Source: Bacteroidia bacterium
GTDB taxonomy: Bacteria > Bacteroidota > Bacteroidia > B-17B0 > Aurantibacillaceae
DNA: 64,000 nucleotides
Assembly: GCA_026414605.1 (NCBI GenBank)
Contig: JAOAIP010000018.1
Coordinates: forward strand, 1-64,000
Direction of reading: 5' to 3'
The notes beneath the pieces are model-generated. The model had not been told where the DNA came from. It was given only the letters and a program-made list of their open reading frames with translations, and ran no database searches. Below, one piece after another: positions 1-64,000 of the stretch (position 1 is its first letter; each line of letters opens with the position of its first letter). The translations under genes were made by a program, and so were the position numbers.

Positions 1-294
1 GGCGGCGAAGCCGGTACTGCCTCGCCTTCGTTAGTCATCGTCATTACGAGGGCGTAGCCCGAAGTAATCTCTAATTAGGACGAATGTCAATTCCTTTTGA
101 GATTGCTTCACTTCGTTCGCAATGACGATAAGGCGAGGATTACCGAAGCGATAGCGAAGCCCGTAGCAGCCCGACCCGAACACACCACAGCCAATTGAAA
201 TTTTTTTAAACGACATTTTTTGTCGTTTTGAAAAATTGATTGTGAATATCAGCAATAGTTGAAACTACTGCTGTGGTGTGTGAGGGGCACGCCC
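1..294 (+). repeat. Composite repeat element, copy 1 (left end cut by window edge)
   Basis: Non-coding, more GC-rich than its surroundings. The sequence matches the copies at 15461-15790 (opposite strand) and 38410-38694. Its right part is a nested hairpin. Outer arms CACACCACAG (about 181-190) and CTGTGGTGTG (271-280) enclose an inner stem AAACGACA (208-215) / TGTCGTTT (221-228). It ends with GGGGCACGCCC at 294. Its left part carries an inverted pair of the CGTCATTgCGA / TCGCAATGACG type (about 39-126), a motif seen as a dispersed repeat in many bacteria. The left terminus (GCGTGAGGG in the other copies) lies outside the window. Short open frames across it are shadows. Confidence 0.85.
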
Positions 295-344
295 AAATAA
301 TTATTATTAAAATAAATATAAATAGTGTGAGAGGGTATTTACTC

Positions 345-965
345 TTACATTCCTTCCCATTTGCCCGCGCCTTCGCGGATGCATTCTATTTCTTCTTTTG
401 TACAATTTAAAATTGTAGATGGGATAACATTGCCAAAACCACCATCAATGATTGCATCTACTTTGTCTTTGTATTCTTTGTAAATATCTTCGGGATCTGT
501 GTAATATTCTGTAATGTCTGAACTTTCATCAATAACGCTGGAAGATATAATAGGATGTCCAAGATACTTGATGATTTCTCGCGTAATGTTATTATCGGCT
601 ACTCTTATACCTATGGTTTTTCTATTTTGTTTTAAAATTTTTGGGACATTATTATTGGCATTTAATATAAATGTGTAAGGTCCTGGGGTTAAGCGTTTTA
701 TGGTTTTGAATACAGGATTTGGGATAGGTAGTACATAGTTAGATATTTCGGAAATATCGGTGCAAATAAAGGTAAATAGGGCTTTTTCGGGGTCTAATTT
801 TTTTAAGCGAGCAATTCTCTCTATTCCTTTATGGCTATAAATACTGCATCCAAGTGCATATACGGTATCGGTAGGATAAATAATTACGCCATCGTTTTTT
901 AAGATATCAACGACTTTTTGAACTTCGTTCGTCTGTGGTTTATCAGGGTTTATTTTAATCAGCAT
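345..965 (-). CDS. L-threonylcarbamoyladenylate synthase family protein (YciO/TsaC/Sua5 type)
   Basis: A 206-residue Sua5/YciO/YrdC-domain protein. TsaC/Sua5 members make threonylcarbamoyl-AMP from threonine, bicarbonate and ATP for the t6A modification of tRNA. Visible marks are the nucleotide-pocket motif PTDTVYALGC (residues 31-40), the basic stretch RLKKLDPEKA (53-62), RKTIGIRV and the C-terminal REGAGKWEG. Overall length and the RKTIGIRV / IREGAG ends resemble YciO more than TsaC, so the exact activity is less certain than the fold. There is no C-terminal Sua5 domain. It lies 13 bp downstream of ftsZ on the same strand and is probably the last gene of the dcw transcript. Confidence 0.88.
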   Translation of the reverse strand: MLIKINPDKPQTNEVQKVVDILKNDGVIIYPTDTVYALGCSIYSHKGIERIARLKKLDPEKALFTFICTDISEISNYVLPIPNPVFKTIKRLTPGPYTFILNANNNVPKILKQNRKTIGIRVADNNITREIIKYLGHPIISSSVIDESSDITEYYTDPEDIYKEYKDKVDAIIDGGFGNVIPSTILNCTKEEIECIREGAGKWEGM

Positions 966-978
966 AGATTTTTGTGGT

Positions 979-2682
979 TTAATCTACCTGGTCGTTTAAG
1001 TAAGGATTCCCTGGGCGAATGTTTCCGTTTTCATCAACGATTTGATTAGAATGGTCTTTGCCTAATCTATTGGTAGGTTTGTTTTCATCTTTTGTATCTT
1101 GAGATTGTCTAAGAAATGCAGGTATGTTTTCTAAATTTTGATATACATTGGGGTCTTTCCAATCCATTATTTGCTTTCTTAATTTGGAGGTTTGCTCACT
1201 AATCAATTTGATGTTTTTATTTAAATCTTCAATGACATTGATTTTGCTTGTGTTGTCAGTATTTGTAGAGGATTCGTTTTCAATATCAGAAGTTTTGTCA
1301 ATTATTTTTACAATGGGTGGATTAGAAGAAGAGTTCGATGGTAATTCTATTGGATGAATAGGTTCTTCAATTTTATTTTCTTTGGTTATTTCAGTAATAT
1401 TAATAGCACTAATGTCTATTGTATTTGAATTGCTTTGCTGTGAAGTTGGTTCAAGTTCTAATTCTAAAGTAGGTTGTATAAAAGAATTGTTTGAGGTATC
1501 ATCTGTTGAGGAAATGGTTTCAATGCGAAAAGTGTTGGTAGTAGTAGTATTGCTTGGTTCTTCTGTTGAAGGAAGAGTTGTTTCTTCGTTTGTTACATTT
1601 GTAGAAATATCTGTTGTATGATGAGCATTCAAAGACACTTCTTTGACTTCATTGACAGTAGTGAAAACATTTTGTGAAGTGTTGGAGGAGTCAGATAAGG
1701 AGTCAAAAATATCATTTGCTTCAAAGCCCGTAGCAACAATTGTTATAGAAACGGCATCGCCCAGAGATTCATCATTGCCGTAGCCGGGAATAACTTCTGC
1801 AGTTCCGCCGGATGCTTCTTCAATATAGGATGTAATGGCTTCAAACTCATCAGTAGTAATATCTTCTAAGCCAGTGGTAATGCTTAATAAGATATGTTGA
1901 GCGCCTTTAATAGAGTTATTGATTAACAGTGGATGGTTAATTGCATTTTTTAATGCTTGAATAGCCCTGTCTTCGCCGCGAGCAATGGCAGTTCCCATTA
2001 ATGCAGTACCACTATTTTGCATAACGGTACGCACATCGTTAAAGTCCACATTAATGTGTAAATTATTGGTAATAATTTCTGCAATGCTTTTGGCTGCAGT
2101 GGCTACTACTTCATCTGCTTTTGCAAATGCTTCGGTCATTTTCATTCCGGGATAGATTTCTTTTAATTTTTCATTAGGAATGATGATGATGCTATCTACT
2201 CTGTTCCTGAGTTCTTCTAATCCCATTAAGGCATATTCCATTTTCTTTTTTCCTTCAAATTTGAAAGGTAAAGTAACGATAGCCACGGTTAAGATGTTTA
2301 AACTTTTGGCGACTTCTGCAACAATGGGTGCGGCTCCTGTACCTGTTCCACCGCCTAATCCTGCGGCGATGAAGAGCATTTCTGTATTTTGTTCTAACAC
2401 TCTTTTGATTTCTTCTTTTGATTCAATAGCGGCTTCACGTCCTTTTTCGGGTTTGCATCCCGCTCCAAGTCCTTTTGTTACATTTTTTCCTAATTGAATT
2501 TTATTGGGTATAGGACTTGATAGTAAATGTTGTTTATCGGTATTGCACACGATAAAGTCAACGTTTTTGACATTTAATTGATAGAGGTGTTTCACAGCAT
2601 TACTTCCACCGCCACCTACGCCAATGACTTTAATTATATTTTCCATTGGCTCTAAATTTTGAGGTATTTCAAATTGACTCAT
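979..2682 (-). CDS. ftsZ: Cell division protein FtsZ
   Basis: A tubulin-like GTPase that polymerises at midcell into the Z-ring and recruits the divisome. The N-terminal GTPase domain has GVGGGGSNAV (21-30) and the tubulin signature GGGTGTGAAP (110-119). The protein is 567 residues, well above the 380-400 of E. coli, because of a Ser/Thr/Asn/Glu-rich linker (about 330-515). The conserved C-terminal peptide NIPAFLRQ sits near residue 520 and is followed by another 41 residues ending NPYLNDQVD. From memory this tail is common in Bacteroidota FtsZ. FtsA, predicted to bind the peptide, is encoded 62 bp upstream. Confidence 0.98.
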   Translation of the reverse strand: MSQFEIPQNLEPMENIIKVIGVGGGGSNAVKHLYQLNVKNVDFIVCNTDKQHLLSSPIPNKIQLGKNVTKGLGAGCKPEKGREAAIESKEEIKRVLEQNTEMLFIAAGLGGGTGTGAAPIVAEVAKSLNILTVAIVTLPFKFEGKKKMEYALMGLEELRNRVDSIIIIPNEKLKEIYPGMKMTEAFAKADEVVATAAKSIAEIITNNLHINVDFNDVRTVMQNSGTALMGTAIARGEDRAIQALKNAINHPLLINNSIKGAQHILLSITTGLEDITTDEFEAITSYIEEASGGTAEVIPGYGNDESLGDAVSITIVATGFEANDIFDSLSDSSNTSQNVFTTVNEVKEVSLNAHHTTDISTNVTNEETTLPSTEEPSNTTTTNTFRIETISSTDDTSNNSFIQPTLELELEPTSQQSNSNTIDISAINITEITKENKIEEPIHPIELPSNSSSNPPIVKIIDKTSDIENESSTNTDNTSKINVIEDLNKNIKLISEQTSKLRKQIMDWKDPNVYQNLENIPAFLRQSQDTKDENKPTNRLGKDHSNQIVDENGNIRPGNPYLNDQVD

Positions 2683-2744
2683 AGTTGTAAATTTTGAGGT
2701 TAATGATTGATTTAAGTTGATAGAGTTATTAATATTTATGTTTT

Positions 2745-4169
2745 TTAAATGTTATCAGGCGTGTCAAATATCTGTTTGATGCTTGAGAATAATCCATGAA
2801 GTATCCCTTTTCTTTTGTTTTCTTTTAATACTTGTGTGCTTTGTCCGTTGTTTGCATTAGTAGCGGATAAAGTAGATGAAGGTGAATTTGCGGTATCTGT
2901 ATCTGTATTTGAGTAGTCAGAATTATTTTCGTTTTCATTTTCTATTTTTTCAAATCCTAAAACGAGTAAGCCAATAGCCGTAGAATAAACAGGACTTTTT
3001 AGTTCTTGAATACTTGTTGAGATGTGCGTATTGGGTATCCCGATATTGGTTTCAATGCCGATAGTAGCCATAAAGACGTGTTGAATGGACTTGAGCAAAC
3101 TTCCACCGCCTGTTAAGATAATTCCTGTGGCTAATTTATCTTTATATCCTGATTTTTCTAATTCAGTATTTACAAATACTGCAATCTCTTGTACTCTTGC
3201 TTGAATTATTTGTGCTAAAAAGTAAGCACTGATTGAGTGTACGAATTCCTTTTTATTTAATAAATTATCTGCAGGTGTAACTAACTTTAATGTTTTATTT
3301 TTTAAGCCGTCGGTAGGAAGGGCGTGTCCTTCTTTAATCTTTAATTCTTCTGCTTGTTTTTCTGATATTTTACAAACTTCTTTAATATCGTTTGTTATTA
3401 CATTTCCACCAAAAGGAATTACTGCGGAATGGCGAATGATGCCATCATAATAAATAGCCACATCTGTTGTTCCTCCACCAATATCTACTAAACATACACC
3501 TGCTTCTTTTTGTATATCTGTAAGAACAGCGGCTGCACTTGCCAATGGTTCTAAATAGTATTCTTGAATTTCTATATTTAAGTTTCCAACACATTTTTTG
3601 AGGTTTTTGACAATGGTATCTTTTACGCTTACAACATGAAAATTTCCTGTAATGTGTTTTCCTGCAATACCAACAGGATTAAGTATTCCGATATTATTAT
3701 CTACTACAAAATCTTGTGGGATAACAGAAATAATGCTTTCGCCAGCTTTTTTAGATATTTGCTTAATGTCTTCAATCATTTTATCAATATCTTCTTTTTT
3801 TACTTCATCTCCGCTGATGGTGAGAGAGGTGCTTTGATTGAATGTGCTAATGTGTTGTCCTGCTATGCCTACAATGACTTCGCCAATTTCAACATTGCCT
3901 TTTTGAGCGGCTTCATTAATGCATTTTCGGATGCTTTCGGTAGCATCGGGAATGTTTGCTACAGAACCTCTTAATACACCTTTTGATGGGTGATTAGCAT
4001 GTGCTAATATCTCAATTTTTCCATTTTTGTTTTTTGTTCCAACAATGGTTGCAATCTTTGTAGTGCCTATATCTAGTGCAACAAGCACGGGAGTATCGGT
4101 AGGAATGCTGGTTTTTAATTTTTCTGTATTCCCTTTTTCTGGTGTTGATGAGTTGTTGATGATTTCCAT
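2745..4169 (-). CDS. ftsA: Cell division protein FtsA
   Basis: An actin-like ATPase that tethers FtsZ filaments to the inner membrane. The actin-family phosphate-1 motif LDIGTTKIATIVG starts near residue 32, the phosphate-2 motif VDIGGGTTDVAIY lies around 230, and the adenosine motif ILTGGGSLL is near 355. The protein is 474 residues, longer than the E. coli form (420). The extra length is a low-complexity Asn/Ser/Thr tail followed by a short basic helix (GILHGLFSSIKQIF) that could be the amphipathic membrane anchor. It starts 4 bp after the ftsQ stop, so translation is probably coupled. Confidence 0.97.
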   Translation of the reverse strand: MEIINNSSTPEKGNTEKLKTSIPTDTPVLVALDIGTTKIATIVGTKNKNGKIEILAHANHPSKGVLRGSVANIPDATESIRKCINEAAQKGNVEIGEVIVGIAGQHISTFNQSTSLTISGDEVKKEDIDKMIEDIKQISKKAGESIISVIPQDFVVDNNIGILNPVGIAGKHITGNFHVVSVKDTIVKNLKKCVGNLNIEIQEYYLEPLASAAAVLTDIQKEAGVCLVDIGGGTTDVAIYYDGIIRHSAVIPFGGNVITNDIKEVCKISEKQAEELKIKEGHALPTDGLKNKTLKLVTPADNLLNKKEFVHSISAYFLAQIIQARVQEIAVFVNTELEKSGYKDKLATGIILTGGGSLLKSIQHVFMATIGIETNIGIPNTHISTSIQELKSPVYSTAIGLLVLGFEKIENENENNSDYSNTDTDTANSPSSTLSATNANNGQSTQVLKENKRKGILHGLFSSIKQIFDTPDNI

Positions 4170-4173
4170 AATA

Positions 4174-4980
4174 TTATTTTTTTGTGCAATAAATGAGTTG
4201 TTTATATTTTAAATTGATTTCTGAATAACGATTCCAAGCGTCGTTTTTGTTTAATCCTTGATAGATAAATAATTTGAGTTTATTCATTTTCTCTTGAAAA
4301 TACTCTGATGTTCCTGCATTGATTGAAAATTTTCCAATAATGGGATAAAGTATGATATCATTGTTTTTATTGATATAAACATAATCTATAAAATTTAAGA
4401 GCAGAGTGTCTGATAAAATGGTGTTCATTGCAATGTAAATATCATCTAATTTTGAAACTTCTGATAATGAAGGATATTTTTTAATTTTGTTAATAGGATA
4501 GTGTTTGAATAATCTGGGTAAATCATATATTTCTCCCATAATTAAAGGGACTTTATAGGGTTTAGTAACAGCAAATAATTTCCATTCATCATCTATGTAA
4601 TGATTAAAACGATTATTTAAAATTCTTGCGATTGGCTTTCTTTCTGTTATTTGAATGTACAATTGATTATCCAATGTAAAATAAATAGCAGAAGTTTTTA
4701 TTTCATTTTTTTCATTAATGATATTTTCCAGTTCATAAAAATGGATGTCTTGATAGGTTTTATCTTTTAATTCATCAAAGTGTTTTTTTAAGTATATTTC
4801 AATTTCTTCATCACTACACAGCATTGGTTGATTAGAAGAAATTATTTTAATTGTGATATTTTCAACTTTTTTCTTTTTGTATTCATTATTTACAAATGCC
4901 ATAGAAATAATAGCCACTAATAGGAAAGTCATTTTTCCTATCATTAATAAAATTCTTTTGTATGTGGCTTTTAAATTCAT
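4174..4980 (-). CDS. ftsQ: Cell division protein FtsQ (DivIB family)
   Basis: A 268-residue bitopic protein with a short cytoplasmic N-terminus, one membrane segment (about residues 10-30, KMTFLLVAIISMAFV) and an extracytoplasmic POTRA-like and FtsQ/DivIB domain. The segment YIQITERKPIARI is typical of the family. FtsQ joins the FtsL/FtsB complex and controls septal peptidoglycan synthesis by FtsW-FtsI. Sequence conservation is low, as usual for FtsQ, so the call rests on topology, the ERKPIA motif and the murC-ftsQ-ftsA position. Only 1 bp separates it from murC. Confidence 0.9.
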   Translation of the reverse strand: MNLKATYKRILLMIGKMTFLLVAIISMAFVNNEYKKKKVENITIKIISSNQPMLCSDEEIEIYLKKHFDELKDKTYQDIHFYELENIINEKNEIKTSAIYFTLDNQLYIQITERKPIARILNNRFNHYIDDEWKLFAVTKPYKVPLIMGEIYDLPRLFKHYPINKIKKYPSLSEVSKLDDIYIAMNTILSDTLLLNFIDYVYINKNNDIILYPIIGKFSINAGTSEYFQEKMNKLKLFIYQGLNKNDAWNRYSEINLKYKQLIYCTKK

Positions 4981-4981
4981 T

Positions 4982-6379
4982 TTAGTTTAATAATTGTTGT
5001 TTTATTTCAGGTATAAGTAAATCAATATCTCCAGCACCAATAGTGAGAATAACTTCTTGATGCGAGTTTTTTAAGTAGTTGGCTAATGCTTGTTTTTGCA
5101 AAAGTTTTTTGTTTGGATGTTGAATATGATTGAGTAGTGTTTGAGATGAAATGCCTGGAATGGGCAATTCTCTTGCAGGATAGATATCTAATAGTATCAC
5201 TTCATCTGTGTATTGAGAAAGTACTTCTGCAAATTCATTTAAGAAATCTCTTGTGCGGCTATATAAGTGTGGTTGAAAAATGGCGGTTATTTTTTTTGTA
5301 GGATACAGTTTTTTTACAGATTGCAAAAAGTTTCTAATTTCTTCGGGATGATGTGCATAGTCATCAATTAGTACAAGATTGTTTTGTTGAATATGATATT
5401 CAAATCTTCTTTTTACGCCTTTGAATGTTTTGAGTGCATTAAAAATGGTGTCATAAGGCAACTTGTAATGTCTTGCTACAGCAATGGCAGCAAGGGCATT
5501 AGAAACATTGTGTTCTCCTGGAATGCCTAATTCAACATCTTTAAAAGTCGTATTTTCTATGTTCAAATCAAAAAGCATTTTGTGGTTTTGAAATCGCAAG
5601 TTAGAAGCATTTATTTGACCACTCAAATTTACAGCAAAGACGCTTTTATTTTCTTTGTTGGAAAAAAACTTATCAACAGATTTATGAACAATCAATTTAC
5701 CACTTTCTTTGATTTTATCTGCAAATTTTTGATAGGTTGAAATTAAATTTTCGTGTGTTTGATAAATGTCCAAATGATCGGGATCAACACTTGTAATGAC
5801 AGCAACTTCGGGTTGCAGTTGTAAAAATGATTGATCGTATTCATCGGCTTCTACAATGCTATAGATGGTGTTAGTGGTTGTGTTTTGTTTTTTAAATAAA
5901 AAGTTTGTTTGATAATTAGTCGTTATTCCTCCTATAAATGCGACTATATCTTTTTGTGCTTGATAAAAAATATGGGTAATTAAAGAAGTTGTTGTTGTTT
6001 TTCCGTGTGTGCCTGCAATTGCAATACAATGCAAGGCATTCACAATGCTTCCTAATACTTCTGATCTTTTTTTAATTATAAAATTATTATTGGAAAAATA
6101 AATTAGTTCAGAATGTGTTTTAGGAATAGCAGGCGTATAGATGACAAGTATTTCTTCTTTTGAGTAATTTTTAATTCGTTCTTTTAATTTTTCTACATTT
6201 TCTTCATAATAGCACTCAATTCCTTCTTGTATTAGTTGTTTTGTTAATTCACTTTCTGTTTTATCATAGCCCACTACTTGTTTTTGATTTAATTTAAAAT
6301 AACGTGCTAATGCACTCATTCCAATGCCTCCAATTCCTAAAAAGTAATATAATTTATATTTTAATATATCCTTTGTCAT
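4982..6379 (-). CDS. murC: UDP-N-acetylmuramate--L-alanine ligase MurC
   Basis: A cytoplasmic Mur ligase that adds L-alanine to UDP-MurNAc, the first step of stem-peptide synthesis. The Rossmann motif GIGGIGMSALA (15-25) binds UDP, and the ATP loop is AGTHGKTTTT (122-131). EADEYDQSFL and the C-terminal-domain DDYAHHPEEI and FQPHLYSRT are all MurC signatures. At 465 residues it has the normal length. Its ATG overlaps the murG stop by 4 bp (ATGA), implying translational coupling. Confidence 0.98.
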   Translation of the reverse strand: MTKDILKYKLYYFLGIGGIGMSALARYFKLNQKQVVGYDKTESELTKQLIQEGIECYYEENVEKLKERIKNYSKEEILVIYTPAIPKTHSELIYFSNNNFIIKKRSEVLGSIVNALHCIAIAGTHGKTTTTSLITHIFYQAQKDIVAFIGGITTNYQTNFLFKKQNTTTNTIYSIVEADEYDQSFLQLQPEVAVITSVDPDHLDIYQTHENLISTYQKFADKIKESGKLIVHKSVDKFFSNKENKSVFAVNLSGQINASNLRFQNHKMLFDLNIENTTFKDVELGIPGEHNVSNALAAIAVARHYKLPYDTIFNALKTFKGVKRRFEYHIQQNNLVLIDDYAHHPEEIRNFLQSVKKLYPTKKITAIFQPHLYSRTRDFLNEFAEVLSQYTDEVILLDIYPARELPIPGISSQTLLNHIQHPNKKLLQKQALANYLKNSHQEVILTIGAGDIDLLIPEIKQQLLN

Positions 6380-7485
6380 TTTCCTAAATCGTTTAATATC
6401 GTAGATGCAATTTCCTTTGCAGCATTCGGTTTAGCAAAAGATTTTATATTTTGAGATAATGTATTTTGTAATGGCTTATTATTTAATAATTGTTCAATTT
6501 CTTTTATTAAAATGGAAGATACTTGGTCGTCTTTGATCATCAGGGCGGCATTTTTGTTGACAAGTGCCAAAGCATTTTTTGTTTGATGATCATCTGTTAC
6601 ATTTGGTGAAGGAATAAGTATTGCAGGTTTGCCTACTATGGCTAATTCTGCAATGGTGCTTGCTCCTGCACGAGATATTATAATATCTGCAGCCGCATAC
6701 ACCAAGTTCATTTCATAAATAAAATCTTTGTAATAGATCTTGGATGATTGAAGTTTATTAGAAAGTTCAGTAGATAAGTTGGTGTAATAATTTCTTCCCA
6801 TTTGCCATATTAGTTGAATAGGTGTGTTTAAGAAAAAATCAATGTTATTAGCAATAGTATTATTGATGCTCCTTGATCCTAAACTTCCACCTAATACTAA
6901 CACTACTGGCAGTGAGTTTTGTAAATGAAAAAACTGTAATGCAGTATCTTTTAATTGATGGATATTAAGTAAATCATTGCGAACAGGATTGCCTGATAAA
7001 ATAATTTTGTCTTTTGGAAAAAATTTTTCCATTTGGTCAAATGCAACAAATATCTTTTTGGCTTTTTTTGAAAGTATTTTATTGGCTAATCCTGCATAGG
7101 CATTTTGTTCTTGTATGTATGTTGGTATTCTTTGCATTTGTGCTGTAAATAATACAGGAAAACTCACATAACCACCTGTTCCAATAACAGCATTGGGTTG
7201 AAAGGATTGAAAAATGTTTTTTACTTGCTGAATGCTTTTAAGGATATAATATGGTAAAAGTAAATTTTTAATGGTCCATTTTCTTTGTAAGCCGATAATA
7301 TCAATGCCTTTAATTTCAAAGCCCGCAGCAGGTACTTTTTCCATTTCCATTCTTCCATTTGATCCAATAAACAATATATTTGCTTTAGGATATTGTTCTA
7401 ATATCGCTTTAGCAATAGACACAGCAGGATAAATGTGTCCGCCTGTGCCTCCGCCACTTATAATTATGTTTAAGGATGAAGTCAT
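6376..7485 (-). CDS. murG: UDP-N-acetylglucosamine--MurNAc-pentapeptide transferase MurG
   Basis: A membrane-associated GT28 glycosyltransferase that adds GlcNAc to lipid I to give lipid II. The N-terminal glycine loop ISGGGTGGHIYPA (9-21) contacts the lipid-linked acceptor. GTGGYVSFPV, LGGSLGSRSINN and the donor-binding region SRAGASTIAELAIVGKPAILIP are diagnostic. Length is 369 residues. It sits 6 bp downstream of ftsW and overlaps murC by 4 bp. Confidence 0.98.
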   Translation of the reverse strand: MTSSLNIIISGGGTGGHIYPAVSIAKAILEQYPKANILFIGSNGRMEMEKVPAAGFEIKGIDIIGLQRKWTIKNLLLPYYILKSIQQVKNIFQSFQPNAVIGTGGYVSFPVLFTAQMQRIPTYIQEQNAYAGLANKILSKKAKKIFVAFDQMEKFFPKDKIILSGNPVRNDLLNIHQLKDTALQFFHLQNSLPVVLVLGGSLGSRSINNTIANNIDFFLNTPIQLIWQMGRNYYTNLSTELSNKLQSSKIYYKDFIYEMNLVYAAADIIISRAGASTIAELAIVGKPAILIPSPNVTDDHQTKNALALVNKNAALMIKDDQVSSILIKEIEQLLNNKPLQNTLSQNIKSFAKPNAAKEIASTILNDLGK

Positions 7486-7491
7486 TGGTGA

Positions 7492-8703
7492 TTATGCTTG
7501 TAGTTTGGTTTCTGCTTGATGAATGTCTTTTATGTTTTTATTTTGTGTTGCATCTTCATTAGTTAATGTTCTTTCTTGTTCATAAACTTGTCTACTTATA
7601 TTTAAAATAATTCCGATATTAATACTTGAAAATATAAGAGAAGTTCCTCCCATACTAATAAAGGGCAATGGCTGACCGGTTACTGGCAATAAATTAACAG
7701 CCACAGCCATATTAACAATGGCTTGTAATATCATATTGAACGATAGTCCTGCTACTACATAAGAATAAAACAAACTTTTAGATTTTTGAACAATTCGTAT
7801 TGTTCTAAAAAAAATCACTAAAAAAGACATTAAGATAAATATCCCTATTAAAGTTCCATATTCTTCAATAATTATAGCATAGATAAAATCGGAAGATGCT
7901 TGTGGTAAAAATGCTCTTTGAGCACTGTTGCCAGGACCTTTTCCTATAAATACTCCATTAGATATAGCAATTTTGGCTTGTTCTACTTGATAATTAGATT
8001 TGTTATCTCCTTTGATATAATTTTCAATTCTTGATTTCCAGGTTTTTCCTCTTGGCAAAATGTTTGGAAAAAAACAAATTGTTGAAATAAATATAACAGC
8101 CAAAAGCATTAGTATGCCTATTAGTTTGAATAAAATTTTAAAAGAAACATTACTAATAAATAACATATAAAATATAGTAAGTGCTAATAAAAATGCTGTA
8201 GAAAAATTGGATATTAAAATGAGAAAGCAAATCAAAGCAGTTGGAAAAATTATTTTATAGACAACGTCTTTAAATTCTTTTAATTTATCTTTGTGGATGG
8301 CTAAACTTCTTGCGATAAATATTATAAGTGTAATTTTTGCAACATCCGATGATTGAAAAGTAATTCCTAATCCTGGTACTTCCAGCCATCTTGATGCCTC
8401 ACCAGATTTAACGCCCATCACTAATGTAAATACCAACAAGATAATGCTAATTGGGAAACCCACCAACCCAATTATACTTAATTCTTTTGTTGTGATTTTT
8501 ATATTATGAATGTAGTAGATTACAAATAATCCTGATAATGTTAATAAAGTGTGCTTAAATAAAAAGTACTCTGTGTGTCCATCTTTGTATCTATAAGCCA
8601 GCCCAATAGATGAACTATACACTACTAATAGTGAAAATAAGGATAGTATTACTACCACTATCCATATTATTCTATCTCCTTTTATGGACTCCAAGAAATT
8701 CAT
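7492..8703 (-). CDS. ftsW: Peptidoglycan glycosyltransferase FtsW (SEDS family)
   Basis: A polytopic SEDS protein of 403 residues with about ten hydrophobic segments. It polymerises lipid II at the septum together with the PBP encoded upstream. SEDS landmarks are the loop WLEVPGLGITFQSSDVAKI, the segment GNSAQRAFLPQASSDFIYAI ahead of IIEEYGTLIG, and the C-terminal GQPLPFISMGGTSLI. Its place between murD and murG is the standard dcw position, which favours FtsW over the paralogue RodA. A polar tail of about 35 residues follows the last membrane segment. Confidence 0.96.
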   Translation of the reverse strand: MNFLESIKGDRIIWIVVVILSLFSLLVVYSSSIGLAYRYKDGHTEYFLFKHTLLTLSGLFVIYYIHNIKITTKELSIIGLVGFPISIILLVFTLVMGVKSGEASRWLEVPGLGITFQSSDVAKITLIIFIARSLAIHKDKLKEFKDVVYKIIFPTALICFLILISNFSTAFLLALTIFYMLFISNVSFKILFKLIGILMLLAVIFISTICFFPNILPRGKTWKSRIENYIKGDNKSNYQVEQAKIAISNGVFIGKGPGNSAQRAFLPQASSDFIYAIIIEEYGTLIGIFILMSFLVIFFRTIRIVQKSKSLFYSYVVAGLSFNMILQAIVNMAVAVNLLPVTGQPLPFISMGGTSLIFSSINIGIILNISRQVYEQERTLTNEDATQNKNIKDIHQAETKLQA

Positions 8704-8709
8704 AATCCA

Positions 8710-10056
8710 TTATAATTGTGCTACAACTTCTTTGAACTTTTTTCCTCTTTCTTCGTAGCCACCTTTGAATAAATCAAAACTTGCACAAGCCGGTGAGAAT
8801 ACCACGACATCTCCTTTTTTTGCTAATTTGTATGCAGATTTTACAGCATCTTCCATAGAATGGGTATCCACTATTACAGGCACTAAATTTTTAAATGCAG
8901 CGATGATTCGGGAATTATCTTTTCCAAGGCACACTATTGCCTTTACTTTTTCTTTCACCACACCATAAAGTTCCGAATAATCATTCCCTTTGTCTTTTCC
9001 TCCGCATATCCAAATGATGGGTTTTTCTTGCATGGCTAAAGCATACGAAGTTGCTTGTACGCTTGTTGATTTTGAATCATTAATGAATACAACTTCATTA
9101 ACGACTCTGACCTTTTCTAAACGGTGTTCTAAATTTTCAAAGGTTTGGAAACTTTCTCTAATTTTTTCTCTTCTTACATTTGCAATGATTGAAGGCACAG
9201 CAGCAGCCAAGGCATTGTAAGTGTTGTGCTTGCCTTTGAGTGATAATTCTAATACATTCATAAGTGTGGTTTTTGATTGGTTAATGTTTATGATGATTTG
9301 TTCGTTTTCAATCCAAGCCCCTTCTCTATTTAATTGTGTATCTATAGAGAAAGGAATGAGTTTTGCCTTTATGTTTTTTTTATTTAATGTGGTAGTTATG
9401 TTTTTATCATCAAAGTTGTAAACAAAATAATCTGTTTCTGTTTGATTTTGTGTAATACGAAACTTTGAATCAATGTATTTGTCCATTTGGAAATCGTATC
9501 TATCCAGATGATTTTTGCTGATAGTGGTAATAATAGCAATGTGTGGATGAAAAGTGTAACTACTATCTAATTGAAATGAACTTACTTCTAAAATGTACCA
9601 ATCGTATTTTTTTAGTGCTACTTCACGAGCGAAACTATTTCCGATATTTCCTGCTATACAAACATTGTAGCCCGCCAATTTGAAAGTATGATAAATAAGC
9701 GAAGTGGTTGTAGATTTTCCATTTGATCCTGTAACTGCAATAATTTTTGCAGAAGTGAATCGTTGTGCAAAATCTAATTCTGATATTACGGGAATACCTT
9801 TTTTGTACAATTCTTGAACAATAGGTATATTCAGTGGAATTCCTGGACTAATAATAACTTCATCGGCTTGTAGAATTTTTTCAATGGTATGCTTTTCTTC
9901 TTCAAATTCAATTTGATGTTGTTGTAATTCAGCAATGTATTTTTCTTTTATTTTTCCATTGTCGGATACAAATACCGAATATCCTTGCTTCTTGGCAAGT
10001 ATAGCACTTCCAATTCCTGATTCACCAGCACCCAGTATGACGATCTTCTTTTTCAT
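8710..10056 (-). CDS. murD: UDP-N-acetylmuramoyl-L-alanine--D-glutamate ligase MurD
   Basis: A cytoplasmic ligase that adds D-glutamate to UDP-MurNAc-L-Ala. The N-terminal Rossmann motif is LGAGESGIGSAILA (8-21). The ATP loop is VTGSNGKSTTTSL (108-120). NHLDRYD and NDSKSTSVQAT mark the Mur ligase core, and CGGKDKGNDYSEL and FSPACASFDLFKGG mark the C-terminal MurD domain. At 448 residues it has full length. Spacing is 3 bp from mraY upstream and 6 bp from ftsW downstream. Confidence 0.98.
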   Translation of the reverse strand: MKKKIVILGAGESGIGSAILAKKQGYSVFVSDNGKIKEKYIAELQQHQIEFEEEKHTIEKILQADEVIISPGIPLNIPIVQELYKKGIPVISELDFAQRFTSAKIIAVTGSNGKSTTTSLIYHTFKLAGYNVCIAGNIGNSFAREVALKKYDWYILEVSSFQLDSSYTFHPHIAIITTISKNHLDRYDFQMDKYIDSKFRITQNQTETDYFVYNFDDKNITTTLNKKNIKAKLIPFSIDTQLNREGAWIENEQIIININQSKTTLMNVLELSLKGKHNTYNALAAAVPSIIANVRREKIRESFQTFENLEHRLEKVRVVNEVVFINDSKSTSVQATSYALAMQEKPIIWICGGKDKGNDYSELYGVVKEKVKAIVCLGKDNSRIIAAFKNLVPVIVDTHSMEDAVKSAYKLAKKGDVVVFSPACASFDLFKGGYEERGKKFKEVVAQL

Positions 10057-10059
10057 TAA

Positions 10060-11334
10060 TTATCTTAATTTTAATGTAATGATAGTAAGAGCGGCTAATA
10101 GTATTCCTACAATTAAAAAACGCATTACTATTTTGGCTTCGTGATATCCTAATTTTTGAAAATGATGATGTAGAGGTGCCATCTTGAATAGACGATGTTC
10201 GCGAGCATATTCAATGCCGTGTTTTCTTTTTTGATACTTGAAATAAGCCACTTGTAAAATCACAGATAAATTTTCTACTAAAAAGATTCCACATAAAATA
10301 GGCAGTAATAATTCTTTACGAATAGCAATAGCAAATACAGCAATGATTCCACCTAATGTCAAACTTCCTGTATCGCCCATAAACACTTGTGCAGGATAAG
10401 TATTATACCATAAGAACCCAATGCACGCCCCTACAAAGGCAGAGATAAATACTACTAATTCACCAGTGTTGGGAATAAACATAATATTTAAGTAGTCAGA
10501 AAATATCTTATTACCTGATACATAAGCAAAAATACCGAGTGTAACACCTATTATTGCACTGGAACCACTTGCTAATCCATCAATGCCGTCTGTGATATTT
10601 GCTCCATTTGATACCGCAGTTACAATCAATATAACAATAGGTATAAAAATTATCCATCCGTATTTTTGACAATCATCACAAGCCCAAGCAATGAGTTTAG
10701 AATAATCTAATTCATTATTTTTTACAAATGGTATGGTTGTTTTCAAGCATTTTGTTTCGGTTTTAGCATAAATAGGGATATTGATTAATTGTTGATTTTC
10801 TGCTTTTTTATCATCAATGTATGCCCACGCATCTTTTTGATTAGATATTAATCTTTCTCTAATTACTACATCAGGATGAAAGTATAGCACTAATGCTACT
10901 ACCAATCCAACGCCAATTTGACCAATGACTTTAAACTTTCCTTTTAATCCTTCTTTGTCTTTTTTGAATACTTTGATATAATCATCCAAAAAACCTAATA
11001 TACCAAGACCTATTGTTGTAAATAACATTATTAAAATATAAACATTATCCAATTTTGCTAATAATAAAGTGGGAATGATAATAGCCGCAATGATGATAAT
11101 ACCGCCCATTGTAGGTGTTCCTGCTTTTTGCTTTTCACCTTCTAATCCTAAATCTCTTATTGTTTCACCAATTTGTTTTTTTCTAATGTAATTGATAATT
11201 CGTTTTCCAAACAAAAGAGAAATAATCAATGAAAAAATTAAAGCCAAAGCCGCACGAAATGTGATGTAACGAAATACACCACTTCCGACTAAATGATAAT
11301 GTTCGTGTAGATATTTAAATAAATAATAGAGCAT
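10060..11334 (-). CDS. mraY: Phospho-N-acetylmuramoyl-pentapeptide-transferase MraY
   Basis: A polytopic inner-membrane enzyme that transfers phospho-MurNAc-pentapeptide to undecaprenyl phosphate, forming lipid I. Diagnostic motifs are GTPTMGG, the catalytic [37 protein letters not shown] and the HHHFQKLG loop. It has 424 residues against about 360 in E. coli. The excess is mainly an extracytoplasmic insertion around residues 155-230 with a CDDC cysteine pair, which I believe is usual for Bacteroidota MraY. uppS at 27.9-28.6 kb should provide its lipid carrier. Confidence 0.98.
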
Positions 11335-11347
11335 AAATTTTAATTAG

Positions 11348-12805
11348 TTATTTGTAAAGAGAAAGATATTCTTGCAATTTTTGATAATCATCAAAAGGAT
11401 ATTTTACACCTTTGATTTCTTGGTATGTTTCGTGTCCTTTTCCTGCTACGAGTATGATGTCTTCGTTATTTGATAATTGAATGGCTGTCTTGATGGCTTC
11501 GTCTCTATCAACAATGCTTAATGTTTTTCTTTTATGACTTAGAGGTATTCCTGTTTCCATTTGATGAATAATTTCTTTTGGGTCTTCATCTCTTGGATTG
11601 TCAGATGTGAGTATCACTTTGTCGCTTAACTCACAAGCAATTTTTGCCATTATAGGTCTTTTGGCAGCATCTCTATTGCCACCACATCCTACTACTGTAA
11701 TAATGGTTTGATGTTCTTGTTTTAAATCACGTATAGTATTTAATACATTTTCTAAAGCATCGGGGGTGTGTGCATAATCTACTATGCCTGTTATGCCATT
11801 ATGATGTATGATTTGAAATCTACCACGAGCAGGATTAACATTGCTTAAAATTTTAAGTACTTTATCTTCTGCTTCTCCCATTATTCGGGCTACACTGTAT
11901 GCTACTAAAATATTGTAAACATTAAACTTTCCAATAAGTTTTATCCATAGTTCTTTATCATTAATTTGAATCAGTGTGCTATCAATATGTTTTTCTAATA
12001 TCCTTCCTTTGAAGTCCGCCATTGATTGAAGAGCATAAGTGTATTTTTGTGCTTTGGTATTTTGTAACATATACATTCCGTTCTTATCGTCTTTATTAGT
12101 AAGAGCAAAAGCATTGCTATTTAATCCATCAAAAAATGCTTTTTTACAATCTCTGTAATTTTCAAATGTTTTATGATAATCTAAATGATCGTGTGTAAGA
12201 TTGGTAAATACACCACCTTTGAATTCTAAACCGGCTATTCTTTTTTGATGCACACCGATAGAACTCACTTCTGTAAAAACATAATCGCAATTTTCATTTA
12301 CCATTTGCTTTAATAGTTTATTAAATTGAATTACATCAGGTGTGGTGTGTGTGGCAGGTAAAATGGTTTCGTTTATTTTATTTTCAATAGTTGATATTAA
12401 ACCACATTTGTAACCCAATTGAGAAAATAATTGATAGAGAAGAGTTACTGTTGTAGTTTTACCATTTGTGCCCGTAACACCAATTAAATTTAATTTTTTA
12501 GATGGTTCATCAAAGTACAAATGAGCAATATGTCCTAATGCTTCTGCAGAATCATTAACAAGAATATAAGTAGTAGATGGGTGTAATGTTTCAGGTAATT
12601 TTTCACATACTATAGCAGTTGCACCATTTTGAATAGCAGTATCAATAAAAGTATGTCCATCTACAGTTGTTCCTTTAATTGCTGCAAATAATGATTTAGG
12701 ACGAACACTCTTTGAATTGTTTTCAATAGATTCAATAGGAATATCAGTGCTTCCAATAATTTGTATTGGTGATATGGTTTTAATTATGTCTTTGAGATAC
12801 TTCAT
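11348..12805 (-). CDS. murE: UDP-MurNAc-tripeptide synthetase MurE (meso-diaminopimelate adding)
   Basis: A cytoplasmic ligase that adds the third residue of the stem peptide. The ATP loop GVTGTNGKTTTVTLL follows the N-terminal domain; THTTPDVIQFNKLL, DHLDYHKTFENY and DYAHTPDALENVL are MurE signatures. The motif SDNPRDEDP in the C-terminal domain is the one known to select meso-DAP over lysine, so the peptidoglycan is predicted to be the DAP type. At 485 residues it has normal length. No murF is present in this cluster. Confidence 0.97.
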   Translation of the reverse strand: MKYLKDIIKTISPIQIIGSTDIPIESIENNSKSVRPKSLFAAIKGTTVDGHTFIDTAIQNGATAIVCEKLPETLHPSTTYILVNDSAEALGHIAHLYFDEPSKKLNLIGVTGTNGKTTTVTLLYQLFSQLGYKCGLISTIENKINETILPATHTTPDVIQFNKLLKQMVNENCDYVFTEVSSIGVHQKRIAGLEFKGGVFTNLTHDHLDYHKTFENYRDCKKAFFDGLNSNAFALTNKDDKNGMYMLQNTKAQKYTYALQSMADFKGRILEKHIDSTLIQINDKELWIKLIGKFNVYNILVAYSVARIMGEAEDKVLKILSNVNPARGRFQIIHHNGITGIVDYAHTPDALENVLNTIRDLKQEHQTIITVVGCGGNRDAAKRPIMAKIACELSDKVILTSDNPRDEDPKEIIHQMETGIPLSHKRKTLSIVDRDEAIKTAIQLSNNEDIILVAGKGHETYQEIKGVKYPFDDYQKLQEYLSLYK

Positions 12806-12813
12806 AAAATTGT

Positions 12814-14934
12814 TTAAATATTAGAACTTAATGTCAATATTAATTTTTGCCCTTTTTGAATTTTTGAATTTGGTGGAATGGATTGATCTTTAATTTTACC
12901 TTGTCCTTTCACAATCACTTTTATGCCTTTGGCTTCTAATAATGGCATTGCTTCTGTTATTGATACACCTTTAAGATCAGGAATAGTATTGTTTTGAATA
13001 ATTTGGGTGATATCTTTTTGGAGCAAATTGTATTTTGCACTGTCTTCACTAATGGGCGGTATTAGTTGATTTTCATTTATTGTTGGTAATGGTAAATTTA
13101 AATTGGTTGATAGATATTTTAAGCGATTTGTATTTGTGCCTGCAACAAAAGGCAGATGAATGATATTGTTGGGTTTTTCATTAAGTGGTGAAACATTTTC
13201 TAATGATTTTGAATATACTTTTTCTGCAATTTCTTTAAATACAGGACCTGCTACTAATCCACCATAATAGATGCCTTTGCTTGGTGAATGAATCGTTACA
13301 ATACAAGTATAAAGCGGATTTTCAAGTGGGAAGAAACCAACAAAAGAAGCCAAATATGTTTTGTCATTAGCATTTGTATAGTATTTTCCTTTTTTGGCAA
13401 TTTGTGCCGTGCCTGTTTTTCCGCCTACTTTGAATGTTGTGATATTTAAGGATTTTGCAGTTCCCTTTTCTACAACAGATCTTAATAATTGCTTGGCCTT
13501 TTCAATAGTGGTAGGTTGCAAAACTTTTTCGGATAAAACTTCTGTTTGAAATTGCTTTAAGGTCTTTCCGTTGTATTCTATTTTTTCTACAAACATTGGT
13601 TTTACAATACTTCCATTATTGGCTACTAAGTTGTAAAGCATTAAAATATGTAGAGGCGTTAATAATGTTTCATATCCTATACTCATCCAGGGTAATGTTG
13701 TGCCATACCAATCTTTATCTTTTGGTTTTTTTATTCTTGGAATGCCTTCGCCTGGAATGTCAATGTTATAGGGCTTATCCAAATGAAAGCGTGAGAGATG
13801 ATAAACAAATCTATCTGGATTTTTCGCAAAATATTTTGTAACAATTTTGCTAATCCCTACATTAGATGAAGTCATAAATGCTTCTTCTAATGTAATTACA
13901 GGACTGTGCGGAGGATGTGCATCTTTCATTGTTTGATTGTAATACACACATTCGCCATTACCTACATTTATTTTTTCATTTATATCTACGTTGTATTCTT
14001 CAAATAATGCTAAGACAGATGCTAACTTAAAAGTAGATCCGGGCTCAGAAGGATATCCAATAGCGTAGTTTAAACTTTCTTCATAAGTAGTAGAATCTTT
14101 TTTTACAAGATTAGCAATGGCTTTGATTTTTCCTGTTTTAGTTTCCATCAATATAACACTACCATAAGTGGCTTGATTTTTAATAAGTGCTTTGAGTAAT
14201 GCGTGTTCTGCTACATCTTGGATATTAATGTCAAGTGTGGTTACAATATCCTTTCCATTTTTAGATTGAATTTCTTCATCATCGTTAATTGGACGCCATA
14301 CATCTCCTGCAATTTTTTGCATCAAACGTTTTCCTGAAACTCCTTTTAATATAGAATCATAAGCCCCTTCTAATCCAACAGGTTTTATTCCTTCTCTTGC
14401 CATTCCTATTGTTCTTTTAGCAAGGTATTTGAATGGCAATATCCTTTTATCGTTTTGTAAGACAACTAATCCCCCTTTTTTACCATTTCTTAAAATAGGC
14501 AGTTTTTTTACTAATTGTAATTCTTGATAACTGGCTTTGCGTTTAATCAAAATGTATCTATCGTTTTCTTGACGGGCTTTATTAAGCATTGCAAGATATT
14601 CTTTCTTAGATTTTTCGGGAAAAAGTTTATTCAACATCATTGCTAATGAGTCCTTTTTTTGATTAAATGTTTTGTCATCTAAGCCCGGCACATTCACGTC
14701 TATTCCTATATCATAGAAAGGTAAAGAAGTAGCCAAAAGATTGTAATTTTGATCGTAGATATTTCCACGTGATGCTTCTATTTCTACTAATTTTGTTGTA
14801 ATTTCTTTAGAACGTTTTCTCCAATAATCACCTTCTTTAAATTGAATAACATAAATTTTATATATAATAGCCAAACTAATCAATAGAAATACAATGAATG
14901 TAAGATTGGTTTTTATGTTAATGGCGTTATTCAT
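12814..14934 (-). CDS. ftsI: Septal penicillin-binding protein FtsI (PBP3-like) with C-terminal PASTA domain
   Basis: A bitopic class B transpeptidase that cross-links septal peptidoglycan. It has an N-terminal membrane anchor (about 10-30), a dimerisation domain starting at EASRGNIYDQNYNLLA, and the transpeptidase domain. The catalytic triad of motifs is clear: S300-T-F-K, S356-S-N and K506-T-G-T. A single PASTA domain occupies about residues 645-706 (IPDLKGVSITEAMPLLEAKG). At 706 residues it is longer than E. coli FtsI because of the PASTA tail and its linker. The gene lies between ftsL and murE, as expected for the divisome PBP. Confidence 0.96.
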   Translation of the reverse strand: MNNAINIKTNLTFIVFLLISLAIIYKIYVIQFKEGDYWRKRSKEITTKLVEIEASRGNIYDQNYNLLATSLPFYDIGIDVNVPGLDDKTFNQKKDSLAMMLNKLFPEKSKKEYLAMLNKARQENDRYILIKRKASYQELQLVKKLPILRNGKKGGLVVLQNDKRILPFKYLAKRTIGMAREGIKPVGLEGAYDSILKGVSGKRLMQKIAGDVWRPINDDEEIQSKNGKDIVTTLDINIQDVAEHALLKALIKNQATYGSVILMETKTGKIKAIANLVKKDSTTYEESLNYAIGYPSEPGSTFKLASVLALFEEYNVDINEKINVGNGECVYYNQTMKDAHPPHSPVITLEEAFMTSSNVGISKIVTKYFAKNPDRFVYHLSRFHLDKPYNIDIPGEGIPRIKKPKDKDWYGTTLPWMSIGYETLLTPLHILMLYNLVANNGSIVKPMFVEKIEYNGKTLKQFQTEVLSEKVLQPTTIEKAKQLLRSVVEKGTAKSLNITTFKVGGKTGTAQIAKKGKYYTNANDKTYLASFVGFFPLENPLYTCIVTIHSPSKGIYYGGLVAGPVFKEIAEKVYSKSLENVSPLNEKPNNIIHLPFVAGTNTNRLKYLSTNLNLPLPTINENQLIPPISEDSAKYNLLQKDITQIIQNNTIPDLKGVSITEAMPLLEAKGIKVIVKGQGKIKDQSIPPNSKIQKGQKLILTLSSNI

Positions 14935-14953
14935 AATAATTCAAAGAAGATGA

Positions 14954-15415
14954 TTAGTAAATTTTCAATGTAGTGTCTGTGTTTAAGATTAAATAAGGTT
15001 GTTGTGTGGTCTCTTTTAATCCTAATGGTTCTACTCTTTTGGCTACTTCACTTTGTTTGTTCAAAAACATCAATTCGGCTTTGCTAATAATATATTCAGA
15101 TCGCAATTCTTTAAGTTCTTTGTTCAATTTATTGATTTCTCTGATTTTCTTATCTGCCATATTTCCGTTTGTAATGTATAAGATTCCAATAAATATCAAA
15201 AAGATAAAGTAATAAATTTGCTTTTGAACATCAGAACGTTCTAAAAAATTTGCCCCAAATACCAATGCCAACAATCGCATCAATAAACCTTTTGAAGGGC
15301 TTGATGGGTGTTCAGTAACTACTGTCGTGTTAGACACTTTCTCTTCTATTGTCTTGTTCTCTTCTTCTAATTTTGGTGTTGGATTGGCTTTTATTTTATT
15401 CTTGGGCATTTTCAT
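14954..15415 (-). CDS. FtsL-like cell division protein
   Basis: A 153-residue bitopic protein with a basic and acidic N-terminus of about 65 residues, one membrane segment (IYYFIFLIFIGILYIT, about 67-82) and a short extracytoplasmic helix with coiled-coil character (KKIREINKLNKELKELRSEY, then a second helix). This topology and the slot directly before ftsI match FtsL. FtsL is too divergent for firm recognition by sequence alone. It is the first gene after the composite repeat that splits the dcw cluster. An internal ATG at residue 3 is an equally possible start. Confidence 0.8.
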   Translation of the reverse strand: MKMPKNKIKANPTPKLEEENKTIEEKVSNTTVVTEHPSSPSKGLLMRLLALVFGANFLERSDVQKQIYYFIFLIFIGILYITNGNMADKKIREINKLNKELKELRSEYIISKAELMFLNKQSEVAKRVEPLGLKETTQQPYLILNTDTTLKIY

Positions 15416-15460
15416 TTTTAGTTCTTGTGATTATTTTTTTGTATCTTAATTTAATTATTT

Positions 15461-15790
15461 GGGCGTGCCCCTCACACACCACAGCATTTTCAATTTTTGT
15501 AAATGTTTTTATTCCATTGTTTCAAAACGACAAACTGTGTCGTTTAAAAATTTCAATCGGCTGTGTGTGTTCAGGTCGGGCTGCTTCGGCTTCGCTATCG
15601 CTTCGGTAATCCTCGCCTTATCGTCATTGCGAATGAAGCGGAGCGATATCAATGGGACTATCACTCACCCAATAAGAGATTGCTTCGCCCTTTCTTAAAA
15701 AAAAAAGGGCTCGCAATGACGCTCTCAACCGAAGGCGAGGCAGTGCCGGAGGTTCGCTTCGCTCACCGCCGCCCTTCGCATCCCTCACGC
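15461..15790 (-). repeat. Composite repeat element, copy 2, inside the dcw operon
   Basis: A full 330-bp copy in inverted orientation relative to copies 1 and 3. On the minus strand it opens with GCGTGAGGGATGCG, 3 bp after the rsmH stop codon. It continues with a CGTCATTGCGA / TCGCAATGACG inverted pair and the shared ACCGAAGCGATAGCGAAGC block. It closes with the nested hairpin (inner stem 15525-15532 / 15538-15545) and GGGGCACGCCC at 15461. The extreme ends share the short inverted sequence GCGTG / CACGC. No flanking target duplication is evident. It separates rsmH from ftsL and could influence read-through. Confidence 0.88.
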
Positions 15791-15793
15791 AAT

Positions 15794-16708
15794 TTATATT
15801 TTCTCACAAGCACGTAGTTTAGCACTTCTTGCTTGCGGATTTTGTTTAATCTCTTCTTCTGATGGTTCTACAGGTTTTTTAGTAATTATCTTATAGGGAT
15901 AATTTATTTTTCCATAGAGCACATCGGGTTCAAGTGTTTTTTCTGTATCTCCATTAATCATATAGTGCTTTACAATTCTATCTTCCAATGAATGATATGT
16001 TAGCACTACTAATCTTCCTCCATTATCCAACAAACTATAACATTGATTTAAAAACTTTTTCAAATGTTCTACTTCTTTATTTACTTCAATTCTAATAGAT
16101 TGAAATATCTTGGATAAAACGGCATAATCATTGACCTTTGGTAATGCAGGTTTTACAGCATTGACTAAATCAAAAGTAGTTTGTATAGGATGTTCAAAAC
16201 GGTATTGAACAATAAGACGAGCCAATTTTTTTGCATTCTTCAAATCGCTATAATTAAAGAATAGTTGTTCTAATTGTTGTTCGCTATATTGATTCACTAC
16301 ATCGGCGGCTGTTAGTTTTTGATCTTGATTCATCCGCATATCCAAAGCAAAATTATATCTATAAGAAAATCCTCTTTCGGGCTTTTGAAATTGATGTAGA
16401 GAAACACCAAGATCTGCGAGTATTCCATTTACTTTGTAAACATTGTAATAATGCAACCATTGAGTAATGAAACTAAAATTGTATGGAATAAAGGTGAATC
16501 TTTTATCTTGTATAAGGTTTTGTTGAGCATCTTTATCTTGATCAAATGCAAAGAGTTTTCCTTTGTCAGACAATCTTTCTAAAATGGCTTTGGAATGTCC
16601 GCCTCCGCCATAAGTAGCATCTACATAAATACCATCAGGATGTATGTTTAAATACTCCATACATTCTTTTAGCATTACAGGTATATGATATGTAGATGAT
16701 GTTGTCAT
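15794..16708 (-). CDS. rsmH: 16S rRNA (cytosine(1402)-N(4))-methyltransferase RsmH
   Basis: A SAM-dependent methyltransferase that modifies C1402 in the decoding centre of 16S rRNA. HIPVMLKECMEYL (8-20) and the SAM loop VDATYGGGGHSKAIL (29-43) are diagnostic, as are DLGVSLHQFQKPERGFSYR, the RIEVNKEVEHLKKFL helix and YHSLEDRIVK. At 304 residues it has normal length. It is the second gene of the dcw cluster, 105 bp after mraZ. Its stop codon lies 3 bp from the repeat boundary, so the repeat did not visibly truncate it. Confidence 0.97.
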   Translation of the reverse strand: MTTSSTYHIPVMLKECMEYLNIHPDGIYVDATYGGGGHSKAILERLSDKGKLFAFDQDKDAQQNLIQDKRFTFIPYNFSFITQWLHYYNVYKVNGILADLGVSLHQFQKPERGFSYRYNFALDMRMNQDQKLTAADVVNQYSEQQLEQLFFNYSDLKNAKKLARLIVQYRFEHPIQTTFDLVNAVKPALPKVNDYAVLSKIFQSIRIEVNKEVEHLKKFLNQCYSLLDNGGRLVVLTYHSLEDRIVKHYMINGDTEKTLEPDVLYGKINYPYKIITKKPVEPSEEEIKQNPQARSAKLRACEKI

Positions 16709-16813
16709 CGTTGTAATTAGATATTGATGTTTTAATTAGATTGTTTTTGTTGGGCTTTCTTGTGCTGATTTTTCATCTCATCATCACTTGTTGCTATCAT
16801 TAACCACTAACTA

Positions 16814-17269
16814 TTATTTCTCTTGATTGTTTCCAAAAATTTCAAGAGCCATTTTTTCAATATCAAAATCTTGATTCAAGAAATTGTTGTAAAGATCTTT
16901 ATCCCAAATTTCAATAATGTTATTACTACCTATCACTTTGATGTCAGATTTTATTTGAGCATATTCAGATAATGGCTTTGGAATTAGGATTCTTCCTGCA
17001 CTATCAGGCATACATATTGTAGCACCGCCCATAAACTTTCTAATGAAAATATCGTTGGCTTTGATTAAACGATTGAGTTTTCGGAGTTGTTCATTCAAAA
17101 CTTCCCATTCTTGCATGGGATATAGTGTCAAACATTGATGATGTAAATTGCGATTAATAACAAACCCCCTATCAAAAGCATTTCCCATCTGCTTTTTCAA
17201 GTCAGATGGAAAAAGCAGACGATTTTTGGCGTCCACTTTACAATCATATTCTCCGATAAGGGTAAGCAT
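16814..17269 (-). CDS. mraZ: Transcriptional regulator MraZ
   Basis: A 151-residue protein with two AbrB-like halves. The first opens with MLTLIGEYDCKVDAKNRLLF and the second carries CMPDSAGRILIPKPL. MraZ forms ring-shaped oligomers that bind direct repeats upstream of mraZ and usually repress the dcw operon. I chose the ATG at 17269 because the next in-frame start upstream (17276-17278) is TTG and the family begins at this methionine. Three candidate MraZ boxes lie 47-81 bp upstream, which points to autoregulation. Confidence 0.95.
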   Translation of the reverse strand: MLTLIGEYDCKVDAKNRLLFPSDLKKQMGNAFDRGFVINRNLHHQCLTLYPMQEWEVLNEQLRKLNRLIKANDIFIRKFMGGATICMPDSAGRILIPKPLSEYAQIKSDIKVIGSNNIIEIWDKDLYNNFLNQDFDIEKMALEIFGNNQEK

Positions 17270-17315
17270 AAAATACAATCATTCTCAGGGCACTAAAATA
17301 CGGACAATTTTTCTA

Positions 17316-17350
17316 TTTTTTACCACTTTTTACCACTTTTTACCACCTTG
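17316..17350 (-). promoter_or_regulatory. Candidate MraZ operator: three direct repeats with 10-bp period
   Basis: On the minus strand, reading towards mraZ, GTGGTAAAAA occurs three times in direct succession with an exact 10-bp period (17347 down to 17318). Two of the copies read AAAGTGG-TAA. Known MraZ boxes are TGGGN repeats with 5-nt spacers in E. coli and AAAGTG(T/G)-N3 repeats in mycoplasmas. The spacing here is identical and the sequence fits the mycoplasma form. The position, 47-81 bp upstream of the mraZ ATG, suits an autoregulatory operator. Confidence 0.75.
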
Positions 17351-17484
17351 TGGATAACTTTTTGTTATCAACATTTTATGTGGATAATTTAAAATTTTGA
17401 AAATTGGTAAAAACTGCGAAAATTAAGGTGTTTTAAGAGATATTTAAATTAAAAATAAAAAATAGAAATTTAAATTGTGGATAA
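17349..17484. promoter_or_regulatory. Cluster of DnaA boxes in AT-rich intergenic DNA (possible oriC or DnaA-regulated promoter)
   Basis: TGTGGATAA, the complement of the DnaA consensus TTATCCACA, occurs exactly at 17349-17357, 17379-17387 and 17476-17484, all in the same orientation. A one-mismatch box TTATCAACA lies on the other strand at 17365-17373. The first and third sites (17349, 17379) are 30 bp apart, close to three helical turns. A run of almost pure A and T at about 17438-17475 could be an unwinding element. The rest of the 17270-17814 gap shows no gene. Gene orientation does not switch here, so a chromosomal origin is uncertain. Confidence 0.5.
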
Positions 17485-17814
17485 CCTAATTGTCAAAAAA
17501 TCCATTAAGGAGAATTAAAAAACGGGTGTTTTTGGATTAAAATAACATATTTGTGTAAAAAAGTGGGAAGGTGTTGGAGATTAAATTTTAAAGATAAAGG
17601 ATAAACTAAACGAGATAGTTTTAAAAAATCAGAAACTTAAATTTGATTTAATTTTTTGAGATGGTAGTATTTATTGAGTTCTTATTTATCAATCTTAAAT
17701 TTCATCTTACTTGCGTAAAAAATGTTTGATAAGCCAACTTTACATTTCCTTTAATATAGATATTCGTGTCAGTTTAAAAAATACTCTCAAATTTTAAGAG
17801 GTTGACAACTATTA

Positions 17815-19110
17815 TTAAACAGTATTTAATCTTTTAAGAATATCTTGTCCGATATCTCTGCGATAATACATATTTTCAAAATGAATGTGTTGAATAGATT
17901 GGTAAGAAATATCCAGTGCTTCTTGTAATGTTTTTCCTAATGAAGATACCGCCATTACTCTTCCACCATTATTGACCAATCTACCATCTTTTATAGCCGT
18001 TCCAGCATAAAATAAATGAGATTGTATTTTATCTTGTTCAACGATGATTTCAAAACCTTTATCAAATTTTTCAGGATATCCTTTTGAAGCAATAATGACA
18101 GTGGCGGCACAATCATTGCTAATCTGAATAGCATCGGGCGTTAATTCTTTTTTTGCAGTTTTTACAAATAATTCAATTAAATCAGATTCTATTCGTAACA
18201 TTATAGATTCTGTTTCAGGATCGCCCAGACGACAATTGTATTCAATGACATAAGGATGATTATTGACATTCATCAATCCAAAAAATATAAAACCACAATA
18301 GGATATTCCTTCTGCTTTTAATCCTTCTAATGTAGGAATAATCACTTTGTTTAAAACTCTTTCTGTAAATTCAGGTGTAGAAATAGTCAATGCAGGGCTT
18401 ACAGTGCCCATTCCACCTGTATTTAATCCGGTGTCGTTTTCTCCTATTCTCTTGTAATCTTTGGCATCTGGCAGTAATACAAATTGTTCTTCATTACACA
18501 ATACAAAATACGAAACTTCTATTCCTTGTAAAAACTCTTCAATGACAATTTTTTGAGATGCTTCACCAAATTTTCCAGAAAACATTTCTTCAATATTCGT
18601 TTTTGCTTCTTCTAATGTAGGAACAATCACAACGCCTTTGCCCGCAGCCAATCCATCTGCTTTGATAACATAAGGGGGCTGAAGGGATTTTAAAAATTCA
18701 AGGGCTTCTTTGAATTGTGTATGAGTAAAGGATTGATAGCGAGCCGTGGGGATATTGTATTTTTGCATAAAGGACTTGGCAAATGCCTTACTTCCTTCTA
18801 ACATTGCCCCTGCTTTATTAGGTCCAATAACTATTACATCTTTCAATACTTTATCAGATTGAATACTGTCTGTAATACCATTGACTAATGGGTCTTCTGG
18901 ACCTACTACTACTATATCAATATCTTTTTCCCAAATTACTTTTTTAATAGCATCAAAATCATTAGCAGGGATATTTAAGTTTGTTCCACACAAGGCAGTT
19001 CCAGGATTCCCAGGTGTGATGTATAATTGATTAAGTAATTTACTTTGACTTAATTTCCATGCTAATGCGTGTTCACGAGCCCCATTTCCTATGAGTAATA
19101 CATTATACAT
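17815..19110 (-). CDS. purD: Phosphoribosylamine--glycine ligase PurD
   Basis: A cytoplasmic ATP-grasp enzyme that joins phosphoribosylamine and glycine to give GAR, the second step of de novo purine synthesis. The N-terminal LLIGNGAREHALAWKL, the HGP-like core GPNKAGAMLEGSKAFAK, KADGLAAGKGVVI, and TGGMGTVSP with FEDPE-like CRLGDPETE are diagnostic. At 431 residues it has full length. It is a stand-alone gene, with no other purine genes nearby. Its 3' end borders the DnaA/MraZ-box region. Confidence 0.98.
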   Translation of the reverse strand: MYNVLLIGNGAREHALAWKLSQSKLLNQLYITPGNPGTALCGTNLNIPANDFDAIKKVIWEKDIDIVVVGPEDPLVNGITDSIQSDKVLKDVIVIGPNKAGAMLEGSKAFAKSFMQKYNIPTARYQSFTHTQFKEALEFLKSLQPPYVIKADGLAAGKGVVIVPTLEEAKTNIEEMFSGKFGEASQKIVIEEFLQGIEVSYFVLCNEEQFVLLPDAKDYKRIGENDTGLNTGGMGTVSPALTISTPEFTERVLNKVIIPTLEGLKAEGISYCGFIFFGLMNVNNHPYVIEYNCRLGDPETESIMLRIESDLIELFVKTAKKELTPDAIQISNDCAATVIIASKGYPEKFDKGFEIIVEQDKIQSHLFYAGTAIKDGRLVNNGGRVMAVSSLGKTLQEALDISYQSIQHIHFENMYYRRDIGQDILKRLNTV

Positions 19111-19164
19111 AATGAGAATTTTTATTTTTGGATAAACATTTTGAAGTAGAATGTTTTTGTGATT

Positions 19165-20310
19165 TTATTTTTCTTCAATGGTTTTTAGCATTCCTTGCCA
19201 CAGGCGTTCAGATAAATCATCCCAATTAAATTTTTGAGATTGAATTTTACCTTTAATAATTAAATTATTCACCAATTCTTTATTATCATTAATAGTTTGC
19301 ATGGCTTGGGCAATTTCTTCTATATTTTTTGGTGATACTTTTATAGCGGCATCTCCTGCTATTTCATTCAACGATGTAGTATTAGAAGTGATAACAGGCG
19401 TGCCTAATTGCATTGCTTCAATGACAGGAACACCAAAACCTTCGTAGTGCGATACCATCAATAGTGCTTTTGCAAATTTCATTAATACTAAAATTTTATC
19501 ATCATCTAATCTTCCGGTAAATACAATATCTTGCTTAAAAGGGCTTTCATTCACAAGGGTCGTTACTTCATCTTTTCCCCAAAAAAATCTTCCTACAAGC
19601 ACTAATTTATCTTCACTCTTAGTTTTTTCTTTGTATAAATTAAATGCTTTTATTACTCCTGTAACATTCTTTCGTGGATGAATGCTGCTTACATAAATAA
19701 AGTAATCTTTTCCATTTGTATATTCATTTTTAATTTGAATTTCTTCTGAATCACGGATTTCTCTTAATTTTAAATTACTGGCACTAAAAACAACATCAAT
19801 TTTATCTTCGGGAAAATGGAGATATTTGATTATTTCAGATTTGCTAAATTCTGAAACAGTGGCTATTCTATTCGTATGATGAATGTGTTTTACAAAAAAA
19901 TAATTGTATAATTTACGAAAACCCCATAAAAGATATTCAGGATATACTAAAAAATTCAAATCATGAATAACGGCGTATTGCTTGTATTTTGCTCTTTTTG
20001 AAATAAATCCATCGAGGGATACATATACATCAGGATTTAATTTGTTGAGTAAATTAGGAACGGAAAATTCGTTCCAATAATAGATAAGTAAAGGATGACG
20101 AGCAGGTGGCAAAAGGATGATAGGGGTAATATTGTCTGAAAAAATAAATTGACTATCAAATGATCTATCAAATAAAAAATAAAAATGAACATCAGGATGA
20201 TTTTGAGTAATACGCTTCATCATTTGATACGAAAACCATCCTATTCCTTCCATTTTATTAGGAATAAGATGACGTACATTGACGGCTATGTTTAATTTTT
20301 TATCTTTCAT
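19165..20310 (-). CDS. Glycosyltransferase, GT4 family
   Basis: A 381-residue GT-B fold glycosyltransferase. The N-terminal half begins with IAVNVRHLIPNKMEGIGWFS. The C-terminal nucleotide-sugar domain has VSSIHPRKNVTGVIKAF, the HYEGFGVPVIEAMQLG signature with its two conserved glutamates, and TSNTTSLNEIAGDAA. The family usually transfers sugars from activated donors to lipid-linked or polysaccharide acceptors, but donor and acceptor cannot be read from the sequence. Its ATG overlaps the last base of the Sco gene stop, yet no functional link is obvious. Confidence 0.88.
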   Translation of the reverse strand: MKDKKLNIAVNVRHLIPNKMEGIGWFSYQMMKRITQNHPDVHFYFLFDRSFDSQFIFSDNITPIILLPPARHPLLIYYWNEFSVPNLLNKLNPDVYVSLDGFISKRAKYKQYAVIHDLNFLVYPEYLLWGFRKLYNYFFVKHIHHTNRIATVSEFSKSEIIKYLHFPEDKIDVVFSASNLKLREIRDSEEIQIKNEYTNGKDYFIYVSSIHPRKNVTGVIKAFNLYKEKTKSEDKLVLVGRFFWGKDEVTTLVNESPFKQDIVFTGRLDDDKILVLMKFAKALLMVSHYEGFGVPVIEAMQLGTPVITSNTTSLNEIAGDAAIKVSPKNIEEIAQAMQTINDNKELVNNLIIKGKIQSQKFNWDDLSERLWQGMLKTIEEK

Positions 20311-20960
20311 TATGGTTGATATTCTTTGTCTAATAGATGGATGTCTTTGATAAGTTGATTTACTTGCAAACTATCTGTACCATCGTATACACCACGGATT
20401 CTTTTATCTTTATCAATAAGAATAAATAATTCGGAATGTATAAACAAATTTCCTTCGCCTTCTGTTTCATCCGCATTTACAAGATAATGATAGCGGGCTA
20501 AGTCGTATATTTGTTTTTTATCGCCTGTAAGTAAATGCCATTTGCCTTTTATAGCACCATATTTTTCGGCGTAATTTTTTAATACTTCAACGTTATCGTG
20601 TTCAGGATTTACAGTGTGTGATAAAATTAAAAAGTCCGATTTTTTTGCCAATGTATCTTGAACTCTTTTGAGTTGATGAGACATTTTTGGACATATACTT
20701 TGACAGGTGGCAAAGAAAAAATCGGCCACATAAATTTTATTTTGAGTAATACTGTCTGTTATTTTTTCACCGTATTGATTCGTTAATGTAAAACTGCCAA
20801 TGGTGTGATAAAGTGTATCAACATTATCTCCGACTTTGGCTATTTTTTTCTCGCCAAATATCGGTAATAATAATTTCTTTTTATTTTCTTGATGATTATT
20901 TTGACACAATGTAAATACTAAAAGAATGTTTGATAAGATAAGCCAATGAAGCGTTTTCAT
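20310..20960 (-). CDS. SCO1/SenC family copper chaperone for cytochrome oxidase
   Basis: A 216-residue thioredoxin-fold protein. The copper site of Sco proteins is intact: C86 and C90 in TCQSICPKM, and H175 in NLFIHSELF. A hydrophobic N-terminus (about 4-18) ends in LVFTLC, so it is either membrane-anchored or a lipoprotein with a non-standard lipobox. Sco proteins help deliver copper to the CuA site of cytochrome c oxidase or act as thiol reductants. A cysteine-free relative is encoded directly upstream, 12 bp away. Confidence 0.9.
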   Translation of the reverse strand: MKTLHWLILSNILLVFTLCQNNHQENKKKLLLPIFGEKKIAKVGDNVDTLYHTIGSFTLTNQYGEKITDSITQNKIYVADFFFATCQSICPKMSHQLKRVQDTLAKKSDFLILSHTVNPEHDNVEVLKNYAEKYGAIKGKWHLLTGDKKQIYDLARYHYLVNADETEGEGNLFIHSELFILIDKDKRIRGVYDGTDSLQVNQLIKDIHLLDKEYQP

Positions 20961-20972
20961 AATATGAAATGT

Positions 20973-21629
20973 TTAAGGATTTGACTTTTGTTCAATTTTA
21001 TTTTTTTTCAATGTTTCTTTATAACCTTCTTTAATGACAAGGTGATTAAATTCTTGAATAGAACGTTTTAATTCATCAGCATATCGCCAATCATAGTATC
21101 CACGAATGTTTCTGTTTTTATCTACTAATACGGCAAAACTATAATCTACATAATAGGGCTTTAGGACAAAGAATTTTAGATTCACGTTATTAAATGTACT
21201 ATCAGGTAAATAAAAAACTTTGATGTTATTTAAATTGATTTTTAATGAATCTTTGAGATGAAAAAATGGTTTATCATTTGAAAAAGGATAAATCAACAAG
21301 ATAGGAATGTGTTTGATTTTTTCAGGTTCATAGTGAACCATTGATAAAAATTGTGCTAAGCGGAATTTTTCTTTACTATATTCAGGGTTTATAAAATCAA
21401 TTAAAAAAACTTTATATTCGTTGGTATCAATATCTACTTTTTGTCCTTTATCATCAAAAAACACAATGTCTTTTACAGAATAGTAAATGGTATCTTTGCC
21501 ATTTTCTGCTAATTTCTTAGGACCATAATAATTTAATTTTTTAGAATTGACTAAACTTAAATCTAAAATCACCCAAATTAATGAAGGTAATAATAAAATA
21601 ATAACAACTACCCAACCTTTGTTTTTCAT
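20973..21629 (-). CDS. Sco-like protein lacking the metal-binding cysteines
   Basis: A 218-residue protein with one N-terminal membrane segment (about 5-24) and a predicted thioredoxin-like domain. It resembles the downstream Sco protein in layout. The end IRGYYDWRYADELKRSIQEF lines up with IRGVYDGTDSLQVNQLIKDI, and both have a VDKN/IDKD-RxIRG strand before it. It contains no cysteine at all, so it cannot bind copper or do thiol chemistry in the Sco manner. It is probably a partner or structural subunit in respiratory-complex assembly; this is inferred from pairing only. Confidence 0.65.
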   Translation of the reverse strand: MKNKGWVVVIILLLPSLIWVILDLSLVNSKKLNYYGPKKLAENGKDTIYYSVKDIVFFDDKGQKVDIDTNEYKVFLIDFINPEYSKEKFRLAQFLSMVHYEPEKIKHIPILLIYPFSNDKPFFHLKDSLKINLNNIKVFYLPDSTFNNVNLKFFVLKPYYVDYSFAVLVDKNRNIRGYYDWRYADELKRSIQEFNHLVIKEGYKETLKKNKIEQKSNP

Positions 21630-21682
21630 AAATTATTTTTCGTGGCAATAATAAGGATTATCTATAAAATAAAATGGTAGAA

Positions 21683-22618
21683 TTATGAGAATACATCATT
21701 TGATTTACATCTCTCAATGTCCTGTAAAATCTGATATTTTAACTCTTCTAATGAATTAAATTTTTTTTCATCTCTTATCCTTTGATTAAAATAAATTTGT
21801 ATTTCTTTATGATAAATATCTTCATTAAAATTAAATATATGCACTTCTAATTTTTTTTCTTGATTTGTATCTACTGTTGGATTGTAGCCGATATTCATTG
21901 ATCCGCTATACAATTTGTTTTGCACTTTTATACTAACACAATACACCCCATTAGCAGGAATGAGTTTGTCTTTATCATCAATTTGAATATTAGCAGTTGG
22001 AATCCCTATTTGTCTTCCTAATTTTTTGCCTTCAACAACTTTACCTGTAATAAAATAATTATATCCTAACAATACATTTGCTTTTTCAATATCACCATTA
22101 AGTAAGTACTGACGAATTTTTGTGGAACTCACATTAATTTCATTAATAGTTTCTGCAGAAATTTGTTCAACTTCAAATCCGTATTTTTCTTGTAAGCGAA
22201 TAAATGTATTTATATCACCTTTTCTGTCTTTTCCAAAGCGATGATCATAGCCAATAATAATGTGCTTGATATTCAAGTGTTCTGCTAAGTAGCGGACAAA
22301 TTTTTCAGGTTCAATTTCTGAAAACTCTTTAGTAAATGGACAAAACAACAAATAATCAATGTCAAAATTCTTGAGTAATTGTATTTTCTCAGATTTTGTT
22401 GTAAGTAATTTTATATCGGATAAGTGATTTTGTTGAACAATCTTTCTGGGATGTGGATGAAAAGTAAATACAATGCTTTTTAATTGCTTTTGTTTTTTTA
22501 CTTCTCTTAATCGGTTTAAAACTTTTTGATGTCCTTTGTGAACACCGTCAAATGTACCTATGGTAATCACTGTTGGGGCTTCGTCAATATAAGAAGGGCA
22601 TTCATCAAGTATAATCAT
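21683..22618 (-). CDS. ribF: Bifunctional riboflavin kinase/FAD synthetase RibF
   Basis: A 311-residue enzyme that converts riboflavin to FMN and FMN to FAD. The N-terminal nucleotidyltransferase domain has GTFDGVHKGHQKVL (21-34; HxGH at 27-30), FTFHPHPRK, and GYDHRFGKDRKGD. STKIRQYLLNGDIEKA closes this domain. The C-terminal flavokinase domain has GKKLGRQIGIPTANI and NGVYCVSI. A -7-type promoter element lies 20 bp upstream of the ATG. Confidence 0.97.
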   Translation of the reverse strand: MIILDECPSYIDEAPTVITIGTFDGVHKGHQKVLNRLREVKKQKQLKSIVFTFHPHPRKIVQQNHLSDIKLLTTKSEKIQLLKNFDIDYLLFCPFTKEFSEIEPEKFVRYLAEHLNIKHIIIGYDHRFGKDRKGDINTFIRLQEKYGFEVEQISAETINEINVSSTKIRQYLLNGDIEKANVLLGYNYFITGKVVEGKKLGRQIGIPTANIQIDDKDKLIPANGVYCVSIKVQNKLYSGSMNIGYNPTVDTNQEKKLEVHIFNFNEDIYHKEIQIYFNQRIRDEKKFNSLEELKYQILQDIERCKSNDVFS

Positions 22619-22637
22619 TGATTGTGTGAATTTTGGG

Positions 22638-22645
22638 CAAAAGTA
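22638..22645 (-). promoter_or_regulatory. Bacteroidota-type -7 promoter element for ribF
   Basis: TACTTTTG on the minus strand fits the TAnnTTTG consensus for the primary sigma factor of Bacteroidota. It is 19 bp from the ribF ATG. No TTTG is seen at the ideal upstream distance. Confidence 0.55.
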
Positions 22646-22728
22646 AGAAATACTTCATATTCTGATGGTATTTTGAAAATTTTGAATAGATGAAAAAATT
22701 GTGATTCATAAATGGTTGATGATAAAAT

Positions 22729-22760
22729 AAAAATGAGTTACTTAAAAGTAACTCATTTTT
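22729..22760 (-). terminator. Rho-independent terminator of the TonB receptor gene
   Basis: A 15-bp perfect inverted repeat (22729-22743 and 22746-22760) has the core ATGAGTTACTT / AAGTAACTCAT. On the minus strand the stem runs into T-rich sequence. It sits about 75 bp after the receptor stop and ahead of the ribF promoter. Confidence 0.85.
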
Positions 22761-22836
22761 GTTATAGATATAATAAGAAATTGTCTACACTATCAGCAAA
22801 AGTATTTTTAAATAAATAATCAAACTATCAAAGTGC

Positions 22837-25026
22837 TTAAAATTTAAAGTTAATGGTTCCATAAAACATTCTTCCGATAGCGGGAATAATACCAGGTCCG
22901 GGATATTCGTCGGTTCTTAATGTAAAGTATTTTGTATCACTTAAATTATTAACACCAAATGAAAATTTAATTTGTTTATTAATTTGTAATGAACTTGATA
23001 CATCTATTACACTATAAGCAGGAATAATTCCTTCTATTCCGTTTACATCAAATTTTGTATTTGCTGCATCTGCATAAGAAGAAGATGTATAAGAGTATTG
23101 TATGTTAAGTGAAAAATTTTTGTAAGTATAATTGCATCCTACTCTTTCAATATGTTGTGGAGCATATTCTACATCCTTGCCTGCATACTTTCCTTTCACA
23201 TAAGTGGCTAAAACATAAGCGTACGAATTGTAAATACTCAACTTGCCATAACTCATAGTAGGAATGAGACCATTTAAGATATTAATTTCTACATAACTTT
23301 CAATTCCTCTATGTTCAGCAGCCCCTGTATTTGTTCTGAAATAATAACTAATGGTGTCTTGCTGCTTGATGATAGTTCCTATTTTATTCTTGTAGTACAT
23401 ATAAAATCCGCTAATATCAAAGTTTAAGATATTCTTAAATCGGCCTCTAATTCCAACATCAACATTATCTGAAGAAGGGTCTTTTAAGTTAGGATCTATT
23501 TTTGCAATGGTTCCAAAAGGCGTTAAGTCACCATAAGTGATGGGTCTATACGATTGGTGATAATTAGCATATAGGTTAGTAGATTCATTAAAATTATATT
23601 GTAATGCAATACCAGTAAGTATAAAAAAACGCTTGTGCATAGAGTTATTAGCGTATATTTTATCTTCATTGCTATCTTTGGCTTTGTTTTTATCGTATCC
23701 GTTTAATGTATTAACAAGATATTCGGTTCTGATTCCTGGCGATATATACAATTTATTTTGTATGTTAAAATTATTTTCAATGTAAGCAGCATAATTGGTT
23801 GTATAAAAATGCATATTTCCTCCCCAATCGGTTACATTTGTAAAGTCGGGGTCAGATCCTGTTGTTCCTTCTGCATCGTGTTTTTTAGTGCTGTGTGAAT
23901 ACGCATACTTTAAGCCAATATTTAAACTTTGTTGATAAGAAGATATAGAATAATGATGCATTAAACGAAGTTCATTGTTGAAATTATTAAATGTTCGGAT
24001 TACTACTTCCCTTGGTTCATAAGCATAATTTGTTCCTATAGTATCCTTTTCCTGCGGAGGAATATCTTCATTTCTCCATACTAACATTCTTTTACTAAAT
24101 GCATAAGAAGAAATAAAATGAACTTGGGTGTTTTTAGAGATAGTATAATCCCAATAAGCAGAGACAATATTCCAAGGTGTTTGGAGCCAGTTTCTGCTTC
24201 TCAATGATTGTTGGGGGTCTATGTTGAATAAAGAGTCATTTAATCCACCAGGCATTTGCACAAGATTCCTAAACAATGTATATTCAATACCTGCTTTCAT
24301 ATTTTGTGATATATTGTATTGAATACCCGCAAATCCAGACCACTGTGTTTGTTGAGAATTTTTTCTATATCCTTCCATTCTACGATATTTAAGAAAAGAA
24401 TAATAATTCCATTTTTTTAATTTTCCATTAATAGCGGTAAACTGACTAAGAAGCCCGTAACTTCCAACGGTTTGAACGCTATTTAATTCAATAGGTTTTT
24501 GTGCATCTCTATTAATCTCATAATTAATCATACCGCCTACTTGTGGTCCAAAAGCCAATCCTGAGGCACCTCTTAAAATGATGATTTTTTTAACTGCTTC
24601 CATCGGTGGTAAATAATAGGACTCATTGTATCCATAAATATCTGCTGCAATGTTATAGCCATTTTGTCTTGTATTAGTTTCTATGCTTTGATAGGGATTA
24701 ATCCCTCTGAATCCAATGCCATTGGCAGTAAAACCGCCGCTTTCTGTTTCGATAATGTTTAAGCCCGGTAATCGACCTATGATTTGCCGAGTATTGTTGA
24801 TAGATTTATTGGCTTCAAGGGTGTCTATAATCAGAACTTCATTTTTCTTTCCGGCAAAAATTACTTGTCCGTCGTCTTTTGAAATATGTCCTATTCCATT
24901 CATTGTTCTATAATGCACAACTTCTACTTCATTCAATGTTGCATTAATACTATCTGATTGATTTTGTGCAAGGATAAATGAAGAATAAAGAATAGCACTG
25001 CTTAATAGATAATTTCTTTTTCTCAT
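22837..25026 (-). CDS. TonB-dependent outer-membrane receptor, FecA-like
   Basis: A 729-residue protein with a signal peptide (MRKRNYLLSSAILYSSFILA, cut near AQ) followed by a plug domain and a 22-strand-type barrel ending in aromatic FKF. The plug contains IGRLPGLNII, GFRGINPYQSIETNTRQNGY and the LRGASGLAFGPQVGGMINYE segment, close to the FecA pattern. There is no N-terminal carboxypeptidase-like domain and no SusD partner, which argues for siderophore or metal-chelate uptake rather than glycan uptake. Two palindromes overlap its promoter, suggesting repression by a metal-responsive regulator. ExbB-ExbD-TonB at 35.8-37.8 kb could power it. Confidence 0.88.
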   Translation of the reverse strand: MRKRNYLLSSAILYSSFILAQNQSDSINATLNEVEVVHYRTMNGIGHISKDDGQVIFAGKKNEVLIIDTLEANKSINNTRQIIGRLPGLNIIETESGGFTANGIGFRGINPYQSIETNTRQNGYNIAADIYGYNESYYLPPMEAVKKIIILRGASGLAFGPQVGGMINYEINRDAQKPIELNSVQTVGSYGLLSQFTAINGKLKKWNYYSFLKYRRMEGYRKNSQQTQWSGFAGIQYNISQNMKAGIEYTLFRNLVQMPGGLNDSLFNIDPQQSLRSRNWLQTPWNIVSAYWDYTISKNTQVHFISSYAFSKRMLVWRNEDIPPQEKDTIGTNYAYEPREVVIRTFNNFNNELRLMHHYSISSYQQSLNIGLKYAYSHSTKKHDAEGTTGSDPDFTNVTDWGGNMHFYTTNYAAYIENNFNIQNKLYISPGIRTEYLVNTLNGYDKNKAKDSNEDKIYANNSMHKRFFILTGIALQYNFNESTNLYANYHQSYRPITYGDLTPFGTIAKIDPNLKDPSSDNVDVGIRGRFKNILNFDISGFYMYYKNKIGTIIKQQDTISYYFRTNTGAAEHRGIESYVEINILNGLIPTMSYGKLSIYNSYAYVLATYVKGKYAGKDVEYAPQHIERVGCNYTYKNFSLNIQYSYTSSSYADAANTKFDVNGIEGIIPAYSVIDVSSSLQINKQIKFSFGVNNLSDTKYFTLRTDEYPGPGIIPAIGRMFYGTINFKF

Positions 25027-25043
25027 AACTTACATTTTTGCCG

Positions 25044-25093
25044 CAAACATACTTATTTAGACCCGTTCTAAACAATACCTATAAGTAGGTATT
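25044..25093 (-). promoter_or_regulatory. TonB-receptor promoter overlapped by two palindromic operators
   Basis: On the minus strand TTG (25075-25073) and TATGTTTG (25051-25044), spaced by 21 bp, form a Bacteroidota-type promoter 17 bp from the ATG. The spacer is filled by the palindrome TTTAGA-N5-TCTAAA (25056-25072; 7 of 8 pairs match over 17 bp). A second palindrome AATACCTA-N4-TAGGTATT (25074-25093) covers the upstream element. This placement is typical of repressor sites. The regulator is unknown. DtxR- or Fur-type metal repressors are candidates given the FecA-like product. Confidence 0.75.
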
Positions 25094-25210
25094 TCTAAAT
25101 CAGATAGATTTTAACTTTAAAGCGAAAATTAAATTGACGTAGATAATGAATTTATCTTTAAAGAAACATTATTAGACCACAAGGACTTCGTACCAGATTT
25201 CTGTATATTA

Positions 25211-27850
25211 TTACAATTCCCCTAAAAATCCACCGATTGTAAAGTGGAATTGACCTTTTCCATTTCCAATTCCAGGTTGTCCTGGTACAGAATCAAAGCC
25301 CCATCCATAATCTAATCCTAAAAGTCCAAACATTGGTAAAAATATCCTAATACCCAAGCCAGCACTTCGTTTTACACTAAAAGGATTGAAATATTTAAGT
25401 TGTGAGTAAGCATTACCTGCTTCTGCAAATCCCAATACAAAAATAGTAGCTTGGGGATTAAGTGTTAGAGGATAACGCAATTCCATTGTATATCTTGATA
25501 CAATGGGCGATCCGTAATTTTCAGATAGTGAATTGTCAGGATAACCACGAAGTGCAATAATTTCACGAGAAACAAAATTTTGAAAGCCACTTAATCCACT
25601 TCCTCCAAGATAAAATCTTTCAAACGGCGAAAACCCCATAGATGAACGATAATACGCTAAAAATCCCCACCCCATCTTTAATCTTAAAACTAAATTTCTT
25701 GCTTCTTTTCCTTCAGGGGCTTTTTTGTTTGTCAGTTGGGTAAACCATTCTGCAGTAAATTTGTATTTTTGATATTCAATGAACTTGTATTTTTCTTGAG
25801 GGCTTAAGTCTGATAAATTATTATCCTTAAAAATAAAGTAAGAATAGGGCGGAGTCCATTGTCCTGTGAGTGAGATATTAGAACCATTCTTAGGGAAAAT
25901 GGGAGCATCAATAGAATTGCGTGACAAAGTGAAAGAAAAATGAAAGTCGTTTGCAAAACCTGTGTTAAGTCCTTGAAATAAAGAATAACGATGTAAATGA
26001 TAATAATTGTAATTGACGGATGTGTAAATTTGAAAATAATCATCGGGCCATTTCAATCGTTTGCCAAAACCAATGGAACTTCCTATAATGTCCATAAATT
26101 GAGCATTAGGATTCGTAACTTTTTGACCATCTACTTTGATTGTCTTTTTTACACCCAAAGGCGCAAAGGATGTGAAAAATACTGTACCTGTGAGCGAATT
26201 TGGTCTTCGGCCGCCTAACCATGGCTCGGTAAAAGAGATATTATACGATTGATAAAAAGTACCGTTGGTTTGTGCTTGAATGCTTAATCTTTGGCCATCT
26301 CCACTGGGTAAGGGAGTCCACGCATCTTTTTTAAACATATTACGGGCAGAAAAATTATTGAATGTAACTCCTAATGTTCCTAATATTCTACCTCCTCCCC
26401 ATCCACCGGATAGTTGTAGTTGATCATTGGGTTTTTCTTCTAATGTGTATTCCAAATCCACCGTTCCTTCGGCAGGATTAGGTGTAGGATTAACACCAAA
26501 TTTTTCAGGATCAAAGTATCCTAATTGTGCTAATTCTCTTTGGGTACGAATAATGTCAGATCGTCTAAACAATTGCCCAGGTCGTGTGCGAATTTCACGA
26601 TAAATAACTTTATCATTGGTTTTATCATTTCCTTTGACGTGCACTTTATTAATGGTGGCTTGTTTCCCTTCATAAATGTGAATGTCAAAATCAATTGTAT
26701 CATTTCTTATTTGTCGTTCTTTGGGTTGTATTTGAAAAAATAAGTAGCCATCGTCCATATAGAGAGATGAAATATCATAGCCATTAGGATTCATATATAA
26801 TTTTTGATCTAATTTTTGTTGATTAAAAATATCGCCTTCTTTGATACTCAAGATAGTATCTAATTGACCACTTCTATACTTTGAATTCCCATACCAATAA
26901 AATTTCCCAAAGTAATAACGATGTCCTTCTTCTAAATAGATGTCTATATTTACTTTGTAATCATCTACAAAGTAAACAGTATCTTTTATTATTCTTGCGT
27001 CTCTATAACCTCTTGCATTGTATTTTTCAATGATGTTGGGTAAATCTTTTTCTAAATTTTCTTCCAGATATTTCCCTGAATTAAAAGGATTCCACCATCT
27101 TTTTCTTTTGGTTTCTTTCATTGATCTTCTTAGTTTGGCATCGGATAACACAGTATTGCCATAAAAGTTAATGTCCTTTACTCGCACTTTTTTGCCTTTA
27201 TTAATTTTTATGTATAAAATAACGTGTGGTGTTTTTGTGGTTTTATCAGGTTCTTGTGTGATGTCTACTTTTGTAAAATAATAGCCCTTATTGACATAAT
27301 AATCTTTAATAGTATTTTTGATATTTCCAATAGTGTAATCGGTAATAATTTTTTCACGCACTAATCTTATTTTTTCACGGATATCATCGGCTTCGTGTTT
27401 TTTTACTTTTCCAATAAATGTAAATTTTGATAATCGTGGTTTTTCTGCCACTACAATGCGAAGAAAAACATCATTATTGACTATTTTATCAATGTATATT
27501 TGCACATCATCAAACATTCCTTGACGCATCAAGTTTTTGATAGCATCTGCTGTTTTTTCTCCTGGAATTTGAATAACATCTCCAACTGATAATCCTGTTA
27601 AATATCTTAATACATTTTTGTCTGTGATCTCAGTGCCTTCTATTTCAATGCCGCCAATAGTGTATTTTTTAGGTGGATGAGAATACCATTCGTCAATTTT
27701 ATTTTCTTGACTGTGTAAATGAAAATGGATATTTAATAAATACAGTAGTATACTGCTAAAAAATGCTTTTTTATTAAACTTTTGAAAAAAGTGCACAAGA
27801 ATAAAGGATAAAATGGGTACGGAATGTATTTTTATTTTATTTTTATTCAT
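25211..27850 (-). CDS. bamA: Outer-membrane protein assembly factor BamA
   Basis: An 879-residue Omp85 protein that inserts beta-barrel proteins into the outer membrane. After a long hydrophobic N-terminus (true signal peptide may start at an internal methionine) come five POTRA-like repeats, beginning with IGGIEIEGTEITDKNVL and including VRVKDINFYGNTVL. The C-terminal barrel carries the Omp85 motif region (LGGSGLSGF, ALRGYPDNSLSE) and GLGIRIFLPMFGLLGLDYGW. The preceding uppS gene is 28 bp upstream on the same strand. uppS next to bamA recurs in Bacteroidota as far as I recall. Confidence 0.95.
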   Translation of the reverse strand: MNKNKIKIHSVPILSFILVHFFQKFNKKAFFSSILLYLLNIHFHLHSQENKIDEWYSHPPKKYTIGGIEIEGTEITDKNVLRYLTGLSVGDVIQIPGEKTADAIKNLMRQGMFDDVQIYIDKIVNNDVFLRIVVAEKPRLSKFTFIGKVKKHEADDIREKIRLVREKIITDYTIGNIKNTIKDYYVNKGYYFTKVDITQEPDKTTKTPHVILYIKINKGKKVRVKDINFYGNTVLSDAKLRRSMKETKRKRWWNPFNSGKYLEENLEKDLPNIIEKYNARGYRDARIIKDTVYFVDDYKVNIDIYLEEGHRYYFGKFYWYGNSKYRSGQLDTILSIKEGDIFNQQKLDQKLYMNPNGYDISSLYMDDGYLFFQIQPKERQIRNDTIDFDIHIYEGKQATINKVHVKGNDKTNDKVIYREIRTRPGQLFRRSDIIRTQRELAQLGYFDPEKFGVNPTPNPAEGTVDLEYTLEEKPNDQLQLSGGWGGGRILGTLGVTFNNFSARNMFKKDAWTPLPSGDGQRLSIQAQTNGTFYQSYNISFTEPWLGGRRPNSLTGTVFFTSFAPLGVKKTIKVDGQKVTNPNAQFMDIIGSSIGFGKRLKWPDDYFQIYTSVNYNYYHLHRYSLFQGLNTGFANDFHFSFTLSRNSIDAPIFPKNGSNISLTGQWTPPYSYFIFKDNNLSDLSPQEKYKFIEYQKYKFTAEWFTQLTNKKAPEGKEARNLVLRLKMGWGFLAYYRSSMGFSPFERFYLGGSGLSGFQNFVSREIIALRGYPDNSLSENYGSPIVSRYTMELRYPLTLNPQATIFVLGFAEAGNAYSQLKYFNPFSVKRSAGLGIRIFLPMFGLLGLDYGWGFDSVPGQPGIGNGKGQFHFTIGGFLGEL

Positions 27851-27878
27851 AAAATTAATTAGATATTAAACTTGCAAT

Positions 27879-28637
27879 TTATTTGTTTATTTCTTTTTGA
27901 ATTTGTTCACTGGTTTTACCAAAGCGTCTTTCTCTTTTTTGAAAATCAATAATGGCTTTGTAGAATTCTTCTTTTGTAAAATCAGGCCAATAAAGGGGAG
28001 TAAAGTAAAGTTCTGCATAAGCCGCTTGCCACAAAAGAAAGTTACTCATTCTCAATTCACCACTTGTACGAATAATGAGTTCAGGGTCTGGCATTTGAGA
28101 AGTCGCTAAATGTTGTTGAAAAATTTCTTCATTAATATCTTCAATGGTTAAACGACCTTCTTTTACTTTTTGAGCAATAGATTTACAGGCATTGACAATT
28201 TCCCATTTAGAAGAATAACTTAATGCTAATGTAAGTACAAGTTGGGTATTGTTTTTTGTTGTTCTTAAAGATTGAAGCAAAGAAGTTTGACATTTTTCGG
28301 GAAGAGAAGAGATATTCCCAATAGCATTTAAGCGGATATTATTTTTCATTAACTCGGGGGCTTCCTGTTCAATAGCCAAGACCAATAGTTCCATCAAGGC
28401 ATCTACTTCATTTTTGGGACGCTTCCAATTTTCTATACTAAAAGCATAAAGGGTTAGATATTGGACGCCACATTCAACGCTTGCTTTTACGGCATTTCTA
28501 ACAGATTCAACGCCTGCTTTGTGCCCCTCTATTCTGTCAAGTCCTCTTTTTTTTGCCCATCTCCCATTCCCATCCATAATAATAGCCACGTGTATAGGAA
28601 CTCTATCTTTTTGTATTTGATTTAATAATTCACTCAT
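27879..28637 (-). CDS. uppS: Isoprenyl (undecaprenyl diphosphate) synthase UppS
   Basis: A 252-residue cis-prenyltransferase that makes undecaprenyl diphosphate, the carrier lipid for peptidoglycan and surface glycans. The catalytic aspartate is D22 in AIIMDGNGRWAKKRG. GHKAGVESVRN, LTLYAFSIENWKRP, and the C-terminal LIIRTSGELRMSNFLLWQ and AELYFTPLYWPDF are diagnostic. At 252 residues it has normal length. It is the first gene of a probable uppS-bamA operon with a -7 element 19 bp upstream. Confidence 0.97.
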   Translation of the reverse strand: MSELLNQIQKDRVPIHVAIIMDGNGRWAKKRGLDRIEGHKAGVESVRNAVKASVECGVQYLTLYAFSIENWKRPKNEVDALMELLVLAIEQEAPELMKNNIRLNAIGNISSLPEKCQTSLLQSLRTTKNNTQLVLTLALSYSSKWEIVNACKSIAQKVKEGRLTIEDINEEIFQQHLATSQMPDPELIIRTSGELRMSNFLLWQAAYAELYFTPLYWPDFTKEEFYKAIIDFQKRERRFGKTSEQIQKEINK

Positions 28638-28656
28638 CTTTGCAAAAATTGACCTG

Positions 28657-28664
28657 CAAATGTA
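28657..28664 (-). promoter_or_regulatory. Bacteroidota-type -7 promoter element for uppS-bamA
   Basis: TACATTTG on the minus strand, exact TAnnTTTG, lies 19 bp upstream of the uppS ATG. No clear -33 TTTG is present at 19-21 bp. Confidence 0.55.
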
Positions 28665-28703
28665 AGTTTAATTTGTGCATATTTAAAATTTAACATTAAA
28701 ATG

Positions 28704-28735
28704 TTTGGTGGTGAAGGAAATAATATTTAATTTTG
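28704..28735 (+). promoter_or_regulatory. Promoter of the T9SS-exported surface protein
   Basis: TTTG (28704-28707), a 20-bp spacer and TAATTTTG (28728-28735) give a full match to the Bacteroidota consensus. The predicted transcript starts about 40 nt before the ATG at 28780. This rules out an in-frame non-ATG start at 28705. Confidence 0.75.
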
Positions 28736-28779
28736 TAACCAAAATCACAATTTATCGTATAACAAAAAAACTTACAACT

Positions 28780-31700
28780 ATGAAAAAGATTTTATTTATC
28801 TCAGTAACAATGCTTTTGATCTGCTTCTTTACTCTATCTATTAAAGCACAATCAATATACAATTACAAAGGCAGTGGTGCTTTGAATGCATTGAGCAGTT
28901 GGACACTCAATCCAGGGGGTACAAATCCTCCGGATTTTACAAGCCCCAATCAGATTTTTGTAGTAACGAATGTAAGCAGTACTACTTTATCTGCTGCAGG
29001 TTGGACAGTAAGTGGAAGTGGTTCTGAAATTCGCATTGGAAATGGATCCTCCTCAACAAAATTAACGGTTGCCAGTAATGCTACTTTAATGGTTAGTGGT
29101 GGTGCTAAATTAAGAGTACAAAACAATGGTACTTTAAATTTACAACAAACTACTTTAACTTATTTACCTTCTTCCGTTGATGTAATAGTAGATAATGGTT
29201 CTACGGTTGAATGGGCTCAAACTTCTGCTGTAAATGTTTGGCCTTTAAATTATTGGAATTTTACTTTATTAGGGGCTTCCAAAAATATTGCTGCAAGTAG
29301 CAGTATGACAGTTCAAAATCAATATAAGTCCAACAATCTTACACTAAGTTTTAATAATGGTAGTGGGTTGTATATTTTAGGCGACGTTATTGGAAATTTG
29401 GCTTTAAGAAGTGCAACAAGTTCCTCTACATTAAGTATTGGTGGGGCTTCTACAAGCAGTATCAATATCACTTTGCCTGTAAATGACCAAACATTTGGAA
29501 GGTTTGAGTTAAATCGTAATTCATTAGTGAAATGGAATAAGAGTGGTGGATATTGGGTTGCCTGGTATAGTTTCTCTGTAACAACAGGTACAATAGATAT
29601 TACAGGGTTTGCTGATGGACACATATTATATTTATATGGGAATGCCAATTTAGGATCAACTTGGAAATCAAAAAATACTTTAGTGATGGACTTTAGAGGT
29701 ACAGGTTCTATTTCGGGGAATTTAAATTTTCAAAGCGGTTTTAATTCTTTAAATACTTTGAGATTAAACAAATCGGGGCAAACTTTAAGTTTAGGTACTC
29801 CACTAGATATTTACAGCGATGTGAATGTATTAGCAGGAACATTATCAACAAATGGTAATTTAACTTTAAAATCAAATGCTACACAAAAAGCAAGAATAAA
29901 TGTATTAGGTACATCTGCGGACGTTACAGGTAATGTAACTGTTGAGACCTTTGCCAAAGGGGGATATACAGGTTGGACGAATTTAGCAGTAGCAGGCGTT
30001 ACAGCTCAGACAATGGCTTCGGGATGGGGAGATGATTTTCCAATGACTTGCCCAAGCGGTTGTCCGAATGGTTCTACTGCTGGTGGAGTTCCTTTTACTT
30101 CAGTAACTACTTATAATGAAACGAATAATACTTACCCGGGTATAACGAGCGGAACAAATCCTATTACGCCTGGTGTAGGATATTGGGTATATCTTGGTAA
30201 TGGCCAAACAACAACTACAGATATTCTTATTGATGTAACGGGTCCAATTGTAAAAAAAGCCGCAGGAAGTTGGAGTTTTACTAAAACATCAGGACAAGGA
30301 GAAGGTTGGAATTTAGTAGGCAATCCTTATCCATCACCAATTAGTTTTGCAAAAGCATTTGGAAGTTCTTATGGTTCTGGTAAAATGGCTAATGAATTAA
30401 GAGTATGGAATCCTGACTTAAATAGCGGTAATGGGGACTATGCTTTATACAAAGTAGGCGTAGGTTCCACTCCTCCTGTGGCAAGTGGTGGAATTGACGA
30501 TAATATCCCAACAGGACAAGGTTTTTACATAATTGCAAATCAAGCATTTTCTATTAGTTGGTCTGAAAACTTTAAAACAACTACTGCAAGTACCAATCCA
30601 CTGCTTAGAACTATGAATAATGAAAACACTCAAAGTATCTCTCCACAGCAAAATCGCTTGTTTCATTTACATCTTACTGGCAGTGGTGCTGATTCTTATG
30701 TAGGTATTCATTTTAATTCTAATGCTAATGTCTCATATAACTCAAACTTTGATGCGGAACAAATTGATCCTTATCCAGGGGCTCCCCAAGTATTTAGTGT
30801 TGTAGGTAATAAAGAACTCAAAGTAAAGGGTCTCCCTTATCCGAATGGCACACTTTCTTTAGACATTAAGGTAAGAAGTGGTATTTCAGGAACATATACT
30901 CTTTCGCTTCAAGGAATGGAAAATATACCTGCAGGGGCTTGTTTGACTTTGTTTGATAAATTTACTAATACAACTCATAATCTTTTATCATCTCCTTATG
31001 TGTTTAATTTTTCTGATACAACTACTATATCTCGTTTTGTATTGAATATCACAATGAACCAATTGTCTAATTTAAGTACAAGTATTTTAAGTACACCTCA
31101 ATGTCATCATCAAAATACAGGGGCGATTGTTGCGTCAATGGGAAGTGGAAGTTATAATTTTGTATGGAAAGACATTAATAATCAAATCATTAAAACTACT
31201 AATAATGTCAATAAAGATACACTTAAAAATGTAGGAGAAGGATATTATTTTGTAGAAGTTAATGACGGAAATTGTTCAAATATCACTAATACAGTACAAA
31301 TTATTGCTAATACCAGTGTACCAAATATAGATTTTACCGCCGGAAGCGATACGGTTCCTGTAAATACTGCTGTTTTATTTACAAACACTTCACAAAATCT
31401 CAGCAATTTTGAATGGAACTTTGGTGATGGGGGAACAGATAATTCTGTTAATCCTGTGCATGCTTTTACTAATCCTGGAAATTATTTAGTAATACTAACA
31501 GGTATGAATAGTTGCGGAGATACGCTATCTACATTAAAAGAAATTATTGTGATGACATCTACTCAATTAAACCCAAATGGAGTTCCAGTATCGCCTGTGT
31601 TACAAGTGAGCCGAGATGTGAAGGGGTATTATATTACTGCTAATTATACAAAAGATACAAAAGTCAATATCTTAGTAAGCGATATACTTGGTCGTCAAAT

Positions 31701-31833
31701 TATCAAAGAGACAATTACATTAGGTAATAACAAAAGATTTTACTTGAATCATTTGCCAGAAAATCAAATTATTGTGATTAGAGCAGAAGATGGATATAAC
31801 ATTATCAACCAAAAGGTTTTTGTAGAAAAATAG
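28780..31833 (+). CDS. Large secreted surface protein with PKD domain and T9SS type A sorting domain
   Basis: A 1017-residue exported protein. It has a signal peptide (MKKILFISVTMLLICFF to about IKAQS), then a long Gly/Ser/Thr/Asn-rich region with regularly spaced hydrophobic residues, suggestive of a beta-helix (about 30-330). Further modules include WNLVGNPYPSPISF (typical of T9SS cargo). A PKD domain is near residues 865-945 (FEWNFGDGGTDNSVNPVH). The last 80 residues form a sorting domain ending NQKVFVEK. PorW at 56.5-59.3 kb belongs to the export machinery. Ligand or function is unknown. A full promoter match at 28704-28735 and an internal terminator in the facing gene make it monocistronic. 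Confidence 0.88.
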   Translation: MKKILFISVTMLLICFFTLSIKAQSIYNYKGSGALNALSSWTLNPGGTNPPDFTSPNQIFVVTNVSSTTLSAAGWTVSGSGSEIRIGNGSSSTKLTVASNATLMVSGGAKLRVQNNGTLNLQQTTLTYLPSSVDVIVDNGSTVEWAQTSAVNVWPLNYWNFTLLGASKNIAASSSMTVQNQYKSNNLTLSFNNGSGLYILGDVIGNLALRSATSSSTLSIGGASTSSINITLPVNDQTFGRFELNRNSLVKWNKSGGYWVAWYSFSVTTGTIDITGFADGHILYLYGNANLGSTWKSKNTLVMDFRGTGSISGNLNFQSGFNSLNTLRLNKSGQTLSLGTPLDIYSDVNVLAGTLSTNGNLTLKSNATQKARINVLGTSADVTGNVTVETFAKGGYTGWTNLAVAGVTAQTMASGWGDDFPMTCPSGCPNGSTAGGVPFTSVTTYNETNNTYPGITSGTNPITPGVGYWVYLGNGQTTTTDILIDVTGPIVKKAAGSWSFTKTSGQGEGWNLVGNPYPSPISFAKAFGSSYGSGKMANELRVWNPDLNSGNGDYALYKVGVGSTPPVASGGIDDNIPTGQGFYIIANQAFSISWSENFKTTTASTNPLLRTMNNENTQSISPQQNRLFHLHLTGSGADSYVGIHFNSNANVSYNSNFDAEQIDPYPGAPQVFSVVGNKELKVKGLPYPNGTLSLDIKVRSGISGTYTLSLQGMENIPAGACLTLFDKFTNTTHNLLSSPYVFNFSDTTTISRFVLNITMNQLSNLSTSILSTPQCHHQNTGAIVASMGSGSYNFVWKDINNQIIKTTNNVNKDTLKNVGEGYYFVEVNDGNCSNITNTVQIIANTSVPNIDFTAGSDTVPVNTAVLFTNTSQNLSNFEWNFGDGGTDNSVNPVHAFTNPGNYLVILTGMNSCGDTLSTLKEIIVMTSTQLNPNGVPVSPVLQVSRDVKGYYITANYTKDTKVNILVSDILGRQIIKETITLGNNKRFYLNHLPENQIIVIRAEDGYNIINQKVFVEK

Positions 31834-31849
31834 AATTTGAGTTATTTAC

Positions 31850-32254
31850 TTAAAAATACTTTTGACATTCTTTCAAAAACCAATCCGGAGCAAGGATTGG
31901 TTTTTTTGTTTCTTTATTCAAAAACACAAGTGTTACATATCCTGTGTTGAGAAGTTCGCCCTTTGTATTAAAGCATTCGTGATGAAAAGTGATTTTTAAT
32001 TTAGGAATTTCTTTAATAGTAGTCATCAAGATAATTTCATCATCGTAAAAAGCAGGTTTTTTGTATTCTATATGATATTCAATAACAGGCATTAATATTC
32101 CTTTTTCTTCCATTTCTTTGTAAGATAGACCTAATTTTCGCATTGCTTCTACTCTTCCTATTTCGTAGTATTCAGCGTATCTGCCATAATATACAAAGCC
32201 CATTTGGTCTGTTTCTGCGTATCTTACTCTTATTTTTGTTTCAGCAGTAATCAT
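31850..32254 (-). CDS. Acyl-CoA thioesterase, hotdog fold (YbgC/4HBT family)
   Basis: A 134-residue single-domain hotdog thioesterase. The active-site segment RYAETDQMGFVYYGRYAEYY holds the catalytic aspartate at residue 16. RVEAMRKLGLSYKEMEEKG and the PAFYDDEI strand fit the 4-hydroxybenzoyl-CoA/YbgC family. These enzymes hydrolyse short or medium acyl-CoA; the true substrate is unknown. Its C-terminal codons contain, on the opposite strand, the terminator of the facing surface-protein gene. It follows the Smr-domain gene by only 5 bp and probably shares its promoter. Confidence 0.9.
   Translation of the reverse strand: MITAETKIRVRYAETDQMGFVYYGRYAEYYEIGRVEAMRKLGLSYKEMEEKGILMPVIEYHIEYKKPAFYDDEIILMTTIKEIPKLKITFHHECFNTKGELLNTGYVTLVFLNKETKKPILAPDWFLKECQKYF
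31877..31907 (+). terminator. Terminator of the surface-protein gene, embedded in the facing thioesterase gene
   Basis: A 10-bp perfect stem AAACCAATCC / GGATTGGTTT (31877-31886 and 31894-31903) with a 7-nt loop is followed by further T residues on the plus strand. It lies 43 bp after the surface-protein stop and within the last codons of the convergent thioesterase gene. Confidence 0.8.
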
Positions 32255-32259
32255 AAATT

Positions 32260-33288
32260 TTATTTAATGTAAACTACAGTTGCACCAAATCCATAATGTT
32301 TGTAGGGTGCATCTTCAACAGATTTAACTTCATCAACAGTTTTCAGGTATTCACGAATTTCATATTTTAATCTACCATTGCCGACTCCGTGAATAATAGT
32401 GATTTTTTTTACATTAGAGGCAATAGCATTGTGCAGTTCTTTTTCAAATATGTCCAGTTGAATTTGTAGTTTTTGATGCGGAGATAAGTTTCCAGGATTT
32501 TCAACCAATTCTTCAATGTGCAAGTCCAATACTACTTCGTCTTGATATTTTCTGGTGATAGATTTTTGATGAGTAGATGGTTTTTGTAAATGTTTTTCTT
32601 TGAGTTGATTAATTTTCATTAAATCTTCATCGCTAATGTGTACTCGTATGTTTTGAGGCGAACGAGAAGAAACGATGTCTGAATTAGAAATTGCAAAATT
32701 GTCTTTTAAGATAACAATATACACAGGCCTTTGAAAATCAGGATGGGACACAAACAAGGAAGGTTGAAAACTTCTTTCATTGAGTTTAATAGTTTCAAAC
32801 AAAGGGCTTTGAGGGGTATACAATCTATCTTGATATAAAATTATTTGAATTTGATGTGTATCTATGTCTTTAATTAATGTGGAAGAAAGTGTTTTGATTC
32901 TTTGTTTTTCAAACGATTGAATAAGCCCGTGAGCCACGCATTGATAAGTATTATTTTTTCCAAGAGAATAGGTGTAATAAAAAAAATAATCTGAAAGGTT
33001 ATACAAATAAACATAATATTCAGAAGCATCTTTTACCTTTGGTGTATTGCTTTCTATGGCTAAATAAATGACTTTATTATCTACTAAATTGGTTTCTTGT
33101 AAGGATGAGGCATTGGGGTTAATGATAATGTTTTTATTATCAGGGATGAGTTCGTTAGATGCATAAGGAATTTCCATTCCATCGGGTAATTGAACAATGA
33201 CTTCATAATCATTTTTTATAGCAGTAATAGTACCGCCCCCTTTTTCATTGAGGAATTTAACTTTATCACCAATCTTCCATTTTTTCAT
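32260..33288 (-). CDS. DUF2027 protein with C-terminal Smr domain
   Basis: A 342-residue protein. The N-terminal 50 residues form a small beta domain (WKIGDKVKFLNEKGGGTITA), the middle resembles DUF2027, and the C-terminus is an Smr domain with LDLHIEELVE, ITIIHGVGNGRLKYEIREYL and the final HYGFGATVVYI. Smr domains are nucleases or nucleic-acid binders related to the MutS2 tail. DxH-like DLH and the HGVGNG loop are intact. The start at 33288 (ATG) is preferred: the upstream in-frame TTG (33295-33297) lies inside the -7 promoter element. Confidence 0.88.
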   Translation of the reverse strand: MKKWKIGDKVKFLNEKGGGTITAIKNDYEVIVQLPDGMEIPYASNELIPDNKNIIINPNASSLQETNLVDNKVIYLAIESNTPKVKDASEYYVYLYNLSDYFFYYTYSLGKNNTYQCVAHGLIQSFEKQRIKTLSSTLIKDIDTHQIQIILYQDRLYTPQSPLFETIKLNERSFQPSLFVSHPDFQRPVYIVILKDNFAISNSDIVSSRSPQNIRVHISDEDLMKINQLKEKHLQKPSTHQKSITRKYQDEVVLDLHIEELVENPGNLSPHQKLQIQLDIFEKELHNAIASNVKKITIIHGVGNGRLKYEIREYLKTVDEVKSVEDAPYKHYGFGATVVYIK

Positions 33289-33294
33289 AATGGG

Positions 33295-33302
33295 CAAAGT
33301 TA
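33295..33302 (-). promoter_or_regulatory. -7 promoter element for the Smr-domain gene
   Basis: TAACTTTG on the minus strand, exact TAnnTTTG, ends 6 bp from the ATG at 33288. It overlaps the alternative TTG start and so excludes it. It faces away from the gmk promoter about 75 bp to the right. Confidence 0.6.
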
Positions 33303-33375
33303 ATGAATAATGAGGAATGAATAAAAATCATCAGGGCTTAATATCAAATTCAGGGAGATTAAACATAATAATATG

Positions 33376-33383
33376 TATCTTTG
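33376..33383 (+). promoter_or_regulatory. -7 promoter element for gmk, next to the start codon
   Basis: TATCTTTG, exact TAnnTTTG, ends only 4 bp before the ATG at 33388. The transcript should begin at or very near the start codon. It overlaps the alternative upstream ATG (33373-33375), which is therefore unlikely to be used. Confidence 0.6.
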
Positions 33384-33387
33384 CCCA

Positions 33388-33978
33388 ATGGAGTTTAATG
33401 GTAAATTAATTGTATTTTCAGGACCATCAGGGTCGGGTAAAACAAGTATTGTCAAGGCATTGTTGAATGACTATCCACATTTATTTGGTTTTTCTATATC
33501 TGCGACTACTCGTGCTAAACGTGAAGGCGAAGTAGATGGAAGAGATTATTATTTTATTTCCCCCGAAGAATTTAAGAAGAAAATTGAACAAGGTGAATTT
33601 ATTGAATGGGAAGAAGTGTATGAGAATATGTTTTATGGTACATTAAAAAGTGAAATACATCGTTTGCATCAGCAAAACAAGCACGTTTTATTTGACATTG
33701 ATGTAGAAGGCGGTTTAAATATCAAAAAAATATATGGGGATAAAGTGCTTACAATTTTTGTGATGCCACCAAGTATTGAAGATTTAAAAAACAGATTACA
33801 AAAAAGAAAAACGGAAAGTGAGGAAAGTTTGCAAAAAAGAATAAACAAAGCCCAACAAGAAATTGAAAAATCCAAATACTTTGATGTTATTATTGTAAAT
33901 GATGATTTAAATGCTGCTATTGAAAAAACAAAAACCGTGGTGATGCAATTTTTAAATAATGATAAAAGTTCAAATTAG
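33388..33978 (+). CDS. gmk: Guanylate kinase
   Basis: A 196-residue P-loop kinase that phosphorylates GMP to GDP. The P-loop is SGPSGSGKTSIV. SATTRAKREGEVDGRDYYF binds GMP, and FIEWEEVYENMFYGT and LFDIDVEGGLNIKK follow as in the family. The start at 33388 is chosen because the preceding in-frame ATG (33373) is overlapped by the promoter element. The ABC exporter gene follows 27 bp downstream on the same strand. Confidence 0.97.
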   Translation: MEFNGKLIVFSGPSGSGKTSIVKALLNDYPHLFGFSISATTRAKREGEVDGRDYYFISPEEFKKKIEQGEFIEWEEVYENMFYGTLKSEIHRLHQQNKHVLFDIDVEGGLNIKKIYGDKVLTIFVMPPSIEDLKNRLQKRKTESEESLQKRINKAQQEIEKSKYFDVIIVNDDLNAAIEKTKTVVMQFLNNDKSSN

Positions 33979-34005
33979 TTCTAACTTATTCCTTACTTTG
34001 GTCGC

Positions 34006-35745
34006 GTGAAAAGTTTGTTGTTACTAAAAAAATATTTCATTAAATACATTAAGTATTATGTGTTTGGAATTATTTTTGTGAGTTTGTCTTCTATCTTTGC
34101 AAATTATCAAGCAGTAGTTGTTCGCAAAGCCACCAATGAAATTTTGTCTAATATCCATCAACATTCTTTTAATTCTCATCAGTTTTTAATGTACTTGTTT
34201 TATTTACTTGGTCTATCTTTGGTTAGTGGGATATTTATGTTTTTGATGCGACAAACTATCATTGTTTCCAGTCGTCATATAGAATATGATCAAAAGAATG
34301 AATTGTATCAACATTTTCAAAAAATGGATAGGCATTTTCTTAAAATGCAAAGTGTTGGGGACTTAATGAATAAAATTAGCGAAGATGTGAGTCGTGTAAG
34401 AATGTTTACAGGTCCAGCCATTATGTATTTAGTCAATGTGATTGTAACTGTACTTTCGGTCATTTCTTTTATGCTACATGTAAGTCCTTTACTTACTATT
34501 ATTGTATTGCTTCCTTTGCCATTGTTTTCTTTGGCTATATTTCAATTAAGTAGACGAATTAATGCCTTAAGTACAAGTGTTCAAGAAAAACTATCTCTTA
34601 TGACTTCTTTTGTTCAAGAGAGTGTATCGTCCATTCGTTTAATTAAAATTCATGCAAAAGAAAAGTTTTTTAATCAAAAATTAAATACTATTAATGATGT
34701 TTATTCTAAAGAATTTGTGCAATTGGGTAAAACAGAAGCCCTATTTCAACCACTTATGACAATAATGGTAGGAACAGGAATTATTGCAACTATAGTTGTA
34801 GGTGGTATTTTATTAGTCAAACAAAAAATTGAACCTGGTAATATCACCGAATTTGTAATGTATGTCTATCGCTTGACTTGGCCATTTACGGCATTAGGTT
34901 GGGTCAGTGCTTTAATTCAAAGAGCATCTGCCTCACAGAGTCGTATCAATGAGTTGTTGAGCATTCAGCCGCAAATTATCAATACATCTAATGAAATATA
35001 TCCAGTAAAAGGACATATCGTTTTTGATAATGTTTCATTTACTTATAAAGAAAGCGGTATTCAAGCGTTGCAGGAAGTTTCTTTTGAAGTAAGACCTTCT
35101 GAAATTTTAGGAATATCAGGAAAAGTAGGATCTGGGAAAAGCACTATTTTTCAACTCTTATTACGATTTTATGATGTAGATAAGGGGTCTATTATCATTG
35201 ATGGTAAAAATATCAAAGAGCATAATTTGTATTGGTTGAGAAAGAATATCGCTTATGTCCCTCAAGATGCTTTTTTGTTTAATGATACTTTGTTGAATAA
35301 TATCTTATTTCCAGAAACGACGGGTGATTTAGACAAGGTCATAGAGATATGTAAAAAAGTAGAACTTCATGATACTATTATGCAGTGGCCCAATCAATAT
35401 CATACAATGATTGGAGAGCGAGGCATTAATGTATCGGGAGGGCAAAGACAACGAATTGCTTTAGCACGAGCATTGATTAAACAAACATCCATTTTACTTA
35501 TAGATGATGCTTTTTCAGCACTTGATAATGATACTGAACAAAAAATTGTTGCTAATTTAAAATCAGAATTATCTTCCAAAACAGTTATCATTATTGCTCA
35601 AAAATTATCCATCATACAATCATTAGCCACCAAAGTTATTTACTTTAAAGAAGGAAAAATCATAGAATCGGGTTCGCCCGATGAATTATTACAATTAAAT
35701 GGCGAATACAAAAAGGTATATGATTTACAAATGATGAGAAAATGA
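34006..35745 (+). CDS. ABC exporter with fused membrane and ATPase domains (MdlA-like)
   Basis: A 579-residue type IV ABC exporter half. Six membrane segments occupy about residues 1-300. The ATPase domain has Walker A GKVGSGKST, signature VSGGQRQRIALARAL, and Walker B ILLIDDAFSALD. The residue after the Walker B aspartate, normally the catalytic glutamate, is aspartate. This is typical of one half of heterodimeric exporters such as MdlA/MdlB or TM287/288. A matching partner is not adjacent. Start is GTG, with TTACTTTG (one mismatch to the -7 consensus) just upstream. Substrate is unknown. Confidence 0.88.
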   Translation: MKSLLLLKKYFIKYIKYYVFGIIFVSLSSIFANYQAVVVRKATNEILSNIHQHSFNSHQFLMYLFYLLGLSLVSGIFMFLMRQTIIVSSRHIEYDQKNELYQHFQKMDRHFLKMQSVGDLMNKISEDVSRVRMFTGPAIMYLVNVIVTVLSVISFMLHVSPLLTIIVLLPLPLFSLAIFQLSRRINALSTSVQEKLSLMTSFVQESVSSIRLIKIHAKEKFFNQKLNTINDVYSKEFVQLGKTEALFQPLMTIMVGTGIIATIVVGGILLVKQKIEPGNITEFVMYVYRLTWPFTALGWVSALIQRASASQSRINELLSIQPQIINTSNEIYPVKGHIVFDNVSFTYKESGIQALQEVSFEVRPSEILGISGKVGSGKSTIFQLLLRFYDVDKGSIIIDGKNIKEHNLYWLRKNIAYVPQDAFLFNDTLLNNILFPETTGDLDKVIEICKKVELHDTIMQWPNQYHTMIGERGINVSGGQRQRIALARALIKQTSILLIDDAFSALDNDTEQKIVANLKSELSSKTVIIIAQKLSIIQSLATKVIYFKEGKIIESGSPDELLQLNGEYKKVYDLQMMRK

Positions 35746-35788
35746 TGAGAGACGATCTTCAATAATGAAAAAACAAGTAATTTTATTA

Positions 35789-36640
35789 CTACTTAAATGA
35801 AAAAACAATTGTAATACTTCCTTTTTGTTCTTCAAATTGTGGGTTAGGATTAAACTTTAGTTTTAATGCAAATTGTCGGGCTTTTGCTTTTAATATAGGA
35901 CTACTGGTGGTAGTTCCACGCCCATTTGGGTCTGCTTCTTTTACATTTCCATCTTTATCAACAATAATATCAACGACCACGATTCCTTCTTCTTTAGCAT
36001 CTTTGGGGAGTTCAGGGGCAGATACTAATGATCTACCTTTTAAATCAAATCCAAAAGGTGCATTACCTGTTCCTTTTCCGCTGCCTATGCCTGTTCCATC
36101 AGGATTATTGCCCGTACCGCCCTTTCCGTGTGTAAAAGGATTTCCATCGGGTTCACCAGCATTGCCCGCATTCCCAGATTGTCCATCACCGCCACCTTTG
36201 CCTTTATTCTTTTGAAATTTTTCTGCTAAAAGTTCTGCGGCTGTTTTTTCTTTTGGTTGTTCTTTTACTTCTTTGGGTTGGACAATGGTTGTATTTTCTT
36301 TGATTACAGGTTTATCGCTATTAGGGGGAAGTGGCACTTCTTCGCCACTTTCAGAAGTGTATACTTGATCTTTATTTTGGTTAGAAGATGATGTAACAGA
36401 TTCTTTTACTACTACATTGGTAGCATTGCCAATTTGGTTTTCTTCTACTGTGCCTGTTCCTTCATTGTAAACACCATAATTAACTTCCATACCACCACTG
36501 CTTGCAGATTCTGGGAAGGGTGGAATAGGAGTAATTAGTTTAATGAGAATAAGTATAAGAATGACTATCCCCAATGATAGAAGGGCGGCAATTAAAGCAA
36601 GAAAATTGATGTTTTTATCTTCTTTTATTGGAGACAACAT
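35789..36640 (-). CDS. TonB-like energy transducer
   Basis: A 283-residue protein with one N-terminal membrane anchor (about 14-34, LIAALLSLGIVILILILIKL), a proline- and lysine-containing periplasmic linker, a glycine-rich stretch (KGKGGGDGQSGNAGNAGEP) and a C-terminal TonB-like domain (VVVDIIVDKDGNVKEADPN). TonB carries energy from ExbB-ExbD to outer-membrane receptors. The ATG at 36640 is preferred because it starts 1 bp after the exbD stop; a start 30 bp earlier would overlap exbD. Last gene of an exbB-exbD-tonB operon. Confidence 0.85.
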   Translation of the reverse strand: MLSPIKEDKNINFLALIAALLSLGIVILILILIKLITPIPPFPESASSGGMEVNYGVYNEGTGTVEENQIGNATNVVVKESVTSSSNQNKDQVYTSESGEEVPLPPNSDKPVIKENTTIVQPKEVKEQPKEKTAAELLAEKFQKNKGKGGGDGQSGNAGNAGEPDGNPFTHGKGGTGNNPDGTGIGSGKGTGNAPFGFDLKGRSLVSAPELPKDAKEEGIVVVDIIVDKDGNVKEADPNGRGTTTSSPILKAKARQFALKLKFNPNPQFEEQKGSITIVFSFK

Positions 36641-36641
36641 T

Positions 36642-37055
36642 TTACTTTGTATTTGAAGGGGCAGTAGCAATAATCATTTTACACTTTGCACGGTCGCCTA
36701 TTTGCATCACATCTATAAAATCTTGGTATTTCAAATCTTTATCAATGTGTAGTACGACAGTTGGTTCGGTCATACCTTTTGTTTTTTCTAAAAGGATATT
36801 TTCTAATTCAGAAAAATCTACTTCTTGAGTATTTACAAAATAGCGTCTATCTTTTGTAACAGACAAATGGATTGGTTTTTTAGAATTATCAATAGGTCTA
36901 TTGGCTTTAGAATTTGGAAGATTTACTTTGATGGCATTGGGGCTAACCATTGTAGAAAGTATGAGGAAGAAAAGCAATAAAAAAAACATAATGTCGTTCA
37001 AAGAATCAGTGCTTACTTCGGCTTCTCTGTGTATTTTTTTTCTTAATCTACTCAT
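36642..37055 (-). CDS. exbD: Biopolymer transport protein ExbD/TolR
   Basis: A 137-residue bitopic protein. One membrane segment (about 20-42, LNDIMFFLLLFFLILSTMV) contains the conserved aspartate (D22, in SLNDIMFF) that takes part in proton translocation. A periplasmic domain follows with the VVLHIDKDLKYQDFIDVM strand-helix of ExbD/TolR. It overlaps the exbB gene upstream by 4 bp. ExbD and TolR cannot be separated by sequence; the tonB-like gene next door favours ExbD. Confidence 0.92.
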   Translation of the reverse strand: MSRLRKKIHREAEVSTDSLNDIMFFLLLFFLILSTMVSPNAIKVNLPNSKANRPIDNSKKPIHLSVTKDRRYFVNTQEVDFSELENILLEKTKGMTEPTVVLHIDKDLKYQDFIDVMQIGDRAKCKMIIATAPSNTK

Positions 37056-37759
37056 ACAGTTTCAGATTGATTAAGTAGTTCTAAAAATTGTAATTGAGTT
37101 TCTTCTAATTGACGAGCGGCTTTGTCAATTTTGGCATTTAACCAATGATATAGCACAAAGGATAAAATTCCTATGGCTAATCCTGTTGCAGAAGAAATCA
37201 TTTTTTGATAAAGCCCTGTAGAAATGACTTCTATTTCTACAGTTTTGGCTAATGATATGTCGTAAAAAATGACAATAACGCCGATGATAGTTCCGATAAA
37301 ACCAAACATTGGGGCTACTCTCCCAATGATATTTAATACATTGAGATTTTTTTCCATATAACTTAATGATACTGCTGCGGCTAAATCCATTGCTTCTTTG
37401 ATTTCTGTTTCACTTTTACCAATTCTTTCTAATCCTTGTTTGATCATTAATGCTTGAGGTGTTCCTGTTTTATCGCATAAGTTAATTGCAGAGTTGATAT
37501 CTCCTTTTTTTACAAATTCTTGGACGGTAAATATTAATTGCTTATCAAATTTATTTGTTTTGGACAAATATAAGATTCTTTCTACTGCATAATAAATAAC
37601 GAGTAAAAATAACAACGCGAGGGGAATTAAAATAGGACCACCTTTTAATAACATTTCAAATAAAGTGATTTCATCTTGAGTTTTTTCAACCATAGAGGCA
37701 ATAGATGAGACAGAATTTTGAAGCGTATCAGTCGTAGTTTGTGCGGCTAACAATAACAT
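37052..37759 (-). CDS. exbB: MotA/TolQ/ExbB proton channel protein
   Basis: A 235-residue inner-membrane protein with three membrane segments (about 43-65, 130-155 and 170-195 of this start). VAPMFGFIGTIIGVIVIF and the small-residue-rich SATGLAIGILSFVLYHW are the TolQ/ExbB signatures. It forms the proton channel with ExbD. The start MLLLAAQTT (37759) is chosen over an upstream in-frame methionine because a -7 promoter element lies between them. Confidence 0.93.
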   Translation of the reverse strand: MLLLAAQTTTDTLQNSVSSIASMVEKTQDEITLFEMLLKGGPILIPLALLFLLVIYYAVERILYLSKTNKFDKQLIFTVQEFVKKGDINSAINLCDKTGTPQALMIKQGLERIGKSETEIKEAMDLAAAVSLSYMEKNLNVLNIIGRVAPMFGFIGTIIGVIVIFYDISLAKTVEIEVISTGLYQKMISSATGLAIGILSFVLYHWLNAKIDKAARQLEETQLQFLELLNQSETV

Positions 37760-37771
37760 ATTTTTTTGGGG

Positions 37772-37779
37772 CAAAGTTA
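37772..37779 (-). promoter_or_regulatory. -7 promoter element for exbB-exbD-tonB
   Basis: TAACTTTG on the minus strand, exact TAnnTTTG, lies 12 bp upstream of the chosen exbB ATG and makes any start further upstream unlikely. Confidence 0.6.
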
Positions 37780-37915
37780 CTTTTCTATATTTAATAGAAT
37801 GGGGATTTGAAGAATTAAATTTCAACAGGTAATTGTGGATAATTTTTAAATAGAAGGAATGGATTTTTGCAATATTGTATAAGAAGGAGAAATTAATCAA
37901 GAAAATGGAATGTCT

Positions 37916-38050
37916 TTATCTCTTTACCACTATTTTATTTGTAAACTCATTTCCTTCATTATCAGAATAATGAATAATATACACACCTTCTGTTATATTA
38001 GAAAAAGCAATAGAAGGCATATTATCAGAAAGTTTTTGAAGTAATGACTT
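37916..38050 (-). pseudogene. Fragment of a T9SS type A C-terminal sorting domain
   Basis: On the minus strand an open frame of about 44 codons ends at TAA (37916-37918). It reads LSDNMPSIAFSNITEGVYII followed by HYSDNEGN, with the end TNKIVVKR. The GVYII motif and the KIVVKR end are those of T9SS sorting domains. The frame opens directly after an in-frame stop near 38051, with no start codon of a full gene and no body of a cargo protein upstream. It is best read as the remnant of a decayed or deleted secreted-protein gene. Confidence 0.75.
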
Positions 38051-38182
38051 TTATTGTTTATTGAACAACCGACCACGAAAAAACTCTTAAATTTAATGCA
38101 CCAATGAGTTTTTTTTTCGCTAACTTTATACACAATAAAAAAATTGCACTTGGAGGTTGAATCTGTCTGTTAAAAATAAGTG

Positions 38183-38398
38183 ATGGAAAAAATTATTGGA
38201 CATTTTATAAAAAGTATTATTGATAGATATCTTGGATTATTGATTAGATATGTTTTCTATAAGTTCATTTTAAGAAAAAGAATAAATTTTAAGAAATTAT
38301 CAGAAGAGGATTTTGAAAATGAAAGTATTGGTTGCTTATTTAGTTTAATTATTATATTTACAGTAATAGTTATATACATAATTAAAACTTATTATTAA
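38183..38398 (+). CDS. Small hypothetical membrane protein
   Basis: A 71-residue basic protein not recognised as any family. The N-terminal half holds a weakly hydrophobic helix (about 15-30, RYLGLLIRYVFYKFIL) followed by a basic RKRINFKK stretch. The C-terminus is a clear membrane segment (about 48-68, FSLIIIFTVIVIYII). The ATG at 38183 follows a GTG at 38180. It lies between the T9SS remnant and composite repeat copy 3, which begins 11 bp after its stop. It may be a real small gene or a chance frame. Confidence 0.45.
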   Translation: MEKIIGHFIKSIIDRYLGLLIRYVFYKFILRKRINFKKLSEEDFENESIGCLFSLIIIFTVIVIYIIKTYY

Positions 38399-38409
38399 AA
38401 ATTGTATTT

Positions 38410-38694
38410 GCGTGAGGGATGCGGAGGGTGCGGCGAGCGAAGCGAGCCGCAGCACTGCCCTGAGCGTAGCGAAGGGATTGTTCGCCATCTGTCTTTTTTA
38501 TCAAGGTGCTCACGAATGTGCTTTAATTACCATTTAAGCACATTTGCCGAAGCGATAGCGAAGCCCGGAGCAGCCCGACCCGAACACACCACAGCCAATT
38601 GAAATTTTTTAAACGACATTTTTTGTCGTTTTGAAAAATTGATTGTAAATATTAGCAATAGTTGAAACCGCTGTGGTGTGTGAGGGGCACGCCC
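38410..38694 (+). repeat. Composite repeat element, copy 3, with a different middle module
   Basis: A complete 285-bp copy from GCGTGAGGGATGCGG (38410) to GGGGCACGCCC (38694). It keeps the GCGAAGCGAGCC-type left block, the CCGAAGCGATAGCGAAGC block and the nested hairpin (inner stem 38611-38618 / 38624-38631). The CGTCATTGCGA module of copies 1 and 2 is absent. In its place is a CTGAGCGTAGCGAAGGG motif and a different hairpin AATGTGCTT / AAGCACATT (38515-38523 / 38536-38544). A false open frame across it yields the familiar GERSEPQHCPERSEG string. Confidence 0.88.
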
Positions 38695-38721
38695 TAATAA
38701 CTAAACAATCAATAAAAGATA

Positions 38722-41124
38722 TTATTTTTCACAGTTGGATTGAATGAATTCTTTTTTGATACCAGGATTTTCCAAGATTTGAAAGGATAAGTAGGGTTTG
38801 CCAAAAAGTTTGCAAAATCTGTCAGGGCTGTATTGACGGGCAAGTTGTATAGCACGAGTAAAATATCGGGAATAAAATTTTTCGGGTAAATGGGAGGCGA
38901 TGCTAATGTAGTTAAATACAATTTTTTCGTTGACGCCTTTTGAAATAAGTAAGGGCTCTAATAAGTTGGCGGCATCCCAATACATTTTGGCTCGTGCAAA
39001 GATGTTGGCTAATTTTACAGTGTTTTGCCAGGATGCTTCTTCTATGTTGTAGAAGGATTTGATTTTATTTAGGCAGTTTTCTATTTGTGCATCGCTATTG
39101 GGAATAGTATCATAATAGTCAATCAGTTTGAATTGCCATTCGGCATTGAGGTTGTTGATGAGTTGTTTGTCTAAATTGGTTTTTGATAAATTATCAATGT
39201 CTTGTTGAATTTTTGTTTGAATATCTTTATTAGCAATAGCGGTATCGGTTTTAATTTTGGCAAATACGGCATTGTATTGTAAAATGGGGTTAGTATTATC
39301 TAGTTCAAAATTTTTTCTTAATACTTCTGCGTCGTTATCTGTCAAATCGTTGTTGAGTTTGTATTTGTAATGTATCAAGTTGTTTGTAAAGGGGATGTTT
39401 TCTTTTGTAACAGGAAGGGTCATTGTATCTAATATCTGACGAGGATATTTATTGTTTTTAATGTTAGTATAAATGTAATCCAGTATTTTGAGGGCTTTGG
39501 CGGTATCAGATGCTTTGGCGGCTTTTTTGAACATAGCGTAAGTGTATTTTTGTTCTTTTGAACCAGAAATATCATAGGTTACATCCATTACAACTTGTGC
39601 AAAACGTTCTCGTGCTAAAATAGGTTCTAACTCTTGTAATAATTTTTTATCGCTGTTGATTTTTTGAATGGCTTTTTTCTTTCCCATTGCTACAAGGGAT
39701 GCGTAAGGTCCATCTTCGTTTTCTAACATAAATAAATTCCAGCTATCGTTTGTGATAATAACGGGTTTTACCTTTACACTTTGTTTTTCTTGCAACACTT
39801 TGGCAACGCTTTCTGCTCGTTTTATTTGAAGTTTGGCATTGGTTACTGAATCGCCTTCTATTGATGAATAGGCATAAATGTAAAGTCCTTCAATGATATA
39901 ATCGGGTTCGTCTAATGCATCTATGAGGGGTTGAATATCTTCTTGTTTGTAATCGTATTTATTTTTTTCAAAAGGAATGATGAAGGTAATTAAATTGCTT
40001 TCGGCATTTGGAACAAAGGGTTTGTTGTCTTTAATGTTTTTAGGTAAAATAGGTAATACACCTGAATTGAATTCGCCTTCTTGGGCTAATAGTTCTGTGT
40101 AAGATTGTGTAATGGTTTTACATATTGTATTGTCTTGAATGATGATGATATTGAGTTCATATTCGCCGTTTAAATTTTTAGGCAGTTTGCCTACTTCTAC
40201 TAAAATTTCATTGAGTTTTTTATTTTTCTTTTGGTCTTTTTTATCAAGCAATTTATTGGATGCAAAAAATTTATCTTTGTAAATGGCTTTTTGCATTATT
40301 CCTTTGTGGTATAAATTATTATCTATGATATTGTAATCGGCTTTGGTAAATTGAGATCTTTGAACAACATCAATGGCAATGCCATCTTTAGGTTTTTTAA
40401 GTAAACGTTTTAATTCTTTTAAATTATTATACTTTAAGTAAATTTTTCCATTTTCAACATACAAGCCCTGATGTAATAGTTCATAATTTTTGAAACTCTT
40501 GCAGTTCTTGCATTTCTTGTCATTGGGGGCTTGAAATTTTTTAGATAAAGTATTAAAAGAAGGCTTAAGTTCTTTTTTATGGCTTGCTCCTTCGTTAGAG
40601 ATATTATATCCTGCAAATAGTGCAGATACATATATTTTTTTGAATTCTGCATCAGGAAACATTCCAATGCCTAAATACACATATTTTGGATTTAATAGAA
40701 TAAGTTTTTCCTTTTGACCATTTATCCACTTGGCAGTAATATTTTGAGCAATCACTTTGTAAGGAACATCTTTTTTACTTTTAGTAATTGGATTGCTTCC
40801 TGCTAATTGTTCTGCATTTTTTGTAAGTCCCACGGACTTGAGATATTTAGGAAGTTCTTTTGGGTCTGCTTTGGAAGATTTATCATCGCTTAAATCTTCT
40901 GCACTTAAATAAGCCGCATCGCTTAATTTATCATACAATTCAAATGTATCTAATTTATTTTTTTTACGAAATTGATTTAATTCTTGTAAAATATAGGTGG
41001 TTAATGAATCAGTATGGATGTCTTTTTCTGCTTGAATTTTTCCTTTGTTTTTTTGAGCAGAAGCACTGTAAGACAGAACTAAAAAAACACTGAAAAGAAG
41101 TAATGCAACTATTGTTTTTTTCAT
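38722..41124 (-). CDS. Secreted protein with CAP-like N-terminus and OmpA-like middle domain
   Basis: An 800-residue exported protein with a signal peptide ([20 protein letters not shown], cut near ASAQ). Residues about 45-180 look like a CAP/SCP domain ([20 protein letters not shown], ending in a YNISNEGAS strand). About 200-215 is a CKNCKSF cysteine pair. About 380-480 resembles an OmpA-like domain ([20 protein letters not shown] followed by AESVAKVL), which would bind peptidoglycan. The C-terminal 300 residues are helical and TPR-like. No T9SS domain is seen. The combination is unusual. Its ATG overlaps the DegT stop by 4 bp. Confidence 0.6.
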
Positions 41125-42227
41125 TTGAAAAAGTTTTTAATTGTTTGAGCAATGTACTCCACATTTTCTTTTGAAATTCCGGGATACATTGGTAAAGACA
41201 AACAAGTATCGGCAATTTCTTCTGCAATAGGGAAAGATCCTTTTTTGTATCCTAATTCTTTGTATGCTTCTTGAAGATGTGGTGGCACAGGATAATGAAT
41301 TAATGTGCCTATTTGATGTTGATGAAGATATTCTTGTAGTTCATTTCTTTTTAGTGTTCGGATAACAAATAAATGATAATTAGAGGTAGCATCAGGATGA
41401 ATGGTAGGAAGTATAATCTCATCTATTTCATTTAGGTAATCATAATACCATTGTGCTATTTGATTTCTTTCTTTGTTCCATTCATCAAGATATTTTAGTT
41501 TAACTTTTAAGAAAGCGGCTTGTAGTTCATCCAAACGAGAATTAATTCCTTTGACTTCGTTGTAGTATTTTTTTTGAGAACCATAATTACGAATGGTTTT
41601 GGCTTTTTGTGCTAAATGTTCATCATTTGTAGTAATAGCCCCTGCGTCTCCAAGTGCACCAAGATTTTTTCCAGGATAAAAACTAGTGGCATTAATATGT
41701 CCCCAACTACCAGATATTTTGCCTTTGAAATAAGTGCCTTGTGCTTGTGCATTATCTTCTATAACAAACAAATTATATTTTTGAGCAATTGCCATTATTT
41801 TGTCCATCTCACAGATTTGTCCATATAAATGAACAGGGATAATGGCTTTTGTATTGGATTGAATGGCAGATTCAATTTTTGTAGGGTCAATATTATAAGT
41901 TTTAGGATTGGGTTCTACAGGAATGATTTCTGCACCTACATAAGATACTGCTAACCAAGTAGCAATGTAAGTATTGGATGGAACAATTACAGAATCTCCT
42001 TTTCCTATATTTAAAGTTTTTAATGCAATAATAATTGCGTCTAATCCATTTCCTACACCTACACAATAATTTACATTAGAATATTGTGCATAATTTTTTT
42101 CAAATTCTTCTACATTTTTCCCAAGAATATACCAATAACTATCATAAACTTTATCAAAAGCAGAATGAATTTCTGATTTGATACTTTGATGCATCTTTTC
42201 AAAGGATAAAAATGGAATGAAAGACAT
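41121..42227 (-). CDS. DegT/DnrJ/EryC1/StrS family sugar aminotransferase
   Basis: A 368-residue PLP enzyme. The probable Schiff-base lysine is K187 in [30 protein letters not shown] (56-69), [33 protein letters not shown] and [14 protein letters not shown] are class signatures. These enzymes aminate nucleotide-linked keto-sugars, commonly dTDP- or UDP-linked, giving 3- or 4-amino sugars for surface glycans; the exact substrate cannot be read. It sits downstream of GT2 and FemAB/GNAT-like genes and is coupled to the CAP/OmpA-like gene. Confidence 0.93.
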
Positions 42228-42240
42228 AAGATTTTATTTT

Positions 42241-42266
42241 AGTTGAAAGTGAAAAGTTGAAAGTTA
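42241..42266 (+). repeat. Heptamer-type repeat tract (GTTGAAA family)
   Basis: AGTTGAAAGTGAAAAGTTGA followed by AAGTT, degenerate repeats of GTTGAAA / GTGAAAA. The tract lies in the 63-bp gap between the GT2 and DegT genes. Related tracts lie at 46072-46130, 47321-47342, 59402-59427, 63501-63530 and 63584-63616. Confidence 0.65.
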
Positions 42267-42290
42267 TCAGAAGTCCTGTAAAGTAGGAGA

Positions 42291-43229
42291 TTATTTTTTG
42301 ATGTCAAAAATTTTATCAATGATAAAGTTGGGACGATTGCGTGCTGCGTCAAGAGTGCGATAGAGATATTCTCCTATAATGCCAAGTGAAATCATAATGA
42401 AGGACGATGTGAATAGCAATACAATCATTATAGATGACCAACCTTGCATTGGAATTTTAGAAGTAATTTTTGAGTAAATAATCATTCCTGCATAAATTAA
42501 GGCAAGTACTCCTAACACAATTCCTGTAATGCTTATCAATCTTAAAGGCAAATATGTAAATGACACAAAACTATCAATAAAGGACTTGATTTTTTTTGAT
42601 AATGTCCATCCTGATTTTCCAATTTCACGTTTTCTGCGGGTGTAAGGGATGCTTACATATTCATAGCCCATCCAAATAAAAAGATACGGCAAATAAAAAT
42701 TTTTTTCATTCATCTTTATCAATTCAGTGCGTAATTGTTCATCAAAGAGCCATAAGTCAAATCCCCCTTTGGGGGCGTTTGTCAAAACATATTTACGAAT
42801 TAAATTGTGGTAAGTATTAGAAAATAATTTGGTTAGAAAACTATCCTCACGGTTGGCTTTTTGAGCCAATACTAATTTATAACCATTTAGCCAATGCTGA
42901 TAAAGTTTGGGAATTAATTCGGGTGGGTCTTGTAAATCTGCCGCAAGCACTACACAGCAATTTCCTGTAGAATGGCAAATACCACAATAAGAAGCATTGT
43001 TAGCCCCAAAATTTCGGGCTAATTTAATCACTTTGACTTTTTCAGGATGTTGTTCATACACTTTCATTAAAGCATTGAAAGTGCCATCTTTACTGCCATC
43101 ATCTACAAAGATGTATTCAAATTCAACATCGGATGGAAAATTTTTTTCATTTTCAAGCAATACAGGAAATGTTACAGGGATATTATGTTCATTATAATAA
43201 CAAGGTATGATGATGCTTATTTTGGGCAT
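42291..43229 (-). CDS. Glycosyltransferase family 2 with C-terminal membrane segments (ArnC/DPM-like)
   Basis: A 312-residue protein with a GT-A catalytic domain (IIPCYYNEHNIP near residue 7, EYIFVDDGSKDGTFNAL, VVLAADLQDPPELI with the DxD-like metal site) and two C-terminal membrane helices (about 228-255 and 265-290). This layout matches bactoprenol-phosphate glycosyltransferases such as ArnC, GtrB or DPM1, which load a sugar onto undecaprenyl phosphate. In this operon it may load the amino sugar made by the DegT enzyme; that is inferred. Confidence 0.9.
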   Translation of the reverse strand: MPKISIIIPCYYNEHNIPVTFPVLLENEKNFPSDVEFEYIFVDDGSKDGTFNALMKVYEQHPEKVKVIKLARNFGANNASYCGICHSTGNCCVVLAADLQDPPELIPKLYQHWLNGYKLVLAQKANREDSFLTKLFSNTYHNLIRKYVLTNAPKGGFDLWLFDEQLRTELIKMNEKNFYLPYLFIWMGYEYVSIPYTRRKREIGKSGWTLSKKIKSFIDSFVSFTYLPLRLISITGIVLGVLALIYAGMIIYSKITSKIPMQGWSSIMIVLLFTSSFIMISLGIIGEYLYRTLDAARNRPNFIIDKIFDIKK

Positions 43230-43230
43230 A

Positions 43231-44199
43231 CTAAATAAATTTTTCTAACTCACAAATATAGGAAGTATCCAATGAATAATGAAAATGAGCATAAATTTTG
43301 GCATCAAAACTTTCTTTGTATTCGCTTACGCCGATATTTAAGTCGTTTCCATTGTTATTAGAAGTTCCCATACTAAAATACAATTTATTGTTTTGAGAAT
43401 AATGTTGTATGAGTTTGTAAAAAAGCAAATCAATAGCCCCTGATTCTCTTCCTTCATCAATAGATGAAATATATTGACAATGAACGGTATTTTGAAAAAT
43501 AAACAAAGTAACACCTGCGACAATTTTGTTGTTTAAATAAGCATTGGCTTGTAAGATATTTTGTGGGAATCGTTGATGCAAAAGTAAAATTTCACTTAAA
43601 CTATGAACGGGTTTGGCTTGATATCTTTCCCACAAATTGGGCTCTAATATCTCTTTCCAAAAAATATCAAAGCGATTGTCTATTTGAATGTCTATGGGAT
43701 TTTTTTCGGCTTTTTTAATACTTCGCTTTCTTCTTTCTTGCAAAACAATGGGTTCTTGAAGATGTGTTACAAATGATGTGTCTACTCTGAATAAATCTGC
43801 GTGAATAATGTTCATAATAAAATGTTCGGCATCACAAGGTTTTTGAGCAATATAATTGGGCACGGGCTTGTAAATGATTTTCTCAATACCTTGATTTTTA
43901 TAGTAAACAACAACATTGTAGAAATAACGAATGAGTTCTTGAATGTGCTTTCTATTTTGTAAAATAAGTCCTCCGTAGGTCAATCCTTGATGTGTATAAA
44001 TTGTCTTATCTTTGATATTTGCAGGAAATACGGCTTTGATGTGTTGTTTGTCATCTATTACTAATACTGAAGCATCTCTGAATCTATCTTGATGGTATTC
44101 CATAAAATTTCTATGAAATAAAAAATTACCATTTTCAGAATGAAGAATAAATTCATTCCATTTATCAAGATATTCTTTTGTATAGGGGACAACCGTCAT
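43231..44199 (-). CDS. GNAT/FemAB-like acyltransferase
   Basis: A 322-residue protein resembling GNAT/FemAB-fold transferases used in cell-envelope biosynthesis. Visible marks are the N-terminal NFLFHRNFMEYHQDRFRDAS, YKPVPNYIAQ, RRSIKKAEKNPID and the C-terminal DLLFYKLIQHYSQNNKLYFS. A role in acylating an amino sugar made by the DegT enzyme would fit the gene order. Acceptor specificity is unknown. It abuts the ABC exporter gene without a gap and is 1 bp from the GT2 gene. Confidence 0.78.
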   Translation of the reverse strand: MTVVPYTKEYLDKWNEFILHSENGNFLFHRNFMEYHQDRFRDASVLVIDDKQHIKAVFPANIKDKTIYTHQGLTYGGLILQNRKHIQELIRYFYNVVVYYKNQGIEKIIYKPVPNYIAQKPCDAEHFIMNIIHADLFRVDTSFVTHLQEPIVLQERRKRSIKKAEKNPIDIQIDNRFDIFWKEILEPNLWERYQAKPVHSLSEILLLHQRFPQNILQANAYLNNKIVAGVTLFIFQNTVHCQYISSIDEGRESGAIDLLFYKLIQHYSQNNKLYFSMGTSNNNGNDLNIGVSEYKESFDAKIYAHFHYSLDTSYICELEKFI

Positions 44200-46029
44200 T
44201 TATTGAAAATTTTGTAATTCTATAAGTTTGAAATAATGTCCTTTTTTATTTAATAATTCTTGATGTGTGCCTTGTTCTACAATTTCACCTTTATTCAATA
44301 CAACAATAGTATCCGCATTCATAATAGTACTAAGGCGGTGTGCAATAATAATAATTGTGCGATTGTGTTTGATTTTTTGAATGGTATCTTGAATGATTTT
44401 TTCATTTTCTGTATCCAATGAAGAAGTGGCTTCGTCTAAAATTAATATCGGGCTGTTTCGCAATATCGCTCGGGCAATGCTAATTCTTTGTCTTTGACCA
44501 CCACTTAAGTTGGCCCCTCTATCACCTACATTGGTGTTATATTGATCGGGTAATTGGCTAATAAACTCGTGGGCATTTGCCATTTTAGCAGCGGCTATAA
44601 TGGCTTCATCCGGATAGTCCTTGCCAAATGTAATGTTATTTTTGATGGTATCATTCATCAAAAAACTATCTTGTGATACCAAACTAATGAGTTGTCTTAA
44701 TGAAGCAATTTGAATTTTTTGGATGTTTTTACCATCAATAAGTATTTCTCCTTTATCGGGTTCATAAAAGCGTAATAACATATCAGTCAAGGTTGTTTTT
44801 CCACTTCCACTTTTTCCTACTAATGCTATGACTTTTCCTTTTGGTATAGTTAAATTAATATCTTTTAATAAAAATCCTTTATCGCCCTTTAAGTAAGAAA
44901 AATGAACATTTTTAAATTCAATTTTTTCATTAAAAGTAGTGTATTCTTCTGCATTTGCATCATTTGTAATGGTGATGGGTTCGTTCAAAATACGATTGAT
45001 TCTTTCTTCTGATACCAAACCTTTTTGAATGGTATTGTATGCTTGAGAAATTTGTTTGATTGGTGGAATAATTTGAGAAGCAATGCCAAAATATCCAATA
45101 AAAGCAGAAGCAGATAATTCATTATGAAAAACCAATTTTGATCCAAGATATAAAATAAACATTAATATGCCCAGCACCACTACTTCTGTAGCCGGTGAAG
45201 CCAAATCATTTTTTCTATAAACCTTTACATTTTGTATAAATAAATTTTGATTAGTAGATTGAAATTTTTGTCCAATAAATTTTTCTATGCCATACGCTTT
45301 AATTACTTTTATTCCTCCTAAACTTTCTTCAATTAAAGCAAATAATTGAGCCAATATCGTTTTACTTTTTTCGGCACTGCGTCTCAAACTTTTGCTAATC
45401 AATACAATTCCTAATGCCGCCACAGGGATGAGTAAAAAAATATACAATGTAAGATAAGGACTAATAAATATCATAGATATAAGAGAAACAAAAATACTGA
45501 TAGGTTCTCTAAAAATGAGTTCTAAAGTTTGCATAATACTCCATTCTATTTCTAAAACATCGGTGGTCATTCGGCTGATGATATCGCCTTTCTTTTCTTT
45601 GCTATAAAAAGAAAGAGGAAGATGTAAAAGTTTGTTCATTAATTTATTTCGTAAATCCCGAACGACGCCATTGCGAATAGGTGCTATAAAAAACATTGCT
45701 AAATAGCGAAACAAATTCTTTAAAAATGTAAGGACAAATACTATTACACAAATTCCAATTAAAACTTGTTCTTTGCCATACTTTAAAATATACTCTGCTA
45801 ATTTGTATTGAACAAAATGTTTTATGCTTTCGCTATTAAAACTCAGTGTTTGTGGGTGATTTACTAATTCTTGAAAAAAACTATCGGGCTGAAACAATAC
45901 ATCTAAAAAAGGAATCACTAATGTAATAGACACAACAGAAAATACAGAAAACAATATATTGCTCAATATGTTTAATATCGCATAGTGCCAATATCCTTTT
46001 AAATACTTAATGGCTGCAAATAATTTCAT
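44200..46029 (-). CDS. ABC exporter, MsbA-like
   Basis: A 609-residue half-transporter with six membrane segments and a C-terminal ATPase. Walker A is GKSGSGKTTLTDMLLRFY, the signature is LSGGQRQRISIARAIL, and Walker B is LILDEATSSLD with the catalytic glutamate present, followed by the H-loop IIIAHRLSTI. It is likely to work as a homodimer flipping a lipid-linked substrate, like MsbA. As the first gene of an operon with glycosyltransferase and aminotransferase it could export a lipid-linked glycan or lipid A precursor. Confidence 0.9.
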   Translation of the reverse strand: MKLFAAIKYLKGYWHYAILNILSNILFSVFSVVSITLVIPFLDVLFQPDSFFQELVNHPQTLSFNSESIKHFVQYKLAEYILKYGKEQVLIGICVIVFVLTFLKNLFRYLAMFFIAPIRNGVVRDLRNKLMNKLLHLPLSFYSKEKKGDIISRMTTDVLEIEWSIMQTLELIFREPISIFVSLISMIFISPYLTLYIFLLIPVAALGIVLISKSLRRSAEKSKTILAQLFALIEESLGGIKVIKAYGIEKFIGQKFQSTNQNLFIQNVKVYRKNDLASPATEVVVLGILMFILYLGSKLVFHNELSASAFIGYFGIASQIIPPIKQISQAYNTIQKGLVSEERINRILNEPITITNDANAEEYTTFNEKIEFKNVHFSYLKGDKGFLLKDINLTIPKGKVIALVGKSGSGKTTLTDMLLRFYEPDKGEILIDGKNIQKIQIASLRQLISLVSQDSFLMNDTIKNNITFGKDYPDEAIIAAAKMANAHEFISQLPDQYNTNVGDRGANLSGGQRQRISIARAILRNSPILILDEATSSLDTENEKIIQDTIQKIKHNRTIIIIAHRLSTIMNADTIVVLNKGEIVEQGTHQELLNKKGHYFKLIELQNFQ

Positions 46030-46036
46030 AATTGGG

Positions 46037-46044
46037 CAAATATA
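46037..46044 (-). promoter_or_regulatory. -7 promoter element for the MsbA-like operon, next to the ATG
   Basis: TATATTTG on the minus strand, exact TAnnTTTG, ends 7 bp upstream of the ATG at 46029. It predicts a very short or absent leader. Confidence 0.6.
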
Positions 46045-46071
46045 CTAAATTGGGAATTAGGGATAAGTGAT

Positions 46072-46130
46072 TAGTTGAAAGTTGAAAGTTAAAAGTGGAA
46101 AGTGGAAAGTGGAAAGTTTGAAAGTTGAAG
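46072..46130 (+). repeat. Heptamer repeat tract (GTTGAAA / GTGGAAA)
   Basis: About eight tandem degenerate heptamers: GTTGAAA, GTTGAAA, GTTAAAA, then GTGGAAA three times, GTTTGAAA and GTTGAAG. This is the longest member of a family dispersed over intergenic DNA of the window. It lies between the ankyrin gene and the MsbA-like promoter. Confidence 0.8.
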
Positions 46131-46234
46131 GGATATTTTTGTAATATCTTGTGTAGATTATTTAAATGACAGAAAACTTATAATTTTATTTTTTCATTTA
46201 CTATCATATTTAATTCAGGTAATCAAAGTGATTG

Positions 46235-46900
46235 CTAATCAGAGTTTATAATATCTTTTCCACTTTTTCCTCCAAATTTTTTCAAAACATCATGTACCTT
46301 TTCATTAAAAGTAATATCTAAAGCAGTTAATCCATTTATTTCTGTTGCGTTTACATCTGCTCCGTTTTCTAATAATATTTTTGCGCTAATATATCTGCCA
46401 TTGCGGGAAGCTAACATTAACGGTGTTCTTCCTTTTTCATCTCTATAATTTACATTTGTTCCATTTTTAATAAGTAATTCTATAGTTTTGATATGACCGC
46501 CAAATGAAGCAATCATTAAAGGTGTCCATCCGTTTTTATATTTACAATCCACATTAACACCATTGTTAATTAAGAACTGAATGTATTTTAGTGACTTCAA
46601 TAAAGGACCTTTGAAAAGGCACAAAATTAATAATGCAATTGTAGCAAGTTCATGTTGTGGATCTATGGTTACTCCTTCTTTGATTAATCTATCTGCTTCT
46701 CTAATTAATATGTTTTCATAAGATAGTTTACCATAATAAATTAAATCTAATAATAAAGAAGTTGATTTATCATATGATTTCTTGAATAAATCTGCTATAT
46801 TATACTTATCTAATATACTATTCCCACCAATATTGTAAATATTCTCATTAAAATCAATTTCTAATTGAATTATAAATTTAATGTAAGATTCTTTATCCAT
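46235..46900 (-). CDS. Ankyrin-repeat protein
   Basis: A 221-residue protein with at least three ankyrin repeats in its C-terminal half. GWTPLMIASFGGHIKTIELL, then GRTPLMLASRNGRYISAKIL and NGLTALDITFN are each preceded by an N/D-V-N/D turn. The N-terminal 90 residues are helical and unassigned. There is no signal peptide, so it is probably cytoplasmic and mediates protein-protein contacts. It stands alone, bounded by heptamer repeats on one side and a repeat-rich gap on the other, which may mean local acquisition. Confidence 0.85.
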   Translation of the reverse strand: MDKESYIKFIIQLEIDFNENIYNIGGNSILDKYNIADLFKKSYDKSTSLLLDLIYYGKLSYENILIREADRLIKEGVTIDPQHELATIALLILCLFKGPLLKSLKYIQFLINNGVNVDCKYKNGWTPLMIASFGGHIKTIELLIKNGTNVNYRDEKGRTPLMLASRNGRYISAKILLENGADVNATEINGLTALDITFNEKVHDVLKKFGGKSGKDIINSD

Positions 46901-47172
46901 AAATTTAAGTCTTTATTTTTTGTGTAAAAATACTAAAGTTATTTCTTATTTGTATGTTATATTTTACCACCAAGAACACAAAGGATTTGCACAAAGTTCA
47001 CAAAGTATCTTTGATGCATTCTATTTTGAGCCTACTGTAAAAAATCCCAACTCATTTAAACCTCATCTCCATTGGTTTCTTGATGCCACCCTTTCAGGGC
47101 TTGAATGGATATTGTTTAATATCACAGGGCTTTATCCTTTGCTCTTGTATTTTGTCTTTTCGGGGGTTATTT

Positions 47173-47288
47173 AACTCACCCCCATCCCCTCTCTTTTGAA
47201 AAAGAGAGGGGCGATGTGAAAATGTCTTTTTTCCAATTATTCCCCTTTCTAATTCACTTAGAGAGGGGGAATTAAAAGGGGGTGAGTT
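47173..47288. repeat. Long palindromic repeat unit
   Basis: Outer arms AACTCACCCCC (47173-47183) and GGGGGTGAGTT (47278-47288) pair perfectly. Inside, CCCCTCTCTTTT / AAAAGAGAGGGG is a second perfect hairpin. The unit matches a type of non-coding repeat common in Bacteroidota. Confidence 0.8.
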
Positions 47289-47320
47289 TTTAACTGCATA
47301 AATTTTTTTCCGCTTTTCAT

Positions 47321-47342
47321 TTTCAACCTTCAACTTTCAACT
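47321..47342 (-). repeat. Heptamer repeat tract, inverted
   Basis: TTTCAACCTTCAACTTTCAA followed by CT, the complement of the GTTGAAA family. It lies just upstream of the mazG promoter and points towards the tract at 46072-46130. Confidence 0.7.
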
Positions 47343-47349
47343 AAACTCA

Positions 47350-47357
47350 TACTTTTG
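47350..47357 (+). promoter_or_regulatory. -7 promoter element for mazG
   Basis: TACTTTTG, exact TAnnTTTG, 42 bp before the ATG at 47400. It overlaps the in-frame TTG at 47355 and so argues against that start. Confidence 0.55.
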
Positions 47358-47399
47358 TCTCTCTGTAAATTATTTCGGAAATTCGGCACAAAAAAAGTA

Positions 47400-48185
47400 A
47401 TGCGAACAAAGTTGGATACTGCTGCCTTTGAGAGAATCATTCAAATAATGGATGAACTGCGAGAGCAATGCCCTTGGGATAAAAAACAAACTTGGGAAAG
47501 TTTGCGTCCTTTAACGATTGAAGAAACTTATGAATTGTCTGATGCTATCATCAACAAAGATTTTAATGAAATTAAAAAAGAATTGGGGGATGTTTTTTTG
47601 CACATATTGTTTTATTCTCGTTTAGCATCCGAAGAAGGAAAGTTTGATATTAACGATGTAGTAAGGGCATTAGCAGAAAAATTAATTCATCGCCATCCAC
47701 ATATTTATGGAAATGTAGAAGCACACACAGAAGAACAAGTAAAAGAAAATTGGGAAAAGATAAAACAAAAAGAAAGAACACAAAAAAAGGGCGTTCTTTC
47801 GGGTGTTCCTCAGTCCTTGCCTTCTATTATTAAGTCCTACAGAATACAAGAAAAAGCCGCTGCAGTAGGATTTGATTGGCCTGAAAAAAATCAAGTGATT
47901 GACAAAGTTAAAGAAGAATTGGAAGAATTTTTGAGTGCTGTTCAGCAAAACACTTCTGATGAACATATTGAAGAAGAATTTGGGGATGTGTTATTTTCAC
48001 TTATTAATCTTGCACGATTTCTTAAAGTAAATCCTGATACTGCATTAGAAAAAGTGAATCAAAAATTTACAAAAAGATTTAATTATATTGAAGAACAATT
48101 AATGGCACAAAACAAGACATTTGAAGATGTATCCTTAGATGAAATGGAAAGATATTGGACAGAAGCCAAAAAATTGGGAATGTAA
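47400..48185 (+). CDS. mazG: Nucleoside triphosphate pyrophosphohydrolase MazG
   Basis: A 261-residue all-helical enzyme that hydrolyses NTPs to NMP and pyrophosphate and counters aberrant nucleotides. Two MazG domains are visible. The first has the metal-binding motif EETYELSDAI with KKELGDVFLHILF. The second has KEELEEFLSAV with EEEFGDVLFSLINLARF. The N-terminal CPWDKKQTWESL is characteristic. Length equals E. coli MazG. An upstream TTG start would lie inside the promoter. Confidence 0.96.
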   Translation: MRTKLDTAAFERIIQIMDELREQCPWDKKQTWESLRPLTIEETYELSDAIINKDFNEIKKELGDVFLHILFYSRLASEEGKFDINDVVRALAEKLIHRHPHIYGNVEAHTEEQVKENWEKIKQKERTQKKGVLSGVPQSLPSIIKSYRIQEKAAAVGFDWPEKNQVIDKVKEELEEFLSAVQQNTSDEHIEEEFGDVLFSLINLARFLKVNPDTALEKVNQKFTKRFNYIEEQLMAQNKTFEDVSLDEMERYWTEAKKLGM

Positions 48186-48283
48186 AATTGATCAATAAAA
48201 TAATTTACAAACGATATTGATGTTTAATGTGAATGTGATTAAAAAGATAGATTACAAATGCTAATCATTAAAAAGAATTACAA

Positions 48284-48961
48284 ATGTTTTTTAAAACTTT
48301 ATTAAACACGATTAGAGAAAATAGGTATTTTTTTATTCCACTGCTTTTGTTTTATTGTTTTGCTATTTATAGAATTTCTATTTATTCAAAAATTGACAAT
48401 CATTTATTTTTTAATCAATTCGTAGGAAATCCTTTTGTTGATAGTATTTTCAAATATCTTACTTATTTAGGAGATGGTTTTTTTGTTGTATTCATTGCTT
48501 TGATATGGTCAATGAAAAATTTAAGACAATCTTTAATTTTGCTTATTACTTATGGCATTGCAGGAGGGTTAGTGGCTATTTTGAAAAATTATGTATTTGA
48601 TGTTCCTCGTCCTCATTTTGTTTTTGATTATTTTCATAAAGATATTTTTGTGAAATATGTAGATGGGGTGGAGGTTTTAGCCCTTAATAGTTTTCCAAGT
48701 GGTCATAGTACGGCTGCAATGGTTTTGTTTACTTGCTTTGCATTCTATTTTTCAAATCCTGCAATGAAGGTTTTAATGAGTATTTTGGGGCTATTAGTGG
48801 CATTTAGTAGAGTATATTTGTCCCAACATTGGATAAACGATATTACTGCGGGTACCTTTATTGGATGGAGTATTACATTTATTTTTTACACATTAGAAAA
48901 ACACTATCATTGGTTTGAAAATTTAAATCATCCTATTCGTTATTTTTTCAAGAAAAAGTGA
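48284..48961 (+). CDS. PAP2-family membrane phosphatase
   Basis: A 225-residue polytopic protein with about five to six membrane segments. The three phosphatase motifs are intact: LKNYVFDVPRP, SFPSGHSTAAM and SRVYLSQHWINDITAG. Members dephosphorylate phosphatidic acid, or undecaprenyl diphosphate at the outer face of the inner membrane. The second role would recycle the lipid carrier used by MraY and by the GT2/ABC module here; the sequence alone does not decide. Transcribed with mazG from upstream or by its own promoter, which I cannot identify. Confidence 0.92.
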   Translation: MFFKTLLNTIRENRYFFIPLLLFYCFAIYRISIYSKIDNHLFFNQFVGNPFVDSIFKYLTYLGDGFFVVFIALIWSMKNLRQSLILLITYGIAGGLVAILKNYVFDVPRPHFVFDYFHKDIFVKYVDGVEVLALNSFPSGHSTAAMVLFTCFAFYFSNPAMKVLMSILGLLVAFSRVYLSQHWINDITAGTFIGWSITFIFYTLEKHYHWFENLNHPIRYFFKKK

Positions 48962-48970
48962 AATACTCAA

Positions 48971-49219
48971 TTAGTCCTTTTTGCCTTTGTGAGGATGTTC
49001 TTTTACTTTTACTTTGACACCTGATGGATTGTTTTGAATTTTTACTTGTGTTCCTCCTGGGTTGCTTTTAATTTGTACATTTGTAACAGGAGCAGGTGTT
49101 TCTTTTACTTTTACTTGTGTTTTCCCACTCTTTCCATTTGTTTGAATTTTGACATTTTGTGCATTAATGCTAAACAATGTAGCAATAGAAATGCTTACAA
49201 TTAAACTTATTTTTTTCAT
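48971..49219 (-). CDS. Small secreted repetitive basic protein
   Basis: An 82-residue protein, not recognised. A signal peptide (MKKISLIVSISIATLFSINA) precedes a mature part of about 60 residues rich in Lys, Val and Gln. It consists of short repeats with alternating pattern: NVKIQTNG, TQVKVKE, NVQIKSNPGG, TQVKIQNNPSG, VKVKVKE. The tail is HPHKGKKD. Such regular alternation suggests stacked beta-strands. The ATG at 49219 is preferred since the signal peptide starts there. It follows the DUF5686 gene by 50 bp on the same strand. Confidence 0.65.
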   Translation of the reverse strand: MKKISLIVSISIATLFSINAQNVKIQTNGKSGKTQVKVKETPAPVTNVQIKSNPGGTQVKIQNNPSGVKVKVKEHPHKGKKD

Positions 49220-49269
49220 AGTGATGTGTTTTATTTTTTTTACGAAATTTGAAATCAAGGGTTAGTATT

Positions 49270-51747
49270 TTATAAAATCAATTGGAATGAAAATTTAAAT
49301 CCAAAATTATCTATGGATCTGGGTAAAGGATAGGTGAGCCGCCATAAAGCATCTATTCTAAAAATTTTGAAGATGTTTTCAACACCTACATTGGCTTCTA
49401 AATAAGGACCATTGTTGAGTGCTTTTAAGGAAGAAGGGAAAATAAGGACATTTCTATTGGCATCGTTGATACTTCCCCAAACGCCTTTAATTCCTGCTAA
49501 TTCACGAAGTTTGAGTTTTTTGAGTAAAGGGATTCTGTTTAAGAACAAACCATTAAAATGGTGTTCTGCACTGGCAGAAACATATTGGTCAGAAGCAAAC
49601 TCAAAGTAACGCATCATATTGTAAGCATAGGGGTCAAACATATAGGTTTCGTTTCCGCCGTGTAATTCCATAAGAGGGTAGGGGAGTATTCCAAAAATTT
49701 TTCCTGCTGATAAATTGACATCTGTATAGCCAAGAATAGGTGTGGTGCGAATTCTTTTTGAAATATTTATTGCTACTCTATGAAAATTGTATTCTCCTCC
49801 ATACACATCAGGTAATGATTTTGAATACATCAGTTGGATGATAGGATAGGTTGTTCCTAATGATACTCTTTCAAAATTTCCACCTACAAATTTTTCTTTG
49901 TATGCAAAGCGGATGTTGATTCTTACTTCTACATTTTTGATAAATTCTTTTTCTTTGATTTTATCATCAATGGGGCTTTTGTACAAATAAGGATCGTTCT
50001 GAGGTAATGAAATATAAGTAGTTCCAAATAAAGTAAGTTTGGTAGTAAGTCCAGGAAACCATTCTCTTTCGTACCATCCTTCTGTACGATTAACTTTTGT
50101 GAGCGTTCTCAATCCTCTGGTTCTTAAAAATGAGGCAAATAAATTATCTTGTGAAAAGCCATTATTACTTTGTCCAAGAATTTCATAATCGCTTTTGAAA
50201 TTTAAGCCAACTAACTGTCTATGTGGTTTTTGAGTGATAAAACATTTAAATCCTAAGCCGTATTTCCATTTTTCATCTTTTGTACCATAAGCAATATAAC
50301 CACTTAATTCGTACCATTTGCTAAATATCGCACTGGTTCTGCCACTAAAGCGAATTCTGGGTCCTTCAATTAAATTGTAACTAATCATATTGTAATAAGG
50401 TCCTATCTCAAAGTTGTTTAATTTCTTATATCCATTAAATAACAAGTAAAATATATCCACCCAAGTTTTATAAATAGGTAAGGATTGAATAGTATCCACC
50501 ATTTTAAATATTTTTATTTCTCTTTGAGATAATGTATCGTGTCTGTTTTGTTGCCAAAAACTTTCGTCTTTTTTTAAGGCATCTTCTTCTACAATGATGG
50601 CATCTCCAAGAGTATAAAAATCATCGGGCATTGGTTTATTTAAAACAAATTTTTTGTAAGAAGTTGTTTTGCGACCATAAAATCCAATGGATTTTTTAGT
50701 AGGAGAAAAGTCAATTACCAAGCGATCTTTTGTCATCATCCATACAGAGTCAATGTATTCAAATTCTTGAGTGGCTTTCACTGCGTTTACAAAGTTGATA
50801 TTTGCTTCTTTGGGCAAAGACATTTCAAAACGTTTGACCCCCCAGGTAGTATCGGCTATCCATATATTTCCCGTAAATACAACATCGCCCGAACGTTTAG
50901 GTTTGAAACGAATATGATAGCAGTATTTATTTCCAATAAATCCACTGTCTTCTAAAAAGTATTTGTAATAAAAAAATCCTTCAGAAGAAATAGGGCTTGG
51001 TATTTGTTTGTCAAATACAAGTATATTGTTATCATAAATGTTTAATTTTTGATACATATCACCCATTATACTTGAAATACTTGGATTTTCCATTCCTGTG
51101 ATTTTGCTGGCTTTCACAATTTCTTTTTTCCTTGGGGGATTTTTTTTGTAATAAAATTCGGATAAATTTTCTACCATAAAAAAGGGCAAAGATGGTTTTT
51201 CATCACTGAATACACTATCCACATTATTAAATACAAAAGCAACGGGTTTCATCAATTTACTTTCCCGCATTTCTTTGGGTATTTTATTAAGATCAAATTC
51301 TATTTTATTGTAAACTTCATATTGATATGCTAATAGTTTATTATCGGGGTTATTTGAAGATTTGTTAGCAATAGCATTGCGGATGATTCTGTGAGCGGGG
51401 TTTTCACCTGCTTTTACCACCACTTCTTCAAGAGAAATGCCTTCTAATTCTAAAGGCATATTAATAATTTGTACAGTTTGATTTTTTTGTAATGGTCGGG
51501 CTAATCGTTTATATCCTACATATACTGCAATTAGCGAGTCGCCCAATTGATTGGTTTTAATACTAAAATTTCCTTCAAAATCAGATTGAGTACCTATTGT
51601 TGTACCATTGATAATTAAAGGAACAAAGGGTAAGGGTTCTTTGGTAGAAGCATCAAATACTTTTCCTGAAATAGTATAAGTAGTTTGAGAAAATAAATAA
51701 GAAGTGAATAACAATAAGTAAACAATATGTAGAAAAAAATTTTTCAT
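49270..51747 (-). CDS. Outer-membrane DUF5686 protein with CarboxypepD_reg-like N-domain
   Basis: An 825-residue protein. Signal peptide (MKNFFLHIVYLLLFTSYLFS), then a CarboxypepD_reg-like beta-sandwich (about 24-110: ISGKVFDASTKEPLPFVPLI, and DFEGNFSIKTN). The DUF5686 region starts at EGISLEEVVVKAGENPAHRI. The second half is rich in aromatic alternating strands and ends FKFSFQLIL, consistent with an outer-membrane barrel. The family is common in Bacteroidota; its role is not known to me. It is followed by the small secreted repetitive protein. Confidence 0.85.
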   Translation of the reverse strand: MKNFFLHIVYLLLFTSYLFSQTTYTISGKVFDASTKEPLPFVPLIINGTTIGTQSDFEGNFSIKTNQLGDSLIAVYVGYKRLARPLQKNQTVQIINMPLELEGISLEEVVVKAGENPAHRIIRNAIANKSSNNPDNKLLAYQYEVYNKIEFDLNKIPKEMRESKLMKPVAFVFNNVDSVFSDEKPSLPFFMVENLSEFYYKKNPPRKKEIVKASKITGMENPSISSIMGDMYQKLNIYDNNILVFDKQIPSPISSEGFFYYKYFLEDSGFIGNKYCYHIRFKPKRSGDVVFTGNIWIADTTWGVKRFEMSLPKEANINFVNAVKATQEFEYIDSVWMMTKDRLVIDFSPTKKSIGFYGRKTTSYKKFVLNKPMPDDFYTLGDAIIVEEDALKKDESFWQQNRHDTLSQREIKIFKMVDTIQSLPIYKTWVDIFYLLFNGYKKLNNFEIGPYYNMISYNLIEGPRIRFSGRTSAIFSKWYELSGYIAYGTKDEKWKYGLGFKCFITQKPHRQLVGLNFKSDYEILGQSNNGFSQDNLFASFLRTRGLRTLTKVNRTEGWYEREWFPGLTTKLTLFGTTYISLPQNDPYLYKSPIDDKIKEKEFIKNVEVRINIRFAYKEKFVGGNFERVSLGTTYPIIQLMYSKSLPDVYGGEYNFHRVAINISKRIRTTPILGYTDVNLSAGKIFGILPYPLMELHGGNETYMFDPYAYNMMRYFEFASDQYVSASAEHHFNGLFLNRIPLLKKLKLRELAGIKGVWGSINDANRNVLIFPSSLKALNNGPYLEANVGVENIFKIFRIDALWRLTYPLPRSIDNFGFKFSFQLIL

Positions 51748-51781
51748 AGAAGAGAAAAGAATATAAAAGAAGTAAGTTCTA

Positions 51782-52975
51782 TCAAGATGTTTGAAATGTT
51801 TTTTCGTTAATAATAGAATTGGCTATTTGAATGGTTTCAAAATGGGTTTGAAAGAGTTGTTCTAAAGTAGGATGTGCAATATAATTAATTTTTTTCAATG
51901 TGTTTTCAATGACAATAGGTATTTGATAGAATTTTATTTGATGGTTCAAGAATGCTTCTACTGCTTTTTCATTTGCTGCATTCAATGCACAAGGGATATT
52001 GCCTTTTTGTTTTAATGCTTCAAATGCCAATGCTAAACAAGGGAATCTTGAAGTGTCGGGCTTTTCAAAACTTAATACAGGATATTTAAAGAAATCAAAT
52101 CGTTCAAAACGAGTGGGCTGACGCAAAGGATAATGAAACGCATAATGAATTGGTAATTTCATATCGGGCAAGCCCATTTGTGCCTTTATACTTCCATCCG
52201 AAAATTGAACCATACTATGAATGATACTTTGAGGATGTACAATTACTTCTATTTGTTCTGGGGATACATCAAACAACCATTTGGCTTCAATGACTTCTAA
52301 TCCTTTATTCATCAATGTTGCGGAGTCAATGGTGATTTTATTCCCCATTTTCCAATTAGGGTGTTGCAGGGCTTGTTGCAGTGTTACATTTTTGATTTGT
52401 TCTGCCGTCAATGTTCGGAATGGACCACCCGATGCAGTCAAAATAATTTTTTCAATACTATTGTGTGTTTCGCCTTGCAAACATTGAAAAATAGCAGAGT
52501 GCTCAGAATCAACAGGTAAGAGAGGTACTTTATTTTCAAGGATTTTTTGTTGAATGATTTCGCCTGCTACTACCAAACTTTCTTTGTTTGCAACAGCCAC
52601 GGGCTTTTTGTGATGAATAGCATGAATGGTTGTAGATAACCCTGCAAATCCTACGGCAGCGGCTAATACCATATCTACACTTTCCCATTCTACGACTTGT
52701 TTAGCCGCATCTTCGCCCGCAAATACTTTTATATCTGTGTTTTTTAATGCTTCTTTGAGTAAGGGATATTTGCTTTTATCTACAATGACGACCGCATTGG
52801 GTTGGAATTCTAATGCTTGCTGAATCAATAACTCTACATTATTATTAGCAATAAGTATTTCTGCTTGTAAATTTTCACTTTCTCTAATGACTTGCAGGGC
52901 TTGAGTTCCAATACTTCCTGTGCTTCCTACTATGGCTATTTTTCTTATATGATGCGATGTTGAATGGAGGGTCAT
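51782..52975 (-). CDS. dxr: 1-deoxy-D-xylulose 5-phosphate reductoisomerase
   Basis: A 397-residue NADPH-dependent enzyme of the MEP pathway that makes 2-C-methyl-D-erythritol 4-phosphate, precursor of undecaprenyl phosphate and quinones. The NADPH motif GSTGSIGTQALQVI is at 17-30. KESLVVAG, PVDSEHSAIFQCL (metal ligands), LTASGGPF, HPNWKMGNKITIDSATLMNKG and EVIVHPQSIIHSMV are diagnostic. At 397 residues it has normal length. It feeds the pathway that uppS completes. Confidence 0.98.
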   Translation of the reverse strand: MTLHSTSHHIRKIAIVGSTGSIGTQALQVIRESENLQAEILIANNNVELLIQQALEFQPNAVVIVDKSKYPLLKEALKNTDIKVFAGEDAAKQVVEWESVDMVLAAAVGFAGLSTTIHAIHHKKPVAVANKESLVVAGEIIQQKILENKVPLLPVDSEHSAIFQCLQGETHNSIEKIILTASGGPFRTLTAEQIKNVTLQQALQHPNWKMGNKITIDSATLMNKGLEVIEAKWLFDVSPEQIEVIVHPQSIIHSMVQFSDGSIKAQMGLPDMKLPIHYAFHYPLRQPTRFERFDFFKYPVLSFEKPDTSRFPCLALAFEALKQKGNIPCALNAANEKAVEAFLNHQIKFYQIPIVIENTLKKINYIAHPTLEQLFQTHFETIQIANSIINEKTFQTS

Positions 52976-53008
52976 TATTATTTGTTTTAGGATACCAATG
53001 AAATCAAA

Positions 53009-53467
53009 TTATTTAAATTTTCTGCCTAAGGATCTTTCTAAATCTCGTTTTTTAATGGTTTCACGTTTATCATAGGTCTTCTTTCCTTTGGCAAGGGCTA
53101 TTTCTAATTTTGCCAACCCCTTTTTAGTAATATACAATCTTACAGGCACTATGGTATAGCCATCTTCTTTTACTGCCCGATAAAGTTTTCGTAGTTCGTG
53201 TTTGTGTAATAACAATTTTCTATCTCTGGTGGGTTGATGATTAGCAAATCCGCCGTGTTCGTAAGGTGAAATGTGCATATTTTTGACAAATAATTCACCG
53301 TCTTTAAAGTAACAATAAGCATCTCCGAGATTGACTTTGGCTTGACGAATAGATTTGATTTCAGAACCTGTGAGAACAATGCCTGCTTCGTATTTTTCTA
53401 CTAATTGATAGTCAAAAAAAGCCCTTTTGTTAGTAATGTTAATGTTGTTTTCTACTTCCTTTTTCAT
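53009..53467 (-). CDS. smpB: SsrA-binding protein SmpB
   Basis: A 152-residue tmRNA-binding protein required for trans-translation of stalled ribosomes. [20 protein letters not shown] with [19 protein letters not shown] near the N-terminus, the HEGGF-like YEHGGFANH segment, and the C-terminal [19 protein letters not shown] tail are typical. The start at 53467 is chosen because a full -33/-7 promoter lies immediately upstream. An in-frame methionine at 53569 would precede that promoter. Confidence 0.97.
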
Positions 53468-53472
53468 TTTGG

Positions 53473-53504
53473 CAAAAGTAGATAATTTGCTATGATTGAC
53501 CAAA
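53473..53504 (-). promoter_or_regulatory. smpB promoter, full consensus
   Basis: On the minus strand TTTG (53504-53501), a 20-bp spacer and TACTTTTG (53480-53473) match the Bacteroidota consensus exactly. The -7 element ends 5 bp before the ATG. Confidence 0.75.
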
Positions 53505-53615
53505 ATGTTGATGCTGAAAAATAAACAAGATGAATTTGAAAACTTTGATAATAAATAAAAACAAAGCACCTATTAGATGGTAAAGTGCTACACAGATAAA
53601 ACGTTTTTGAATAAA

Positions 53616-53804
53616 TTACTGCTTGTCGTCTTCTTTTGATTCGCCTTTGGCAGCGTCTTTGAATTCTTTTACACCACGACCTAATCCACGCATTAATTCA
53701 GGGATTTTTTTTCCACCAAAAAGTAAAAGAATAATAACAAGAATAATGATAATTTCGGGTGCTCCCATACCACCAAGCAAACCTAATACTAATAAATTAG
53801 CCAT
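53616..53804 (-). CDS. tatA: Twin-arginine translocase subunit TatA
   Basis: A 62-residue protein with one N-terminal membrane helix (about 13-30, [16 protein letters not shown]), then the TatA-specific [20 protein letters not shown] amphipathic helix, and an acidic and lysine tail. It forms the pore component of Tat export of folded proteins. The start at 53804 fits the family; the longer in-frame reading upstream adds non-conserved residues and runs into the rpsF promoter region. Upstream on the minus strand GACCTTTG is a one-mismatch -7 element. A TatC gene is not in the window. Confidence 0.92.
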
Positions 53805-53878
53805 TGAATAAAAATTTTGAGCCGCAAAGGTCGTAAAAAAAACTTGTTTAGAGAAATTTATTTTGGATGAGAAAAATT

Positions 53879-53910
53879 TTTGTCCGTATAAAATAAATTT
53901 CATACATTTG
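53879..53910 (+). promoter_or_regulatory. rpsF-rpsR-rplI promoter, full consensus
   Basis: TTTG (53879-53882), 20-bp spacer, TACATTTG (53903-53910). The match to the Bacteroidota consensus is exact. The rpsF ATG at 53932 is 21 bp further on, so the leader is too short for a large autoregulatory RNA structure. Confidence 0.75.
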
Positions 53911-53931
53911 CCCCCCTTAAAAAATTATTTT

Positions 53932-54336
53932 ATGGAAAAACGTTATGAAACGGTCTTCATTTTAACTCCCGTTTTGTCTGAAGAACAGGCAAAGGAGGCC
54001 GCAAAAGGATTTGTACAATTCCTTAAACAACAAAAAGCCAAAGTACTTCACGAAGAAGTATGGGGATTGAGAAAATTGGCTTACCCCATTCAAAAAAAAT
54101 CTACGGGCTTCTATTTCTTAATAGAATTTAGTTCAGATAGCCCAACTATCGTAAAAGATTTGGAAACTGCTTTCAAAAGAGATGAAAGAGTGTTGCGTTA
54201 TCTCACCGTATTGATGGACAAATACCATATTGAATACGCTGAGAAAAGAAAAGCCAAACTCAAATCTTCTTCTCCTGCAACGGCTTCAAAAAAGAAAAGA
54301 ACTACTAAAAAAGTAAAAGAAGAAGATGTTGAATAA
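53932..54336 (+). CDS. rpsF: 30S ribosomal protein bS6
   Basis: A 134-residue ribosomal protein of the small-subunit platform, partner of bS18. [20 protein letters not shown] opens the protein, and [19 protein letters not shown] and [11 protein letters not shown] are family signatures. A basic C-terminal tail ([15 protein letters not shown]) is present. The start at 53932 fits both family and promoter; a longer reading begins upstream of the promoter. It heads an rpsF-rpsR-rplI operon. Confidence 0.97.
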
Positions 54337-54370
54337 ACTTCCATTTCTATTAACCATAAAAAATTAAACT

Positions 54371-54643
54371 ATGAGTACAGATTCAGAAATTAGATATTTA
54401 AATCCCTTAAACATTGAGGTAAAAGAAAGAAAAAAGAAATTTTGCTGGTTTACAAAAAACGGCATTAAATACATTGACTACAAAGATCCCGACTTCTTAT
54501 TAAGATTTGTCAATGAACAAGGTAAAATTCTTCCCCGAAGAATAACAGGTACTTCTCTCAAATATCAAAAAAGATTGGCTAAAGCCATCAAGAGAGCAAG
54601 ACATTTGGCTCTTTTACCATTTACAACCGATTTATTAAAATAA
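54371..54643 (+). CDS. rpsR: 30S ribosomal protein bS18
   Basis: A 90-residue basic protein that pairs with bS6 on the platform. [20 protein letters not shown] and [20 protein letters not shown], then [20 protein letters not shown], are the family core. It has a single cysteine rather than a zinc-binding set. It lies 34 bp after rpsF and 25 bp before rplI. Confidence 0.98.
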
Positions 54644-54668
54644 TCATTGATTCAAAAAACTTAAAGAT

Positions 54669-55115
54669 ATGGAAATCATTTTGCAACAAGATGTACCTAA
54701 TTTGGGTTACAAACACGACATTGTAAATGTAAAGCCCGGGTACGCGCGAAATTTTTTAATCCCTAAGGGATTGGCTATTGAAGCCACAGAAAGTGCAAAG
54801 AAAATGAATGCTGAAATTGTAAAACAAAAACAGCACAAAGAAGAAAAACTCAGAAAAGAAGCACAAGAAAATGCTTCAAAATTGGCGGGCTTGGTGATCA
54901 AAATTATTACTAAAGCCGGCGAAAATGGCAAGATTTTTGGGTCTATCACTACTATTCAAATTGCACAAGCATTACAAGAAAAAGGTTTTAATGTAGATAG
55001 AAAAGCCATTTCTATTGCAGAAGACCACATTAAAACACTTGGTACCTACAAAGCCAAAGTGAAATTGTACAAAGACATTGGCACAGATGTTACATTTGAA
55101 GTAGTAGCCGAATAA
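54669..55115 (+). CDS. rplI: 50S ribosomal protein bL9
   Basis: A 148-residue two-domain protein joined by a long helix. The N-terminal domain (VPNLGYKHDIVNVKPGYARN and FLIPKGLAIEAT) binds 23S rRNA; the C-terminal domain begins near KIFGSITTIQIAQAL. Normal length. A strong terminator follows 25 bp after the stop and closes the operon. Confidence 0.98.
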   Translation: MEIILQQDVPNLGYKHDIVNVKPGYARNFLIPKGLAIEATESAKKMNAEIVKQKQHKEEKLRKEAQENASKLAGLVIKIITKAGENGKIFGSITTIQIAQALQEKGFNVDRKAISIAEDHIKTLGTYKAKVKLYKDIGTDVTFEVVAE

Positions 55116-55140
55116 GAATAATTGAAAAGTCCATTAATAC

Positions 55141-55172
55141 AAAAGCCCGATGAATTCATCGGGCTTTTTTTG
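55141..55172 (+). terminator. Rho-independent terminator of rpsF-rpsR-rplI
   Basis: A perfect 14-bp inverted repeat at 55141-55168 (core GCCCGATGAATTCATCGGGC) runs into a tract of T residues. The flanking A run makes it partly bidirectional. Confidence 0.92.
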
Positions 55173-55282
55173 TTGGGGTGTTATGATATTTTTATTCTGT
55201 AGAAAAAAATTTTTGTGATAAAGTCCATATTTACAACACAAAATATTGAATCTGTACCATCGGCACTTTTTTCTTTTAATGT

Positions 55283-55768
55283 TCACCTTCCCATCTCTTG
55301 TTTTTCAGCGTTAAAGTTTTGTAATTGGTTGTAGATAAGTTTGCAGTTTAGCCATTCGTCATCAAAATGCGTATTGAGTTTGTTGTAAAATTCAATAGCG
55401 GGGGTGTTCCACTTTAATACTTGCCATTCCAATTTTCGTACTTTTTCTTTTTTGGCTAATTCAATAAGTGCGGCTATTAGTTTGTAGCCAATGCCTTTGT
55501 TGCGGTGTTTTTCTGTAACTATAATATCATCTAAATAAATACAACGGCCTTTCCAAGTAGAGTATTTGTAATAATAGAGGGCGATTCCTACAATTTCTCT
55601 ATTTAGTTCTGCTACAAAAAAATCAAATACGTTGTTATTAAAATCTCGGGTCATTTCTTCTACACTGACTTCTACTTCATTAGGGGCTTTTTCATAAATA
55701 GCCAATTCTATGACTAATTGCAATGCTGCGGGAATGTCTTGTTCTGTGCCTTTTCTGATAGTTATCAT
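55283..55768 (-). CDS. GNAT family N-acetyltransferase
   Basis: A 161-residue single-domain GNAT protein. The acetyl-CoA loop lies in DDIIVTEKHRNKGIGYKL (R/Q-x-x-G-x-G/A pattern), followed by WQVLKWNTPAIEFYNKLN. The close similarity to diamine acetyltransferase-type GNATs (IYLDDIIVTEKHRNKGIG) is suggestive only. It overlaps the upstream hypothetical gene by 4 bp, so the three genes 55283-56456 are co-transcribed. Substrate unknown. Confidence 0.9.
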   Translation of the reverse strand: MITIRKGTEQDIPAALQLVIELAIYEKAPNEVEVSVEEMTRDFNNNVFDFFVAELNREIVGIALYYYKYSTWKGRCIYLDDIIVTEKHRNKGIGYKLIAALIELAKKEKVRKLEWQVLKWNTPAIEFYNKLNTHFDDEWLNCKLIYNQLQNFNAEKQEMGR

Positions 55769-56133
55769 AACAAATTGTTTTTATGTAAATAACGAATTAC
55801 AATTTTTTGTAAACTGCGTTTGACAATAAGTTCTGCTGTAGTAGTTGCGTAGTCAGCATTAGATTGTTGTAACTTTTTTTTGATGCTTCCTTCGGATACA
55901 TCTACTCGGTATAACCAAGTTTGTATTTTTTCCATTCCTTGTGGGCTATTGAGCAATTCTTTTAATACTTGTGTCAGCGATTGAATGATGGCATTGAGTT
56001 GATGGCTTGCAAAGATATGGTCGCTTAAATGAATGTTTGCCATTAATGCGTCTTTTTGGATTTGTTCAACAAAACTTTGATATACTTCTTCTACTTGTAA
56101 GTAATGTTCTTGTGGTAATTGCGATGAGGTCAT
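55765..56133 (-). CDS. Hypothetical protein in ferredoxin-GNAT operon
   Basis: A 122-residue protein, not recognised. It is soluble, without signal peptide or membrane segment, and is predicted to be almost wholly helical with several amphipathic helices. The tail is basic (KRSLQKIVIRYLHKNNLL). Stop and start codons overlap by 4 bp on both sides, with the 2Fe-2S ferredoxin upstream and the GNAT downstream. This tight packing supports a real gene. No function can be inferred. Confidence 0.75.
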   Translation of the reverse strand: MTSSQLPQEHYLQVEEVYQSFVEQIQKDALMANIHLSDHIFASHQLNAIIQSLTQVLKELLNSPQGMEKIQTWLYRVDVSEGSIKKKLQQSNADYATTTAELIVKRSLQKIVIRYLHKNNLL

Positions 56134-56456
56134 ACTACTTCTTTTGGATGCTTTAATAACAAAAGTCGTTGAAGTGCTTGCTTTTGAATGAAATGAGAGT
56201 ATACTAATTCATCAACATCTTCGGGTTGAACATTTACATAAAAAGTTCCTTCGGGATAAATAGCCAAGGTAGGTCCTAAATCGCAGATGCCAAGACATCC
56301 TGATTTTTGTATTCTAATTTTTCCACTAATGTTGTATTTTTGAAATGCGGCTTTTAATTTTTCAATAAGTAATAAGCCGTGTTCTTCTCCGCAAGATTTT
56401 CGCGGACTATTTTTCCGTTCATTGGTGCAAACAAAGATGTGTATATCGTATATCAT
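56130..56456 (-). CDS. Thioredoxin-like [2Fe-2S] ferredoxin
   Basis: A 108-residue protein with the thioredoxin-like 2Fe-2S fold. The four cluster cysteines are C10 (HIFVCTN), C22 (KSCGEEHG), C54 and C58 (SGCLGICDLGP). TLAIYPEGTFYVNV is the strand typical of this family. It transfers electrons in the cytoplasm; partners are not evident, though the two downstream genes overlap and may be functionally linked. Confidence 0.92.
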   Translation of the reverse strand: MIYDIHIFVCTNERKNSPRKSCGEEHGLLLIEKLKAAFQKYNISGKIRIQKSGCLGICDLGPTLAIYPEGTFYVNVQPEDVDELVYSHFIQKQALQRLLLLKHPKEVV

Positions 56457-56543
56457 AATACTTTAGATTGTTTTTTAAATGAGAAATAATAAATTGAGAC
56501 ATTGCAAGATTAAATATAAGAAAGCGAATAGATATGAGATGCG

Positions 56544-59270
56544 TTAACTTTTTCCATTTTTTTTGTAGTTGAGTTCAAAAAAGGATTTGTAGTCGTTGAG
56601 ATTTTTTTCTTTGATGAGTGTTTTATAGTTTTCATCAGAGATAATAAAAAATTCAAATTCATTTTTTGGAAAGTCATTGAGTATCTCTTCATCATTGACA
56701 AAGTTATTGAAGTATTGTTTGGCTTTTTCAGAATTACCAAAGGATTTCACTAATATAATTTGTTTGCCTTGTGTAAAGATATTGGAGGTAATAGAAAATT
56801 CATCATTGGAATAATAATTTTTGTTGAAAGCATCAATTTTACTTTTGACATTGCTTACTATTTTGGGTTCATCGGGCAATACAATGATGAAATAATGAAG
56901 AGCATTGGCATCTAAAGTGTATGGAGTAGATGCGGCTTTTTCTTCTTTTTGTGAAGTGGTATCTGTTTTTTGAGTTTTAAGTTTGTTGATTGCCAAAAGC
57001 AATTCATTGGCCCTGTCTTTGAGTTCAGATTTGGGATACAAGGCAATGTATTTTTTGAGGTTCATTTCTAAAGTATCCAGACCTTTGAGTTTTCCACCAC
57101 ATACGGCTTTGAAAAATTCTACCTTTTGTAGCAATTTATCGCTTAATCCTGATTGAATCATTTCTTGAGAAAGTTGATAACATTGATTAAAGTTTTGTGA
57201 TAAATAAGCATTGTAAAGGGTTTCGTATTTTTGTTCGGTTTCATTAAGTTGATTTTGTTTGTTGATAATATAATTTGGATTTTTGATTAGTTGTGCATAT
57301 TCACTATTGGGGTATTGATTTAAAATTTTTTCTTTGTATTCATTAGATTTTGTAGTATTTCCTACTTTTTGATAAAGTAGGTATAGTTGATAATACGTAG
57401 AAAGTTTGTATTTATTGTCGGGATATTTGCTGTTTAATTCTTCAAATGCGGCAATGGACTTTGGATAATTATTCAAATCTTCTTTGTAGGTCAATGCCAT
57501 TAAGTAATAGTATTCTGTGATTTTGCTGATGTAAGCATTGTAAGTAGAATCATTGGTGGGCAGTTTGCTTAAATAGTATTCACGAGTTGTTTTAGGGTCT
57601 ATGGGTTCGCTTTCTTTTTTAAGTGGGTCTTTGCTGTTAGTGTTATTGGCATTAGTGTTATTTTGGTTGGGATTTTTAGTGTTGGCACCGTTTTCATTAT
57701 CATTGGTATTAGAAGTATTTGTTTTGTTTTTAATGCTTCTTCGCCAATCGTCTTCAAGAGGACGAGGTCCCCATTTTTTGATAAAGTCCTGAATGCCATA
57801 ATTGACGGCTGTAGGATTGTAGAAATAAAATGACGATGTTTGAATGGCAAAGGGATTGTTATTGGGGTCGTTAGGATTAGAGGGACCAGGTGGAGTTGAT
57901 TTGGATTTTTCTTCTTGTTCTTTTTTCTTTTTTTCTTTTTCTGCAATGTATTGTTTGATTTGTCTGTCAATCAATCGGTCTATTTCATCTTTATTAAATT
58001 TTGAAAGTTTTATTAAACTGTCCAGTTCTTGAATGCCTTGAATGTAAGTGATTAAATTTTGTAATACTTCTTTACGAGCCACAATTTTATCGTACTGTTT
58101 GTGAGATTTGGGTAAAGTAGCAATAGCACTATCATAGTAGCGTCCTGAGGGTACATATTGTCCTTCATCAAAGAAAATATCACCAAGTTTTAAGTAAGCG
58201 TATGCTTTTTGTTTGGGGTTTGTACTACTGCTTCTTACAGAAAGTAGGTAATACTTTTTAGCATCCTCTATTTTATTTTGTTTTTCTTCAATTTGTCCAA
58301 GTGTGTAATAAATAACGTCAAGATATTCGTTGTTCTTGGTTTCTGATGTCATTGCGAGTAATTCTTTTTTTCTCTTTTGTAATTCTGCAGGATTAGAATC
58401 ATCAAAGAGTAAGGCGTTTTTCATTTTCGCATAAAACAGCATTTCATAATCGGGTTTGATTTTCATTACTAATTTGTAATACTCTTTGGCTTTTGTGAAG
58501 TTGCCTTCTTGTTCGCTTAATTGAGCGGCTACAAATGCATAGCGGGCTTGTTGTAATTTTTTTTCACGATTAAAAAAATATTTTTGATGAATGGCTTTAT
58601 CAAGATTTTTGAGGGCTTCTTTGTAGTTTCCTCTACGAATGTAATAATCAGCGTTTAGTCCATAGATTTCTTTCTGAATAGAATGTGGGATTTTTTTATC
58701 ATTATTGAGATTGTCCAAAATAATTTCACTTTCAGATACTGCACCTATTTCGTTGTAAGAACGCACCAGCCAATACATTGCTGTATATTTATCTTTGGAT
58801 TTTGCGTATGTTCTTGTTACATAATCTAATGCTTCAATACCGCTGAAAAATTCTCTTTTGTAATAGCGTGCAATACCTATGTTAATCCAACAATTGTCAA
58901 TCCATTTATTAGCACCGTGTTTGGTGGTCTCTGCGCTGCTGCCTTTTTCTTTGATGGCGTGTCGTTGAATCATCAAAGATGCTTTTTTAATGGATCTGTC
59001 AAATTCGGGATAAGTTTTTTTGGCTTCTTCATCCGATTCGGGTACAACAAATACAGGCAATAGATCATCAAAATTATCTTTATGTGCAGTGCGAATTTTA
59101 TACTCCCCTTCTTTAATGCTTTCAGTAGAGTTGAATAAGCCATTAAAACGAGTATTCATATTGTGCCAAAATCTGTGTACAAGCGTATTTTTTTTAGTGC
59201 TACAAGACACTAATAGCAATAATTGGGCGAACAAAAAAAAGTATATACTATGTTTTTTCAAGTTTTGCAT
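56544..59270 (-). CDS. porW: PorW/SprE-type TPR lipoprotein of type IX secretion and gliding
   Basis: A 908-residue lipoprotein. The signal peptide ends in LLLLVSCS with lipidated C23. It is followed by VHRFWHNMNTRFNGLFNSTE, close to the HNxTARYNGYFNA segment I associate with SprE/PorW. Tetratricopeptide repeats occupy about 130-420 and 560-740. A low-complexity Asn/Lys/Glu-rich stretch lies near 490-560, and a globular C-terminal region from about 790. PorW links the T9SS core to other outer-membrane parts. It should serve the exported protein at 28.8-31.8 kb. Confidence 0.85.
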   Translation of the reverse strand: MQNLKKHSIYFFLFAQLLLLVSCSTKKNTLVHRFWHNMNTRFNGLFNSTESIKEGEYKIRTAHKDNFDDLLPVFVVPESDEEAKKTYPEFDRSIKKASLMIQRHAIKEKGSSAETTKHGANKWIDNCWINIGIARYYKREFFSGIEALDYVTRTYAKSKDKYTAMYWLVRSYNEIGAVSESEIILDNLNNDKKIPHSIQKEIYGLNADYYIRRGNYKEALKNLDKAIHQKYFFNREKKLQQARYAFVAAQLSEQEGNFTKAKEYYKLVMKIKPDYEMLFYAKMKNALLFDDSNPAELQKRKKELLAMTSETKNNEYLDVIYYTLGQIEEKQNKIEDAKKYYLLSVRSSSTNPKQKAYAYLKLGDIFFDEGQYVPSGRYYDSAIATLPKSHKQYDKIVARKEVLQNLITYIQGIQELDSLIKLSKFNKDEIDRLIDRQIKQYIAEKEKKKKEQEEKSKSTPPGPSNPNDPNNNPFAIQTSSFYFYNPTAVNYGIQDFIKKWGPRPLEDDWRRSIKNKTNTSNTNDNENGANTKNPNQNNTNANNTNSKDPLKKESEPIDPKTTREYYLSKLPTNDSTYNAYISKITEYYYLMALTYKEDLNNYPKSIAAFEELNSKYPDNKYKLSTYYQLYLLYQKVGNTTKSNEYKEKILNQYPNSEYAQLIKNPNYIINKQNQLNETEQKYETLYNAYLSQNFNQCYQLSQEMIQSGLSDKLLQKVEFFKAVCGGKLKGLDTLEMNLKKYIALYPKSELKDRANELLLAINKLKTQKTDTTSQKEEKAASTPYTLDANALHYFIIVLPDEPKIVSNVKSKIDAFNKNYYSNDEFSITSNIFTQGKQIILVKSFGNSEKAKQYFNNFVNDEEILNDFPKNEFEFFIISDENYKTLIKEKNLNDYKSFFELNYKKNGKS

Positions 59271-59322
59271 TTAAGAAAAAATTAAACGAATGGATGAAGT
59301 AATTTAGTATAAATTGAATAGG

Positions 59323-59330
59323 CAAACTTA
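59323..59330 (-). promoter_or_regulatory. -7 promoter element for the PorW gene
   Basis: TAAGTTTG on the minus strand, exact TAnnTTTG, about 53 bp upstream of the ATG. No clear -33 element. The remaining gap 59271-59583 holds the heptamer tract at 59402-59427 and the terminator of the peroxiredoxin gene; nothing else is seen. Confidence 0.5.
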
Positions 59331-59401
59331 TGTAAAAATTTTCAGATAGTTATGAAAATGATGTGAGTGTTTTAATACAAGGGCATTTAGTTATGCTTAT
59401 T

Positions 59402-59427
59402 AGTTGAAAATTGAAAGTTGAAAGTGG
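59402..59427 (+). repeat. Heptamer repeat tract
   Basis: AGTTGAAAATTGAAAGTTGA followed by AAGTGG, related to the tracts at 42241, 46072 and 63501. Confidence 0.65.
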
Positions 59428-59532
59428 TGTGTCTGGTTGAGAGACAAAATATGGATAGCCCCGAATTTGTGTGTTATTAAAATTCTGTGATAAATAAATT
59501 AAACTTCAACAAAATTATTTAAAACGAAAAAA

Positions 59533-59560
59533 GGGAGATGATAAATAAATCGCATCTCCC
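59533..59560 (-). terminator. Terminator of the peroxiredoxin gene
   Basis: Stem GGGAGATG (59533-59540) / CATCTCCC (59553-59560) with a 12-nt loop. On the minus strand the stem is followed by TTTTTT. It lies 24 bp after the gene's stop. Confidence 0.85.
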
Positions 59561-59583
59561 GGTAATAAAGAATGAAAATAGAT

Positions 59584-60366
59584 TTATTGTTTAAGAATTT
59601 GTTGTGTATGATTGTCTACATCTACTTTTGTAATAACATCGGAAATAATACCATTTTCATCTATAACAAAGGTAGTGCGAATAATCCCTTCTGATACTCT
59701 GCCCATAAATTGTTTTTTGCCCCACACATCAAATGCACGAATGATATTCTTTTCAGTATCTGATATTAAAGGGAATGGTAAATTATACTTGGCAATAAAT
59801 TTTTTATGGCTTTCTGGATTATCAGCACTGACACCAAATACAGAATATCCTGCATCTAAAAATTTTTGATAATTATCTCGGATATTGCACGCTTCTCTTG
59901 TGCAGCCAGGAGTATCATCTTTTGGATAAAAATAAAGCACATATTTTCTGCCTAATAAATCATTAGATGTAATTTTATTTCCATCTTGGTCAATCCCTTC
60001 AAAATAAGGAGCAGGCATACCGGGTTTTAATGAAGTGATGTGAGGAGTAAATTTTCCTTGAGTTTGTTGAGAGGCAGTGTTCTTCATTTGATTAGATGAC
60101 ATTGTTTTATTAGATGCAGATTTAGTTGTAGTTTTATTAGTTGATTGAGATGTTGATTTTTTAGCAACGACTTTTTTAGGAGTAGATTTTTTTGTTGCTT
60201 TTTTTGCCGCTTTTTTTGTAACTTTCTTTGTTGCAGATTTTGGACTTGATTTCTTACTTGCTTTTTTTACTGATTTTTTAGCGATTGCTTTTTTTGCAGT
60301 TTTTTTGCTTGCTGCTTTTTTGCTTGCTTTTTTAGTTGTCTTATTAGTTGTTTTTTTCTTTGCCAT
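59584..60366 (-). CDS. BCP-type peroxiredoxin with histone-H1-like lysine-rich N-terminal tail
   Basis: A 260-residue fusion. Residues 1-88 are a low-complexity Lys/Ala/Ser/Thr tail (KKASKKAASKKTAKKAIAKK is typical); 31 of the first 70 residues are lysine, as in bacterial histone H1-like proteins. Residues about 105-260 form a thioredoxin-dependent peroxiredoxin of the BCP/PrxQ group with C155 and C160 in PKDDTPGCTREACNIRD. It is about 105 residues longer than ordinary BCP. The promoter element is just ahead of the first ATG, so the tail is probably translated. The tail may bind DNA. Confidence 0.9.
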   Translation of the reverse strand: MAKKKTTNKTTKKASKKAASKKTAKKAIAKKSVKKASKKSSPKSATKKVTKKAAKKATKKSTPKKVVAKKSTSQSTNKTTTKSASNKTMSSNQMKNTASQQTQGKFTPHITSLKPGMPAPYFEGIDQDGNKITSNDLLGRKYVLYFYPKDDTPGCTREACNIRDNYQKFLDAGYSVFGVSADNPESHKKFIAKYNLPFPLISDTEKNIIRAFDVWGKKQFMGRVSEGIIRTTFVIDENGIISDVITKVDVDNHTQQILKQ

Positions 60367-60387
60367 AGGTTTAATTTTTTAGGAATA

Positions 60388-60395
60388 CAAATATA
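60388..60395 (-). promoter_or_regulatory. -7 promoter element for the peroxiredoxin gene
   Basis: TATATTTG on the minus strand, exact TAnnTTTG, 21 bp before the first ATG. It supports translation from that ATG, including the basic tail. Confidence 0.6.
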
Positions 60396-60438
60396 CAAAA
60401 GGATTTTCTTATAAGGGTAAAAAATTATTCTTGTTGAA

Positions 60439-61092
60439 TTACGGCGATAAACGGTATTTTGTCCAACTTCCATCTTTTTGTTTTTCATAAGCAATTCTAT
60501 CGTGGAGGCGACTTGGACGACCTTGCCAAAATTCATAATAGTGTGCTTCTACATCCCATCCTCCCCAATGTTCAGGGTAAGGCACAGGATATGTTGGAAA
60601 CTTTTGTGCATATTCTTCAAACTTTTTAAGCAATTCTGAACGAGACGCTATCTTTTGACTTTGCACCGAAGCATAGGCAGATATTTGGTTTTCATAAGGT
60701 CTACTTTCAAAATAGGATTTGCTTTTTTCTATGGGAGATTTTTTGGCTATTCCTTCAATTCTTATTTGTCTTTGTAAAGGTATCCAATAAAATAAAAGTG
60801 CTACTTTGTTGTTGTCTTGAATATCTCTTGATTTTTTAGATAGATAATTGCAATAAAATGTAAATGTATCTTTTTCATAATCTCTTAAATACACAATACG
60901 AGAAGAGGGTTGAAGATTTTGATTTACGGTTGACACTACCATTGCATTATATTCGGGAACTTGTTTTTGAATGGCTTCTTTCATCCATTCTACAAAGGCA
61001 TCAAAGGGATTTTCAGGTAAATGCAATTCATTTAATTCTTCATTATTAAAATCATTACGAATGTTTTGAATGATTTTCTTTATGTCCTCCAT
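60439..61092 (-). CDS. pdxH: Pyridoxamine 5'-phosphate oxidase
   Basis: A 217-residue FMN enzyme that oxidises pyridoxine or pyridoxamine phosphate to PLP. NAMVVSTVNQNLQPSSRIVY, KDTFTFYCNYLSKKSRDIQD, LLFYWIPLQRQIRIEG, WGGWDVEAHYYEFWQG and RLHDRIAYEKQKDGSWTKYR, then LSP, are all PdxH motifs, including the C-terminal R-L-x-P. Full length. It stands alone with respect to other B6 genes; PLP could serve the DegT enzyme among others. Confidence 0.98.
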   Translation of the reverse strand: MEDIKKIIQNIRNDFNNEELNELHLPENPFDAFVEWMKEAIQKQVPEYNAMVVSTVNQNLQPSSRIVYLRDYEKDTFTFYCNYLSKKSRDIQDNNKVALLFYWIPLQRQIRIEGIAKKSPIEKSKSYFESRPYENQISAYASVQSQKIASRSELLKKFEEYAQKFPTYPVPYPEHWGGWDVEAHYYEFWQGRPSRLHDRIAYEKQKDGSWTKYRLSP

Positions 61093-61161
61093 AATTGCTT
61101 ATTTTTGTGGCAAAATTGAGAAAAAATAAATAAACTAAATTATTGATTTTTATCATTGATT

Positions 61162-61854
61162 ATGAGAATAGATATTATTACGATATTTCCTGAAATGTTT
61201 GATAGCGTATTCAATTATTCTATCATTAAACGGGCTAAACACAAGGGTTTAACGAACATTTACATTCACAATCTGAGAGATTATTCTACGGATAAACATA
61301 GAAAAGTAGATGATTATCCTTATGGTGGTGGGGCAGGAATGGTAATGATGATTGAGCCCATTTTTAATTGTATTCAAAGTTTGAAGAAAAAAAACAACTA
61401 CGATGAAATTATTTATTTGACGCCAGATGGAGAACTATTTCAACAAAAAATGGCTAATTATTTATCTACCTTAAATAATATCGTGTTGTTGTGCGGACAT
61501 TACAAAGGCATTGATGAACGCGTACGAGAACATTTAATTACTAAAGAAATTTCTATTGGTAATTATGTTTTGAGTGGAGGAGAAATTGCTGCAATGGTGG
61601 TTACAGATGCTATTGTTCGTTTAATTCCTGGCGTTTTAGGTGATGAGACATCAGCATTATCGGATTCTTTTCAAGACGATTTAATTGCCCCCCCCGTATA
61701 CACAAGACCTGCTGTGTTTAACGGTTGGGCAGTTCCTGAGATATTAAAAAGCGGCAATGCCAAAGAAATAGAACTTTGGCGACATCAACAATCTATAAAG
61801 AGAACACTTGAACGACGCCCCGAATTGTTGAAAAAGAGAGAGAGGGAAGAATAA
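61162..61854 (+). CDS. trmD: tRNA (guanine(37)-N(1))-methyltransferase TrmD
   Basis: A 230-residue SPOUT methyltransferase that makes m1G37 and prevents frameshifting. [54 protein letters not shown], the knot region [13 protein letters not shown] and [20 protein letters not shown], and [20 protein letters not shown] are diagnostic. The ATG at 61162 is preferred over an upstream in-frame TTG. No rimM or rplS neighbour is present. Confidence 0.97.
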
Positions 61855-61873
61855 AAATTTTAATCAAAAAAAA

Positions 61874-63376
61874 TTATTCAGCAGGAATGGCAAAAAATTG
61901 ATTTTCTCCCCATGCATTTGTTGCAAAATTATGCAAGTTACAAGAAGTAGCCCCTGCTCTATCCATATTAGCCCAATAATAATATCTTTTAGTAGTACCC
62001 GAACTATTATATATGTAAATGCATCCCGAAGTCATTCCAAACCAACATGGATATACAACACTGCCACTTACAAAAGGGCTTCCAATAATATCCGGCGATG
62101 AAGTAAAAACTGTATTACTATTAGAAAGCGATGATCGACACCATATTGAACCAATATTGGTACCAGTAATATCCCATCCCTGAGTACCTGCATTACTTGG
62201 TGTAAGTAGCTCAAAAATAAATACCACCCATTTACCCGGCGGTAAATCAATATATGCTCCTGTATATTGCCAAGATGGAGATAATGTGGTTAAATGGTTA
62301 GGGGTAGTAGGATTGTGAACACCCATGACGACTCCAGCATATCCACTGGTTTGAAACTTTGTCCATCTACCACTTTGCCAATAGTAATAGCCGGGTGTAA
62401 TAGCATTAGTACCTGTTCCTGTTGTTGATGTATTATAAATCATTATACCATCAATAGGACTTGATACTGTAATATTATCCGTAGCCCCTGATAATGCTAT
62501 TCTTGGAAATATAACACCTTTATTGGTAGAAGTAACATCTAAAATAGCGGGAGAAACTGGAGAAGTGGTACCGATACCTACTTGTCCTTGATTATTGATA
62601 CGCATCCTTTCTTGAAGTGTGCCTGTATTATCGGGGGTTGTTGAAAAAGTAATTCTTCCAGGCATATCTGTACTTGTCCCACCTGTAGCATCGGTACTCA
62701 TTTCAATGGCGGCAGCAGCAGTAAAACTACTACCATTATATCCTTCTGCAAAAAATCTACCCAATATCGTATTTGCACCGCTTGTAGCAGAGGGAGATGT
62801 TTTTGTTCCTTGTGTTCTTCTTAAACGAATATCATTGGGGCTTCCATAAGTAATAAATCTTGCCACATCATTTGATGTTTCTTGATGAACATCCAGTTTC
62901 CCACCTGGATTATTATCACCAATACTTAATTGACCACCAAAGTGTAGACGCATTCTTTCAATATTATTTGTTCTGAATACCAAACTTGTATTATCAGTAG
63001 TACCAACAAAATGCGTAGCAGGATTTGTCCCTGCATTACCGAGGGTCAGCCAAGCATCGGAGGGAGATCCGCCTGTCGTTACCAATTTTATCCATTTATT
63101 ATTAATACTATCCCAATAATAATAACCTTGACCTACACTTGAATTAGTATTAAAAATCAATAAAGAATTTGTTTTCCCATTGGTGGTAATAGGTGGACTA
63201 AAAGTAGTGAGGGTATTCAAACTTACACGAGGTATTAAGACCCCTTTATTTGAGAAATTAATATCCAGTCCTGCATCACTATTTGGTGCTACGCCCGTTG
63301 CATTAATACCTATATTTTGAGCAATTGATAAGGATGCAATCAAAATACTTGTAAGAGTAAAAATTTGCTTTTTCAT
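61874..63376 (-). CDS. Secreted modular protein of unknown function
   Basis: A 500-residue exported protein. Signal peptide MKKQIFTLTSILIASLSIAQ, then a module repeated at least twice: KGVLIPRVSLNTLTTFSPPI near residue 45 and KGVIFPRIALSGATDNITVS near 290, each followed by an LLIFNT/MIYNTS strand and a GYYYWDSxNNKWxK or GYYYWQSGRWTKF stretch. Between them lies a phage-fibre-like NTERMRLHFGGQLSIGD region ahead of GIGTTSP. No T9SS domain is evident. A surface or fibre-like structural role is inferred from composition only. Confidence 0.75.
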   Translation of the reverse strand: MKKQIFTLTSILIASLSIAQNIGINATGVAPNSDAGLDINFSNKGVLIPRVSLNTLTTFSPPITTNGKTNSLLIFNTNSSVGQGYYYWDSINNKWIKLVTTGGSPSDAWLTLGNAGTNPATHFVGTTDNTSLVFRTNNIERMRLHFGGQLSIGDNNPGGKLDVHQETSNDVARFITYGSPNDIRLRRTQGTKTSPSATSGANTILGRFFAEGYNGSSFTAAAAIEMSTDATGGTSTDMPGRITFSTTPDNTGTLQERMRINNQGQVGIGTTSPVSPAILDVTSTNKGVIFPRIALSGATDNITVSSPIDGIMIYNTSTTGTGTNAITPGYYYWQSGRWTKFQTSGYAGVVMGVHNPTTPNHLTTLSPSWQYTGAYIDLPPGKWVVFIFELLTPSNAGTQGWDITGTNIGSIWCRSSLSNSNTVFTSSPDIIGSPFVSGSVVYPCWFGMTSGCIYIYNSSGTTKRYYYWANMDRAGATSCNLHNFATNAWGENQFFAIPAE

Positions 63377-63393
63377 AGTTGTAAATTTTTCTG

Positions 63394-63401
63394 CAAATAT
63401 A
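63394..63401 (-). promoter_or_regulatory. -7 promoter element for the secreted modular protein
   Basis: TATATTTG on the minus strand, exact TAnnTTTG, 17 bp upstream of the ATG at 63376; it excludes an in-frame start at 63439. Confidence 0.55.
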
Positions 63402-63427
63402 ATGGATAAATTCTTAAAGAAAAATTG

Positions 63428-63616
63428 CAAAAAGTTCACAAATTACTTTTGATATATTGTTATTGTTTAGGTTATATTTTACCAGAAAGAACACATTAGT
63501 AAAAAGTATAAAGTGGGAAGTGAAAAGTGATAAGAATAATATTTTTGATAAATATTAGGTGCTTTAAATTTTTTAAGGGTAATTACTTTCAACTTTTGAC
63601 TTTCAAATTTCAACTA
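63428..63616. repeat. Dispersed repeat modules in the secreted-protein/efp gap
   Basis: GCAAAAAGTTCACAAA (63428-63443) and a 25-nt block with TTATATTTTACCA and AAAGAACACA (63471-63495) both match sequence at 46956-47015, but in swapped order. Heptamer tracts follow: 63501-63530 forward and 63584-63616 in inverted orientation (ACTTTCAACTTTTGACTTTC). No gene is seen between 63402 and 63733. Confidence 0.6.
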
Positions 63617-63675
63617 ATTATTATTGTGGTTAAGTTTGAAGTGCTGAGTGGCAACATATAGTTTTAAAATAAAAA

Positions 63676-63708
63676 TGCCTTGCTATACTAAAGTAGTATA
63701 ACAAGGCA
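63676..63708 (-). terminator. Terminator of efp
   Basis: Long stem: TGCCTTG (63676-63682) with TATACTA (63684-63690), pairing with TAGTATA (63694-63700) and CAAGGCA (63702-63708). One mismatch, 3-nt loop. On the minus strand it runs into TTTTTATTTT. It lies 25 bp after the efp stop. Confidence 0.9.
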
Positions 63709-63733
63709 AATAGGGCAAATAGAGGATTTAAAT

Positions 63734-64000
63734 TTATTTTTTGATCCTTTCTACATATTCACCTGTGCGGGTGTCTACTTTAATCCAATCGCCTACATTA
63801 CAAAATAAAGGCACCATTACTTCTGCACCTGTATCAATGGTAGCAGGTTTGAGTGCATTAGTAGCGGTATCTCCCTTTACGCCTGGCTCGGTATATGTAA
63901 TTTCTGCTTCAATAAATGTAGGTGGCTCTGCCATTATTACGTTTTCTCCTTCTTCAAAAGTTATTTTTACTTCTAATCCTTCTTTCAAGAATTTTTTCCC
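63734..64000 (-). CDS. efp: Elongation factor P, C-terminal part (truncated by window edge)
   Basis: The last 88 codons of EF-P, reading [20 protein letters not shown] from the window edge. They contain most of the middle OB domain ([20 protein letters not shown]) and the C-terminal OB domain ([20 protein letters not shown], ending GEYVERIKK). EF-P relieves ribosome stalling at polyproline. The modified-lysine loop lies outside the window. A TTG near 63986-63988 is internal, not a start. Confidence 0.95.

Follow-up and report, generated by a model that had tools for sequence, protein, structure and literature searches.

BCP/PrxQ peroxiredoxins (PF00578; NF006960; PDB 5enu, 3drn, and 5iiz) share the whole catalytic domain and the spacing of the two cysteines with the protein described here. 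The known BCPs begin just before this domain, whereas our protein carries a long N-terminal tail, which also sets it apart from 76 named relatives. The tail resembles chlamydial HC2 and the bacterial histone-H1-like proteins (AlgP), which are likewise Lys/Ala-rich, repeat-like, basic, and variable in length; the size of Hc2 differs through lysine-rich pentamers (PMC2848022). In contrast to HC2, the module described below is joined to enzymes, and it scores under the HC2 cut-off.

Antioxidant proteins held close to DNA are known from other systems. The yeast nuclear thiol peroxidase Dot5/nTpx (PDB 2a4v), a related peroxiredoxin by both sequence and Foldseek matches, is kept near DNA by its nuclear location, unlike the tail-based tether proposed here. 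To our knowledge, Dot5/nTpx has neither an H1-like repeat tail nor a link to a glycosylase. Gross chromosomal rearrangements are more frequent in tsa1 dot5 double mutants (PMC2688748). The nuclear peroxiredoxin PfnPrx of Plasmodium falciparum is reported to be associated with chromatin throughout the genome (Richard et al. 2011, cited in PMC3337327), and this eukaryotic protein is to that extent similar to the one proposed here. In Dps (DNA-binding protein from starved cells), flexible tails keep an antioxidant protein on DNA, which is a functional parallel; however, Dps is a ferritin-like ferroxidase cage and not a thiol peroxidase. Peroxide damages DNA mainly via DNA-bound iron, and a chromosome-bound peroxidase would therefore answer a spatial problem that is usually ascribed in bacteria to Dps or bulk scavengers. 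Endonuclease III (Nth, TIGR01083), a DNA-only enzyme, removes oxidised pyrimidines; the ordinary enzyme has no lysine-rich linker or peroxiredoxin.

The open-licence literature that we searched contained no bacterial peroxiredoxin with a histone-like tail, bound to DNA, or fused to endonuclease III, although absence from this literature is weak evidence. A sequence-only reading of the locus had likewise known of no characterised fusion. The parts of the protein are known; the architecture that combines them is uncharacterised and is conserved across the family.

A BCP/PrxQ-type peroxiredoxin with a lysine-rich tail

We analysed the window, a stretch of 64,000 nucleotides at the start of contig JAOAIP010000018.1 (assembly GCA_026414605.1), in which the gene is a single intact ORF that starts with ATG and has its stop codon within its span (Table 1). 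The AhpC-TSA profile (PF00578) matched residues 116–242 with an E-value of 7e-40 (136.3 bits against a cut-off of 26), and the NCBIfam model of thioredoxin-dependent thiol peroxidase (NF006960) reached 151.3 bits, above its cut-off of 140. C155 and C160, the sole cysteines of the protein, lie in the motif TPGCTREAC (DTPGCTREAC). The peroxidatic cysteine is placed in PxxxTxxC and the resolving cysteine follows five positions on, as in BCP/PrxQ, and both residues were invariant in an alignment of 30 family proteins. The pLDDT of the domain was mostly above 88 (AlphaFold2, 30 family proteins). The top PDB matches in Foldseek were BCP/PrxQ enzymes, as were the best matches by sequence, and the yeast nuclear thiol peroxidase appeared at rank 18 in Foldseek. 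Profile scores, motif, and fold matches thus confirm the intact BCP-type peroxiredoxin with C155 and C160 that had been read from the sequence. By these comparisons the catalytic part belongs with the ordinary BCP/PrxQ enzymes and is predicted to be a thioredoxin-dependent peroxidase.

Table 1. Features of the peroxiredoxin locus in the window.
Feature	Position	Strand	Basis
Whole ORF, lysine-rich tail and BCP/PrxQ-type peroxiredoxin, 260 aa	59584..60366	(-)	ORF, profile matches
Lysine-rich disordered N-terminal tail, residues 1–104, net charge about +35	60055..60366	(-)	composition, pLDDT, family conservation in kind
Peroxiredoxin domain with flanks, residues 105–260, C155 peroxidatic, C160 resolving	59587..60054	(-)	profiles, pLDDT, Foldseek
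-7 promoter box of Bacteroidota, TATATTTG (form TAnnTTTG), 29 bases upstream of the tail ATG	60388..60395	(-)	
pdxH, pyridoxamine 5'-phosphate oxidase, upstream neighbour, same strand, context only	60439..61092	(-)	
TPR protein, downstream neighbour, same strand, context only	56544..59270	(-)	

The tail contains 31 lysines in residues 1–70, the number first reported, and 34 in residues 1–88. Residues 1–108 comprise 36 Lys, 18 Thr, 16 Ser, and 15 Ala, with no Asp, Glu, or Arg. The charge of the tail is about +35.5 and its pI is 11.5, whereas the remainder of the protein has a pI of 6.3 and a charge of -1. The tail had been described as about 88 residues long; the basic stretch is indeed present, but it reaches about residue 104, with residues 89–104 poorer in lysine. 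Its pLDDT was about 50–58 without secondary structure (AlphaFold2, 30 family proteins), and the structure model contained no folded DNA-binding domain in the tail. In being rich in Lys, Ala, Ser, and Thr, disordered, strongly basic, and variable in length, the tail agrees with the histone-H1-like nucleoid class. The term histone-H1-like is therefore apt for composition but not for family: the window protein matched neither the histone H1-like HC2 profile (PF07382) nor any histone family, and two relatives, one of them a standalone module, reached 20.6 and 19.9 bits against HC2, below the gathering score of 40.

Basic disordered segments can associate with acidic lipids, and the tail could serve solubility, self-association, or membrane binding without any relation to nucleic acid. 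However, it lacks a hydrophobic or amphipathic pattern and the gene context gives no pointer to membranes, and we regard such a device as very improbable.

Evidence for translation of the tail

A box of the form TAnnTTTG precedes the ATG of the tail by 29, 28, and 29 bases in the window genome and two congeners, which are all three members of the genus having the gene. The congener boxes are TATCTTTG and TACATTTG at -28/-29, and the flanks around the box have otherwise diverged among the three. The -7 element claimed upstream of the first ATG is thus confirmed and is conserved in the genus; the motif itself occurs about once per kilobase per strand in the window.

Ordinary BCPs begin just before the domain and the window protein has methionines at positions 89 and 95, from which an ordinary short BCP could be made in the cell in place of the tailed protein. 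Such a short form near residue 89 had been considered from the outset. However, both congeners lack any internal methionine, as do 34 of the 40 in-frame family tails, most of which start with MAKK, and the -7 box is positioned for the ATG of the tail in all three congeners. The box placement and the unconserved internal methionines also indicate that the tail is not an annotation artefact, and a misplaced start was rejected as unlikely. The frame of the tail is moreover open beyond chance: the other two frames of the same strand contain 2 and 13 stops over the tail, and only 0.3% of Markov sequences with its dinucleotide make-up remained open for 108 codons. A chance open frame was therefore rejected, with P about 0.003 for the window tail alone in addition to the family-wide conservation. 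We find the short form hardly credible. The comparisons support the tail as a genuine conserved piece of coding sequence with good signs of translation.

Three arrangements of the module in the family

In our sample, the order of the window genome is represented by a single family with 10 genera. The peroxiredoxin was present in 74 of 87 family genomes, and every such locus was fetched and classified. A lysine-rich module was found in 71 of these 74; the other three (G004, G005, and G050) had no module or a merely weakly basic start. The module is in frame on the peroxiredoxin only in 40 of the 71, with a length of 23–193 residues, and the genus of the window belongs to this group. In 19 genomes, 16 of which belong to genus g10, the peroxiredoxin shares a single frame with endonuclease III and a lysine-rich linker between the two enzymes; these triple fusions are L161, L122, L160, and 16 further loci in g10 and in G010, G012, and G032. 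In the other 12, the module has an ORF of its own in a different frame, which stops a few bases short of the peroxiredoxin start or overlaps it. Genomes that had seemed tail-less were rejected as a counter-example, because the module was found there in another frame, and the apparent counter-example thereby became support.

Two of the separate modules, those of L121 and L153 (G035:C43 and G041:C63), end with GACGAGGAGGAATAG, and the peroxiredoxin frame at these loci has no ATG or GTG ahead of the domain; the junction GGAGGAATAGTYATCGC is common to both. Translation there may rely on a -1 frameshift or a non-AUG start.

The nth gene is fused (19) or lies directly upstream on the same strand (41) in 60 of the 71 genomes with the module. 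It is neither fused nor directly upstream in the genus of the window, genus g9, and two others; in the window genome it lies at G000:C8:33127-33753, unlinked to the peroxiredoxin gene, and the window protein, which has no endonuclease III in frame, is not a triple fusion.

This neighbourhood bears on the question of what the tail would bind. It is established chemistry that polylysine binds any polyanion without selectivity. The strongest rival to a DNA tether is accordingly a general polyanion anchor, with RNA/ribosomes or polyphosphate granules as the main partner, where the enzyme would protect or be stored. The histone-H1-like AlgP of Pseudomonas aeruginosa sits on polyphosphate granules (PMC9239181), and the lack of a folded DNA-binding domain in the tail is consistent with such an anchor. 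However, such an anchor does not predict that 60 of 71 genomes would link the module to an enzyme acting on DNA only, and we consider it rather unlikely. A module repeatedly tied to a base excision repair enzyme fits the DNA-bound peroxidase first suggested from the sequence better than it fits chance or mis-annotation, and the recurrence of this link favours a DNA-linked role on sequence grounds.

Triple fusions with endonuclease III

The triple fusion L161 (454 aa) scored 247.5 bits with the nth model TIGR01083 (cut-off 211.7) and 177.1 bits with NF006960 (cut-off 140). In 18 aligned triples, no variation was seen in the helix-hairpin-helix of Nth (LPGVGRKTANV), in the Asp of VDTHV, in the four FeS cysteines, or in the peroxidase cysteines. 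No confident structure was modelled for the linker. Both enzymes in the triple proteins look functional. In the G010 triple, nth is split over two frames, possibly by a frameshift or an assembly error.

In all 19 triples a methionine is kept where the lysine-rich module begins; internal initiation there may yield a short product, and hence perhaps two products. The module could be a separate small histone-like gene that lies by chance between nth and bcp and was joined to one or the other by stop-codon loss, with little effect on the peroxidase. It stays an ORF of its own in 12 genomes, and internal initiation in the triples could still yield the module with the peroxiredoxin. On the other hand, it is purely a peroxiredoxin tail in 40 genomes, including the genus of the window, where the gene is preceded by a promoter of its own and nth is not in the vicinity. 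Moreover, the window genome yielded no second lysine-rich ORF as strong as this one. Its best second place is weak (E 5e-4), a 45-codon frame with a stop, and a genome-wide habit of lysine-rich tails was rejected on the same result. A separate gene of this kind seems improbable to us.

Evolution of the module

We compared difference rates at the first, second, and third codon positions in the triples. The values were 0.15/0.06/0.51 for Nth, 0.16/0.12/0.48 for the peroxiredoxin, and 0.52/0.52/0.56 for the module. The equal difference at the three positions indicates that the module sequence is little constrained or poorly alignable, whereas the domains on either side are conserved. The net charge was nevertheless positive in every copy, with a median of +38.5 in tails and +11 in triples. 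Charge that is kept where sequence is not is the pattern to be expected of a charge-based disordered tether.

On the tree of peroxiredoxin domains, the arrangements require about 13 changes in all; the module has therefore moved between states repeatedly. The best tree places the genus of the window apart from the other module-bearing peroxiredoxins, but a single clade was not rejected (AU p 0.13). The tree is compatible with both a common origin and convergence of the tail of this genus and those of the others.

Relatives outside the family

We fetched 80 named relatives, of which 76 were recognised by motif and examined for a tail; none of these 76 outside the family had a comparable tail. 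In a class sample of 396 genomes, no tail was seen outside the family among the longest-framed matches listed. The tail as a common feature of Bacteroidota BCPs was rejected on the outside relatives examined, and among these the lysine-rich module appears specific to the family. Short basic starts of about 10–25 residues occur in Ca. Chrysopegis kryptomonas and one uncultured bacterium. In the former, the BCP (L099:3920-4474) opens with a brief lysine-rich stretch (MSAKKVKASRTKKTSAKSKDK) that may be a small tail of independent origin.

The nth gene also adjoins a tail-less bcp in L039, L049, and G121. Because the adjacency occurs without the tail, the neighbourhood probably arose before the tail, and nth adjacency may therefore carry less functional meaning.

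Proposed role of the tailed peroxidase

We lean towards a BCP/PrxQ peroxidase, dependent on thioredoxin, that would be held on the chromosome by a disordered polylysine tail, histone-H1-like in its action. The sequence, the translation signals, the distribution, and the fusions are shown by the comparisons above, and from them we infer DNA binding, location, and protection. The approximately 35 positive charges would bind DNA without sequence preference, and the peroxidase borne on the tail would destroy H2O2 and organic peroxides beside DNA, ahead of the Fenton chemistry that oxidises bases. Where Nth is part of this polypeptide or is encoded in its gene cluster, leftover oxidised pyrimidines could be excised on the spot, and prevention and repair would form one unit. 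In the genus of the window, the polypeptide would hold the preventive half alone, since the gene is under a separate promoter and nth is located elsewhere. Extending this to the whole family, as a nucleoid-bound device for preventing and repairing damage in which a lysine tether concentrates a peroxidase, and often endonuclease III too, on DNA, is more tentative, and we put its chance somewhat short of even.

The three arrangements point to an unusual link of oxidant removal with base excision repair. The tail, the separate module, and the triple fusion are natural variants for asking whether a DNA-tethered scavenger lowers mutation.

In some members of genus g3 (L026, L027, L143, L015, L120, and L139), an acidic stretch rich in Ser and Asn, often ...DEEE, closes the module and gives a bipartite protein, basic and then acidic. 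An acidic C-terminal stretch of this kind would weaken DNA binding in these relatives. Elsewhere in the window, a ribosomal protein S6-like ORF (53863-54336, + strand) has a short basic-acidic tail of 15 residues at its end.
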